Below, in pieces: positions 1-42,155 of a stretch of 42,155 bases of DNA (position 1 is its first letter; every line of letters begins with the position of its first letter). A program made the translations under genes and the position numbers. Origin of the DNA: a virus; IMG/VR virus record IMGVR_UViG_3300017742_000025, positions 1 through 42,155 of that record; one strand, given 5' to 3'. The notes beneath the pieces were generated by a model, which saw only the letters and a list, made by a program, of their open reading frames with translations, had not been told where the DNA came from and did not search any database.

Positions 1-1
1 A

Positions 2-142
2 GTCGATAACAACAAAACTAATGATAAAGTTATGAACATGGCATATAAAGATATACAAAAATTTAGTAAAAAACCAATTAAGAATTTCATTGCTAAGCAG
101 TGGATCGAAAACATGAAAGCCTTAGCGCGGAGTAAAAAATGA
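2..142 (+). CDS. 3' end of an unidentified protein (5' truncated by window)
   Basis: An open frame runs from the window edge to a TGA that overlaps the next ATG (ATGA). The visible 46 residues are lysine- and asparagine-rich and end in ALARSKK. Internal Met codons at 32 and 38 could also start a very short protein, but the frame is open to the edge, so it is treated as a truncated gene. Function is not recognisable. Coupling to the next gene by ATGA suggests one operon. Confidence 0.5.
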   Translation, partial: VDNNKTNDKVMNMAYKDIQKFSKKPIKNFIAKQWIENMKALARSKK

Positions 143-633
143 AAAAGTTTAAAGAATTAAGAGAGAGACTTGACCCAGAAGAATATGTTGTAGGGTCAGA
201 AAAGTCTAAATTCGGAGGCCATCGGGCTGAAATTAAAAACAAAAAAACTGGTAAAGTGATGTACCTTGGATCAGTTGGTTGGAAATCACCTAAAGACGCC
301 GAAGCTCATGCTCAAGCATACCTAGATGGATATGCTAGAGGGGGTGACCGTGGTGCTCAAAATAAATCATTCGATTTCATTAATAAAAATGGTTCAAAGG
401 TTGTTAAGGAAGATGTTACTGAAGCACTTGGTAACGATAACCCGAGCCATAGAGAAAAGCCTAGAATGGATAAAGATGGAACAGTCCATAATATTCCAGG
501 TAAAAAAGGTGGACTATCTGCGTATAGCATTAAGCCAAGACTTGATGGAAAAACTCTAAAGTTTGGTACTGTCGATCAGGAAGGTAATATCAAAGTTATG
601 ACAGTTCAAGAATTAGCAAAGGTATTAAAGTAA
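139..633 (+). CDS. hypothetical protein, 164 aa, structural-region
   Basis: Basic soluble protein starting MKKFKELRERL, an N-terminal style common among small structural proteins of marine T4-like phages (family impression from memory). It has no membrane segment and no recognised catalytic motif. The C-terminal half contains KKGGLSAYSIKPRLDGKTLKFGTVD, and GGLSA recurs in the protein encoded two genes downstream, hinting at a shared module or origin. It starts within the stop of the previous gene and ends in a TAATG overlap with the next, so it is translationally coupled. Function unknown. Confidence 0.75.
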   Translation: MKKFKELRERLDPEEYVVGSEKSKFGGHRAEIKNKKTGKVMYLGSVGWKSPKDAEAHAQAYLDGYARGGDRGAQNKSFDFINKNGSKVVKEDVTEALGNDNPSHREKPRMDKDGTVHNIPGKKGGLSAYSIKPRLDGKTLKFGTVDQEGNIKVMTVQELAKVLK

Positions 634-905
634 TGTCAGAATATAAAACAATGGGCCAGACGTATCGTGATGTTACTGAGGAGAGCGATGATATCAATGA
701 AGCTCCAATCGTAATGGATATCTCTGGTGCAGCAAGACTAATACTGAAATACTTAGACACTGACATTAATTCTAACCGAAATAATGAGAAGGGTCAAGCC
801 CTTCTTTCTAATCTGGCCAAACTAGCCGGACTGAATGCAACATTTAAAGGCCAAGGAAAAGGTCGCGTATTTGTTTGGGATCCTGCAAAGAGGAAAAAAC
901 TCTAA
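633..905 (+). CDS. hypothetical protein with possible prohead-protease site, 90 aa
   Basis: Starts in a TAATG overlap with the previous gene. Residues 21-24 read I-N-E-A, matching the T4 gp21 prohead-protease consensus (I/L)-x-E|(A/G) at about the position where T4 capsid-targeting sequences are cut. The mature remainder would be about 67 residues, basic at its end (GKGRVFVWDPAKRKKL). No enzyme motif is visible. Being packed with two other genes carrying the same kind of motif suggests a packaged internal head protein or a core component; this is inference. Confidence 0.7.
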   Translation: MSEYKTMGQTYRDVTEESDDINEAPIVMDISGAARLILKYLDTDINSNRNNEKGQALLSNLAKLAGLNATFKGQGKGRVFVWDPAKRKKL

Positions 906-1285
906 TGAGACACGTAGTAGAATTTAAGGATTATATTGTTGAACATTTCGGAATCTACGAAGGTGTTACCGTACCTTTAGATTCTCCAATGATTCAAGAA
1001 GAGCGAGAGCCAGAGTTAAATTCTCCTAAGAGGTCTGATGGTAAAAAGAAATACGTAGTTTATGTTAAGAATCCGAAGACTGGAAATATTAAGAAGATAG
1101 AATTCGGTGATGAAAAAGGCGGACTATCTGCCAAGATTAATGATCGTGATGCGGCTAAGAATTTTGCATCAAGACATAATTGTGATACAAAGAATGATAA
1201 GATGAGTGCTGGATATTGGTCATGTAGGCTTCCACAGTACGCTAAAGAGTTGGGGTTACAAGGTGGCGGAGATTACTTCTGGTAG
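905..1285 (+). CDS. candidate internal head or core protein, 126 aa
   Basis: The start at 905 is chosen over an in-frame upstream ATG at 875 because it forms a TAATG overlap with the preceding stop. Residues 17-20 are I-Y-E-G, a T4-type prohead-protease site, after an amphipathic leader (FKDYIVEHFG). The C-terminal domain reads KYVVYVKNPKTGNIKKIEFGD then NFASRHNCD and GYWSCRLPQYAKEL. I recall a very similar domain in many marine T4-like phage structural proteins, but its function is not known to me. Two cysteines and a histidine (RHNC, WSC) could bind metal. Confidence 0.75.
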   Translation: MRHVVEFKDYIVEHFGIYEGVTVPLDSPMIQEEREPELNSPKRSDGKKKYVVYVKNPKTGNIKKIEFGDEKGGLSAKINDRDAAKNFASRHNCDTKNDKMSAGYWSCRLPQYAKELGLQGGGDYFW

Positions 1286-1814
1286 GAATGTCAAACCTTA
1301 CGTCGACACTAAAAACGTAAGGACATTCGACCATACACAAGGCGGATATTTCTGGCACCGTGATCCAGAAGACCGTCAATTAAAAGTATTGAGCGGTGAT
1401 GGATGGCAATTCCAATTCGACGGGTGCCTTCCATTATTGTTGCGTGAAGGAATGGAATTAGATGTACCGTACGGGGTATATCATAGACTAATAAAAGGTA
1501 CAACGGACCTAAATGTGGAGATAACCAAAATGGCCCAACCGGACAATAACAATCGATTAGATCGAATCGAGGATAAGCTTGACCGCTTATCGGACGCGGT
1601 AGTTTCCCTAGCTAGGGCTGAGGAAAAAATTGCAGCGATCATGGTAAGTGTTCAAGCACAAAACGAAACGTTGATTGGTTTAGGCCGTAGGATTGACTCC
1701 GTTGAAGTGAATACCACTAAGAATACAACTAATATAAGTACAATTAGTAAAATGTTTTGGATATTAATAGCGGCAGCAGTCGGTACAATATCCACAATGC
1801 TATTAAATCTATAA
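1263..1814 (+). CDS. cupin-like domain plus coiled coil and C-terminal membrane anchor
   Basis: The frame is open from a GTG at 1206; the GTG at 1263 is used here because it reduces overlap with the upstream gene, but the true start is uncertain. Residues about 20-85 resemble a small cupin (FWHRDPEDRQ, then GDGWQFQFDG, REGMELDVPYGVYHRLIKG). A heptad-rich coiled coil follows (LDRIEDKLDRLSDAVVSL), then a single C-terminal membrane segment (FWILIAAAVGTISTML), a layout like XhlA-type membrane proteins. An internal in-frame ATG at 1530 has GGAG at 1517-1520, nine bases upstream, so the coiled-coil/membrane part could also be made alone (94 aa). Confidence 0.6.
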   Translation: MAEITSGRNVKPYVDTKNVRTFDHTQGGYFWHRDPEDRQLKVLSGDGWQFQFDGCLPLLLREGMELDVPYGVYHRLIKGTTDLNVEITKMAQPDNNNRLDRIEDKLDRLSDAVVSLARAEEKIAAIMVSVQAQNETLIGLGRRIDSVEVNTTKNTTNISTISKMFWILIAAAVGTISTMLLNL

Positions 1815-1835
1815 TCAAATAAGGAAAATTTTAAA

Positions 1836-2735
1836 ATGAAAAAGATTACACAAGAATTGACTGCCGCTGCTACGCTTATCCTAGAGGGTAAAAAAGTAAA
1901 GGTAGACGAAGTAAAATATCCTCACGATATGTTTCATCCAGAAACTGGTGAGAAAAAAGTAGCCAAAGATGAAGCCGAGCACACCGCTCTGGCTGATAAG
2001 GGTTATACACACGATAAGCCTGAGGTTGATGAAGTTGCTGAGCCTGAAGCAAAGGGTGAAAAAGACTTTAAAGCCAAGCATGTCGTTAAGAAATCTGGTG
2101 CCGAATCTGACGGTACCATTGTAAAAGAAGAAACTCGTGAATCATATCACGACTATATGGCACGTAGAATCAAAGAAGATAACGTGGATGTATTAGGCGA
2201 AGCATATAATAAGGCGAAAGAGTTAAGAAGCATTAAAGCCATGAGGGATTTATATAATAAAGCCTCAAGAACAAAATTTGGTGTATCTGATAATGACTCG
2301 GAAGCACTGAATAATATCAATATGGCTTTAGACACTCTATCTGACGCGATTGCTGATTACGAAGATGAAATTGCAGACGGAGTACACGAAGCAAAAATGA
2401 TTGAAGGTGTTATGTCGGAAATTGACCAAATGATACAAGATGGTCATACTGCAAAAGATATCGCTAAGAAGCTTAAAGTTGATGTTAAGTCCATTATGAA
2501 AATCACCGGCCTGAAAGAAGAGGCTGAGTTGTGTGAAGAATGCGGTAAAGTCCATGAAGGCAAATGTGATCCTGTTGGAGAAGAATCTGAAAAACAAAAG
2601 AAATATCAGGCATTCTTCAAGAAAGCACTTGCTAAGTTTGGCGTTAAGTCACCTTCTGAGCTTGAAAAAGATAAGCGTAGTGAGTTCTTTGATTACATCG
2701 ATGCGAATTACGAGGCAGATAACGAAAGCGACTAG
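1836..2735 (+). CDS. candidate prohead core or internal head protein, 299 aa
   Basis: Very charged protein with an N-terminal leader ending I-L-E|G at residues 15-18, a good match to the T4 gp21 cleavage rule. A HPETGEKKVAKDEAEHTALADKGYTHDKP module follows, then helical segments, a short helix-turn-helix-like stretch (IQDGHTAKDIAKKLKVDV), a CEECGKVHEGKC cysteine cluster able to bind zinc, and a C-terminal module KYQAFFKKALAKFGVKSPSEL ending YIDANYEADNE. I recall the last module in several marine myovirus structural proteins. AAGGAA lies upstream of the ATG. The most likely role is scaffold or packaged protein; no enzyme motif is seen. Confidence 0.7.
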   Translation: MKKITQELTAAATLILEGKKVKVDEVKYPHDMFHPETGEKKVAKDEAEHTALADKGYTHDKPEVDEVAEPEAKGEKDFKAKHVVKKSGAESDGTIVKEETRESYHDYMARRIKEDNVDVLGEAYNKAKELRSIKAMRDLYNKASRTKFGVSDNDSEALNNINMALDTLSDAIADYEDEIADGVHEAKMIEGVMSEIDQMIQDGHTAKDIAKKLKVDVKSIMKITGLKEEAELCEECGKVHEGKCDPVGEESEKQKKYQAFFKKALAKFGVKSPSELEKDKRSEFFDYIDANYEADNESD

Positions 2736-2772
2736 TCAAATCTAATATTTAATTAGTAATATATACTACATG

Positions 2773-3141
2773 ATGAAAATATTTGACGCACTTACGAATA
2801 AAAACTTTGCGCTCTTCGCCGCTAACCACTATAATAATCCAGAGTGTGTTGACGTCGAAGAGTTCAAAGAAGACTTAAGCCGATTTAAATACTTAAAGAG
2901 GCTGTTAAGACGATACGAGGTTGATGGTGATCTACAAGAACGATTAATTATCAATCATCTTATTGTATTATATAATGTATTCGGGATTGAACCCACGAAT
3001 AGAATGTTGATGTTTAAAATACCAGAGTCTCGACTCACATATATTAAACCATTCATGCTATTCTTGAACTATATCCGGGATACAGACCTTATTGACGTCC
3101 CTATGGATGATATAATAGTAGAGAGATTGAGGAATCTATAA
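2773..3141 (+). CDS. conserved phage protein of unknown function, 122 aa
   Basis: Alpha-helical soluble protein starting MKIFDALTNKNFALFAANHYNNPEC, with FKYLKRLLRRYEVDGDLQERL and NHLIVLYNVFGIEPTNRMLMF. This pattern is familiar from marine T4-like phages as a conserved gene of unknown function (memory, no search). A second ATG lies three bases upstream at 2770. The stop directly abuts the ATG of the next gene at 3142. No catalytic residues are apparent. Confidence 0.8.
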   Translation: MKIFDALTNKNFALFAANHYNNPECVDVEEFKEDLSRFKYLKRLLRRYEVDGDLQERLIINHLIVLYNVFGIEPTNRMLMFKIPESRLTYIKPFMLFLNYIRDTDLIDVPMDDIIVERLRNL

Positions 3142-3738
3142 ATGCAAATAAAAGAAGGTATCATATCGCGCTCCGCAGATTTGTTCTATGCGTTTAGATT
3201 CCTTAAGCTTCTTACGACTCCATGGGAAAAAATGACGGCATATGAGCAAGGAGTCATTGACGCAAACGGAAAAGTTATTAAAAAGCCGTCTGAAAGATCT
3301 AATGAGGATAAGTCGTCATATACTGTATTTCATAAATTAGTATTCAACGTTAAGAGACTGTTAGGAAAGCTACCATTTGGTAAGACTAAACTTGCTAGTT
3401 ATGCGGCTGCGTTATTTCTAATTAAAGAACATACCGGAATGTCCGAGGACCGGATTAGAAAAACCCTCGAAGATATTTTTGATGAACCACTCGATACAAC
3501 GATTTCAGAAAATACTTGGTATGAGTCTGATATTGGTTTGTCTCAGGGTGTATACGTACTAAGAACTGACGTAGTATCGCCGATAACTGGTGATACTATT
3601 GCAAAAGAAAATAGTAAAGTCGTGGTGGAATCTACAACTCCTCCAGTAACACGTTTTCTAGGCCACAATATCTATGAAGTACTTCACGCCAAAACAAAAC
3701 AAAAGATATATATTACTAATGGAGATATTTCAAGATGA
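3142..3738 (+). CDS. conserved marine T4-like phage protein, 198 aa
   Basis: Begins one base after the previous stop. The N-terminus holds an amphipathic segment (LFYAFRFLKLLTTPWEKMTAYEQGVID), followed by a helical region (AALFLIKEHTGMSEDRIRKTLEDIF) and a C-terminal beta-rich part (YVLRTDVVSP ... KVVVESTTPP ... KTKQKIYITNGDISR). It resembles a conserved, probably virion-associated family of marine myoviruses; no activity can be assigned. It overlaps the next gene by 4 bases (ATGA). Confidence 0.75.
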   Translation: MQIKEGIISRSADLFYAFRFLKLLTTPWEKMTAYEQGVIDANGKVIKKPSERSNEDKSSYTVFHKLVFNVKRLLGKLPFGKTKLASYAAALFLIKEHTGMSEDRIRKTLEDIFDEPLDTTISENTWYESDIGLSQGVYVLRTDVVSPITGDTIAKENSKVVVESTTPPVTRFLGHNIYEVLHAKTKQKIYITNGDISR

Positions 3739-3941
3739 AAAAAACATTTAAAGACGTGTGGGAAACCGCCGCAAATGCTGCAGGATCGGGTGAAGTTTCA
3801 ATGCCGGCCGACGTGCAAATGGATAAAGAAAAAAAGAAAAAAGAAAAAAAGCAACGCTTGTACGACGGTAGAACACGCGAAGGCCGAGAAATGTTTAGAA
3901 GAATCTTAGCACGTAGGGAAGCAAGACTCAATGCTGAGTAA
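3735..3941 (+). CDS. small lysine/arginine-rich protein, 68 aa
   Basis: Coupled to the previous gene through ATGA. A short acidic N-terminus is followed by a highly basic stretch (KEKKKKEKKQ, then YDGRTREGREMFRRILARREARL). The charge suggests nucleic-acid or core binding, but no fold is recognised. Its end overlaps the start of the i-spanin gene by 11 bases. Function unknown. Confidence 0.7.
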   Translation: MKKTFKDVWETAANAAGSGEVSMPADVQMDKEKKKKEKKQRLYDGRTREGREMFRRILARREARLNAE

Positions 3942-4317
3942 AGTATTAATTGGTATGATGCTGATGATGGGCATCGGTGGATATTTTTATTATACCACAA
4001 CCAAGGCAGAACTAATAACATTGCGTGATTTGAATAAAGCATATGAATTAAAGATTGACACTCAAGAAGATACTATCAACAGAATTCAAAACTCATATGC
4101 AGTTCAGACAGAATCACTTAATGAAATAATCCAACAAAACCAAGATATCCAGGCTGAGATGACTAGATACTTGGATATATTTAAAAGACATGATCTAGCA
4201 AAAATCTCTGCGGCGAAACCAGGGCTAATTGAAACTAGAGTTAATGGAGCTACAAAAGATGTATTTGACTCACTTGAGAATGATAGCGACTTTAGTATTA
4301 CTGACGTCAGTAACTAG
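3931..4317 (+). CDS. Rz-like inner-membrane spanin (i-spanin)
   Basis: One N-terminal membrane segment (VLIGMMLMMGIGGYFYYTT, residues 4-22) is followed by a periplasmic coiled coil (LRDLNKAYELKIDTQEDTINRIQNSY ... EIIQQNQDIQAEM), the Rz topology (N-in, C-out). At 128 aa it has the usual length. The 3' end carries, in another frame, the start of a lipobox protein, the classical overlapping Rz/Rz1 arrangement. Together with the lipoprotein it is expected to fuse inner and outer membranes in the last step of lysis. Assignment rests on topology and context rather than sequence identity. Confidence 0.8.
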   Translation: MLSKVLIGMMLMMGIGGYFYYTTTKAELITLRDLNKAYELKIDTQEDTINRIQNSYAVQTESLNEIIQQNQDIQAEMTRYLDIFKRHDLAKISAAKPGLIETRVNGATKDVFDSLENDSDFSITDVSN

Positions 4318-4687
4318 TGGTTGCGCCTTACTAACTCCAAAACCGATTCCGGTTGAAATTAAAACAGTACCCGTTAGAGTTCCAATCACTCAGCCTACCT
4401 TACCACGTAAGATAGACATGAAAGAACCGTATTGGTTTGTTGTGTCTGAAAAGAACCTGGATGAATTCCTCGCAAAGAATAAGAAAGAATCAAATGGTGT
4501 ATTCTTTGCCATGTCGGCAGGGGACTATGAATTAATGGCGTATAACTTACAGGAGATTAAGAGGTACGTAAAAGAACTAAAAGCAGTTGTAATATATTAT
4601 AAGAAGGTGACAACATACGAAGATGAACCAGACAATGAAGAGAATAGCGGAGGCGATAATGCCACAACCACAAACAAAGGGAACTGA
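4259..4687 (+). CDS. Rz1-like outer-membrane lipoprotein spanin (o-spanin)
   Basis: Signal peptide MYLTHLRMIATLVLLTSVTSGC ends in a lipobox-like TSGC, giving Cys22 as the lipidated residue. The mature start is proline-rich (LLTPKPIPVEIKTVPVRVPITQP), typical of Rz1 proteins, and a longer periplasmic domain follows. The start at 4259 is chosen because GGAG lies at 4246-4249, nine bases upstream; 4280 is an alternative without a good ribosome site. The first 59 bases overlap the i-spanin gene in another frame. The size (142 aa) is larger than coliphage Rz1, as in many marine phages. Confidence 0.8.
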   Translation: MYLTHLRMIATLVLLTSVTSGCALLTPKPIPVEIKTVPVRVPITQPTLPRKIDMKEPYWFVVSEKNLDEFLAKNKKESNGVFFAMSAGDYELMAYNLQEIKRYVKELKAVVIYYKKVTTYEDEPDNEENSGGDNATTTNKGN

Positions 4688-5432
4688 GTGTACACTTGGT
4701 GAAATAAGTCTTATCGCGGCTAAATTAGCCCAGTTGGCTTACAATAATCACGATGACTGTAAACCTATAGTAAAGCAATTAGGTTTTACATCATCAAAAC
4801 TATTAGCAAAAGATGGAGCAGAGTGTCTAGTTGTTCGCAACAGGTACGATATGTGGATTGCTTTTAGGGGAACAGAACCTACAAAGTTTAATGACGTCAT
4901 GGCAGACCTGAAGGTCTTTAAGAATAGCGCGATAGCCGGCGGTAGGGTACATGGGGGATTTCAAGATGAAGTCAATGATCTATGGCCATTCGTACTTGCT
5001 GAACTAGAACAGAACCAGCAACTTAAAAACCCAAAAAACGTTTATATGACTGGACATTCACTCGGCGCGGCTATGGCTACAATTAGTGCCAGTCGTTATA
5101 CTCCTAAAGCATTATTTACATTTGGGTCACCTCGCGTTGGCGGTGGAAGATTCATCAAGAATATAGATTGTGAACATCACCGATTTGTTAACAATAATGA
5201 TATTGTAACTAAAGTACCTCCCGCTGCACTTACATTTAAACACCATGGAACGCTTCAATATTTTAATGCCTATGGTAACCTAAGAAGACTTACAGGGTGG
5301 CAAGCGGTGAAAGATATGTTTCGTGGTATATGGGCTGGATGGAAACGTGGAAAATTCTTTGACATGCTAACAGACCATTCTATGATTAAGTACGTTGAAT
5401 ACATAGACAATAATAAGGAGGATATATCATAA
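4659..5432 (+). CDS. class 3 lipase (alpha/beta hydrolase)
   Basis: Lipase_3-type serine hydrolase of 257 aa. The nucleophile elbow GHSLGAA gives Ser134. The catalytic Asp is probably Asp181 in NNNDIVTKVPP and the His His240 in TDHSMIKYVEY. FRGTE at 69-73 and VHGGF at 98-102 are the usual oxyanion and lid-side motifs. The start at 4659 has GCGGAGG five bases upstream and is preferred over 4623. No signal peptide is seen, so it acts in the cytoplasm until lysis or is carried elsewhere. Adjacency to the spanins suggests a role in membrane breakdown. Confidence 0.85.
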   Translation: MPQPQTKGTECTLGEISLIAAKLAQLAYNNHDDCKPIVKQLGFTSSKLLAKDGAECLVVRNRYDMWIAFRGTEPTKFNDVMADLKVFKNSAIAGGRVHGGFQDEVNDLWPFVLAELEQNQQLKNPKNVYMTGHSLGAAMATISASRYTPKALFTFGSPRVGGGRFIKNIDCEHHRFVNNNDIVTKVPPAALTFKHHGTLQYFNAYGNLRRLTGWQAVKDMFRGIWAGWKRGKFFDMLTDHSMIKYVEYIDNNKEDIS

Positions 5433-5785
5433 TGTATTGGTTTGTTTTAAAAGCTATGATGAGTAGCATTATCGGAAGTTCATTTTATCAATGGTGGCAA
5501 GGTACTCGTATGGGTATCTGGTTCCAAAAGCACGTAGACGCATTCATGCAACATATCGCAACTAAGTACGATATTGACGTTGCAAAGAAAGATGCAAAAT
5601 TCCAAAAACAATTTCCACTCATAGCGGAAAGACTCAAACTATTAGAAAACGATAGTCATCCTCCTGTCGCACCTAAAGGGGCAACAGAATTAATCGACCG
5701 CATTAATGCAATTAGTGCTAGGCTCGACGAAGTTGAAAAATCCAAATGCGGTTGTACAAAAAAATCTTCAAAAAAGAAAAAATAG
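5432..5785 (+). CDS. small membrane-associated protein, 117 aa
   Basis: Starts in a TAATG overlap with the lipase stop. The N-terminus is hydrophobic and aromatic (MYWFVLKAMMSSIIGSSFYQWWQGT), then helical (KHVDAFMQHIATKYDIDVAKKDAKF) with a coiled-coil stretch (IDRINAISARLDEVEK) and a lysine tail with CGC. It looks membrane-anchored or virion-associated. It ends the lysis operon. Not a convincing holin because only one hydrophobic segment is present. Confidence 0.7.
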   Translation: MYWFVLKAMMSSIIGSSFYQWWQGTRMGIWFQKHVDAFMQHIATKYDIDVAKKDAKFQKQFPLIAERLKLLENDSHPPVAPKGATELIDRINAISARLDEVEKSKCGCTKKSSKKKK

Positions 5786-5788
5786 TTA

Positions 5789-5817
5789 TGTACATTCACA
5801 GTTAACTGTGGTATAAT
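5789..5817 (+). promoter_or_regulatory. early-type promoter upstream of nrdA
   Basis: TGTACA (-35, 5789-5794), 17 bp, TATAAT (-10, 5812-5817) preceded by TGG (extended -10). The spacer holds a perfect 14-bp palindrome CACAGTTAACTGTG (5797-5810). It belongs to the ten-member promoter set of this window. Confidence 0.8.
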
Positions 5818-5871
5818 ACATACATAATAACACAACATTTTAAACAACGCAACCCGTTAGGATAATTCGTA

Positions 5872-8169
5872 ATGATTTTAAACGTCACTAAAAGAGACGG
5901 AAGTCTCCAACCGTTCGACCTTGAAAAAGTGCATAAAGTATTAGAATGGGCTACTGACGGTATTGCCGCAGTGTCCATCTCACAGATTGAACTAAAAGCT
6001 AACATCCAGTTATATGATAAGATTCCTGCATATGATATTCATGAACTACTCATCAAGTCATCCGCAGAACTTATTTCTGAGTCAACCCCAAACTATCAAT
6101 TTGTCTCTGCCCGGCTAGTCAACTATAAGCTTCGGAAAGAAGTATATGGTGACTATAAGCCATGGCCACTGAGAAAAATCATTATTGAAAACGTTTCAAA
6201 GAATATCTACGATGGTGGAATCATGGAGTCTTATACTTCTGAGGAAATCGATGAACTAGATGCTTATATCAAACATGAACGTGATGACACATTTACGTAT
6301 GTTGGTATGGAACAGTTCCGTGGTAAATATTTGGTTCAGAATCGTAAGACCAAAGAAATCTATGAAACTCCACAGATTTTATATATGATGGTTGCGGCAA
6401 CATTGTTTGCAAATTACCCCAAAGAAACCAGAGCACAATACGTTAAGGATTATTACGATGCAATCTCACTCTTTTATATCTCACTCCCAACACCAATCAT
6501 GGCAGGTGTTAGAACATCGACTCGTCAGTTTTCTTCATGTGTTCTCATTGAATCAGGAGATTCTCTTGATTCCATTAATGCTACTGCTACGTCTATAGTA
6601 AAATATATTTCGAAGAAGGCTGGTATTGGTATTGGCGCTGGTTCTATTCGAGCCGCTGGTGCTCAAGTAGGTGACGGTTCTATTGTTCACACCGGTTTAA
6701 TTCCATTCTTAAAATATTTTCAGTCCGCGGTAAAGTCTTGTTCACAAGGCGGAGTACGTGGTGGCGCCGCAACTGTTTATGTTCCTATGTGGCACTATGA
6801 ATTTGAAGACCTTGTTGTATTGAAAAACAATAAAGGCACTGAAGAGAACAGGGTCCGTCATATGGATTATGCATTCCAAGTAAATAAACTGATGTATGAA
6901 CGCTTATTGAGTAATGGTAATATCACATTCTTTGACCCGAACGATGTACCAGGTTTATACGATACATTCTTTTCGGACCAAGATAAGTTTAAAGAACTTT
7001 ACGAAAAATACGAAAAGACTCGCTCTATTCGTAAGAAGACAATGACTGCGGTTGAAGCATTCTCTCAGTTATTGAAAGAACGTAAAGATACTGGACGTAT
7101 CTATGTAATGAATGTTGACCATGCCAATGAGCACGGTGCATTTGACCCTGAGGTTGCACCAATTCGTATGAGTAATTTGTGTGTAGAGATTAATCTTCCA
7201 ACTAAACCATTACAATCATACGACGATGAAGATGGTGAAATTAGTCTATGTACATTGTCGGCAATCAATTGGGGTCTCATTAATGAACCATCAGAGTTTG
7301 AGAAATACTGTACTCTTGCGGTTCGTGGTTTAGATGAACTTCTTGATTACCAGGAATATCCGGTTAAAGCCGCATACAAATCTACAATGGCACGTCGACC
7401 GTTAGGTGTTGGTATTATCAACCTTGCATACTTCCTTGCCAAACGTGGTATGAAGTATGATGAGTCTGCATATGAAACAGTAGATGAATACGCCGAAGCA
7501 TGGTCATATTATCTCATTAAAGCATCGGCCGATCTTGCTAAAGAAAAAGGTAAAATAAGTGCAAATAATGATACAAAATATGCCCGTGGAGTGTTTCCAA
7601 ATGATACATATAAACGTGCAGTAGATAGTATAACAGAGCACCGGGTACGTCTTCCGTGGACTGAGTTGGGTTGCCAACTAAGAGAAACAGGCATTCGTAA
7701 TTCCACTCTCATGGCGTTGATGCCAGCAGAAACAAGTGCACAGATTAGTAATAGTACGAATGGCATTGAACCTCCAAGAGCCTTGGTATCATATAAACAA
7801 AGTAAAGATGGGGTCATGGCTCAGGTAGTCCCTGGGTACCACCACCTCAAAAATAAATATGACCTATTATGGGACCAAGACTCTCCGGATGGTTATCTGG
7901 CTATCTGCGCTATTTTGCAAAAATACGTTGACCAAGGAATCAGCGTTAATACTTCCTATAATCCTGCGAAGTTTGAAGATTCAAAGATTCCGATGTCAGT
8001 GCTTATCAAAGACCTAGTAACGGCTTACAAGTACGGTCTAAAACAACTATACTATTTTAACACCCACGACGGTGCGGGAGAGATGACTGATACGGAAACT
8101 CACCACACGTACGAGGGCACTTCTCCGACTGAGGTTGAAGAGGAAGACTGCGATTCATGTACAATATAA
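5872..8169 (+). CDS. nrdA: ribonucleoside-diphosphate reductase class I, alpha subunit
   Basis: Reduces ribonucleoside diphosphates to deoxy forms together with NrdB; cytoplasmic. Length (765 aa) matches class Ia NrdA. It has an N-terminal ATP-cone (VTKRDGSLQPFDLEKVHKVL), NLCVEINLPT, RRPLGVGIINLAYF, and the MPAETSAQISNSTNGIEPPRA loop. The C-terminus EEDCDSCTI carries the CxxC pair that exchanges disulfides with glutaredoxin, which is encoded two genes downstream. A TGTACA/TATAAT promoter directly precedes it, implying early expression for nucleotide supply to replication. Confidence 0.97.
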   Translation: MILNVTKRDGSLQPFDLEKVHKVLEWATDGIAAVSISQIELKANIQLYDKIPAYDIHELLIKSSAELISESTPNYQFVSARLVNYKLRKEVYGDYKPWPLRKIIIENVSKNIYDGGIMESYTSEEIDELDAYIKHERDDTFTYVGMEQFRGKYLVQNRKTKEIYETPQILYMMVAATLFANYPKETRAQYVKDYYDAISLFYISLPTPIMAGVRTSTRQFSSCVLIESGDSLDSINATATSIVKYISKKAGIGIGAGSIRAAGAQVGDGSIVHTGLIPFLKYFQSAVKSCSQGGVRGGAATVYVPMWHYEFEDLVVLKNNKGTEENRVRHMDYAFQVNKLMYERLLSNGNITFFDPNDVPGLYDTFFSDQDKFKELYEKYEKTRSIRKKTMTAVEAFSQLLKERKDTGRIYVMNVDHANEHGAFDPEVAPIRMSNLCVEINLPTKPLQSYDDEDGEISLCTLSAINWGLINEPSEFEKYCTLAVRGLDELLDYQEYPVKAAYKSTMARRPLGVGIINLAYFLAKRGMKYDESAYETVDEYAEAWSYYLIKASADLAKEKGKISANNDTKYARGVFPNDTYKRAVDSITEHRVRLPWTELGCQLRETGIRNSTLMALMPAETSAQISNSTNGIEPPRALVSYKQSKDGVMAQVVPGYHHLKNKYDLLWDQDSPDGYLAICAILQKYVDQGISVNTSYNPAKFEDSKIPMSVLIKDLVTAYKYGLKQLYYFNTHDGAGEMTDTETHHTYEGTSPTEVEEEDCDSCTI

Positions 8170-8182
8170 AGGTAACAAATTA

Positions 8183-9253
8183 ATGGCAAGTAAGAAAAAG
8201 TCCCATCTTAGCAAAAACATGTTTCTTGATGAAGCGGTTGACATTGCAAGATACGATCAATTGAAGTATCCGGAGTTGGATAAAATTACAGAAAAACAAT
8301 TAGGTTTCTTTTGGAGACCAGAAGAAGTAGACGTATCAAAAGATAAGAAAGACTTTAATGACCTTAATGAGTTTGAGAAGCATATCTTCACAAGCAACCT
8401 GAAGCGTCAAATCTTATTGGATAGTGTACAAGGCAGAGACCCGGCTATTTCGTTTCTACCAATCTGTTCTTTACCAGAAGTTGAGAACTGGATTTTAACA
8501 TGGACTTTCTTTGAAACTATTCACTCACGTTCATATACTCACATCATTCGTAATGTGTATGCTAACCCGTCTTTAGTCTTTGATACCATTATGGATAGTC
8601 AAGAGATTTCAGATTGTGCGCAAAGCATTACAAAATACTATGATGATTTGGATAATCGTAATAAGGTATCACCTGGACATGGTTCATATGCTCACAAGAA
8701 AGCAGTTTATATGGCTATGATGGGTGCAAATGCATTAGAAGGTATTCGCTTTTACGTCTCATTCGCATGCTCTTGGGCTTTTGCAGAATTAAAGAAGATG
8801 GAAGGTAACGCAAAGATTATCAAACTGATTGCACGTGACGAGAACGTTCATCTTGCGGCATCAACTACTATGATTAAACGCATGGTAAAAGAAGATAAAG
8901 ACATGGCGAAAATCGCTAAAGAATGTTCAGACGAAGTAGAAAAAATGTTTGTTGATGTTATTGAACAGGAAAAAACATGGGCAAAATACTTATTTAAAGA
9001 TGGTTCAATGATTGGACTAAACGAAAAACTTCTATCAGATTATATTGAATTTATTGGATGCAAACGAATGCGTTCATTGGGTTTATATTGCCCATACTCT
9101 GTATCCAAGACAAACCCATTGCCTTGGACAGAAAAATGGATTGGTGGTAGCAACGTTCAAGTTGCACCACAAGAAACAGAAATCACCTCGTATATTTCAG
9201 GTGGTGTTAAACAAGACGTGTCGGCCGAAGGTTTGGCTGGCCTTAGCTTATAG
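8183..9253 (+). CDS. nrdB: ribonucleoside-diphosphate reductase class I, beta subunit
   Basis: Supplies the tyrosyl radical to NrdA. FETIHSRSYTHIIRN contains the iron ligands Glu and His and the radical Tyr of the E. coli Y122 motif; RDENVHLAAS supplies the second Glu/His set. The start at 8183 (MASKKKSHLSKNMF) has AAAGGT upstream and follows nrdA by 13 bases; an earlier in-frame ATG at 8135 lies inside nrdA and is rejected. Length 356 aa is normal. Confidence 0.97.
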   Translation: MASKKKSHLSKNMFLDEAVDIARYDQLKYPELDKITEKQLGFFWRPEEVDVSKDKKDFNDLNEFEKHIFTSNLKRQILLDSVQGRDPAISFLPICSLPEVENWILTWTFFETIHSRSYTHIIRNVYANPSLVFDTIMDSQEISDCAQSITKYYDDLDNRNKVSPGHGSYAHKKAVYMAMMGANALEGIRFYVSFACSWAFAELKKMEGNAKIIKLIARDENVHLAASTTMIKRMVKEDKDMAKIAKECSDEVEKMFVDVIEQEKTWAKYLFKDGSMIGLNEKLLSDYIEFIGCKRMRSLGLYCPYSVSKTNPLPWTEKWIGGSNVQVAPQETEITSYISGGVKQDVSAEGLAGLSL

Positions 9254-9262
9254 GATTATATA

Positions 9263-9496
9263 ATGTACAATATCGAAATTTATAGTAAAGACAATTGCCC
9301 ATACTGCAACTACGCAATTCAAAAAGCAGAATATATGAGTGTGAGCAAAATAGCAACATATAAGAAATTTATGTTAGGCACAGATTTTAATCGTGAAGAA
9401 TTACTAGAAAAGTTTCCTAATGCTAAAACGTTTCCTCAAATCATAGTCGATGGTGTATCCATTGGCGGTTGGACAGAATTTAATAGGGATTACTAA
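9263..9496 (+). CDS. nrdC: glutaredoxin
   Basis: 77-aa thioredoxin-fold protein with the CPYC active site at residues 12-15, a TFPQI cis-proline loop and a GG(W) glutathione-site turn. It is the expected electron donor for the NrdA C-terminal CxxC pair. It lies directly after nrdB and overlaps the next small gene by TAATG. The symbol follows T4 usage and is by role. Confidence 0.9.
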   Translation: MYNIEIYSKDNCPYCNYAIQKAEYMSVSKIATYKKFMLGTDFNREELLEKFPNAKTFPQIIVDGVSIGGWTEFNRDY

Positions 9497-9651
9497 TGGC
9501 AAAAACTCAAAGATTAGAAATAGATTGTGACGCATGCTTTTGTAGAACAACAATACTATACAGTGAAGCTCCTCCAGTTTATTGTCCGGTCTGCGGTGAA
9601 AAGCAAGAAGAACTTTATGATTTTTCAGATGAATTGGATTTTGAAGACTAA
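9496..9651 (+). CDS. small zinc-ribbon protein, 51 aa
   Basis: Starts in a TAATG overlap with the glutaredoxin stop. The protein begins MAKTQRLEIDCDACFC and contains a CPVCG knuckle later, followed by an acidic tail (EELYDFSDELDFED). Two CxxC-type pairs about 20 residues apart indicate a zinc ribbon. Position in the nrd operon suggests a link with nucleotide metabolism, but no function is known to me. Confidence 0.75.
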   Translation: MAKTQRLEIDCDACFCRTTILYSEAPPVYCPVCGEKQEELYDFSDELDFED

Positions 9652-9662
9652 TATATAAGGGT

Positions 9663-10094
9663 ATGACAAATAAATGGTACTATCAAGGCACAGAATACGA
9701 ACTCAACGAAGAATGCAGTCACAAAGACGTGTACGGTTTTGTATACATGATAACGAATCGAGCAACGGGTCGGAAATACATAGGCAAGAAATTCTTTTGG
9801 AGCCAAAAGACCTTACCGATAACCAAGACTCGAAAGCGTCGAAAGAAAACACTAGTTGAGTCAGATTGGAAAGATTATTATGGGTCTAATAAACATCTAA
9901 ACGAAGATGTTGAAAAGATGGGCCCAGAAGTGTTTTACAGAGAAATATTGCACCTATGTAAAACAAAAGGCGAATGCTCATATATGGAAGCAAAAGAGCA
10001 ATTCGACAGAGAAGTGTTGTTGACGGATGATTACTATAACGGTATTATTCAGATTCGACTTGGCGGTAATGCAGTTAAGAATATTATTAAATAG
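9663..10094 (+). CDS. GIY-YIG-type nuclease domain protein
   Basis: The N-terminal part contains GFVYMITNRATGRKYIGKKFF, a GIY-YIG signature (G-F-V-Y ... Y-I-G), then a basic loop (KTRKRRKK) and ESDWKDYYGSN, a motif I associate with Seg-like or stand-alone phage GIY-YIG proteins. A conserved Glu further on (YMEAKEQF) may be the metal ligand. The length of 143 aa leaves no obvious DNA-recognition domain. It could be a free-standing homing endonuclease or a repair/host-DNA nuclease. AAGGG lies upstream of the ATG. Confidence 0.75.
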   Translation: MTNKWYYQGTEYELNEECSHKDVYGFVYMITNRATGRKYIGKKFFWSQKTLPITKTRKRRKKTLVESDWKDYYGSNKHLNEDVEKMGPEVFYREILHLCKTKGECSYMEAKEQFDREVLLTDDYYNGIIQIRLGGNAVKNIIK

Positions 10095-10102
10095 GATATA
10101 TT

Positions 10103-10711
10103 ATGTTAGAAACAATATGTGAAGTGATGAAGCATTCATACGATAAAGGTATGATTAGTACAAGAGATGGCAATGTGTCTATCCGACACGCTGATAGGGA
10201 TCACTTCTATGTTACGCCTTCGGGCATCAGAAAACCTGTCATTCAATATGACATGTTTAAAAAATTAAAAGCCGATGATTGTGAAGAGATGTATTTCACT
10301 GATATCGCATCAGGCTTAAAACCTACCGGCGAATTGCCTCTACATTGGGGATTACAAAGAATCATTCCAACAGGATGTCGAGTAGTACTACATACTCATC
10401 CCACATATATCGTAGCAGCAATGCATGCTGGGATCCAGTTAAACGAATTGGTTGAGTTATTCCCAGAACTTGGTAGATATTCTAGAGTGGCAGAGAACGT
10501 ACCTGATGTTCCACCTATCAGCCAGGAGTTAGCGGACGAAACATTCAAACGTCTGGAGCTTGACCCTGAAACCGGAAAATGCGGATTTGATATCATCGGA
10601 ATTAAAGGACATGGAGTTGTGGCAATTGACGAGACCCCATGGAGAGCATTTGAACACGTTGAAAGACTAGACCATATCTGTCACATCGTATTAGCATCAG
10701 GCAATTTTTAA
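10103..10711 (+). CDS. class II aldolase/adducin family protein
   Basis: 202 aa with the zinc-aldolase fold signature of the fuculose-1-phosphate aldolase family. Candidate metal ligands are HTHP (His97, His99) and KGHGV (His170); Glu77 in TGELPLH fits the catalytic acid. GNVSIRH near the N-terminus is the phosphate-binding loop. Such sugar-phosphate enzymes are unusual in a T4-like phage and may act on host sugar pools or on glycan precursors. TAGGA lies upstream of the ATG. Substrate is not predictable from sequence alone. Confidence 0.85.
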   Translation: MLETICEVMKHSYDKGMISTRDGNVSIRHADRDHFYVTPSGIRKPVIQYDMFKKLKADDCEEMYFTDIASGLKPTGELPLHWGLQRIIPTGCRVVLHTHPTYIVAAMHAGIQLNELVELFPELGRYSRVAENVPDVPPISQELADETFKRLELDPETGKCGFDIIGIKGHGVVAIDETPWRAFEHVERLDHICHIVLASGNF

Positions 10712-10722
10712 TAAAATAACTG

Positions 10723-10751
10723 TGTACATTCACCTTTAACTGTGGTATAAT
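10723..10751 (+). promoter_or_regulatory. early-type promoter upstream of the rnh operon
   Basis: TGTACA at 10723-10728, 17 bp, TATAAT at 10746-10751, with ACTGTGG before the -10. It is only 7 bp from the next ATG, so the leader would be nearly absent or start slightly inside the gene. Confidence 0.75.
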
Positions 10752-10757
10752 ACTATA

Positions 10758-11159
10758 ATGAATGACAACAAAAGAGATAATGTTATACAATTTCCAATTA
10801 AGCCACGAGTTCAACATGTGTTGAATAGAGTGGAAGAATTGTACTTCGAGGAATTAACTGATCGAGACAACGCAGTCGATATGGCTCATTATATATTTGA
10901 CATAATGGATGCGGGGTTTAAGCAACAAGATTGGGTACCGGGCTATGAAGGCCTAGACTTTAAAAATGTTGATACTTATGAATCTCAGGATATGCTTGTA
11001 GTACTTAATATTATCTCTGCAATGTTGTTACGATATAAAGGATATAAACATATGCTCCATGAGGATATGGATTATATTAGAAGTAAACTTGATACTGTAT
11101 CCGCTGCACAAAAAGCGGAACGTGAATTTGACGAATTTGACGATGATTGGGATGAATAA
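10758..11159 (+). CDS. hypothetical protein, 133 aa
   Basis: Soluble helical protein starting MNDNKRDNVIQFPIKPRVQHVLNRVEELYFEEL and ending in a strongly acidic tail (EFDEFDDDWDE). I recall the VIQFPIK start in other T4-like phage proteins of unknown role. It follows an early-type promoter very closely and overlaps the RNase H start by TAATG, so it is coupled to it. No motif assigned. Confidence 0.75.
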   Translation: MNDNKRDNVIQFPIKPRVQHVLNRVEELYFEELTDRDNAVDMAHYIFDIMDAGFKQQDWVPGYEGLDFKNVDTYESQDMLVVLNIISAMLLRYKGYKHMLHEDMDYIRSKLDTVSAAQKAEREFDEFDDDWDE

Positions 11160-11857
11160 TGATATTAGTTGATTTTAACCAGATTGCATTAAGCAATATA
11201 TTTGTACAGAAACTAAATGATGAGAATATGATTCGTCATATGATTTTAAATAGTCTTCGTATGTACAACTCAAAGTATAGAAAAGAATATGGCAACATGG
11301 TGATATGTTGTGACGCAGGTAATACTTGGCGCAAAGAATATTTTCCATTTTACAAAGCCAATCGTAAGAAAAGCCGTGATAAATCAGACCTTGATTTCAA
11401 CGAGATTTTCCGTATCCTTAACTTAGTACGTGAAGAGATTAGTGCAAACCTTCCATACAAACTTATTCAAATTGATGGTTGTGAGGCTGATGATATTATT
11501 GCAACCCTCGCAATGGAGACTCAAGAGTTTGGTAAAGATGAAAAGGTTATGATTATCTCTTCTGATAAAGACTTTATTCAGTTACAAAAGTATGGTAATG
11601 TGTCACAGTTTTCTCCGATGCAGAAGAAATCTGTTACTGATAAAAACCCACGAATGTATCTGTTTGAGCATGTCATTAGAGGAGATAGTGGTGACGGTAT
11701 CCCTAACATTCTATCATCAGATGACACGTTTGTTACAGATGGTAAGCGTCAGACACCAGTAAGTAAAAAGAAAATTGAACACTGGTTAGAGAATGCGGAG
11801 AACCTAAAGTCTGTAATGGATGAGGACACATATCGTAATTATCAAAGAAACAAATAG
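11159..11857 (+). CDS. rnh: RNase H (FEN-1-like 5'-3' exonuclease), amber-truncated
   Basis: T4 RNase H family: removes RNA primers and adjacent DNA from lagging-strand fragments. Metal-binding acidic motifs are present: ILVDFNQIAL, CCDAGNTWRKEYFPFYKANR, DGCEADDIIATLA, ISSDKDFIQLQKY and RGDSGDGIPN. The frame stops at TAG 11855-11857 (codon 233), but the same frame continues after it with clear similarity to the T4 C-terminus. T4 RNase H is 305 aa, this product only 232. Catalytic residues are upstream of the stop, so the fragment might keep partial activity. Confidence 0.85.
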   Translation: MILVDFNQIALSNIFVQKLNDENMIRHMILNSLRMYNSKYRKEYGNMVICCDAGNTWRKEYFPFYKANRKKSRDKSDLDFNEIFRILNLVREEISANLPYKLIQIDGCEADDIIATLAMETQEFGKDEKVMIISSDKDFIQLQKYGNVSQFSPMQKKSVTDKNPRMYLFEHVIRGDSGDGIPNILSSDDTFVTDGKRQTPVSKKKIEHWLENAENLKSVMDEDTYRNYQRNK

Positions 11858-12019
11858 CTTATCGACCTTACTGAAGTACCTACCGGTGTAAAAGAAAATA
11901 TTATAAATACTTTTGAAGATACCAAAGTACCGATGAGAATGAAAGTATTGAACTATCTAATTAAAAAACGATGTAACCTATTGATTGACAGTGTGGAGGA
12001 ATTTTATACATATGGCTAA
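11855..12019 (+). pseudogene. rnh: C-terminal remnant of rnh after in-frame TAG
   Basis: In frame with rnh the codons after the TAG read LIDLTEVPTGVKENIINTFE and continue to TAA at 12017-12019, giving 53 more residues. T4 RNase H has LIDFDYIPDNIASNIVNYY at the same place, right after a similar tyrosine-rich segment. A single C-to-T change (CAG to TAG) explains the break. The full gene would be 286 aa, close to the family length. It may be a sequence variant, an assembly error, or a read-through case. Confidence 0.85.
11902..11909 (+). promoter_or_regulatory. T4-type late promoter inside rnh 3' part
   Basis: Perfect TATAAATA within the RNase H C-terminal coding region, about 100 bp ahead of the next gene at 12012. 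It is consistent with late expression of that gene, but an 8-bp match in AT-rich coding DNA can be chance. Confidence 0.4.
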
Positions 12020-12461
12020 ACGATTACTAATTCATGAAGTTTTAACAGAAGCTTCTAAACTAAAAACGAAGGCAGAAAGAATTAAATGGCTTAGGTCCAA
12101 ATCTTCTTTACCCCTACGTGATATTATTAAAGGCGGGTTTGATGAGAACATCAAGTTCAATATCCCTGCCGGCGCACCCCCATACAAAAAAGATGATGCT
12201 CCTATTGGGCATCAGCCATCAACGCTTTACGCACAAACGCGTAAATTCAAATATTTCGTAAAGGGCGGAATCGGTGATAGAATCGAACCGGCCAGACGCG
12301 AATCCATGTTCATTAATATTCTAGAATCAGTACATGAAGATGATGCTGAACTGGTTATTGCAATGAAAGACAAAAAGCTTAAGGGAAAATATAAAGGTAT
12401 TACAAAAGCATTAGTTGCCGAGGCATTCCCCACGCTATTTCCGGAGACAGACCAAACATAA
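12012..12461 (+). CDS. conserved T4-like phage protein of unknown function, 149 aa
   Basis: The start at 12012 (MAKRLLIHEVLTEASKL) is chosen because GGAGGA lies upstream at 11995-12000; an earlier in-frame start at 11985 lies before that site. Conserved-looking blocks: IGHQPSTLYAQTRKFKYFVKGG, ARRESMFINILESVHEDDAELVIAMKDKKLKGKYKGITKALVAEAFP. I recognise this as a widespread T4-like phage family (DUF6433-like, from memory) without known function. The N-terminus contains L-T-E-A, which resembles a prohead protease site. Confidence 0.8.
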   Translation: MAKRLLIHEVLTEASKLKTKAERIKWLRSKSSLPLRDIIKGGFDENIKFNIPAGAPPYKKDDAPIGHQPSTLYAQTRKFKYFVKGGIGDRIEPARRESMFINILESVHEDDAELVIAMKDKKLKGKYKGITKALVAEAFPTLFPETDQT

Positions 12462-12540
12462 AATAATCAATTGATACATTAGGAGGATAATCTTTACACT
12501 TTATATCATGTTCTAAATCTAACTTTTAACGGAGAAACCT

Positions 12541-12708
12541 ATGAGGTTAACTGAGATCGAACGACTAAAGCGTGATAGGAATGAGACAATTCATTATCAA
12601 CGCAGAATGGAGAAAAAAGGTAAAGACAGCCATGTCTATAGACTTCAGAAGAAGATTGACCACTTATCTGATTACATACAGGAAATAACATCGGGAACAT
12701 ATCACTAG
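12541..12708 (+). CDS. small basic coiled-coil protein, 55 aa
   Basis: ATG at 12541 is preceded by GGAG at 12531-12534 (six-base spacing), a strong ribosome site. The product is charged and helical (MRLTEIERLKRDRNETIHYQ ... VYRLQKKIDHLSDYIQEI), likely a short coiled coil. It ends with TAG just before a hairpin and promoter. The 79 bp between the previous gene and this one contain an orphan AGGAGGA at about 12480 with no usable start codon after it. Confidence 0.65.
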   Translation: MRLTEIERLKRDRNETIHYQRRMEKKGKDSHVYRLQKKIDHLSDYIQEITSGTYH

Positions 12709-12721
12709 AGGAATAAAAATG

Positions 12722-12750
12722 AAAGTACACCTAAAATAAAGGTGTACTTT
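12722..12750 (+). terminator. perfect 11-bp hairpin fused to a promoter -35
   Basis: AAAGTACACCT (12722-12732) and AGGTGTACTTT (12740-12750) are perfect inverted repeats around a 7-base AT loop. The right arm contains TGTACT, the -35 element of the following promoter. The trailing sequence is CTCTCTTT, so any termination would be weak. It could also be an operator. Confidence 0.5.
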
Positions 12751-12771
12751 CTCTCTTTACTGTGATATAAT
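12743..12771 (+). promoter_or_regulatory. early-type promoter upstream of 12781 gene
   Basis: TGTACT at 12743-12748, 17 bp, TATAAT at 12766-12771, with ACTGTGA before the -10. The -35 variant (T for A at the last position) lies inside the right arm of the hairpin. The start codon is 9 bp after the -10. Confidence 0.7.
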
Positions 12772-12780
12772 AGCTACATT

Positions 12781-13356
12781 ATGAACATATTTATTTTATC
12801 AGAAGACCCCATCGAAGCAGCACAATTACAGTGCGACAAACATGTCGTGAAGATGATTGTAGAATCTGCGCAAATGCTATCAACAGTTCACAGAATGCTT
12901 GACGGCAAAATGGAACGTAGACCTTCAAAGAAAGGTTCTATGCTACAATATTTTAAACTAGATGACGAACGTGAAGACGTTCTTTATAAAGCGTGTCATT
13001 ACAATCATCCATCAACAGTGTGGACTCGCGAAGCGTGTTGTAATTACACTTGGCACTATAATCATTTTATAGCGTTATGTGATGAATATACATATAGGTA
13101 TGGTAAGATTCATTCGACAGATTCAAAACTGCGTAAGGTATTAAAAGCTTTACCCAACAATATTGCTCGTACAAGAGTTAGGACTCCATACAAACTTGCG
13201 ATGAGTTCTAATCCAGAATGCATTGTAAATGATTTGGGTGGAACAAATGCAGTTGAGTCGTATAGAAACTTTTACCAAACAAAAAAAGAAAGGTTCAAAA
13301 TGATATGGACTAAAAGAAACGTACCGGAGTGGTTTAATGCCAATATACAGTATTAG
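12781..13356 (+). CDS. conserved phage protein of unknown function, 191 aa
   Basis: Carries conserved-looking polar motifs: SEDPIEAAQLQCDKHVVKMIVESAQMLST, then HYNHPSTVWTRE, CDEYTYRYGKIHST and ALPNNI. I recall a family with the QCDKHVVKM signature in many phages without characterised function. The invariant His, Cys, Asp and Lys residues suggest an enzyme, possibly a nucleic-acid or nucleotide enzyme, but this cannot be shown. It sits directly after a promoter and overlaps the next gene by 20 bases. Confidence 0.8.
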   Translation: MNIFILSEDPIEAAQLQCDKHVVKMIVESAQMLSTVHRMLDGKMERRPSKKGSMLQYFKLDDEREDVLYKACHYNHPSTVWTREACCNYTWHYNHFIALCDEYTYRYGKIHSTDSKLRKVLKALPNNIARTRVRTPYKLAMSSNPECIVNDLGGTNAVESYRNFYQTKKERFKMIWTKRNVPEWFNANIQY

Positions 13357-13588
13357 AAATAATGACACTGGAGAGATGGAAGAAGACGTAATGATGTCAT
13401 GGAATTCTCTTCAAGATTATTTAAAAGAAAACCCACATCTCGAATCGGTGATTACAAAAGCTCCGGCTCTTGCTAGTCACGGTAATAGTGGAGTACTCAC
13501 GAAGGCTGGTGACGGTTGGAAAGAAGTACAAGATAAAATTAAAAGTGGATTACCTCCAAGATTACGAGGAAACATAAAAACAAAATGA
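13337..13588 (+). CDS. MPIYS-type small conserved protein, 83 aa
   Basis: Begins MPIYSIRNNDTGEMEEDVMMSWNSLQDYLKENPHLESVITKAP, a layout like FmdB-type small proteins (MPxYxF...), but without their cysteines. The C-terminus DGWKEVQDKIKSGLPPRLRGNIKT is familiar from T4-like phages (memory). It overlaps both the preceding gene and the PhoH-like gene (by 4 bases, ATGA), so all three are translationally coupled. Confidence 0.75.
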   Translation: MPIYSIRNNDTGEMEEDVMMSWNSLQDYLKENPHLESVITKAPALASHGNSGVLTKAGDGWKEVQDKIKSGLPPRLRGNIKTK

Positions 13589-14268
13589 ATAAATCTAGAC
13601 CCGCACGCCTACGCTTAGAGCATCTATCTAAGTTAGAACCAATGACTTCTAACCAAGAAGTTGTATTTAAAAGCTGGGCTAAAAACAATATGGTACTATC
13701 AGGCTCTGCAGGAACAGGTAAAACTTTTATTAGTTTATACCTTGCTCTGAAAGACGTCATGGATAAAAACACTGAGTACGAAAAAGTACTTATCGTAAGG
13801 TCTGCCGTACCTACTCGTGATATGGGATTCCTTCCTGGAACTCAAGAAGAAAAAGAAGCAGCCTATACTGTACCGTATCAAATAATTGTAAATGATTTAT
13901 TCCAAGACCGTGAGGCATGGGATAAACTCGTTCAGATGAAACAAATAGAATTCTGTACTACATCATATATACGTGGTTTGACGTTTAATGATGCTATCGT
14001 ACTGGTAGATGAAGCACAGAATTGTAACTATCATGAGTTGTGTTCTATCATTACTCGTATTGGCAATAATTGTAAATTTGTTATGTGTGGTGATTATTAT
14101 CAATCTGATTTTACTCGAAACAATGACAAAGATGGTATCAACGATTTCTTAGATATTCTAGATAACATGAATCACTTTGAAGTAGTTGAATTTATTTGGA
14201 AAGATATTGTCAGATCTGGTCTTGTGAGAGACTTCATTATGACAAAAGAATTACACGAGAGGAGATAG
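13585..14268 (+). CDS. phoH: PhoH-like ATPase
   Basis: P-loop ATPase of the PhoH family, common in marine phages. Walker A GSAGTGKT at residues 40-47, Walker B IVLVDEAQN with Asp142 and Glu143, and the family-typical VRSAVPTRDMGFLPG. The 227-aa length equals the helicase core only; no extra RNA-binding domain is present. The biochemical role in phage infection is not established. It is coupled to the upstream gene. Confidence 0.92.
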   Translation: MNKSRPARLRLEHLSKLEPMTSNQEVVFKSWAKNNMVLSGSAGTGKTFISLYLALKDVMDKNTEYEKVLIVRSAVPTRDMGFLPGTQEEKEAAYTVPYQIIVNDLFQDREAWDKLVQMKQIEFCTTSYIRGLTFNDAIVLVDEAQNCNYHELCSIITRIGNNCKFVMCGDYYQSDFTRNNDKDGINDFLDILDNMNHFEVVEFIWKDIVRSGLVRDFIMTKELHERR

Positions 14269-14272
14269 CATA

Positions 14273-14509
14273 ATGGTTTATGAAGGAATGTATTACGGAC
14301 TTACAAAGTTTAAAACATTTTTCTCTGATGACGGTACTCTTAAAGCCGAGGTTTGGCATTTTGATAGAGTAGGTTATGGTATCCGTGTGTATCGTAATCA
14401 AAGTTGGATTCTCGATGAGCACTATCAAGGTAAATCTCTACACTATGCAGAAGATGCGGCTGAAAATGTTGCAATCGGAATTAAACCAGTGAGTACAAAG
14501 AATGGATAA
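14273..14509 (+). CDS. hypothetical protein, 78 aa
   Basis: Small beta-rich, aromatic protein (MVYEGMYYGLTKFKTFFSDDGTLKAEVWHFDRVGYGIRVYRNQSW) ending in a helix with HYAEDAAENVAI. GAGGAGATAG lies upstream of the ATG, overlapping the PhoH stop region. It overlaps the next gene by 8 bases. No function recognised. Confidence 0.7.
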   Translation: MVYEGMYYGLTKFKTFFSDDGTLKAEVWHFDRVGYGIRVYRNQSWILDEHYQGKSLHYAEDAAENVAIGIKPVSTKNG

Positions 14510-14705
14510 AGAACTGAAAACTTGGGAAAAAGTACTTGCCCGAGCTTTAGATTACCATATAGGTAGGAACGACGAAGACGAACCTAAGGTTCCGGTTCTT
14601 TCTATGAGACACTCACGTAAAGGTTTGTGGATGAGATTGGTACTACAACTCGTTAATTGGTTAACTTGTTTCGTTATTATAGCCGGAGTAATTCGCCACT
14701 GGTGA
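14502..14705 (+). CDS. small membrane protein, 67 aa
   Basis: An N-terminal polar helix (MDKELKTWEKVLARALDYHIG) is followed by one C-terminal membrane segment (LVLQLVNWLTCFVIIAGVI, residues 47-65). N-in topology is suggested by the basic RHSRKGLWMR before the segment. It overlaps the upstream gene by 8 bases. Could be a membrane-acting takeover or superinfection protein; too little to assign holin. Confidence 0.65.
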   Translation: MDKELKTWEKVLARALDYHIGRNDEDEPKVPVLSMRHSRKGLWMRLVLQLVNWLTCFVIIAGVIRHW

Positions 14706-14715
14706 ACAAAATATA

Positions 14716-14904
14716 ATGCCTACGTATACGTACAAATGTAAAGAATGTAATCATCAGTTCGATACAGTACAAAGAATGTCCGATGATAGCCTTACCGAAT
14801 GTCCAAAATGTAAGAAAGAAGAGCTTTCTAAAATCATTACTCCTGGACTGAGTGGAGGATTCCACCTGAAAGGTAAAGGCTGGTTCAAATCAGGTGGTTA
14901 TTAA
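14716..14904 (+). CDS. FmdB-like zinc ribbon protein
   Basis: 62 aa beginning MPTYTYKCKECNHQFDTVQRM with a second pair CPKCKK at residues 36-39, the single zinc ribbon of the FmdB family of putative regulators. The C-terminus is Gly- and Lys-rich and ends FKSGGY, as in many family members. It closes the operon that starts at the 12743 promoter. Confidence 0.85.
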   Translation: MPTYTYKCKECNHQFDTVQRMSDDSLTECPKCKKEELSKIITPGLSGGFHLKGKGWFKSGGY

Positions 14905-14916
14905 ACCAATCTTCCT

Positions 14917-14933
14917 TATTCCAAAATAATCTA
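14917..14933 (+). repeat. 17-bp repeat shared with 25445-25461
   Basis: TATTCCAAAATAATCTA occurs identically at 14917-14933 and 25445-25461, each time in the gap ahead of an early-type promoter. It may be an upstream activator or a remnant of promoter duplication. Confidence 0.6.
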
Positions 14934-14973
14934 GGGTGTGACACAATAGCACAAAAAAATGTGCAAATAAGTG

Positions 14974-15002
14974 TGTACAATGGCCGAAAAGTGTGTTATA
15001 AT
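14974..15002 (+). promoter_or_regulatory. early-type promoter upstream of 15039 operon
   Basis: TGTACA at 14974-14979, 17 bp, TATAAT at 14997-15002, with GTGTGT before the -10. It lies in a 134-bp gap that also holds GGTGTGACA and an A-tract, a layout shared with the 26120 promoter. Confidence 0.75.
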
Positions 15003-15038
15003 GGCTACCATAAGATAATCAAAAGAGAGTAATTTATT

Positions 15039-15347
15039 ATGTTAAAATTCGAAAATACAGCAAACGTCGGTGACACAATCAAAGCATACGATTTCCAACC
15101 AATGGATGACCGGCCTGACATGTACATTGAAGGTGTTGTCGTTAGCAAAGGCGATTGCCTTGTTGAGTATATGCCTGGTGTTAAGGTTTCACAATTCCAA
15201 GGTTACACAATTAATGTGACCAAATCGGTTTCTGGTATTAAAGAAAACACTGACTTTGACCAATCACGAGTTGGTAGCGAGATGTATGTTCCCTTTCAGA
15301 TGTCTATGTTGGAATACGACAATCGTGTCGTAAAGGTAAGTGAATAA
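15039..15347 (+). CDS. hypothetical protein, 102 aa
   Basis: Small beta-rich acidic protein (MLKFENTANVGDTIKAYDFQPM ... YIEGVVVSKGDCLVEYMPGVKV). The opening resembles a small barrel domain (VGDTIKAYDF, IEGVVVSKG). AGAGAG lies upstream. It is the first gene after its own promoter. I recall similar proteins in marine phages, with no known function. Confidence 0.7.
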   Translation: MLKFENTANVGDTIKAYDFQPMDDRPDMYIEGVVVSKGDCLVEYMPGVKVSQFQGYTINVTKSVSGIKENTDFDQSRVGSEMYVPFQMSMLEYDNRVVKVSE

Positions 15348-15356
15348 GGAAGTACC

Positions 15357-15575
15357 ATGAACTATTATATTTTTAAAGCATTAATTTCAAAGCTCGAGGG
15401 CGAGATTGAAGTAGCCAAAGCAAACGCGTTGGTGTATCTAAACAATCCGGCAGGTATCGGAGAACATCCGGATGTTGTAGAAGCAGTAGAAACTCAAATC
15501 GAAAAGATTGCAGAAGCCGAAGATAAAATCGAAACTATCGAAAAGCATTTTGTTTTTAATCAGACGAGTAATTAA
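15357..15575 (+). CDS. hypothetical helical protein, 72 aa
   Basis: Helical and acidic, with heptads (MNYYIFKALISKLEGEIEVAKANALVYLNN, then AVETQIEKIAEAEDKIETIEKHF). GGAAG lies before the ATG. Probably a small coiled-coil protein in the same operon as its neighbours. Function unknown. Confidence 0.7.
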   Translation: MNYYIFKALISKLEGEIEVAKANALVYLNNPAGIGEHPDVVEAVETQIEKIAEAEDKIETIEKHFVFNQTSN

Positions 15576-15576
15576 G

Positions 15577-15867
15577 ATGACAGAGCAAAAAAAGCAATAC
15601 GTTGAAATTGATGCATCTGCATGGTTAAATAAGGATGGCGTCGAAGTGAGTGTATTCATAGGCGACGATGCATCTGAGGCTTGTACTACTAATGTTCAAT
15701 CTTATGAGATGCTCGTTGAGCAATCTATCGGTTGTCATTGTACTCATGGGCGATTAACTAATAAATTTGGTTATGACAATATAGGTGAGGCTGAGGACAT
15801 TGTGATTGCACTTGAAGAAGCAGCAACACTCGCTCGTGAGCTTTTTGAAAGTTTAAAGGACGAATAA
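15577..15867 (+). CDS. hypothetical protein, 96 aa
   Basis: The start at 15577 (MTEQKKQYVEIDASAWL) follows the previous stop by one base; a longer in-frame start at 15508 inside the upstream gene is rejected. The protein is acidic and contains CHCTHGRLTNKF, two cysteines and two histidines close together that could bind metal. It ends in a helix (ALEEAATLARELFESL). No family recognised. Confidence 0.65.
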   Translation: MTEQKKQYVEIDASAWLNKDGVEVSVFIGDDASEACTTNVQSYEMLVEQSIGCHCTHGRLTNKFGYDNIGEAEDIVIALEEAATLARELFESLKDE

Positions 15868-15868
15868 T

Positions 15869-16540
15869 ATGTTTAAGCATGAAGCAGTATCCTTAGGATA
15901 TGATGACCTAGACACCGAAACAGGCAAGGGCGGAAGATTCTATCAAGCCCCGACAGGAAAGAAATATCCGTCGATTACTACAGTCCTGAGTATACTTTCG
16001 GAGGATCATATCCGTGCGTGGAGGGCTCGTGTGGGTGAAGAAGAAGCAAATAAAATATCCCACAGAGCCTCTACGCGGGGTACTGCCGTTCATGAGATTT
16101 TCGAGAAGTATGTGGATAACGATCCTGATTACAAGAAAGATGCAATGCCACACGTCTTGGAAACATTCAAACAAGCAAAACCAATGTTAGATGAGAGACT
16201 ATCTTTAGTCTATTCCCAAGAAGCTCCTTTATATTCGGACCATCTTGGTGTAGCCGGTAGGGTTGACTTAGTTGGAGTATGGGATGGTAAAATCTCTATT
16301 GTTGACTATAAAACTTCTGCTAAGCATAAGCCGAAGGAGTGGTGTCATAATTACTTCATGCAAGAAGCGGCATATGCTATTATGTGGGAAGAACGAACTG
16401 GCATGCCTATTACTCAATTGGTAACAGTGATAGCGGGTGATGAAGGAAATCAGGTGTTTATTGAACATCGTGATAATTGGACAAAAAAGTTATTGGAGAC
16501 TATTAATGAATATCGACGCAGAAAACTCTTTGGCCACTAG
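15869..16540 (+). CDS. PD-(D/E)XK exonuclease, Cas4/RecB-like
   Basis: 223 aa with the RecB-nuclease-family motif order: SITTVLSIL, GTAVHE (His75), GVAGRVDLVGVWDGKISIVDYKTS with Asp133 and the D-Y-K core (Asp146, Lys148), then QEAAYA (the QxxxY motif). Cas4 proteins carry an iron-sulfur cysteine cluster, which is not obvious here. Such genes are frequent in marine T4-like phages and are thought to process DNA ends in recombination or host DNA degradation. Confidence 0.85.
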   Translation: MFKHEAVSLGYDDLDTETGKGGRFYQAPTGKKYPSITTVLSILSEDHIRAWRARVGEEEANKISHRASTRGTAVHEIFEKYVDNDPDYKKDAMPHVLETFKQAKPMLDERLSLVYSQEAPLYSDHLGVAGRVDLVGVWDGKISIVDYKTSAKHKPKEWCHNYFMQEAAYAIMWEERTGMPITQLVTVIAGDEGNQVFIEHRDNWTKKLLETINEYRRRKLFGH

Positions 16541-16694
16541 GGCTCATGAAGAATTAGAGGTATGTTGTCAAACTCTTTGTGAAAAAGATATTGTGTCTGA
16601 ATACATTAAGCAGTTAGAAGATAAAGTTGAGAAATACGAAAGCTTACTAAAACAAAATGGTATCAATGATTACCTACAAGGATTAATTCTGTGA
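16506..16694 (+). CDS. small coiled-coil protein, 62 aa
   Basis: The start at 16506 (MNIDAENSLATRAHEELEVCC) is supported by GGAG at 16495-16498, seven bases upstream, and overlaps the exonuclease gene by 35 bases. The second half is a coiled coil (EYIKQLEDKVEKYESLLKQNG). The last base overlaps the next GTG start. Function unknown. Confidence 0.65.
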   Translation: MNIDAENSLATRAHEELEVCCQTLCEKDIVSEYIKQLEDKVEKYESLLKQNGINDYLQGLIL

Positions 16695-17158
16695 ATATTA
16701 TGAAAAAGGGTTACATCAAAATAATGTCATGTAACGATAGTGCTAAATGGTACAACGACTTAGTTGGTTCTGTTGTTCAATATGATGGCGTTGTCCCTGG
16801 GCTTCCAGGAACGATAGAGTATCGCTGTCGTCAAATAGATGGATATGTTAATTTTGTAGCTGGCGAAGATGCAATAGATGTTACTACATCGCAAAGTACT
16901 GAGGATGACAATGTACGCCATCTCAGCGTAGACCGATTTGACTTAGAAAAGCAAATCATGGCGTGTTGGAACGTAACTGATGATATTGAACTCATTACTA
17001 AACACTTTATTGATAGCCCACATTACGCAGACATGAGTGCCGAACTGTCAGATGCCATCATGAATAAATACTTCGCTATCCAGGAACTTTATGAAGTAAA
17101 GTTCGAAACATTATGGGATACTTTTGAGTCACTTATTGCGCAAAATAAATTGCATTAA
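16691..17158 (+). CDS. hypothetical protein, 155 aa (GTG start)
   Basis: GTG at 16691 is chosen because AAGGA lies eight bases upstream and GTG overlaps the previous TGA (GTGA). An ATG at 16700 is an alternative but is 17 bases from the ribosome site. The N-terminal half is beta-rich (GYIKIMSCNDSAKWYNDLVGSVVQYDG), the C-terminal half helical and acidic. No family recognised. The operon ends here, ahead of a new promoter. Confidence 0.7.
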   Translation: MNIMKKGYIKIMSCNDSAKWYNDLVGSVVQYDGVVPGLPGTIEYRCRQIDGYVNFVAGEDAIDVTTSQSTEDDNVRHLSVDRFDLEKQIMACWNVTDDIELITKHFIDSPHYADMSAELSDAIMNKYFAIQELYEVKFETLWDTFESLIAQNKLH

Positions 17159-17172
17159 TTTGCATTTTTTAG

Positions 17173-17201
17173 TGTACAAACCTATTTAAACATGGTATAA
17201 T
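17173..17201 (+). promoter_or_regulatory. early-type promoter upstream of HAD gene
   Basis: TGTACA at 17173-17178, 17 bp, TATAAT at 17196-17201, with CATGG before the -10 (extended TGG kept). An upstream TGCATTTTTTA A/T-tract is present. Confidence 0.75.
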
Positions 17202-17232
17202 ACCCATATAAAGTCAATTAACAAAGGAAAAA

Positions 17233-17814
17233 ATGATGAAAGAAAATATTATATTAGTCGATTGTGATGGTGTGTTGTGTGACTGGGAGTATTCATTTAC
17301 TCAGTGGATGCATCACCAAGGTTATAAGACTTATGATTCTTTCATGTACGATGTGGCCAAAAGGTTCAATCTAGAAAAACCTGCAGCAACCAAGCTGGTT
17401 AGGCAGTTTAATGAATCGGCCGCCATCGCATTCCTACCCCCTCTCAGAGATGCAGTCTATTATATGAAGAGACTCAATATGCTTCATGGATACAGGTTCC
17501 ACTGTATCACATCTCTGAGCGATGATAGGTATGCACAAAGGCTAAGGTATCAGAACCTAGACCTTCTTTTCGGTAGAGAGTTGTGGGATGAAGTTATCTG
17601 TTTACCTTGTGGTGCAGATAAAAACGAAGCGCTTGAACCATACAGAGACAGCGAATGTTTCTGGGTTGAAGATAAGCCTGAAAACGCTGAAGTTGGAAAG
17701 GCCATGGGATTAAACTCCATTCTTGTTGCTCATGACCACAACAACTACTATACTGGTACAGTTCCAAGATATTGGAAATGGAAAGAAATCTATAACCACA
17801 TTGTAGGTTTGTAA
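17233..17814 (+). CDS. HAD-superfamily phosphatase, 5'-nucleotidase-like
   Basis: Motif I is VDCDGVLCDWE with Asp10 and Asp12; motif II is probably ITSLSD; motif III/IV is WVEDKPENAE, a pattern of deoxyribonucleotidase-like HAD enzymes. Length 193 aa fits. It may dephosphorylate nucleotides in the phage-modified pool; substrate is not certain. The start may be 17236, which has better spacing from AAGGA. It ends in a TAATG overlap with the oxygenase gene. Confidence 0.8.
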   Translation: MMKENIILVDCDGVLCDWEYSFTQWMHHQGYKTYDSFMYDVAKRFNLEKPAATKLVRQFNESAAIAFLPPLRDAVYYMKRLNMLHGYRFHCITSLSDDRYAQRLRYQNLDLLFGRELWDEVICLPCGADKNEALEPYRDSECFWVEDKPENAEVGKAMGLNSILVAHDHNNYYTGTVPRYWKWKEIYNHIVGL

Positions 17815-18371
17815 TGTCAACACAGTTGTTCTTCGGTACGCCGATTTACTATACAAAAACAGATATCATTGAAGACTTACTCGAGTTAGAGAGTCATGCA
17901 GTGTATAGTACTGAGTACCATAAAGACAACGATATTCAATCTAGCACATTCTTATCTGATACTAATATCGCTGAATACCACCAGGTTGAACCAAAGATTG
18001 TAAAGATTGCAAAGGATTATGTTGCTACATTGAATACTGATATGGATACTTCGCGGATGAGAATTATGAACTCATGGTTTAATAATTATCCGGATGGTGG
18101 ATTTGTAGGTTGGCATAATCACGATTACGCTCATAATACAATATCTATGATATACTATATTGAGATAGAAGATGGACCGATTCATTTTAAATCGCCAAAT
18201 CCATTTTCTTCTGGATTTCCGTGTCATAACACAAGTGAAGTTACTAACTCGGAAGTTATAGTTGAACCGAAGCCTATGGACCTACTCATGTTTCCATCAT
18301 GGTTAACTCATAAAACTTCGGTAAAAAGCAAGGGTAAAAGAAAGATATTTTCTGCAAACTTGCAATTTTAA
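17814..18371 (+). CDS. 2-oxoglutarate/Fe(II) oxygenase
   Basis: Double-stranded beta-helix oxygenase of the type common in marine T4-like phages. Fe ligands are probably His101 or His103 in GWHNHDYAHNTISMIYYI and His166 in MFPSWLTHKTSV, with Arg176 in GKRKIFSANL binding 2-oxoglutarate. 185 aa. The N-terminus LFFGTPIYYTKT resembles the same family. The substrate in phages is not established. It is translationally coupled to the HAD gene. Confidence 0.85.
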   Translation: MSTQLFFGTPIYYTKTDIIEDLLELESHAVYSTEYHKDNDIQSSTFLSDTNIAEYHQVEPKIVKIAKDYVATLNTDMDTSRMRIMNSWFNNYPDGGFVGWHNHDYAHNTISMIYYIEIEDGPIHFKSPNPFSSGFPCHNTSEVTNSEVIVEPKPMDLLMFPSWLTHKTSVKSKGKRKIFSANLQF

Positions 18372-18373
18372 AA

Positions 18374-18450
<77 letters not shown>

Positions 18451-18472
18451 AAAATAGAAAAGAGGTAATACT

Positions 18473-18655
18473 ATGAAAGATAAAATATTAAACATTTACG
18501 ACGACTATATTAAGGAATTCCTATCAGCACCAGTCATGCCGGCAATCATCGGCGTATTGAACTTGGTATTTGCGGAATCACTTGCAGGAATTACTCTTGG
18601 TGTACTTTTAATATTAGTAGGCGTGAGTGAATATATTGAGCAAAAAGACAAGTAG
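18473..18655 (+). CDS. small hydrophobic membrane protein, 60 aa
   Basis: A short amphipathic start (MKDKILNIYDDYIKEFLSA) is followed by two closely spaced hydrophobic stretches (PVMPAIIGVLNLVFAES and LAGITLGVLLILVGVSEYI). GAGGTAAT lies upstream. Small size and two possible membrane segments make it one of several holin candidates, but it is not adjacent to the endolysin gene. Otherwise unknown. Confidence 0.7.
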   Translation: MKDKILNIYDDYIKEFLSAPVMPAIIGVLNLVFAESLAGITLGVLLILVGVSEYIEQKDK

Positions 18656-18657
18656 TA

Positions 18658-19392
18658 ATGTCAATACATGTAGGAATATTAACGTCTAGTAATATCGTAA
18701 GGCTAAAGAAATGCATACAATCGTGTGTTTCTGAGTTTGGTCCTGAAGCAGGAGTAAAGCTTACGGTTTTTATTAACACACTCAATAAACCGTTTCAAGA
18801 GAGTGCGGTATCGTTGTGTCAAGATGAACAACTAGATTATGTCATAACCGAAAGTAATGGTACTCCGGCTCGTGGCAAGAATACAATGGTAAAATGGTTC
18901 TCAGAAAATACTGATGATGACTATTATATCTTTGTTGATGGCGACGATATAATAGGAAAAGGATTTTATGAGAGAGTGTCTGTACATTTTTATGGCGGTG
19001 GATGTGATATCGTTACTACAGAAATACCTGAAATCATTTCTACTCATGCAATAGTGAGAGTGATTCCAATGGCTTCTAAAGTATATTGGCACTATCAAAA
19101 CCTATTACGCAAACAGAAAGAATACGAAGTAGAAGCACTCACAAGAGTTATTGCAGTCAGAAGGTCTTCGCTTAATATTATAGATTACAATGAAGACCTT
19201 CACACATTAGAAGATGCACAATTTGCATTTGTACTTAAAAACAGCAACTGGGGCTTGAACATACGTTCAATTATTCAAGAGAATGAATTATATGTGTATA
19301 CACCATCTGAGCATGGAAACTTTGTCAAGTCCGCAATGAACATGGAGGACCCAGATATGTTCTTTAAAAAGTTTTGGGAGGTACTACAATGA
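18658..19392 (+). CDS. glycosyltransferase family 2 (GT-A fold)
   Basis: 244 aa. The N-terminus MSIHVGILTSSNIVRLKKCIQS opens like a GT-A Rossmann strand; NGTPARGKNTMVKWF and YYIFVDGDDIIG (DxD at Asp94-Asp96-Asp97) are GT2 signatures. It probably transfers a sugar from a nucleotide-sugar donor, for example to DNA bases, virion protein or host surface glycan; the acceptor is unknown. It overlaps the start of the next gene by 4 bases. Confidence 0.85.
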   Translation: MSIHVGILTSSNIVRLKKCIQSCVSEFGPEAGVKLTVFINTLNKPFQESAVSLCQDEQLDYVITESNGTPARGKNTMVKWFSENTDDDYYIFVDGDDIIGKGFYERVSVHFYGGGCDIVTTEIPEIISTHAIVRVIPMASKVYWHYQNLLRKQKEYEVEALTRVIAVRRSSLNIIDYNEDLHTLEDAQFAFVLKNSNWGLNIRSIIQENELYVYTPSEHGNFVKSAMNMEDPDMFFKKFWEVLQ

Positions 19393-19586
19393 GGTGGAAT
19401 TTCCCAATCATACGAAAGGCTATCAAGATGTATAAGGAGCTTGGCTTCTTTAAATTTCTTGCATGGTTTATCGTAATCTGGCTAGGGTTTAAACTCTTAG
19501 TCGTTAACCTAATCGCAGTGTTGTTCTTTGATGGAGCATCATTTCCGATTATTAATTATTTTATTGACCTATTAACAAACAAGTGA
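19389..19586 (+). CDS. small membrane protein, 65 aa
   Basis: The start at 19389 is chosen because GGGAGG at 19376-19381 lies seven bases upstream. The central membrane segment is FLAWFIVIWLGFKLLVVNLIAVLFF; basic N-terminal residues (RWNFPIIRKAIKMYK) suggest N-in orientation. It directly follows the glycosyltransferase and may anchor or assist it. Holin function is not excluded. Confidence 0.65.
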   Translation: MRWNFPIIRKAIKMYKELGFFKFLAWFIVIWLGFKLLVVNLIAVLFFDGASFPIINYFIDLLTNK

Positions 19587-19594
19587 GAAACATT

Positions 19595-19852
19595 ATGAGT
19601 ACTATTATTATCCCAAGCAATCCTAACGACCGTCAAGCTATCAAAGCCGCAATGAAAGAACTTAGCGGTTCGTACGCACGATCCGAAGGCGAACGTGAAT
19701 TCGTACGAGAAGCTTTAAAAGACCTCGAAGATAAGGTTGGCATTAAGGCGAAGTATCTTCGTAAGATGTCTAAAATCTATCACAAGCAAAACATTCTTGA
19801 ATTAACTGCCGAGATGGAAGACCTCGAGGGGTTATATGAGGCAATTAAATAG
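19595..19852 (+). CDS. dsbA: DsbA-like double-stranded DNA-binding protein
   Basis: 85-aa basic/acidic helical protein. The C-terminal half KYLRKMSKIYHKQNILELTAEMEDLEGLYEAI aligns by eye with T4 DsbA (MFNRLLALYHKDNRDVFEAETEEVVELYD). T4 DsbA binds dsDNA near late promoters and is thought to assist late transcription. The start at 19595 is used; GTG at 19583 is another option. A TATAAATA follows its stop immediately. Confidence 0.6.
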   Translation: MSTIIIPSNPNDRQAIKAAMKELSGSYARSEGEREFVREALKDLEDKVGIKAKYLRKMSKIYHKQNILELTAEMEDLEGLYEAIK

Positions 19853-19860
19853 TATAAATA
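19853..19860 (+). promoter_or_regulatory. T4-type late promoter
   Basis: Perfect TATAAATA directly after the dsbA-like stop and 28 bp before the next ATG. It is well placed to express 19888 and the endolysin late. Confidence 0.75.
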
Positions 19861-19887
19861 AACCATAGAATAGAAAAAGAGGTAGTC

Positions 19888-20154
19888 ATGACAATTAATA
19901 TAGACAAGTTTGACTTCGGTTTTACCGCAGTTGACGAACACGAGTTAGAGGTTGTACAACAGGCAGATGCGAAAGCATCGGCAAGTACTGAAAGCGTGGA
20001 ACAGTTAGAACAAAAACTGAATAATCTATATAATGCAATACTACCTCTTCTTACTAATCTTAAAAAGAATCCGGAAAAAGAATATATTCTTTGGCCAAAC
20101 CGCACTGCAAAAATCGAGGAATTCGAGAATTACATCAGTGCGATTATTAAATAA
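19888..20154 (+). CDS. conserved T4-like phage protein, 88 aa
   Basis: Ends with NLYNAILPLLTNLKKNPEKEYILWPNRTAKIEEFENYI, a block I recall in small proteins of marine T4-like phages with no assigned function. The N-terminus has FDFGFTAVDEHELEVV. A heptad stretch (VEQLEQKLNNLYNAI) suggests a coiled coil. AGAGGTAG lies upstream. Expressed from the late promoter at 19853. Confidence 0.75.
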   Translation: MTINIDKFDFGFTAVDEHELEVVQQADAKASASTESVEQLEQKLNNLYNAILPLLTNLKKNPEKEYILWPNRTAKIEEFENYISAIIK

Positions 20155-20177
20155 TTCACGAACAAGAAGGAGAAGAA

Positions 20178-20666
20178 ATGTTTGGAAAGAAAAATAACGA
20201 GCAACTGAGTAAAAATTTTACTCTTAAAGAGTACACTGCATCTCAGACTGCAAGTCGTTTAGGTATAGATAACACTCCAAACGGCGATCATCTTGAATAC
20301 GCAAGAGAACTGTTCAAGAACGTAATTCAACCTGTGCGTGAGCAATTTGGTATTACACGTATTACGTCTGGATATCGTTGTAAAGAGCTTAATGAAGCAA
20401 TTGGTGGTTCACAAACGTCACAACATAGTAAAGGTCAAGCGGTTGATTTTGAATGTGACAAAGCAGACAACCTTGTAATTGCGCAATGGATTAGAGATAA
20501 TCTAAAATTCGATCAGTTAATTTCAGAATTCTATGAGACTGGAGACCCATCATCCGGATGGATTCATGTTTCATGGGTTAATGAAAAAGCAAATCGAGGT
20601 CAATGTTTGACCGCGCAAAGAGTTAACGGGAAAGTAGCATATTCTGTCGGATTGCCTACTGAATAA
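20178..20666 (+). CDS. endolysin, peptidase M15 (D,D-carboxypeptidase type)
   Basis: 162-aa zinc peptidase of the M15A group that cuts peptidoglycan stem peptides. Zinc ligands: His83 and Asp90 in SQHSKGQAVDF and His130 in GWIHVSW. ITSGYRCKELNEAIGGS is the typical preceding block. There is no signal peptide, so release needs a holin. AGAAGGAGAAG lies upstream of the ATG. Late promoter at 19853 and a strong terminator at 20722 bound the operon. Confidence 0.93.
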   Translation: MFGKKNNEQLSKNFTLKEYTASQTASRLGIDNTPNGDHLEYARELFKNVIQPVREQFGITRITSGYRCKELNEAIGGSQTSQHSKGQAVDFECDKADNLVIAQWIRDNLKFDQLISEFYETGDPSSGWIHVSWVNEKANRGQCLTAQRVNGKVAYSVGLPTE

Positions 20667-20721
20667 CCCGTTCAAAAAACGACGCAGGGTAGATAACTAT
20701 AACAATTAAAGCGTGTTTTGG

Positions 20722-20748
20722 AGGAGTCTTGAGGGGCTCCTTTTTTTT
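20722..20748 (+). terminator. Rho-independent terminator after endolysin
   Basis: AGGAGTC (20722-20728), loop TTGAGG, GGCTCCT (20735-20741), then a run of T to 20748. The stem is 7 bp with one G-T wobble. It separates the endolysin operon from the exported-protein operon. Confidence 0.85.
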
Positions 20749-20772
20749 GCTTAAAACCAGGGTTTTAAAACA

Positions 20773-20780
20773 TATAAATA
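20773..20780 (+). promoter_or_regulatory. T4-type late promoter of exported-protein operon
   Basis: Perfect TATAAATA, 41 bp before the first start codon of the exported-protein operon. Just upstream lies the inverted repeat TTAAAACC-AG-GGTTTTAA (about 20751-20768), which could be a small hairpin or operator. Confidence 0.8.
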
Positions 20781-20821
20781 AAAGTGATATACTTTATAAG
20801 ATGAATATAGGATTAAACGAA

Positions 20822-21439
20822 ATGAAACGATTAACTACTCTGATTTTTGGAATGATACTGTGCCTGATGGTACCAGTTCCGGCAAGCGCACAAGACGATG
20901 GGTCTGACCCAAATGTTCCACCGCCGGTTGACCCGAATTTAATTACGACGGATTCTACGACGACTAGTACTATTACTACTACAGGAAAGACGACTACAAC
21001 ATTAAAGTCTCCTCCTGCATCTGCAATATCGCCAACGATTAATACATCAAATTCAGATTTATGTACATTCGGAGTGGCTGGCGCAGTACAAACTCAAATC
21101 TTGGGTGTATCAATGGGTACACAAATTACTGATTTTAACTGTGAAAAGTTAAAGAATGCAAAGACACTATATGATATGGGAATGAAAGTTGCGGCGGTAT
21201 CGGTAATGTGTCAAGACGAAAGAATATTTGATGCGATGTGGAATGCGGGAACACCATGTCCATTTGAAGGATTAATTGGGGCGGAAGCAAAGGCTGCATG
21301 GGAAGTGCATTTTGCTTCAAACCCTGAAGACGAAAAAAAAACAGTAGAACAGGAAGATGAAGGCTATACTAAAAATGAACAAACGTTATTCGCTGGGGGT
21401 GCTATTGGCTCTCTCTTGCTCCTCTTACTCTTACTCTGA
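20822..21439 (+). CDS. exported Thr-rich protein with C-terminal membrane anchor, 205 aa
   Basis: The start at 20822 has AGGA upstream with normal spacing; earlier in-frame ATGs are less well placed. Signal peptide MKRLTTLIFGMILCLMVPVPASA is followed by a Pro/Thr-rich stretch (DSTTTSTITTTGKTTTTL) and a domain with five Cys (LCTFG, NCEKL, VMCQDE, TPCPFEG). The last 14 residues are hydrophobic (FAGGAIGSLLLLLLLL). It therefore probably spans the envelope and is anchored at its end. Cysteines suggest disulfides in the periplasm. No homology recognised. It overlaps the next gene by 65 bases. Confidence 0.75.
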   Translation: MKRLTTLIFGMILCLMVPVPASAQDDGSDPNVPPPVDPNLITTDSTTTSTITTTGKTTTTLKSPPASAISPTINTSNSDLCTFGVAGAVQTQILGVSMGTQITDFNCEKLKNAKTLYDMGMKVAAVSVMCQDERIFDAMWNAGTPCPFEGLIGAEAKAAWEVHFASNPEDEKKTVEQEDEGYTKNEQTLFAGGAIGSLLLLLLLL

Positions 21440-22280
21440 TACCATATACGGTACGACCGGTAATGCCGCGACTACAGGTACCAGCGCAGGGTATAACTGG
21501 GTAATGCAAAATATACTGCCTCAACAGGCAGGGCTAGCGGTTACGAGTGTGACATATCGATATACTGCGGTCAAAGACCCTGAGTCTGATATGATAGTGT
21601 ATGTGCAAAATGAAGATGCAATGAATCCGGGTGAATACATTTTTAGGGAAGTAGATGATTGGTCTGGATTAGAAGGTAAGTCTATCTTCAAAACCATACC
21701 ACAGAATAATGTGTTAATCGGAAGATGGGGAAATGGTTCTATTGAGGTAGAAGGCGAGGGAAGCGTAGAGGATGCTAATGTGTTTTACAGTTACAAGTAT
21801 GATCCTTGCTTTGACCCGCAATCAAGTCCAGAATGTCCTGGGTATGTGCCGGTTTTACCGGATATTCCACAGGTTGATTTAAGCGAATACTATGACCAAG
21901 AGCAACAATTCATAGATGAAGATATGAAGAGTAAAGAAGCGGAAATAGAAGAACAAGAACAGAAAGAGCTTGATCGGAAAAGAAGTATAAAAAAAGAACG
22001 GTTGAAAGAAAGACTGCAATTTGCAATGAGCGCTGGTGCTAATGCACTAGAAATAAGTGGTGACGCTCAATTAAAACATCAACAGTTAGTGGCTTATAGT
22101 ACTAACATGATTAATAATTATGCAGCGGTGACTATACAAGGTGGACTTTACAAAGATACCGTTGTATTAAAAGACGGAAAAATACCCGTCAATATCAAGG
22201 CAAGACGAGTTTCGTTTGCCCAACAATTACTTCATGACGAAATGGTACAATCACAATATAAAGAAAAAGGAGAACGTTAA
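21375..22280 (+). CDS. exported protein with beta domain and charged helix, 301 aa
   Basis: Signal peptide MNKRYSLGVLLALSCSSYSYS is followed by a beta-rich domain (DMIVYVQNEDAMNPGEYIFREVDDWSGLEG ... GSIEVEGEGSVEDANVFYSYKYDPCF), a Cys-containing link (PCFDPQSSPECPGYVP), then a long charged helix (EAEIEEQEQKELDRKRSIKKERLKERL) and a C-terminal domain. An in-frame ATG at 21357 is an alternative start. I recall similar architecture in marine myoviruses but no function. The 5' end overlaps the upstream gene by 65 bases. Confidence 0.75.
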   Translation: MNKRYSLGVLLALSCSSYSYSDTIYGTTGNAATTGTSAGYNWVMQNILPQQAGLAVTSVTYRYTAVKDPESDMIVYVQNEDAMNPGEYIFREVDDWSGLEGKSIFKTIPQNNVLIGRWGNGSIEVEGEGSVEDANVFYSYKYDPCFDPQSSPECPGYVPVLPDIPQVDLSEYYDQEQQFIDEDMKSKEAEIEEQEQKELDRKRSIKKERLKERLQFAMSAGANALEISGDAQLKHQQLVAYSTNMINNYAAVTIQGGLYKDTVVLKDGKIPVNIKARRVSFAQQLLHDEMVQSQYKEKGER

Positions 22281-22819
22281 TGTTCAAAAGATATATAGAA
22301 AACACAAGTCGCTCAACCTTAGCATTAACACTGCTTTTGGCGAGTGCAAGCGCTACGTCTCTGCAAGCGCAAAATTATGTAGGCGCACCTATTACAGGTA
22401 ATGTAGAATCCAAGTGTGTAATCACTACTGATACTCCTGGAGTCTATGGTAACCCGTTATCGGATACGCTTAGCACACTTCCGGCTGATGGTGGAGTAAA
22501 TCCTATTATCAGATACGATATTATTGAAGCCAGTGCATATAAGGCAAAAATTTCATACCCACTGGAATTTAGTACTTCGCCTTCGTTAAACGACATAGTT
22601 AACTGGGATGGTGATGTGGAAATTGAAGAAGTTTCTAATGCCGCCATGTCCGAGTGGGAATCTACTAAAGTTCAGTATGAAAACGTTACTGAGTTTGACC
22701 TAGAACTTGCAGGTAGTATTTGGTTTAAGACTGAATCACAGGCTGAATACGGATATGGTAAATCATTTCCTGGTGGTACATATAGAGCTGCGGTAACTGC
22801 AGAATGTATCGCGCAGTAA
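22280..22819 (+). CDS. exported beta-rich protein, 179 aa
   Basis: Signal peptide MFKRYIENTSRSTLALTLLLASASATSLQAQ. The mature part opens with GNVESKCVITTDTPGVYGNPL and closes GGTYRAAVTAECIAQ; one Cys at each end and a beta-sandwich-like pattern recall pilin or spore-coat-U type subunits (inference from pattern only). It starts in the stop overlap of the previous gene and overlaps the next by 16 bases. Confidence 0.75.
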   Translation: MFKRYIENTSRSTLALTLLLASASATSLQAQNYVGAPITGNVESKCVITTDTPGVYGNPLSDTLSTLPADGGVNPIIRYDIIEASAYKAKISYPLEFSTSPSLNDIVNWDGDVEIEEVSNAAMSEWESTKVQYENVTEFDLELAGSIWFKTESQAEYGYGKSFPGGTYRAAVTAECIAQ

Positions 22820-23193
22820 TATTTTTTAGTATTATACTTTTGGGTACACTGGTGTGCGGTCGCGTACACGCGCACCAGTGGACTCCGACGTATCCGACTG
22901 TAGAACAGTCATACGTTCCTGGGGTATTAAGAATAAGAATGGAGATATTGAATACGAGACCGAATATTAAACATTATCAAATCTCGGTATTCGATGAGGA
23001 ATGGAAGCCTATCAGTTTTGCGGTATCTGATAGGATTATGCGAGTGCAACACTTGCAAAGAAAAACCGTAGATATACACATTCGAGATGAAGATCGTGAC
23101 GTAGTTAAGTATGTATGTAGTAAGTCTAAAATTATAACGAATGATGAAAGGGTTACATTTGTAACATCAAGGATTTGTTCAAAGGTGAAGTGA
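22804..23193 (+). CDS. exported Ig-like, possibly chaperone-like protein, 129 aa
   Basis: Signal peptide MYRAVIFFSIILLGTLVCGRVHA is followed by a compact beta domain (GVLRIRMEILNTRPNIKHYQISVFDEEWKPISFAVSDRIMRV, then RKTVDIHIRDEDRDVVKYVCSK). The strand order reminds one of the N-terminal half of periplasmic pilus chaperones, which cap pilin-like subunits; the PapD Arg/Lys pair cannot be verified. Paired with the pilin-like neighbour it could form a subunit-chaperone set. Speculative. Confidence 0.7.
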   Translation: MYRAVIFFSIILLGTLVCGRVHAHQWTPTYPTVEQSYVPGVLRIRMEILNTRPNIKHYQISVFDEEWKPISFAVSDRIMRVQHLQRKTVDIHIRDEDRDVVKYVCSKSKIITNDERVTFVTSRICSKVK

Positions 23194-23199
23194 TAAAAA

Positions 23200-23658
23200 A
23201 TGAAAAGTCCCAACAGAGCTATATTAGTTAGTCTTTTAGTAGTGGGTTGTTCTCAGTTGGCACAGGCGGATAGCAGTTCTTTAAACATTGCTTTGCCGTC
23301 ATCGCCCGGGAATTATGCCTCAGATCAGATTAGGGCAGGATCCCTAGACTGTCGTAATGCCATTGGTTCATCTACGAATGTAGAATTTGGAGTTATGGGA
23401 GTCATTGGACAGGATGACAGTTACGATGGAATGTTTGAGCCTACAAGAGTTCCTGTAGATAGTATGACGAAGGATATTGGCGTATATGCCAAGATAACGA
23501 TTCCTATTGGTGGACCAAAAGAACGTATCAACTGTAACTCGTTGTTTAAGCTTGAGATGGAAGTTCGAAGGCTTGAGGTAATGAAGTTAAAACAAGAAAT
23601 AGCAAATCTCAGAGCTTTAAAGTTCGAGACTGATAAACCTGAAGAAATTAAGGAGTAG
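23200..23658 (+). CDS. exported protein or lipoprotein, 152 aa
   Basis: N-terminus MKSPNRAILVSLLVVGCSQLAQA fits either a lipobox (LVVGC, Cys17) or signal peptidase I cleavage after AQA. The mature part has DCRNAIGSSTNVEFGVMGVIG and DIGVYAKITIPIGGPKERINC, then a C-terminal coiled coil (LFKLEMEVRRLEVMKLKQEIANLRAL). The two-Cys beta module followed by a coiled coil is a pattern I recall from other phage proteins. Function unknown. Confidence 0.75.
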   Translation: MKSPNRAILVSLLVVGCSQLAQADSSSLNIALPSSPGNYASDQIRAGSLDCRNAIGSSTNVEFGVMGVIGQDDSYDGMFEPTRVPVDSMTKDIGVYAKITIPIGGPKERINCNSLFKLEMEVRRLEVMKLKQEIANLRALKFETDKPEEIKE

Positions 23659-23662
23659 AACA

Positions 23663-24175
23663 ATGGCTGAGATTGAAGTCGGAGGAATGACATTTAAAGG
23701 TGGTAAGATGATGGTTATCTTAACCGCATTGTCGACACTTGGCGGGGCTGCCTGGGGCGGCTTTCAGTTTTACGCTGACTACATGAACATGAAAGAAATC
23801 ATTGCCAATATTGATACTGGCGAGATTGAGAATAGAAATAAGCAAATCGAAATCAAGATGGAAGAGATGCTAGTTCAGGTAAATCAGGCTATTGATTATT
23901 CCCGTTCAATCAAGAATGATCTGAGAGATGACTTCAATCGTATGGAAGCGAATGTAGACCGAATCGAAGATAGTAACAGAGAAGTCCTAGACCGAGTTGA
24001 CTCAACCAATAGAAAACTAGAAACCCGAGTACGAGTCATGATAGACCGTGCTGATTTACGATTCGATACTAAACGTGAATCACTCCAGACTGATACTAAG
24101 TTGTCTATTGAATCCCTTGAGGATCGTCTAAACACTAAAATTCAAACGGTATTAAATAACCCCCTATCAGATTAA
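23663..24175 (+). CDS. membrane-anchored long coiled-coil protein, 170 aa
   Basis: EVGGMTFKGGKMMVILTALSTLGGAAWGGFQFYADY gives one membrane segment near the N-terminus, followed by about 120 residues of coiled coil (RMEANVDRIEDSNREVLDRVDSTNRKLETRV). I recall a widespread homologous protein in marine T4-like phages without known function. The topology fits a periplasmic spacer or pinholin-like scaffold. It ends the exported cassette. Confidence 0.8.
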   Translation: MAEIEVGGMTFKGGKMMVILTALSTLGGAAWGGFQFYADYMNMKEIIANIDTGEIENRNKQIEIKMEEMLVQVNQAIDYSRSIKNDLRDDFNRMEANVDRIEDSNREVLDRVDSTNRKLETRVRVMIDRADLRFDTKRESLQTDTKLSIESLEDRLNTKIQTVLNNPLSD

Positions 24176-24207
24176 TGTGACATTTTTTTACGTTATGGTC
24201 ACATTAA
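24172..24207 (+). repeat. 10-bp inverted repeat TTAATGTGAC / GTCACATTAA
   Basis: Perfect inverted repeat with a 16-base loop that contains T7. It overlaps the stop codon of the upstream gene and ends 4 bp before the next promoter -35. Possible operator or weak terminator; no U-tract follows. Confidence 0.6.
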
Positions 24208-24210
24208 CTG

Positions 24211-24239
24211 TGTACATAACCGAAAAACTGTGGTATAAT
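24211..24239 (+). promoter_or_regulatory. early-type promoter upstream of 24268 operon
   Basis: TGTACA at 24211-24216, 17 bp, TATAAT at 24234-24239, with ACTGTGG before the -10. One of the best matches to the set consensus. Confidence 0.8.
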
Positions 24240-24267
24240 AGCACAGTAAAGTAAATGAGAGATGGCC

Positions 24268-24399
24268 ATGAAACGATCAAAGAAGACTCCACCTAAACCT
24301 CGCAACATGGTCGCGAAACATTCTGGCACATTCAATAAAGCCAAAGTTTTTATCGACCGTAAAAAAGAAGCCAAGAAAAAGGGCGAACTTTCTAGATAG
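24268..24399 (+). CDS. small basic protein, 43 aa
   Basis: The start at 24268 (MKRSKKTPPKPRNMVAKHSG) has GAGAG about seven bases upstream; ATG at 24262 would add two residues. Strongly basic (KVFIDRKKEAKKKGELSR). I recall similar tiny basic proteins (K-T-P-x-K-P-x-N-x-V-A-K-H) in T4-like phages, of unknown function. First gene after an early promoter. TAG ends at 24399. Confidence 0.65.
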   Translation: MKRSKKTPPKPRNMVAKHSGTFNKAKVFIDRKKEAKKKGELSR

Positions 24400-24411
24400 A
24401 GGTATTATAGT

Positions 24412-24819
24412 ATGTTATTTGAAATTGAAGGCAGAGCCAAGAACCGGCCTGTAGTTGAACAATATATCACAAACATGATGAAGCATTATAGAATGCACAC
24501 ACGCAAGAGGGGTAAGATTACAGTTAATTTTACAACTCAAATGGAAGGTGCTTTCTTAGGTTTGTGCACTGGCGACCGACGTGATGTTCATATTGATATT
24601 CAACGTAAAGGTCAATCATTCTTAAATCAAATGAGAACACTATCACATGAGTTCATTCATGCTAAACAGTTCCTACGAGGTGAACTAGACGAGACTGGTT
24701 TATTCTGGAAGGGTAAAAACTGTTCTACTATGAAGTATGGTACAGAACCATATGAAGTAGAAGCCTATGAGGGCGAAGACGCTTTATTCATGAAATGCTT
24801 TCCCTTTGAACTCATATGA
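24412..24819 (+). CDS. putative zinc metalloprotease (HEFIH)
   Basis: 135 aa with LSHEFIHAKQFLRG giving the zincin motif His79-Glu80-x-x-His83; the third ligand may be a Glu in EPYEVEAYEGED, a SprT- or gluzincin-like distance. Upstream, VHIDIQRKGQSFLNQMRTL is the typical preceding helix. It could cleave a host protein early in infection or mature a phage protein. The stop overlaps the next ATG by 4 bases. Confidence 0.75.
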   Translation: MLFEIEGRAKNRPVVEQYITNMMKHYRMHTRKRGKITVNFTTQMEGAFLGLCTGDRRDVHIDIQRKGQSFLNQMRTLSHEFIHAKQFLRGELDETGLFWKGKNCSTMKYGTEPYEVEAYEGEDALFMKCFPFELI

Positions 24820-25406
24820 TTGATATCCACACTAATGTGGGAGACCACGTCGAGCTTCTTCGAGAGCACTTCGATAATATCGTTGAGTTCCTACAGTCTG
24901 ATGAAGCCCTTGCTTTATTTCCCCCACCAAAAGTAGTTCGTAATTATGATTGGCGTGAAGTTGAAAGGAAGATGGTTGAGGAGTATGGTCCAACACATCC
25001 GATGTATGGTAAATGTTTCCAGAGTTCTAAGTTCATATATCATTTCGGTGGTGGTAAAAAATACTTTGACCTAAAGTTGATAAGACCCTTCGAGTTCTGT
25101 TCACTCGGCATGAAGACCTCTCATTGGTTTGTACAACATAAGACCACAAATGAAGTGTTTGATGCAACGTCAGACCAATTCAAATATCCTGGTTATGTGT
25201 ATGGTAAGGACCAACATATAACTGACCTATGGGATACCGCCAAGAATGGTGAGTTTGGATATCCATACTTTAAAAAGGGAGGTACTCGGTTCGATGAGAA
25301 TGTACCCATTAAAGTTGTTATGGCCCTAGGTAAACTGTACAAGTCTAAGTATGGGACCAATGGTGGCATCGATTGGTGGGTAAATGCCAGAGATATGGCC
25401 ATATAA
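24816..25406 (+). CDS. papain-like fold protein of unknown function, 196 aa
   Basis: The pattern Cys67 (YGKCFQSSKFIYHFGGG), His103 (KTSHWFVQHKTTNEVFD) and Asp116 or Asp120 (FDATSDQF) matches the C-H-D order of transglutaminase/NlpC-type cysteine hydrolases and resembles a small phage family I recall (C-x-x-A-S-E ... HWF ... D-x-T-A-D-Q-F). It is coupled to the metalloprotease gene by an ATGA overlap. Catalytic activity is unproven. Confidence 0.7.
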   Translation: MIDIHTNVGDHVELLREHFDNIVEFLQSDEALALFPPPKVVRNYDWREVERKMVEEYGPTHPMYGKCFQSSKFIYHFGGGKKYFDLKLIRPFEFCSLGMKTSHWFVQHKTTNEVFDATSDQFKYPGYVYGKDQHITDLWDTAKNGEFGYPYFKKGGTRFDENVPIKVVMALGKLYKSKYGTNGGIDWWVNARDMAI

Positions 25407-25444
25407 CCCTCCTTATAACCAAAAAGTGTGATATTTATGTCACA

Positions 25445-25461
25445 TATTCCAAAATAATCTA
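25445..25461 (+). repeat. 17-bp repeat shared with 14917-14933
   Basis: Second exact copy of TATTCCAAAATAATCTA, 29 bp ahead of the -35 of the promoter at 25491. Flanks differ, so it is not a long duplication. Confidence 0.6.
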
Positions 25462-25490
25462 AAAAAATGCGGTTATTTGCAAAATAGTTG

Positions 25491-25519
25491 TGTACATACC
25501 TTTCTAACTGTCGTATAAT
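25491..25519 (+). promoter_or_regulatory. early-type promoter upstream of GNAT gene
   Basis: TGTACA at 25491-25496, 17 bp, TATAAT at 25514-25519. The 20-mer TGCAAAATAGTTGTGTACAT (25478-25497) recurs exactly at the 26120 promoter. Confidence 0.8.
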
Positions 25520-25550
25520 GCTTATATAAATTGTTGAGAGGATATACATT

Positions 25551-26087
25551 ATGGACCGAATCACTATGAAGAAGAAAGAATCCCTTGGTTTCTTTGATAC
25601 TAAACCATCTTATCAAGATTGGACGCGTTTAGGTTCTTTTTCCAAGTTACAAGTCTGGATTGATGATTCCATGGATGAGAGTCTGTGGGTTGAAGTTGTT
25701 GATACTAGCGTGGTTCACGGTAGAAGCCCTCAGCGAGTTAAGCGAGTTCTTGAGATTCAATTGAGTATTACTGAGTTTAAAGCTTGGCATATTGATATCA
25801 CTCGTTTAGACCACAAGTATGCTGGTCGTGGTATTGCCGCTAAAGCTTATCGTTACATTATCAAGAAGCTTGGTATTACTCTTCAAGCCGGTTCCGCCCA
25901 ATCAAAAGGTGGTCGTAAGATTTGGTTTGATTTGGCTCAACGGCAAGATTTGAATGTATTCGCAAGAACCAAATATGGTCAGTCAAACATCGTTGGTATT
26001 GATTGTGAGGAGCGTGAAGTGTGGCTTCCAAAGAAAGAAATCTACGATGGAAACAAAGAAATGTACGTCTTTGCTTCAGGGGTGTGA
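25551..26087 (+). CDS. GNAT-family N-acetyltransferase-like protein
   Basis: 178 aa. Central motif ITRLDHKYAGRGIAAKAYRYIIKKLG matches GNAT motif A, where (R/Q)xxGx(G/A) binds acetyl-CoA; QSKGGRKIWFDLAQRQDLNVFA matches the following conserved block I associate with phage GNATs. It may acetylate a host protein or small molecule early in infection. GAGAGGA lies upstream of the ATG, and it is the only gene between two early promoters. Confidence 0.8.
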   Translation: MDRITMKKKESLGFFDTKPSYQDWTRLGSFSKLQVWIDDSMDESLWVEVVDTSVVHGRSPQRVKRVLEIQLSITEFKAWHIDITRLDHKYAGRGIAAKAYRYIIKKLGITLQAGSAQSKGGRKIWFDLAQRQDLNVFARTKYGQSNIVGIDCEEREVWLPKKEIYDGNKEMYVFASGV

Positions 26088-26119
26088 CAATTTAGCATGC
26101 AAAAAATGCAAAATAGTTG

Positions 26120-26148
26120 TGTACATTACAAAATTATCAGTGTATAAT
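26120..26148 (+). promoter_or_regulatory. early-type promoter upstream of 26182 operon
   Basis: TGTACA at 26120-26125, 17 bp, TATAAT at 26143-26148, with CAGTG before the -10. It shares its upstream 20-mer with the 25491 promoter and GGTGTGACA with the 14974 promoter. Confidence 0.8.
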
Positions 26149-26181
26149 GCAAATATAAACAATTGAAAAGGTAACTATATT

Positions 26182-26454
26182 ATGAAAAAATCAATCTTAA
26201 ACGCAATCAACTCAATCAGTTCTAATGATGAAATGAATGAAGTAATCGAACTGATTAAAATTAAACAAAAGCAACTACGAGCAATCAAAGCTCATGGTGT
26301 TAAGGCTTCACTGTTTGTTGGTGCTCAAGTACGACTCAATAGCAGAAAAGGTGTTGAGTATGGTGAGGTTACTAAAATCAACAGAACAAAAGCTGTTGTG
26401 AAAATTGATGGTAAATTGTGGAATTGTCCACTTGGAATGTTAGAGGTAGCGTAA
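26182..26454 (+). CDS. small KOW/SH3-like domain protein, 90 aa
   Basis: Helical N-terminal half (NDEMNEVIELIKIKQKQLRAI) then a barrel-like segment VGAQVRLNSRKGVEYGEVTKINRTKAVVKIDGKLWNCPLGMLE, reminiscent of small KOW or SH3-like nucleic-acid-binding domains. AAAAGGTAAC precedes the ATG. Common in marine phages by my recollection. It overlaps the next gene by TAATG. Confidence 0.75.
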   Translation: MKKSILNAINSISSNDEMNEVIELIKIKQKQLRAIKAHGVKASLFVGAQVRLNSRKGVEYGEVTKINRTKAVVKIDGKLWNCPLGMLEVA

Positions 26455-26657
26455 TGATAGTAATTAGAGAAAGTTTGGTATCTGGTAAGGTTTCCAGCAT
26501 GGACCTTCCAATCACGGATGAGCAGTTGAAGGCTTGGAACGAAGGAACTCTGGTTCATCGTGCGTTCCCAGACCTCAACGCGTGTGAGCGTGAGTTCATC
26601 ATGACCGGTATCACTCCGCAAGAGTGGGATGATACCTTCGGAGGAGACGAAGCATGA
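26454..26657 (+). CDS. conserved small protein, 67 aa
   Basis: The start at 26454 makes a TAATG overlap with the previous gene; an earlier in-frame ATG at 26418 lies inside it. Motifs: SGKVSSMDLPITDEQLKAWNEG, HRAFPDLNACEREFIMTGITPQEWDDTF. I recall the FIMTGITPxEWDxxF ending as a conserved phage and bacterial small-protein family of unknown function. Confidence 0.8.
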   Translation: MIVIRESLVSGKVSSMDLPITDEQLKAWNEGTLVHRAFPDLNACEREFIMTGITPQEWDDTFGGDEA

Positions 26658-26863
26658 GACTAGCATATTGTGACTATATCGCCCATACAATTATTAAACC
26701 TGCTCTTGATAAAGATGCAAAGAACGATGGTGGTATAGTTGCACATGCGGGTAGTGTGTTCATGGACCTTCACGAAGAAGGTTACATGGTATCAACTGCA
26801 AAGACTATCGAATGCCTAGATGTGAATGGCAAAAAATACAAAATTACAATTGAGGAAGTTTAG
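26654..26863 (+). CDS. hypothetical protein, 69 aa
   Basis: ATGA overlap with the previous gene. MRLAYCDYIAHTIIKPALDKDAKNDGGIVAHAGSVFMDLHEEGYMVS then a short beta hairpin ending KYKITIEEV. The small alpha-beta fold has no recognised family. It belongs to the early operon that leads to the Dam methylase. Confidence 0.7.
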   Translation: MRLAYCDYIAHTIIKPALDKDAKNDGGIVAHAGSVFMDLHEEGYMVSTAKTIECLDVNGKKYKITIEEV

Positions 26864-26865
26864 AT

Positions 26866-27165
26866 ATGAGTATGACTAAAAAACAAAAAGACGATCGTTT
26901 AGCACTAATCAATAAAGTTGCTAAAGAGTTCTATGCACGAAAGCTCAGAGAGCAAAAACGTGAAGATGCCTTCAATCAAAAGATGGAAGCGCAAATCCGA
27001 AAGGCCGAGCAAGATGATGAAGACGATCTAGGATTGCCATCTTCTCTTGATGCTTTTAGTGAGAAGAATATGTATTGGTCTGAAAGCCAAACTCGTGATT
27101 ACCTTAGTGGTACTAGTTACGTAAGCAGTTATAACTCAATGAAGAAGTCAGACGAATGGAATTAA
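26866..27165 (+). CDS. hypothetical charged helical protein, 99 aa
   Basis: Highly charged helix (LALINKVAKEFYARKLREQKREDAFNQKMEAQIRKAEQDDEDD) followed by a Ser/Tyr-rich tail (YWSESQTRDYLSGTSYVSSYNSM). Coiled-coil forming. It follows the previous stop by two bases and overlaps the next gene by 10. Function unknown. Confidence 0.7.
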   Translation: MSMTKKQKDDRLALINKVAKEFYARKLREQKREDAFNQKMEAQIRKAEQDDEDDLGLPSSLDAFSEKNMYWSESQTRDYLSGTSYVSSYNSMKKSDEWN

Positions 27166-27344
27166 ACCTAATGACTATGTCTCGTAGATACCGTGCTCTA
27201 ATTAGGGCTGCGGCCGATGCAAAGAATCCTGAATTTAAGGACCTTTGGAAACGTAAATTAAATGAACTTGTCCAGAACAGTAAAGAAGAGCTTATAAGAA
27301 AGCAAAGACAAGATGAACTAGAGAATGGTTGTAAGTTTGAATAA
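27156..27344 (+). CDS. hypothetical small basic protein, 62 aa
   Basis: Helical and basic (MSRRYRALIRAAADAKNPEFKDLWKRKLNELVQN). ATG at 27171 or 27177 (MTMSRR) could also be the start. It overlaps the upstream gene by 10 bases and the methylase by 20, so translation of all is coupled. No family assigned. Confidence 0.65.
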   Translation: MELNLMTMSRRYRALIRAAADAKNPEFKDLWKRKLNELVQNSKEELIRKQRQDELENGCKFE

Positions 27345-28215
27345 AGGACCATTCTCATATAGTGGGAACAAATCTAGGATTTGGAAAATGTACTTACGCG
27401 AAGAGATGTGTAAATATGATAGAGTACATGAATTTTTCCTAGGTTCGGGCGTGTGTGTATACAACGCAAACAATGGAGGAGTCGCAACTGACAAAGACCC
27501 TCATGTAGTTGCTCTGCACCACGCCCTTCAAGATAAACAACTACACGTTAAAGTTGAGAACGTTTACCGTGATTACTTTCCAAATGGAAATGATAAATCA
27601 TGCTATAATAAACTGCGTATTGACTTTAACAAAGAATATAATGACAACGGAATAACAGAACAAAACGTTCCGATGTTGTATACACTACTACAACTCTCTT
27701 TCAATTCGTTGCTTCGATTTGGACCAAATGGTTACAATGTTCCGTTCGGCAATAAGAATTTAGATGTAGAAAGAATACGAAACCACTCTGAGATTTTTAG
27801 AAACAAAAATATATCGGTGAAGCTTGGGTCTTATGATACTATAGAACTGGACAGTATATCAAAAGAGAATGATGTGATATACCTTGACCCTCCTTATGTT
27901 GCAAGTAAGTTTCAATACGGAGGCTGGAATGACTCTGATGAGGCTGGGTTACTAAAACACATAGATACTTTAAGCAATAATGGCTATTCATTCATACTTT
28001 CAAATACATTCTCGCATCGAGGCGCGAACAATGATAGACTTATCGAATGGTCACGAAAGTATAATACACGATTAATCAAGATGACATATAACGCATGGGC
28101 ATCAAGAGTTTCTAGTGTATCCAATGAACGAAATACAGTAGAAGTTATTATAACCAATATACCATCTGCGTTTAATGATTTACCACAAGCCCATCAGAGA
28201 GGAAACCACAAATGA
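27325..28215 (+). CDS. dam: DNA adenine methyltransferase (Dam, D12 class)
   Basis: 296 aa. PFSYSGNKSRIWK (residues 9-21) and HEFFLGSGVCVYNA (FxGxG, SAM site, residues 36-48) precede the catalytic DPPY at residues 188-191 (IYLDPPYVASKFQYGGW), giving N6-adenine methylation of DNA, as in T4 Dam. A target-recognition segment lies between. The start codon is uncertain because the ATG is inside the upstream gene; TTG 27337 is possible. It may protect phage DNA from restriction. Confidence 0.92.
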   Translation: MVVSLNKGPFSYSGNKSRIWKMYLREEMCKYDRVHEFFLGSGVCVYNANNGGVATDKDPHVVALHHALQDKQLHVKVENVYRDYFPNGNDKSCYNKLRIDFNKEYNDNGITEQNVPMLYTLLQLSFNSLLRFGPNGYNVPFGNKNLDVERIRNHSEIFRNKNISVKLGSYDTIELDSISKENDVIYLDPPYVASKFQYGGWNDSDEAGLLKHIDTLSNNGYSFILSNTFSHRGANNDRLIEWSRKYNTRLIKMTYNAWASRVSSVSNERNTVEVIITNIPSAFNDLPQAHQRGNHK

Positions 28216-28376
28216 ATGATTTTGAAAAACGGTGGCTGGAAGTACCAGCACAATACTGCCGAGACATGTATAACCGCAATGCTCGAGAACGAGAGACATG
28301 GAAAGAAGCGGCACTGACGTACGAAGAATACGTATCTCAAAATAAACAGTTTTTAATTGAATCTTTTCAAAAATAG
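28212..28376 (+). CDS. small acidic/helical protein, 54 aa
   Basis: ATGA overlap with the methylase stop. The translated product begins MNDFEKRWLEVPAQYCRDMY and ends KQFLIESFQK. Aromatic and charged. It ends just before the -35 of the next promoter and is the last gene of the dam operon. Function unknown. Confidence 0.65.
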   Translation: MNDFEKRWLEVPAQYCRDMYNRNARERETWKEAALTYEEYVSQNKQFLIESFQK

Positions 28377-28379
28377 TTG

Positions 28380-28408
28380 TGTACATTATATCTAAAGTGT
28401 GATATAAT
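28380..28408 (+). promoter_or_regulatory. early-type promoter upstream of 28441 operon
   Basis: TGTACA at 28380-28385, 17 bp, TATAAT at 28403-28408, with AGTGTGA before the -10. AATAGTTGTGTACATTA matches the 25491 and 26120 promoters. Confidence 0.8.
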
Positions 28409-28440
28409 AGCTTTATTAAATGATGAGAACTGGAGTTAAA

Positions 28441-28770
28441 ATGAACTATACAAATTCATTGCGATACGACATTCACGGTCGTAAACGTAAGACCAACGCA
28501 TTAAGGAAAGCAAAACCATATCAGCCTAAGGCGAGTGTGGTTGAGTCACGTCAAGATGCGTATACCGTAGGACATGAACAGGATATGCAGCGTATGCAAG
28601 AGCATCGTGAGATGTATCCGTCCATGAGTGATATGGGCATTGCCTATGTTCCTGCAGAAGATACCTCATACAAAAAAGAGGAATCTAAAAACTACACTGT
28701 CGCAATTGGATACAACAAAGGCACTTATCAAGTAATACCTCGTGACGAAATCACGAGCATCGGTAAATAA
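28441..28770 (+). CDS. conserved phage protein of unknown function, 109 aa
   Basis: The start at 28441 has TGGAG five bases upstream; an ATG at 28420 lacks one. Opens MNYTNSLRYDIHGRKRKTNALRKAKP, a start I recall in T4-like phages, then a polar stretch with several Met and Gln, and ends NYTVAIGYNKGTYQVIPRDEI. Basic N-terminus may bind nucleic acid. Function unknown. Confidence 0.75.
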   Translation: MNYTNSLRYDIHGRKRKTNALRKAKPYQPKASVVESRQDAYTVGHEQDMQRMQEHREMYPSMSDMGIAYVPAEDTSYKKEESKNYTVAIGYNKGTYQVIPRDEITSIGK

Positions 28771-28815
28771 AGGAAACCTAAACATAATGTTATCAAGTAA
28801 AAAGGAAAGCATGCA

Positions 28816-29016
28816 ATGTCACAATCATATCGTACTGTGAGTCAAACACAATTCACTAAGGGTAAAGTAACCACTGAAGTCGTAGAGAACTTAGGCGATA
28901 CACCACGTTTCGGTGTTCGCGCATGGTTCGGAGATTCGTACCTAGGGGTTGAGTGGTATATCACGGAAAGAGAAGCCCGTATGGAAGCAAGGCGTCTCAT
29001 TAATATTAAGGGATAA
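28816..29016 (+). CDS. hypothetical protein, 66 aa
   Basis: Short beta-rich protein (YRTVSQTQFTKGKVTTEVVENLGDTPRFGVRAWFGDSYLGVEWYITEREARMEARR). AAAGGAAAGC precedes the ATG. The RxxARMEARRLIN tail is a basic helix. No family recognised. Confidence 0.65.
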   Translation: MSQSYRTVSQTQFTKGKVTTEVVENLGDTPRFGVRAWFGDSYLGVEWYITEREARMEARRLINIKG

Positions 29017-29018
29017 TC

Positions 29019-30209
29019 ATGGCAACATTAGCAGCCAAAGCAAAAAATCAAGAAGCAAGACGTGCCAATAGGAAGACTATTGATACAGTCTATATGGGCA
29101 AAGAGCCTGTATTCTCACCGGGCGATACGCCTACTGACCCAGTGCTGGCAGATCGTCTTTGGTCTAAAGCCGCTAATTGGTACAACTATTACTATGACCC
29201 TAAAGACTACGTTCCTTATGTTCTTAAGTACGGAAGCGAAGTCTTGGGTTGGACACCAGAGCAATGTAAGAGAGTAAAAGCCCTAAAGGACTATGAAATC
29301 GCAATGACTATTGGTGCGGGTAAAGCTTGTGTTATTCATTTCCGTGGATTCGAATACCTACCTGAGTTTCGTGCTAAAGTAGATGCTAAGATGGCAAACC
29401 TACTGGAACATGCGGAAAGCAAAGAAGAAGAGCCTGAAGAAGATGATGATGATAAGCCTGTTAAAATCGTGATTAGCCCACAACAACGTATGCGTGCAAA
29501 GATGATGGATACGATCTATTCTGACTTTGACGAAATAGTTGTTGATGGATGGTTAGACAATAAGTTTAGTATCAAACTCGATGTGTATGGTCTATGTAAA
29601 AAGTACCAGATTAAGGGTAATGCAATTAATATGTTCAAAGAGAAGATTCAAGTACATCTCGAAGAGTATAATGATGCATACAATAAAACATGTGAGCAAG
29701 CCGTTGAAGGTTATGAACATGTGAGTAGGGCTAATCAAAAGAAAGCGATTAAACAACTTGAAGCGATCATTGCAGATTGCGAAGCACTCAAACAATCGGC
29801 TAAGGCAACTCGTATTCCACGAGCCAAGAAGCCGAGAGCTTCTGATAAGCAAGTTGAGAAGCTCAAGTATATGAAAGAATCAATTGACTTTAAACTTACT
29901 TCGGTGAATCCAATCATGATTCCGGCCGGATATAGACTATATGTGTTCAATACGAAATACAAGAAATTGTTTGAGTATGTAACCAATAGTACAAAGGGTT
30001 TTGAGGTCAAAGGAACAACGTTGAAAAACTTTGATTCTAAGTTGAGTCGATGTATCGGATTGCGTAAGCCTGAAGATGTGTTACCTGCGATTCTTAAGAA
30101 AACACCGAAGCAAATTAATAACATATGGGATTCACTCACCACTAAAACCGGTGAATGCAATGGAAGAATTAACCAGGACTGTATTCTGGTTAGAGTAATG
30201 GACAAATAA
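29019..30209 (+). CDS. conserved large protein of unknown function, 396 aa
   Basis: Starts two bases after the previous stop. Residues about 45-125 are helical with many Tyr (WYNYYYDPKDYVPYVLKYG), a very acidic stretch follows (ESKEEEPEEDDDDKP), then a helical region (FKEKIQVHLEEYNDAYNKT ... QKKAIKQLEAIIADCEALKQ), a basic linker (TRIPRAKKPRASDKQ) and a C-terminal beta-rich domain (PIMIPAGYRLYVFNTKYKKLFEYV). I believe similar proteins occur in marine T4-like phages. Position directly before gp33-gp59-gp32 suggests a role around replication or transcription. No catalytic motif is visible. Confidence 0.75.
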   Translation: MATLAAKAKNQEARRANRKTIDTVYMGKEPVFSPGDTPTDPVLADRLWSKAANWYNYYYDPKDYVPYVLKYGSEVLGWTPEQCKRVKALKDYEIAMTIGAGKACVIHFRGFEYLPEFRAKVDAKMANLLEHAESKEEEPEEDDDDKPVKIVISPQQRMRAKMMDTIYSDFDEIVVDGWLDNKFSIKLDVYGLCKKYQIKGNAINMFKEKIQVHLEEYNDAYNKTCEQAVEGYEHVSRANQKKAIKQLEAIIADCEALKQSAKATRIPRAKKPRASDKQVEKLKYMKESIDFKLTSVNPIMIPAGYRLYVFNTKYKKLFEYVTNSTKGFEVKGTTLKNFDSKLSRCIGLRKPEDVLPAILKKTPKQINNIWDSLTTKTGECNGRINQDCILVRVMDK

Positions 30210-30230
30210 CAACAAGGAAAAGGACATAGT

Positions 30231-30476
30231 ATGGTAATAAAAGAACTAGAAACTAAAATCATGACAAAGAAACGGTTTAGTAAAGCCGTAGAAGAAATTG
30301 TGCTTAAACAGAGTACAACATACATTGATGCTATCACATACGTAGTGGAAGAGCGTGGAATGGACTATTCCAATATCAAGAAGCTATTGAGTGAGTCATT
30401 ACTCGCAAAGTTAACCGCTGAAGCTTCGGCAAAAAGACTTATTGATGTTGATTCAGGAAACACATTACCACTATGA
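30231..30476 (+). CDS. 33: gp33-like late-transcription coactivator
   Basis: 81-aa protein with KKRFSKAVEEIVLKQSTTYIDAITYVVEERGMDYSNIKKLLSESLLAKLTAEA ending TLPL, closely resembling the marine T4-like gp33 pattern (Y-x-D-A-I ... ending K/T-L-P). gp33 links RNA polymerase, the late sigma factor gp55 and the clamp gp45 at TATAAATA promoters. It precedes gp59 and gp32 in the same order as in T4. AAAAGGA lies upstream. Confidence 0.75.
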   Translation: MVIKELETKIMTKKRFSKAVEEIVLKQSTTYIDAITYVVEERGMDYSNIKKLLSESLLAKLTAEASAKRLIDVDSGNTLPL

Positions 30477-31081
30477 TAAATACTATGTATGATTCTAAAG
30501 CGCCATTTGAGGCATATAAGATGTACAATGCACTGAAGTTGCATTTTGAAACTGATTATGATGCTGTTAAATATCACTTTAAAACAAGAGTCACACCACA
30601 ATCATTTTTTAAACGTAAGGACAAATACTTCTTCGCGAAGCTAGCCAATAGGCATGGTGACGATCTGATGAAGTACTATGTTTCTAATTTCATTAACGAT
30701 GTTCGTTATGTTGGTGACATGATGGATTCGGAAGGTGAAACTAACTATAAGGAGATGCTCAAAAAGCATGAGTCTCTTTCTTATGTGTTTAAAAGTGATA
30801 TAAATAAACTATCTCAAGAGGTTGATACCTTTGATGAGCTATTTGTAAAGGGTAACAATACGCATCCGCGGATTATTACCAGTTACTTAGAGGGAGATGT
30901 CTGCTTAGAAACAGTGGTCATTCTAAATAAACTCGTTGGGTTTATGAGGAAGGCAGATGCTCAAATAACAGAAACCATTGTCTGGCCAGAGTTGAGTCGT
31001 AAGATACGTAAGTACGATCATTTTATTGTAATGAATTCAGAAAAAATGAAAGAAATTGCAATAAAAGTGTTTACAAAGTGA
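30473..31081 (+). CDS. 59: gp59-like helicase loader
   Basis: 202 aa, T4 gp59 217. KRKDKYFFAKLANRHG matches T4 KRRDKYFFQKLSEKY, and the N-terminal YKMYNALKLHFETDYDAVKYHFKTRV matches YKLYLMIKQHMNGKYDVIKYNW. gp59 loads the gp41 helicase onto gp32-covered forks. ATGA overlap with gp33. A TATAAATA at 30799 inside the gene may drive gp32 late. Confidence 0.9.
   Translation: MINTMYDSKAPFEAYKMYNALKLHFETDYDAVKYHFKTRVTPQSFFKRKDKYFFAKLANRHGDDLMKYYVSNFINDVRYVGDMMDSEGETNYKEMLKKHESLSYVFKSDINKLSQEVDTFDELFVKGNNTHPRIITSYLEGDVCLETVVILNKLVGFMRKADAQITETIVWPELSRKIRKYDHFIVMNSEKMKEIAIKVFTK
30799..30806 (+). promoter_or_regulatory. possible late promoter inside gene 59
   Basis: Perfect TATAAATA within gp59, 363 bp before the gp32 start. 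T4 gene 32 also has promoter activity from within upstream genes. An 8-bp match in coding DNA may be chance. Confidence 0.4.
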
Positions 31082-31098
31082 CAAAACTGTGGTATAAT
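31070..31098 (+). promoter_or_regulatory. early-type promoter upstream of gene 32
   Basis: TTTACA at 31070-31075 (closer to sigma70 TTGACA), 17 bp, TATAAT at 31093-31098, with ACTGTGG before the -10. The -35 overlaps the last codons of gp59. It leaves a leader of about 60 bases before the gp32 ATG, which could carry autoregulation. Confidence 0.8.
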
Positions 31099-31168
31099 AC
31101 ACCATCTACATTATGAATAGAGTGGATAATTCAGTAATATAACGCATATACAACGGAGAAAATAAAAT

Positions 31169-32074
31169 ATGTCTTTTGCAAATCTAAAAACCAATCGGGC
31201 TGCTTCAATTAGTAAACTAGTTCAAGCCGCTGAAGAAACTAATAGTTCTAAAGCCAAATCATATGGCGATGATCGATTCTGGAAACCATCTCGCGATAAA
31301 GCGGGTAATGGTTATGCAGTAATTCGATTCCTTCCAGCAATGGAAGGTGAAGACCTACCCTGGGTAAAATACTGGGACCACGGATTTAAAGGTCCAACTG
31401 GTCTATGGTATATTGAAAACTCTTTGACTACTATCGGTCAGCCTGACCCTGTGTCTGAAATGAATTCAGCACTGTGGAACAGTGGCCGTGATGAAGACAA
31501 AGCAACAGCACGTGATCGTAAGCGTAGACTTCATTACGCAAGTAATGTTCTTATCGTGAGCGACCCGGCTAATCCTGAAAATGAAGGTAAAGTATTCCTT
31601 TATAAGTTCGGTAAGAAAATCTTTGATAAAATCATGGATGTCATGCAACCACAGTTTGCAGATGAGGATCCTGTAAACCCATACGACTTCTGGGAGGGTG
31701 CTGATTTCAAAATCAAAATCCGTCAAGTAGAAGGTTGGGTTAACTATGACAAATCAGAGTTTGCTTCACCGAGTGCATTGTTTGATGCAGATGAAGAGCG
31801 ACTTGAGAAAGTATATAACCAACTCTACTCTCTATCAGACTTTACAGATCCTAAGAACTATAAGACCTACGCTGAACTCAGCGCTAAGTTGAATAAAGTA
31901 TTAGGTGTGAGTGCCGGTATTGAAGCCGCTGCTCCAGTCTATGAGGAAGTTGTTGCTCCTCAGCCGGCGCAAGTCGAGACAAATACTCCAGATATTGAAG
32001 CGGATGCTTCAGCATTTGTTGCTAGTGAAGATGATACTATGTCATATTTCGCTAAATTGGCAAAAGACGGTTAA
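31169..32074 (+). CDS. 32: gp32 single-stranded DNA-binding protein (zinc-free)
   Basis: 301 aa, T4 gp32 301. The basic N-terminus (NLKTNRAASISKLVQ) is the LAST-type cooperativity region. The OB core includes YAVIRFLPAMEGEDLPWVKYW and LHYASNVLIVSDPANPENEGKVFLYKFGKKIFDKI. The acidic tail ends YFAKLAKDG. The H-C-C-C zinc site is gone: the region reads ENSLTTIGQPDPVSEMNSALW, where Ser85, Asp93 and Ser96 replace the three Cys, and the whole protein has no cysteine. GGAGAAAAT precedes the ATG. Confidence 0.95.
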   Translation: MSFANLKTNRAASISKLVQAAEETNSSKAKSYGDDRFWKPSRDKAGNGYAVIRFLPAMEGEDLPWVKYWDHGFKGPTGLWYIENSLTTIGQPDPVSEMNSALWNSGRDEDKATARDRKRRLHYASNVLIVSDPANPENEGKVFLYKFGKKIFDKIMDVMQPQFADEDPVNPYDFWEGADFKIKIRQVEGWVNYDKSEFASPSALFDADEERLEKVYNQLYSLSDFTDPKNYKTYAELSAKLNKVLGVSAGIEAAAPVYEEVVAPQPAQVETNTPDIEADASAFVASEDDTMSYFAKLAKDG

Positions 32075-32096
32075 TTAACACTAACCAATAAGAACG

Positions 32097-32123
32097 AAAA
32101 AGGGGGCTTCGGTCCCCTTTTTT
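32097..32123 (+). terminator. bidirectional terminator between gene 32 and tail operon
   Basis: AAAAAGGGGGC-TTCG-GTCCCCTTTTTT: GC-rich stem with a UUCG tetraloop and A/T tracts on both sides, so it can stop transcription from gp32 (+) and from the tape-measure operon (-). It lies 2 bp from the minus-strand stop codon. Confidence 0.92.
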
Positions 32124-32124
32124 A

Positions 32125-34014
32125 TTATGCCATAGATGCAGTATTGAGACCGTATCCTCTACGGTTACGTCGTGATGTGTGGTTAACTGTTGTATTGTTA
32201 CTCGTATCACCACCTCTCACCGCACTCACATTATTGCTTGTTCCGCCCTGATGATGCATAGCCAGGTCTTCACGCATTGCTTGGTTCTCAGCGGATAATG
32301 ATTCTACGTCATTTTCACCTTCTTTTGCTACCATCTCAGGAGATTTGGAACTTCCCTCTGTCCCAGATTCATCTAGTTGTTCGCTCTTACCACGATTGAA
32401 CATACCACTAAACATACCGGCTTGTTTCTCGTCTCTGGCTTCGATACCAGCAACTAATCTATCCGCTGAATCCGCAGATGCTTTGGCCATTTTATCAGTA
32501 GACTCTTCTGTGGCAGCAATAAGAACATCACTCTTTTCTTGTGCAACTATTCCTTCTTCTTCCGCTATCTGTTCGTCTTTTGCTTTCTTTTTCGCTTGAG
32601 CTTCTTCTTTGAACTTGGCCGCATTATCGGTATCCATCAATTCCATATTAGCCATATTGTCTAAGAATTCTGGAGTCTCAATTCCCAAGAACTCGAATAG
32701 TTTACCAGCCATTTCACCAATCTTCTTGGCGATTTTAATGAATGCGTTACCAAAGTGTGCAATACCATCTTTAACAAATGCGAGTCCGTAGAATAGAACA
32801 TCAAAGACCGATGAGAATCCTAATGCATCTCTTACTTTCATCATAGCAAAAGCGAATAAACCAATAGCGGCTGCGATTGCAAGACCGATAAGAATAACTG
32901 GAGCCATAGGTATTAATGCTGCAGTGATAGATGATATCATACCGGAGAAGAAAGCTCCGATTGCCGGCATGGCAGTTGTTACCATAAACAATCTAAAGGC
33001 TTTCATTGCAGTCATCATTGCTTTTACGTTTTTAAACAACTTAGCAAACTTCATGATAACCGCACCACCAAATTGCAATGCAATACCACCGATGATAACA
33101 CCAACCATCAATGCGTTATCTCCAAGCAATGATAATCCGCCTTTCACATCTCCTTCAAAAATCATTACAATGCCGTTAATAATATCAGTAATACTTTTAA
33201 TTGCAGCGTTTAAGAAGTTTGCCAGTGTTTCGGGCGAGAATATCATCATTGCGATAGCGCCTAGGCTTGCTAAGAATCCACCGCCGCTTTTGATTCCGTC
33301 CGCAAACCCATCAAACTTACCACTAAGACCTTCAAGTCCCGATGCCATTTTCCCTAGCTTTGAGCTTTGATCTGCCGCAGCTTTTGCTGATTCACGTCGA
33401 GCTTCTTCGCTGCCAGCCGCATCTTGTACGAGTTTTAAATGTTCCATTGCAATCTCAGCGGCTTGATTGTCACCGTTTTGAATCGCTTCTGTTAACATTT
33501 GTTGGCCTTCGGTGAAGCTTTCTTGGATTCTCGTTTGGTTTTCTGAGTTAACGAATAACCTATTATTACCTTTGCTCAATTCTTTTATTTGAATCTCTAA
33601 AGCCGACATATCAAGTTGATCAGACAGGATAGCGTTTTGGCTTTTTATTCTGTCAGTCAATTGTACAATGCTTTGTGCCGTACCAAGCGCAGTAACTTCG
33701 GCCTGAGTTGCCCTAGTCATTTCTAATTCATTCGCTTGAGTAACCAAGTTATCAAGGTTGTCTAATGCAGTTTCCATCTGTTTATCAGTGGTGTTTGGAT
33801 TAGCAAGACGATTGCCTAGTTGTATTAGGGTATTTTCTAGTTGTTGTGTACTACTATCTTCTGATTTAAGTTTAAGTTCGTTAATCTTATTTCCGGCAAT
33901 AAGAAGCTGCTGCTGCGTTTTAGCAGCATCATTATCGTTTTTAATATTCGAAGCAATATCTTGTAAGCTTTTAGTCTGCTCATTCATAAACTTGCCGCTT
34001 TCATCTCTTGCCAT
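32125..34014 (-). CDS. 29: tail tape measure protein (gp29-like)
   Basis: 629 aa with a helical, Gln/Asn/Glu-rich N-terminal third (NELKLKSEDSSTQQLENTLIQLGNRL), a hydrophobic centre with several membrane-length segments (residues about 245-400, e.g. VILIGLAIAAAIGLFAFAMM), and a charged C-terminal part ending NRRGYGLNTASMA. This pattern is typical of tape measures and the T4 gp29 length is 590 aa. It follows, in transcript order, the gp26 frameshift gene and an EF-hand protein, the position tape measures have after tail chaperones. Sequence identity to gp29 is not evident by eye. Confidence 0.75.
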   Translation of the reverse strand: MARDESGKFMNEQTKSLQDIASNIKNDNDAAKTQQQLLIAGNKINELKLKSEDSSTQQLENTLIQLGNRLANPNTTDKQMETALDNLDNLVTQANELEMTRATQAEVTALGTAQSIVQLTDRIKSQNAILSDQLDMSALEIQIKELSKGNNRLFVNSENQTRIQESFTEGQQMLTEAIQNGDNQAAEIAMEHLKLVQDAAGSEEARRESAKAAADQSSKLGKMASGLEGLSGKFDGFADGIKSGGGFLASLGAIAMMIFSPETLANFLNAAIKSITDIINGIVMIFEGDVKGGLSLLGDNALMVGVIIGGIALQFGGAVIMKFAKLFKNVKAMMTAMKAFRLFMVTTAMPAIGAFFSGMISSITAALIPMAPVILIGLAIAAAIGLFAFAMMKVRDALGFSSVFDVLFYGLAFVKDGIAHFGNAFIKIAKKIGEMAGKLFEFLGIETPEFLDNMANMELMDTDNAAKFKEEAQAKKKAKDEQIAEEEGIVAQEKSDVLIAATEESTDKMAKASADSADRLVAGIEARDEKQAGMFSGMFNRGKSEQLDESGTEGSSKSPEMVAKEGENDVESLSAENQAMREDLAMHHQGGTSNNVSAVRGGDTSNNTTVNHTSRRNRRGYGLNTASMA

Positions 34015-34025
34015 GACTTAATTCC

Positions 34026-34358
34026 TTACTTTTTATTGGTGAATGCTTGAGTGCCAAAGAACGCTGCTACAATACCAGCAACAGCAACAAAATATGTTGG
34101 TGCCATACTACCTAATGTACTTTGTGCTTGGTCTAATCCAGCAAGAGATGCAGCAACTACGGCAAATGGATATAACAGTAAGCCAAACAGAGCAAACCAT
34201 GTCATCTTCCGTTGGGCATCACGCATTGCATCTGCGTCTTCGAGTTCTTTACGTTTGAACTCGAGGAACATTTTCTCTTCCTCTGCCGTTACATGTCCAT
34301 CGCCATTAGTATCTGCCGGATGAAATGCATCAGGTTTTTTAATTTCTTCGTCGCTCAT
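34026..34358 (-). CDS. EF-hand membrane protein, 110 aa
   Basis: Canonical EF-hand loop D-T-N-G-D-G-H-V-T-A-E-E at residues 16-27 (ligands Asp16, Asn18, Asp20, Glu27). Two membrane segments follow: WFALFGLLLYPFAVVAASLAG (about 50-70) and APTYFVAVAGIVAAFFGTQAF (about 85-105). GAGGTAAGC before the ATG overlaps the stop of the gp26-extension frame. Cyanophages have a similar calcium-loop protein in the tail region (memory). Role unknown: holin-like, or a tail/membrane component gated by calcium. Confidence 0.8.
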   Translation of the reverse strand: MSDEEIKKPDAFHPADTNGDGHVTAEEEKMFLEFKRKELEDADAMRDAQRKMTWFALFGLLLYPFAVVAASLAGLDQAQSTLGSMAPTYFVAVAGIVAAFFGTQAFTNKK

Positions 34359-34361
34359 TGC

Positions 34362-34565
34362 TTACCTCTTTCGGTTTCGTTTAGCTTCTTCTTGTTTAAG
34401 TCTATCATTTTCTTCTTGTATGTGTTTCTGAAGTAGAGAAACATAAATCTCCCTCTCCCACGGCACCATATTATCGAGCTCGCTCAAGTTATAATTATGA
34501 TGCTGCATCATCGCGAAGTTAGTCTTAAAGTGATTGACTAAACTATCGTGAGAGAGGCCTACGAA
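34362..34565 (-). CDS. -1 frame extension of gp26 (frameshift product C-terminus)
   Basis: In the -1 frame the codons after the slippery site read FVGLSHDSLVNHFKTNF, then MMQHHNYNLSELDNMVPWER and on to a TAA at 34362-34364, 67 residues in all. An internal ATG pair at 34506-34511 would make a 49-residue protein, but no ribosome-binding site precedes it, whereas the EF-hand gene after it has a clear one. The HNYxLxELxxMxPWERxIYV block is a conserved-looking core. The fusion would be about 301 aa. It is probably the gp26-gp51-like tail assembly protein. Confidence 0.7.
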   Translation of the reverse strand, partial: FVGLSHDSLVNHFKTNFAMMQHHNYNLSELDNMVPWEREIYVSLLQKHIQEENDRLKQEEAKRNRKR

Positions 34566-35266
34566 AAAAAACTTTCAAGTCCCTTGAGCTCAAGCTCATT
34601 CTCGTGATTACATGACTTACATTTAAAGTTCAATGTTTTACTAATCGCCGGAATCTTTTGTAAAAATTCTGCAATCTTTCTAAACTGTGAACTATTCAAA
34701 CTATCTAAGAAATCTTGTACATTCTTAGTAGATTCATCTTTACATGCGTAGACAGCATCTGCATCAAAGATACTTTCCATACATGATACAATCAATTTCA
34801 TTACAACGTTAACTTTACCTAGGTCTTCTGGATTGATTCCGGCTACATCTGCAACAGATGGATAGCGCATAGTAATCCCTACAGTATCTGTAATCTGAAT
34901 AACATTGTCGTGGTCTTCTAATCCTTGCACTTCAAGTTCGTCAAGATTAATAGTCATCTCATTTGGTGTTTCACATTCGGAACACTTCAAAGAAATCTCC
35001 GCAACCTCACCTACTGACTTAGCACGTAGTTTGAGGAATAAGAATTCCAGGTCAAACGTTGCGAGTCGATTCACATCGATATCACCTATAACGCAAGCCT
35101 TAATAACATCTTTAACTGCCTTTGTGATTGCGACATTGTCTTTAGATTCCATCGCAATCATCAGAATCTTTTCTTCTTTAACCAAATAAGGTCTGTATTC
35201 TACTTCAACACCTGTTGAAGGGATAGTTGTTGTATAACGCGAACTATTTACAATTGGTAACGCCAT
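34559..35266 (-). CDS. 26: gp26-like baseplate/tail assembly protein
   Basis: 235 aa with the T4 gp26 pattern: N-terminal YTTTIPSTGVEVEYRPYLVKEEKILMIA, then LEFLFLKLRAKSVGEVAEISLKCSECE and C-terminal TLNFKCKSCNHENELELKGLESFF. The two CxxC pairs form a probable zinc ribbon. T4 gp26 belongs to the baseplate-hub pathway. It is transcribed just before the EF-hand and tape measure genes. Its last sense codons hold T8 before the TAG, so part of the product probably continues in the -1 frame. Confidence 0.85.
   Translation of the reverse strand: MALPIVNSSRYTTTIPSTGVEVEYRPYLVKEEKILMIAMESKDNVAITKAVKDVIKACVIGDIDVNRLATFDLEFLFLKLRAKSVGEVAEISLKCSECETPNEMTINLDELEVQGLEDHDNVIQITDTVGITMRYPSVADVAGINPEDLGKVNVVMKLIVSCMESIFDADAVYACKDESTKNVQDFLDSLNSSQFRKIAEFLQKIPAISKTLNFKCKSCNHENELELKGLESFFS
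34562..34573 (-). other. candidate programmed -1 ribosomal frameshift site
   Basis: Read on the minus strand: AG-T-TTT-TTT-TCG-TAG. The heptamer T_TTT_TTT is in the 0-frame X_XXY_YYZ register; two codons later comes the gp26 stop (34559-34561). Slipping by -1 makes the next codon TTC and joins the gp26 frame to the 67-residue extension. Confidence 0.7.
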
Positions 35267-35299
35267 AATATTCTCCTATAATAATATTATCAAATCAAA

Positions 35300-35307
35300 A
35301 ATTTATA
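35300..35307 (-). promoter_or_regulatory. possible degenerate late promoter upstream of gene 26
   Basis: On the minus strand the gap upstream of gp26 contains TATAAATT, one mismatch from TATAAATA, 34 bp from the start codon. Weak, since the gap is AT-rich; GGAGAAT precedes the gp26 ATG. Confidence 0.35.
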
Positions 35308-35312
35308 ATAAA

Positions 35313-35972
35313 TCAACCACCGGAAGCAGCACTAATCGCTGAGCCGGTAGATGATAACGCTCCTTCCGGAACATATCTGTCATAAGCAAAAGTCACTGTG
35401 ATTTTCTGTACACCACTTTCTTCTGAGTTGCTTAAATTAATTGCAGCCATATCAATCGGGTATGCGTTTTCCAATTTAACTCCATACACTGGAACATTCT
35501 TCTGGTTAAGTTGTTGTATTACTACATCAACCGCATAGTCAGATTTATAACCTGAACGATATAAGTCTGTATCAAAAATGCTTGAAATCCAATTATCAAA
35601 CATTACTCTCATATAATAATCATTCGTCAATATAAATGTCATTTCAACATCTGCATCAATATATGTATATGGAACTTTAACACTCTGTGCCGCGCCTTGG
35701 TAATCCATCGTACTTAAAGACCTACCTGGCATGCTAACCGTTTCACATAGAATCGAAATATCTCTTGGGTCTGGTACAAGATTACGCTTATCAAAGTTTC
35801 CTGAAACAGCGTTGCCTACTTGAGCCAACAGTCCACCAACTACGTTTTCTTTGTTAGGGCTACGCAATAGTGTTATCGCACCTGGCGGTGTAAAGAACAC
35901 ATTGAATCTGTTAGTTGGTGCTACTCCGCCCTTTTTAGAAAGTACGGATTTCATTTTATCGATGGATGACAT
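35313..35972 (-). CDS. tail tube family protein (gp54- or gp19-like)
   Basis: 219 aa with the tube-protein fold pattern: NRFNVFFTPPGAI, then LCETVSMPGRSLSTMDYQGAAQSVKVPYTYIDADVEMTFILTNDYYMRVMFDNWISSIFD, and late KLENAYPIDMAAINLSNSEESGVQKITVTFAYDRYVP. The SMPG loop and the paired strand motifs fit the T4 gp19/gp48/gp54 superfamily. In this tail block it is most likely the tube initiator gp54, but gp19 cannot be excluded. It overlaps the next gene upstream by one base. Confidence 0.75.
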   Translation of the reverse strand: MSSIDKMKSVLSKKGGVAPTNRFNVFFTPPGAITLLRSPNKENVVGGLLAQVGNAVSGNFDKRNLVPDPRDISILCETVSMPGRSLSTMDYQGAAQSVKVPYTYIDADVEMTFILTNDYYMRVMFDNWISSIFDTDLYRSGYKSDYAVDVVIQQLNQKNVPVYGVKLENAYPIDMAAINLSNSEESGVQKITVTFAYDRYVPEGALSSTGSAISAASGG

Positions 35973-36568
35973 TACGGTCTTTGCCTCGCAATTTTAATAG
36001 AGTCTTTCCAGACAGTGTTTTTCGGAGCTTTCTTAAATTGTTCTGTTGGTAAGAATACTGCAATTTCCCATTCACTCATGGGAACTCTTACCATCTTAGA
36101 TCTAATATTGCTAGTTAAATACATTTTTAAACACGGCCTAAACTCTTTATATTTTCTTGTTCCGGAGATTAAGTCGTAACGTAATCTTCTAAGCCTTGAT
36201 GTATCAGTTACTTTCCCCGGTGCTAATTTCATTAATTCGTCTAAAAATTTAGCACGAATATCTGGTCTTAGGTAATGTAAGTTCAATCCCAAGAATCCGC
36301 CTTTTCTAGGTTCAATCATAAGTATTAGAGGGAATCTATCATAGTACGGTAAAGTCTTTTTGTGCTTAGGGTCATAGAAGTACATGTACATTGCACCCAT
36401 CAATTCTTTTGAGGTGGGATTCAATGCATCATCCTTCAATAAAGCCTGCCTACTGGGAGTCTTCATATCTTCGATTTTATTGCGGAACCACTTCTGGGAC
36501 TCTTTAGTCCTTGCGGTTATGCCAGCCCTAAATGCCTGGACTTGCAATGTGTCAAATAACGATGCCAT
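35972..36568 (-). CDS. conserved structural protein, possible gp2-like DNA end protector
   Basis: 198 aa: MASLFDTLQVQAFRAGITARTKESQKWFRNKI, then MYFYDPKHKKTLPYYDRFPLILMIEPRKGGFLGLNLHYLRPDIRAKFLDEL, and a basic C-terminus. I recall this family next to gp4 in marine T4-like phages, which would match the T4 order gene 2-gene 4. The gp2 label is by position and memory, not by identifiable motif. GGAGAAA precedes the ATG, and a late promoter at 36590 lies directly upstream. Confidence 0.55.
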   Translation of the reverse strand: MASLFDTLQVQAFRAGITARTKESQKWFRNKIEDMKTPSRQALLKDDALNPTSKELMGAMYMYFYDPKHKKTLPYYDRFPLILMIEPRKGGFLGLNLHYLRPDIRAKFLDELMKLAPGKVTDTSRLRRLRYDLISGTRKYKEFRPCLKMYLTSNIRSKMVRVPMSEWEIAVFLPTEQFKKAPKNTVWKDSIKIARQRP

Positions 36569-36589
36569 TAAGCTTTTCTCCTATACTGT

Positions 36590-36597
36590 TATTTATA
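36590..36597 (-). promoter_or_regulatory. T4-type late promoter (minus strand)
   Basis: Minus-strand TATAAATA, 22 bp upstream of the 36568 ATG and overlapping the gp4 gene end. Well placed for late expression of the tail operon. Confidence 0.75.
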
Positions 36598-37044
36598 CTA
36601 TCCTTTCAACAGTTTTATGCCTTTGTTCTTTAAAATATCTTCGTGCCATATTTCAAATCTCCAGCCTCGAGCATCAGCGTAACGCATTGCCGCATTCCAC
36701 TTATCTGTGTTTTTAATGTACGTAGTTACCTCATTAATATACTTTTTGGTTTTACGTTTAGGCATCTTTGGTTTCATAGTTTCTTTTTTAGGTTTAATTT
36801 CAACTATAACCTCATCACCATTGTTCCATTCGATATATAAATCAATATAGTATCGGTGAATTTTTTTATCTACTTGCCACCGGTAATTAATGATTACCTC
36901 TTCTGAGGACCAACGTTTTACATTTGGATGAGCATCTAGCCATCGAAACGTGTTTCTTTCCCATAATGACCTATATTTTATCTTAGTATAGTCACCACAG
37001 TACTTTTCTTTTCGTTTTGGGGTCCATTTCCCGGAATAAGCCAT
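36598..37044 (-). CDS. 4: gp4-like head completion nuclease-fold protein
   Basis: 148 aa, T4 gp4 150. KIKYRSLWERNTFRWLDAHPNVKRWSSEEVIINYRW, RYYIDLYIEW, and VIVEIKPKKET followed by WNAAMRYADARGWRFEIWHED reproduce the gp4/TnsA-like nuclease pattern with Asp and E-x-K catalytic positions. T4 gp4 is required for head completion and DNA-end trimming before neck attachment. Its ATG lies at the same base as the + strand late promoter. Confidence 0.85.
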   Translation of the reverse strand: MAYSGKWTPKRKEKYCGDYTKIKYRSLWERNTFRWLDAHPNVKRWSSEEVIINYRWQVDKKIHRYYIDLYIEWNNGDEVIVEIKPKKETMKPKMPKRKTKKYINEVTTYIKNTDKWNAAMRYADARGWRFEIWHEDILKNKGIKLLKG

Positions 37045-37051
37045 ATAAATA
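37044..37051 (+). promoter_or_regulatory. T4-type late promoter (plus strand) for gene 48 operon
   Basis: Perfect TATAAATA, 47 bp upstream of the gp48 ATG. It overlaps the first base of the gp4 start codon on the other strand and faces the minus-strand promoter at 37079. Confidence 0.8.
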
Positions 37052-37078
37052 CTTCTATAGAAATGTTTAATTTAATAC

Positions 37079-37086
37079 TATTTATA
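37079..37086 (-). promoter_or_regulatory. T4-type late promoter (minus strand) for gene 4 operon
   Basis: Perfect TATAAATA on the minus strand (plus-strand TATTTATA). It starts leftward transcription about 35 bp from the gp4 ATG. It lies downstream of the + promoter, so the two first transcripts overlap by an estimated 10-20 bases. Confidence 0.8.
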
Positions 37087-37097
37087 GGCACATTACA

Positions 37098-37862
37098 ATG
37101 GCAATTATCACATATCCTCTTGGGCTACGAGAAAAGGCTAACGAATCATATCCTCACGTAGGATTTACGTTATCAGACCAGAAGAATAACAGACAGTTTG
37201 ATCGCATTCACCTATACGTTCCCAACGGATTTGCTATTCCAGGTTCTGCATCATTTGATAATTTAGACCTTGGTATTCTTGGTGGCCAAGGCGGAGGCGG
37301 TGCAGTCGGCGAGGCAGATACTCTTGCGATGTCAGCGTTTTTGGCCGACTCTGCGATTGGCGGACCGGCAGGTGATATCCTAAAGGGGAATGCTTTGAGA
37401 AGGGGTGTTGCTCTTAATCCACAGACCAACCTAGCATTTAGTGGTATGGGTATTCGTCAGTTTAGCTTTTCATTTAAAATGGTATCTGAATCTCCTGAAG
37501 AAGCAAACGTTGTAAGAAAAATTGAAATGCTATTTAGGAAGTATATGATGCCTTTGACGTCCGGCTCAATTTCTCTTCAATATCCTCCAACATTTCAGAT
37601 TACATTTTATAATGGTACTGAAGTAAATAAATTCATGCCTAAAATCATGCCGTGTTATTTAACTACGGTAGACGCAACATACAATTCAAGCGGTAACTCT
37701 TTTCATAAAGATGGCTCTCCGGTTGAAGTTGATATGAATCTGGCATTTCAAGAAACAAAAACAATTACTCGTGGAGATTTATTCGACCTGGGTGATAATG
37801 GCCAAGATTCTGAAGTGTTCTATAAGCAAGATAAAACTAAAACAAATGCTAAGGTGAGCTAA
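37098..37862 (+). CDS. 48: gp48-like baseplate tail tube cap
   Basis: 254 aa. A Gly-rich segment (LGILGGQGGGGAVGEADTLAMSAFLADSAIGGP) is followed by RRGVALNPQTNLAFSGMGIRQFSFSFKMVSESPEEANVVRKIEMLFRKYMMP, and a C-terminal part with FQITFYNGTEVNKFMPKIMPCYLTTVDATYNSSGNSFH, the gp19-superfamily pattern seen in gp48. It is expected to cap the tail tube on the baseplate. First gene after its late promoter; closely followed by gp53. Confidence 0.75.
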   Translation: MAIITYPLGLREKANESYPHVGFTLSDQKNNRQFDRIHLYVPNGFAIPGSASFDNLDLGILGGQGGGGAVGEADTLAMSAFLADSAIGGPAGDILKGNALRRGVALNPQTNLAFSGMGIRQFSFSFKMVSESPEEANVVRKIEMLFRKYMMPLTSGSISLQYPPTFQITFYNGTEVNKFMPKIMPCYLTTVDATYNSSGNSFHKDGSPVEVDMNLAFQETKTITRGDLFDLGDNGQDSEVFYKQDKTKTNAKVS

Positions 37863-37863
37863 T

Positions 37864-38673
37864 ATGGCATTCTTTTCACAATTTCCTAAAGTAAATTACG
37901 ACTTCGAGGGCAACGGTAGTTTCCAACGTATATCTGATATATTCAGAAGTGTACGACCACAAGGTAATTTTATTGATAACCCATCAATGTACAAGAAGCA
38001 TCAAATCACTAATGGTGACCGTCCGGACGTATTATCATATAAGTTGTATGGTACATCCATTTATTATTGGACGTTCTTTATTGTTAATGATTTCTTGCAT
38101 GATGGTATTGCCTCATGGCCAATGTCACAAGAAGACCTTCAAGAATATCTCGTACAAAATTATACTGGAACAGTGATAGAAACTCGTCCAACAATTGAAG
38201 AAACAGGCGATGGTTTAATCACAAACTTTCGTGATTCACTCTCAGGCCGTTTTAATATTGGTGAAACAGTTAATGCATCTACATCTTCGGCGAATGGAAT
38301 ATTAGTACGTAAAGATTCTGACTTAAGTCAATTAGTATTAAAAGATGTAAATGGCGGTTCCTTTAAAGGAAACCCTGAGACTCAACTTACAGAATTCGTG
38401 CAAGGTGCAAGTTCGGGCGATAGTGTGGCTACATATAAAGTGTGGGACTACGCTGAAGCTCCTGCTTATTGGTATCTATTAAGTGACCCAGATAAAAATC
38501 CGGTGACAGTTGATACTGTTATTCCTAGCGGAGAGCCACGTAATACTTGTGGTTATGTATCGAATCGAGAGCGCGTAATTGCTCGCAATGATGCTAGGTC
38601 TCAAATCAGAGTAATAGATCCACCTTATATCGAACAGTTTGCAGAAGAATTTGAGGAAATTATAAATGCCTAA
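37864..38673 (+). CDS. 53: gp53-like baseplate wedge protein
   Basis: 269 aa (T4 gp53 is 196). Conserved start: FSQFPKVNYDF, then YKKHQITNGDRPDVLSYKLYGTSIYYWTFFIVNDFLHDGIASWPMS, the part that sits in the baseplate wedge. The middle holds an extra beta domain (ETVNASTSSANGILVRKDSDLSQLVL) not in T4. The C-terminus NRERVIARNDARSQIRVIDPPYIEQFAEEFEEI matches the gp53 end. Overlaps the hub gene by 8 bases. Confidence 0.85.
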   Translation: MAFFSQFPKVNYDFEGNGSFQRISDIFRSVRPQGNFIDNPSMYKKHQITNGDRPDVLSYKLYGTSIYYWTFFIVNDFLHDGIASWPMSQEDLQEYLVQNYTGTVIETRPTIEETGDGLITNFRDSLSGRFNIGETVNASTSSANGILVRKDSDLSQLVLKDVNGGSFKGNPETQLTEFVQGASSGDSVATYKVWDYAEAPAYWYLLSDPDKNPVTVDTVIPSGEPRNTCGYVSNRERVIARNDARSQIRVIDPPYIEQFAEEFEEIINA

Positions 38674-39982
38674 AACAGCCGGCAAAGTGAACGCGGCTGG
38701 CGAAGCAATGACGCCAGATACGTATGAATTGACGTACGTTAAACTTCGTTCTAATAGTGGACAGTCTTTTAATATTACGAATATCGTGACAGAGGTCGTA
38801 GTAAATGAAAGTTTATTTAATGCATCGTTGGAAACCGAACTTGTTCTTTCTGATGCAATTAACTTTTTTGAAACCGCTAAGTTATCTGGTAACGAAAGAA
38901 TCGATATCCGCATTCAACGTCGCGAAACAAGCGGACGTAAGCAACATAGCGTAGAGTGTTATATTGCTAATATCCAAGACCTTTCTAAACCAAAGCCTGG
39001 TGTTCAAGTATATAAATTATCGTGTGTGAGTAAACATGCATATTTTAATACATTTAAGAGGTTGCATAGATCATTTAAAGGTGGCATGGGCGAACTAGTT
39101 CAGAATATATGTGAAAAAGATTTAGACGTTAAACCACATAAAGTTAATACAGACACAAAGGGTATTCTAAAAGGAATCTTTCCTAATATGAAGCCTATTG
39201 ATGCAATTGTTTGGTTATCTCGAAACAGTACTCACAATTCTACTCCATTTTATTTCTATGAGACACTAAAGGATGGGGTGATATTCGAATCTCAAGAAGG
39301 TCTTTATTCCAAGGGTGTATATCGCAGACTTGTACATAAGCCTTTCTATAAAGAAGTTCCAGGTACCGAAGAGAACTTCGCAGATGCATTTTCGAGAATC
39401 ATAAAATTATCTTCAGAGCTTGACACAGGTAAATTTATTGGTATTACGGATGGCGGTTATGCGTCGACTGTAAAAGCCTTAGATATATCTACAAAAGAAT
39501 ATACCAATATTGAGTTCGAATATAAATCAGGCAAAATGAACAAGATGAATTCAAGTAAACCTTTCGCTGATAGTGTAAGGTTCAACGACCAGTCATTGAC
39601 TGAACTTAAGAATAGTAAGGTACATCATATATCATTAAATTCGAATGCGTTTTCTGACTCAGGAGATGCAACTAATTATCATGAACCTATCGCTGAATCG
39701 CTATCACAAAAACAAGCGTACCACGTTAACTTAGGTTACATGGGACAGGATCTTATTATTGCGGGAGACTTTAATATTGCGGTAGGTAAGATACTTCATC
39801 TTGACCTAGGAAAATCATCTGATGCTAAAGTATTAGAAGATGCGGGTAACCGTAAGAATATGATTGATAGATTGCAATCTGGAAGATACTTGATTACTGA
39901 TATTGCACACGTGTTTGCGGAAGATAAGTATACTTTAGATATTGGAGTTCAAAAAGACTCTAGTTCGGTTAACTTGGGATAA
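38666..39982 (+). CDS. 27: gp27-like baseplate hub protein
   Basis: 438 aa, T4 gp27 391. It begins with two beta-barrel-like domains (ELTYVKLRSNSGQSFNITNIVTEVVVNESLFNASLETELVLSDAINFFE, then ERIDIRIQRRETSGRKQHSVECYI), a GT-P-like helical insert (PNMKPIDAIVWLSRNS), and ends with an OB-type tail, the hub fold. It lies between gp53 and the gp5-like spike, as expected for a hub that holds the spike. Identification is by pattern and context. Confidence 0.75.
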   Translation: MPKTAGKVNAAGEAMTPDTYELTYVKLRSNSGQSFNITNIVTEVVVNESLFNASLETELVLSDAINFFETAKLSGNERIDIRIQRRETSGRKQHSVECYIANIQDLSKPKPGVQVYKLSCVSKHAYFNTFKRLHRSFKGGMGELVQNICEKDLDVKPHKVNTDTKGILKGIFPNMKPIDAIVWLSRNSTHNSTPFYFYETLKDGVIFESQEGLYSKGVYRRLVHKPFYKEVPGTEENFADAFSRIIKLSSELDTGKFIGITDGGYASTVKALDISTKEYTNIEFEYKSGKMNKMNSSKPFADSVRFNDQSLTELKNSKVHHISLNSNAFSDSGDATNYHEPIAESLSQKQAYHVNLGYMGQDLIIAGDFNIAVGKILHLDLGKSSDAKVLEDAGNRKNMIDRLQSGRYLITDIAHVFAEDKYTLDIGVQKDSSSVNLG

Positions 39983-39991
39983 GAGAATATT

Positions 39992-41419
39992 ATGAATAGA
40001 TTAGATGACCAGTTTGTTGGAGGCCAGTTTACTTGGTTTACCGGCGTTGTAGAAGATAGGCTAGACCCTAATGAAACCAACAGAGTAAAAGTAAGATGCT
40101 TCGGGTTTCATCCTGAGAATCGAGCGGATGTAGAAACTGAGGATTTGCCATGGGCAACAGTCATGATGCCCACAACTTCTTCAGGCACATCTGGTATTGG
40201 TGATACCCCTCACGGATTAATGGAAGGTTCATGGGTAATAGGATTTTTTAGAGACGGACCTTCTGCGCAAGACCCTATCATATTAGGTTCTATTGCTTCG
40301 GTAAATAGTCCTCGTCCTAAAACTTTAGGATTTACTTCTGATGAATTTCCAAGAGGAGAATACCAGAAAAAATCTGATGTAAACTTTGCTGCAAGAGAAG
40401 AGTTACATACAACTTCAAATCCGTATCAGGCAAGAAAATCAAAAGACAGACCTTCGGTACAAACCGCTGTTCCTGCTAAGGTAACTTCTGTATCTGAAGA
40501 TAAAGCCGATTCGTACTATGCAGAAAAGCCATGGACTGAACTGGACATTTATAATGACCATGTGCCTGAATATCCATACAATAAAGTGTATGAATCTGAG
40601 GGTGGCCACGTAAATGAAATAGATGACACCCCAGGCTTTGAACGCACAATGAGAATGCATTCTAGTGGTACATACGAAGAGATATACAATCGTGGTTCGA
40701 GACAAACTAAAATTGTAGGTGATGATTACGAAATTATTATTCAAGATAAAAATATTCACATCAAAGGTAATATGAATATGACTGTTGATGGTGATCTTCG
40801 TCAAATGGTATATGGTAATTATCATTTGCAAGTAGAGAAAGATATGACAATGAATGTCAAAGGTTCTCTACAACAGATGATTGGTGGTAACCACGAAACC
40901 GAGATTGTACGTAGTAGGTCAACTAATGTAGGTGTTGATGATAATTTAAGTGTTATGAATAACTCTACAACAAATATTATTAATGATAAACTATTAACTG
41001 TATCTAATGATTCTACAATTAACGTTACAAATAATATGGCAACAACCGTTTTAAATGATGCATCGTTTACCAACGCAGGTACATTTAGTCATACATCCTT
41101 AGATGACTATGCACTGAGTGTTAACACTAATAAAATAATCGGTGTTGTTGGTACTCTCGATGAAACAGTTGACGGTAAAGTTACTGAAACATATGGCGAT
41201 GGACAAAAGACAGATATTACTGGTGACTTAGATCTTGATGCATCTGTATCTATGGCCGTAGATTCTCCTACCGGAAGTATTGACTTACCTGCAGGTAATA
41301 TTACGTCAAACGGTATTACGTTACATACTCACACGCATGAAACCACATCAATGGATACTGGTGACGGCGCTAACAGCGGTGAGACAAATGAATCTGCTTC
41401 TCCAACGGCCGACACATAG
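39992..41419 (+). CDS. 5: gp5-like baseplate hub spike, no lysozyme domain
   Basis: 475 aa. N-terminal OB domain FTWFTGVVEDRLDPNETNRVKVRCFGFHPENRADVETEDLPWATVMMP and GDTPHGLMEGSWVIGFFRDGPSAQDPIILGSI is the gp5/VgrG-type hub. The long C-terminal repeat stretch (IHIKGNMNMTVDGDLRQMVYGNYHLQVEKDMTM and on) forms the beta-helix needle. HTHTHET near the end (about residue 440) is an iron/zinc-type tip motif. T4 gp5 has a lysozyme domain between the two; here about 100 residues of low-complexity linker stand in place. Confidence 0.85.
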   Translation: MNRLDDQFVGGQFTWFTGVVEDRLDPNETNRVKVRCFGFHPENRADVETEDLPWATVMMPTTSSGTSGIGDTPHGLMEGSWVIGFFRDGPSAQDPIILGSIASVNSPRPKTLGFTSDEFPRGEYQKKSDVNFAAREELHTTSNPYQARKSKDRPSVQTAVPAKVTSVSEDKADSYYAEKPWTELDIYNDHVPEYPYNKVYESEGGHVNEIDDTPGFERTMRMHSSGTYEEIYNRGSRQTKIVGDDYEIIIQDKNIHIKGNMNMTVDGDLRQMVYGNYHLQVEKDMTMNVKGSLQQMIGGNHETEIVRSRSTNVGVDDNLSVMNNSTTNIINDKLLTVSNDSTINVTNNMATTVLNDASFTNAGTFSHTSLDDYALSVNTNKIIGVVGTLDETVDGKVTETYGDGQKTDITGDLDLDASVSMAVDSPTGSIDLPAGNITSNGITLHTHTHETTSMDTGDGANSGETNESASPTADT

Positions 41420-41429
41420 GAAAAAATAA

Positions 41430-42155
41430 ATGAGTACATGCGGAAAGAATGAAGCACTCGAAGGCCTAAAGTCCAAACAGGGTGAACTAGATGGTTTATT
41501 AAAAGGCGGTAAGGATAATCTTGCCAGCGTAAAATCTAAGCTTACCGATATGAAAGCGGATCTAGCGTCATTTAAACCTGAAATACCAAAGGTTGAGAGT
41601 CTACAGGATAAAGTAAGCGAACTGACTGGTCTCACAAATCCGTTAGAGAAGGTTGCTGCAATCCAGGCCATGAAAGATAAATTTGGTTCTGGGTTTAATG
41701 TGGATGGGTTACTTACAAATCTTGGACTGAATAATCCACTTGGTGCATTAAGCAATCCACTAGATGCCGCACAAAATGCATTAGGCAATCCACTCGATGC
41801 CGCGAACAATGCATTAGGTAATCCACTTGGAGCAGCGCAAAATGCTTTAGGCGGAGCACAAAACGCATTGAATGACCCACTCGGTGCAGCACAAAATGCA
41901 TTAGGTGGTCAAGTAGGTGGAGCAATTGGTGGAGCACAAAACGCATTGAACAATCCACTTGGTGCAGCACAAAATGCCCTCGGGGGTGCAGGCGGAGCAA
42001 TTGATGTATGTGGTGTAGTACCTAATGTTGAAGCAACAGAGGATGGTGAGGTAAAAGAACAACCGGCTGAACCTAAGATTCCAAAGGAACCACCTAAGCC
42101 TGAGCCTCCTACCGAACCTACTTCAGTTGACTCAGAAGAGGCAAATAAGAGCCAT
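41430..42155 (+). CDS. Ala/Leu-rich repeat protein of the baseplate block (3' truncated)
   Basis: ATG at 41430 opens a frame that runs to the window edge (242 codons visible). It starts MSTCGKNEALEGLKSKQGEL, a style I recall for a conserved marine T4-like protein next to gp5, and continues helical (KLTDMKADLASFKPEIPKVESLQDKVSEL). A degenerate repeat of N-P-L-G-A-A-Q-N-A-L-G-G follows, then a Cys-containing block (IDVCGVVPNVE) and a Pro/Glu-rich tail. Possibly a tail-tip or needle-associated protein; function unknown. Confidence 0.75.
   Translation, partial: MSTCGKNEALEGLKSKQGELDGLLKGGKDNLASVKSKLTDMKADLASFKPEIPKVESLQDKVSELTGLTNPLEKVAAIQAMKDKFGSGFNVDGLLTNLGLNNPLGALSNPLDAAQNALGNPLDAANNALGNPLGAAQNALGGAQNALNDPLGAAQNALGGQVGGAIGGAQNALNNPLGAAQNALGGAGGAIDVCGVVPNVEATEDGEVKEQPAEPKIPKEPPKPEPPTEPTSVDSEEANKSH
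41730..41985 (+). repeat. in-frame imperfect tandem repeats, core NPLGAAQNALGG
   Basis: About six imperfect units of 10-12 codons (variants NPLDAAQNALG, NPLDAANNALG, NPLGAAQNALGG, GGAQNALN). DNA copies centre on aatccacttggtgcagcacaa. The unit is amphipathic Ala/Leu-rich with Gly-Pro turns. Long minus-strand frames here are repeat shadows. Confidence 0.85.

Follow-up and report, generated by a model that had tools for sequence, protein, structure and literature searches.

The window analyzed here, meaning the whole 42,155-nt stretch of DNA, carries on its minus strand a gp26 gene (34559..35266) that ends GGA CTT GAA AGT TTT TTT TCG TAG, raising the question of whether the frame lying open beyond this stop is a gene in its own right or part of a longer gp26 product. 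Judging from comparative sequence evidence, we consider it very probable that this marine T4-related phage makes two versions of one tail chaperone by a -1 ribosomal slip at the T run. The 235-aa gp26 ORF, which has its own Shine-Dalgarno sequence and would represent the short form of the chaperone (TAC-N), matched PF12322 over residues 10 to 234 in a profile search (E=1.3e-63, 215 bits against a cut-off of 24.5) and PHROG 150 'baseplate hub' (E=1.8e-68); the full-length PF12322 match above the gathering score makes it a member of the T4 gp26 family. The preliminary description had read the end of this frame as AGT TTT TTT TCG TAG, with a canonical T_TTT_TTT heptamer in the correct register and a single codon between it and the stop, and both points were correct. 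The heptamer (34571-34565, minus strand) sits in the gp26 register inside a run of eight T's, and the zero-frame TAG (34561-34559) follows after a single TCG codon. As this was the only in-register T_TTT_TTN among 6712 codons scanned in 21 window ORFs, and the same match recurred in homologues, the heptamer is not a chance occurrence.

After a -1 slip, the reading would continue TTC GTA GGC CTC TCT CAC GAT ... for 67 codons up to a TAA at 34364-34362, giving an extension (34362..34565, minus strand) of the length given in the preliminary description. This extension matched PHROG 634 'baseplate hub assembly catalyst' (gp51; E=2.4e-28) and is thus homologous to the gp51 C-terminal domain. The predicted gp26-gp51 fusion is 301 aa long, with the junction ...LESFFFVGLSHD... 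No ATG, GTG, or TTG occurs in the extension frame of the window before 34511, and the first ATG (34509..34511, minus strand), earlier described as devoid of a ribosome site, indeed formed a Shine-Dalgarno duplex of only -1.2 kcal/mol, compared with -7.3 for gp26 and -7.1 and -6.1 for the next two genes. The expectation of coding-type substitution upstream of this ATG was examined in 38 lineages of the window type, on 16 extension codons shortly past the gp26 stop; most of these codons precede the first ATG, and the block ends close to that ATG in most sequences. Identity at codon positions 1, 2, and 3 was 85, 89, and 52%, respectively, and pN/pS was 0.17 in the -1 frame, whereas the two alternative frames gave 1.9 and 2.4. 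Stops were absent from the -1 frame in all 38 lineages and present in 27/38 and 36/38 in the other frames. Residues of the extension ahead of its first ATG are therefore under purifying selection, in the -1 frame only. Window-type relatives generally had neither a start codon nor a ribosome site for the extension, and the conserved block had no ATG, GTG, or TTG ahead of it in 31/79 lineages, the window included. On this sequence evidence, the -1 frame codes for protein right from the slip site, without a start of its own in the window.

A slippery run at the same place in relatives had also been anticipated. All 80 of the nearest gp26 loci contained the heptamer, invariably as NNT TTT TT[TC] NNN stop, followed by a -1 extension of 59 to 66 codons wherever the contig did not end too early. 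For a wider set, we added loci seeded with P-SSM2, nt-1, phiM9, T4 gp51, and Ackermannviridae sequences, and dereplication at 85% identity left 98 homologous gp26-family ORFs. An extension domain lay downstream in the -1 frame in 82 of these (79 by script and three by reading, namely L017, at a contig end, and the Mylasvirus loci L084 and L177). In-register T_TTT_TT[TCG] was found in 79 of the 82 ORFs with the extension (78 by script plus L235, whose heptamer lies 9 codons upstream of the stop) vs none of the 16 T4-type gp26 or gp51 genes without it. Of 78 lineages, 31 had a run of six T's, another 31 a run of seven, and 16 a run of eight; therefore, it is the slip register, not the run length, that is conserved. 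Codon choice at the FF pair was NNT|TTT in 75/75 lineages tested, compared with 33 expected from each gene's codon usage, an excess whose nominal probability is not literal because the lineages are related. T4-type gp26 retains FF yet encodes it within GAG TTC TTT, providing a natural control.

The heptamer was not universal, since L252, L259, and L093, all Ackermannviridae-type, kept the homologous -1 extension and had GAG ATT TTC ATT TAA or CTT TTC AAG TAA near the stop in place of the canonical heptamer. The extension at these loci must depend on a weaker slip of a single codon or on some other mechanism. L252 and L259 belong to the Ackermannviridae, a group that includes Salmonella phage SFP10 (L092), and L093 is Vibrio phage D508. 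On freshwater-type contigs (L199-L236) the heptamer directly abutted the stop (GAT TTT TTT TGA/TAA), and many had an ATG overlapping the stop; frameshifting and coupled initiation may be combined there. At L232, L233, and L235 the heptamer was at its usual place and the zero frame ran several codons further, such that the short form differs in its tail.

RNA folding downstream of the slip site was compared with that of synonymous recodings of the same protein. The 120 nt past the stop folded with unusual stability, at a mean z of -3.2 in 56 lineages and -4.7 in the window. With codon shuffling confined to the same alignment column and amino acid, the observed mean folding energy was -31.9 vs -25.9 (sd 0.5) in the shuffles, a difference of -6.0 (z -11) past the heptamer vs -1.7 (z -3.7) in a control inside gp26; because this control also gave z = -3.7, the folding signal is partly phylogenetic. 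The predicted structure (34452..34557, minus strand) consists of an 11-bp stem, S1 (34557-34547 with 34462-34452), which starts 7 nt past the heptamer, pairs with the PWER codons, and closes a multiloop with S2 (about 34544-34536 with 34524-34517) and S3 (34503-34496 with 34470-34463). Under this model 76.9% of cells paired vs 38-49% for slid versions, and 40 cells changed on both sides vs 22.9 (sd 5.7) in shuffles (0/500). The covariation came from S2 and S3; S1 alone showed none beyond the shuffles (2 pairs changed on both sides, with shuffles as high) and was drawn from its pairing strength. RNAalifold over all 37 sequences collapsed to four pairs because register differs between lineages. 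In P-SSM2-type cyanophages the long-range structure was not seen (z -0.6) and a shorter hairpin occurred instead, within 0-60 nt (z -5.6); the folding test showed no clear RNA structure in the freshwater group, and no Rfam family matched. The fold, which lies about 7 nt past the heptamer, probably helps the slip and may be an addition to what is known of the T4-like chaperone frameshift.

Upstream of the heptamer, at a distance of 8 nt, AAGGGA (34580..34585, minus strand) is a candidate internal Shine-Dalgarno-like stimulator. Mean anti-Shine-Dalgarno pairing of this stretch was -6.0 vs -5.0 kcal/mol (sd 0.15) in synonymous recodings (0/300), a modest effect. Such an element would stimulate the slip and, as far as could be checked, may be new.

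Directly upstream of gp26 lies a tail-tube-like gene (35313..35972, minus strand; PHROG 45 tail tube, E=1.7e-36; Phage_TTP_2, E=4.7e-8). Downstream, a gene for a 110-aa membrane-type protein (34026..34358, minus strand), which has hydrophobic stretches and a weak EF-hand-like motif and is conserved in window-type relatives, separates the chaperone from a 629-aa ORF (32125..34014, minus strand). The 110-aa gene was not seen in this position at loci of the P-SSM2 type (L099) or the freshwater type (L199). The 629-aa ORF had no library or family match and was kept in near relatives; by its position, size, and hydrophobic/helical make-up it is a probable tape measure protein. A structural model of gp26 (pLDDT 87.8) aligned best, among 750 chains, with the solved structures 3fgx (Z 8.1) and HK97 TAC 2ob9 (Z 7.5), the next match reaching 4.4. 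The alignment covered gp26 residues 1-95 only, at an rmsd of 3.8 A over 84-85 residues, and a Z near 8 is not decisive alone; over these residues the short form models like a tail assembly chaperone. 3fgx is also treated as a chaperone relative in PMC9603447. The gp51-type model had extra C-terminal helices, and a Foldseek search of the PDB with it returned no useful match, nor did PDB chains match gp26 or gp51 by sequence.

T4 itself has a different arrangement. The preliminary description regarded T4 gp26 and gp51 as separate neighbors, and while they are separate genes, gp51 is not the extension alone: it comprises a full gp26-like domain (PF12322, residues 1-201) to which the extension is joined in frame, and T4 gp26, the domain alone, is divergently transcribed relative to it. 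JSE, AS-gz, and Thanatos-2 shared this layout. Among 18 isolate genomes or large contigs, all four T4-type phages had a short copy plus an in-frame long copy, and the others had one gp26 domain and no in-frame fusion. Within the 42-kb window, itself a genome fragment, there was no second gene encoding the gp26 domain plus extension in frame. From this copy-number pattern, T4 appears to have replaced the frameshift with a duplicated in-frame gene. Vibrio phage nt-1, classed in Straboviridae, retains the heptamer. In Campylobacter phage CPt10 (L090), positions 856-1590 encode a gp51-like protein (PHROG 23772) whose extension is in frame, suggesting a second lineage with the two-gene solution.

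These data bear on other accounts of the same sequence. If gp51 were a small gene of its own that is translated through coupled re-initiation past the gp26 stop, the T run would merely encode FF. An ATG overlaps the gp26 stop (TAATG/TGATG) in several lineages (nt-1, phiM9, RHph_N34, Yut3, and the freshwater group) and gp51 is annotated as a separate CDS in many records, both of which favor this account. However, no possible start lies ahead of the conserved block in the window or in 30 other dereplicated lineages, selection acts on residues before the first ATG, and that ATG has no ribosome site. Furthermore, FF codon choice is fixed to NNT TTT, even though T4-type gp26 shows that FF can be kept as GAG TTC TTT, and T4 gp51 shows the functional form to be fused to the gp26 domain. 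Re-initiation is therefore an improbable source of the extension, although coupled initiation may add free gp51 in those lineages with an ATG at or near the stop. The separate annotation is itself uneven: at L083, L095, L091, and others, gp51 was given an internal start (P-SSM2), not called as a gene (S-WAM2), or listed as a separate hypothetical (pf16).

Slippage of RNA polymerase on the T run, which would shift the frame in an edited mRNA and not on the ribosome, is known to generate trans-frame products (PMC5009743) and would have eight T's to act on in the window. We rate it as still less probable than re-initiation, since the run is down to six T's in 31/78 lineages and seven in another 31, with 16 having eight, the tandem-slip register is constant, T_TTT_TTC and T_TTT_TTG variants occur, and structured RNA at ribosomal spacer distance points to translation. 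Homopolymers are also generally error-prone, such that a sequencing or assembly indel could mimic a frameshift in a continuous gp26-gp51 gene; the homologues refute this, as 80/80 contigs and isolates such as P-SSM2, nt-1, phiM9, pf16, and S-WAM2 show the same frame relation with runs that vary from six to eight T's, leaving the artefact a negligible chance.

For the ribosomal -1 slip, we infer an efficiency at which most ribosomes would stop at the TAG to yield the short form, gp26 (TAC-N). In a fraction of ribosomes, the two tRNA-Phe would re-pair one base back on T_TTT_TTT, presumably stimulated by the RNA structure and the Shine-Dalgarno-like element, and reading on in the -1 frame would produce the 301-aa gp26-gp51 fusion (TAC-NC). 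By analogy with lambda gpG/gpGT, the short and long forms may coat the tape measure protein and recruit the tail tube protein. T4 and its close relatives, where the heptamer is absent, would obtain the same two products from a pair of genes, gp26 for the short form and gp51, read in frame, for the long one. On balance, we favor a fuller version in which the frameshift of the window lineage is driven by the large multi-branched RNA (S1, 7 nt past the heptamer, closing about 84 nt with hairpins S2 and S3) together with the internal Shine-Dalgarno-like element, other lineages have a shorter structure in its place, and this stimulator was lost in T4 when gene duplication took over the two-product output. 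If true, the stimulator would be elaborate for the frameshift of a phage chaperone gene, and the RNA element is a defined target for testing.

The preliminary description had suggested that the T4 superfamily has its own version of the tail chaperone frameshift of lambda G/GT, and the suggestion withstood each of the refuting conditions set out there. It fits the HK97-chaperone-like fold, the paralogy of gp26 and gp51, and a gene order in which gp26/51 stands between the tail tube gene and the probable tape measure gene. The idea is, however, already in the literature. An older review listed gp26 and gp51 only as hub assembly chaperones (PMC3004832), and lambda-type G/GT frameshifting has been described as widely conserved 'except T4' (PMC5009743). 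According to PMC10885494 and PMC12846349, Vladimirov, Gautam and Davidson (Virology 2022, 566:9-15) identified the T4-like chaperone genes, their short and long forms, and poly-T shift signals. Citing that work, the PRFect paper states that some T4-like phages have a short gene plus a long fusion gene in place of the frameshift (PMC10885494), and the Adele paper credits it with poly-T signals in T4-like TAC-N genes (PMC12846349). On the strength of these citations, the T4-like chaperone frameshift is already known. Our data support a simple account in which T4 gp26 and gp51 correspond to the short and the long form of a single tail chaperone; most of the T4-superfamily relatives sampled would make both by frameshifting, and T4 by means of a duplicated gene read in frame. 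gp51 would accordingly be mis-annotated as a separate gene, or omitted, in many cyanophage and Vibrio phage records.

Among the closest known systems are the T4-like gp26/gp51 chaperones as attributed to Vladimirov et al. 2022, which belong to the same family, with short and long forms sharing the gp26 domain and poly-T -1 signals. T4 itself differs in having two genes (gp26 and in-frame gp51) and no heptamer, whereas the window has one gene and a frameshift. The TAC locus of Vandenendeviridae/Andersonviridae (Pakpunavirus Adele, PMC12846349) likewise combines a conserved poly-T motif at the TAC-N 3' end with an open -1 frame, but the motif is reported as GTTTTT and the account given of that locus names no RNA structure. 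HK97 gp13 (2ob9) and 3fgx resemble the window protein in that predicted gp26 residues 1-95 align with them (Z 7.5 and 8.1, respectively); unlike them, gp26 contains an additional domain, ~140 residues long and bearing zinc-ribbon-like cysteines, that these chains do not cover. As in lambda gpG/gpGT, the gene lies before that for the tape measure, here a probable one, the slip site is located just ahead of the short-form stop, and the C-terminal domain would be present in the minor product only. In contrast to lambda, the slip sequence is another one, the window gp26 domain is larger (235 aa), and a long structured RNA lies downstream.
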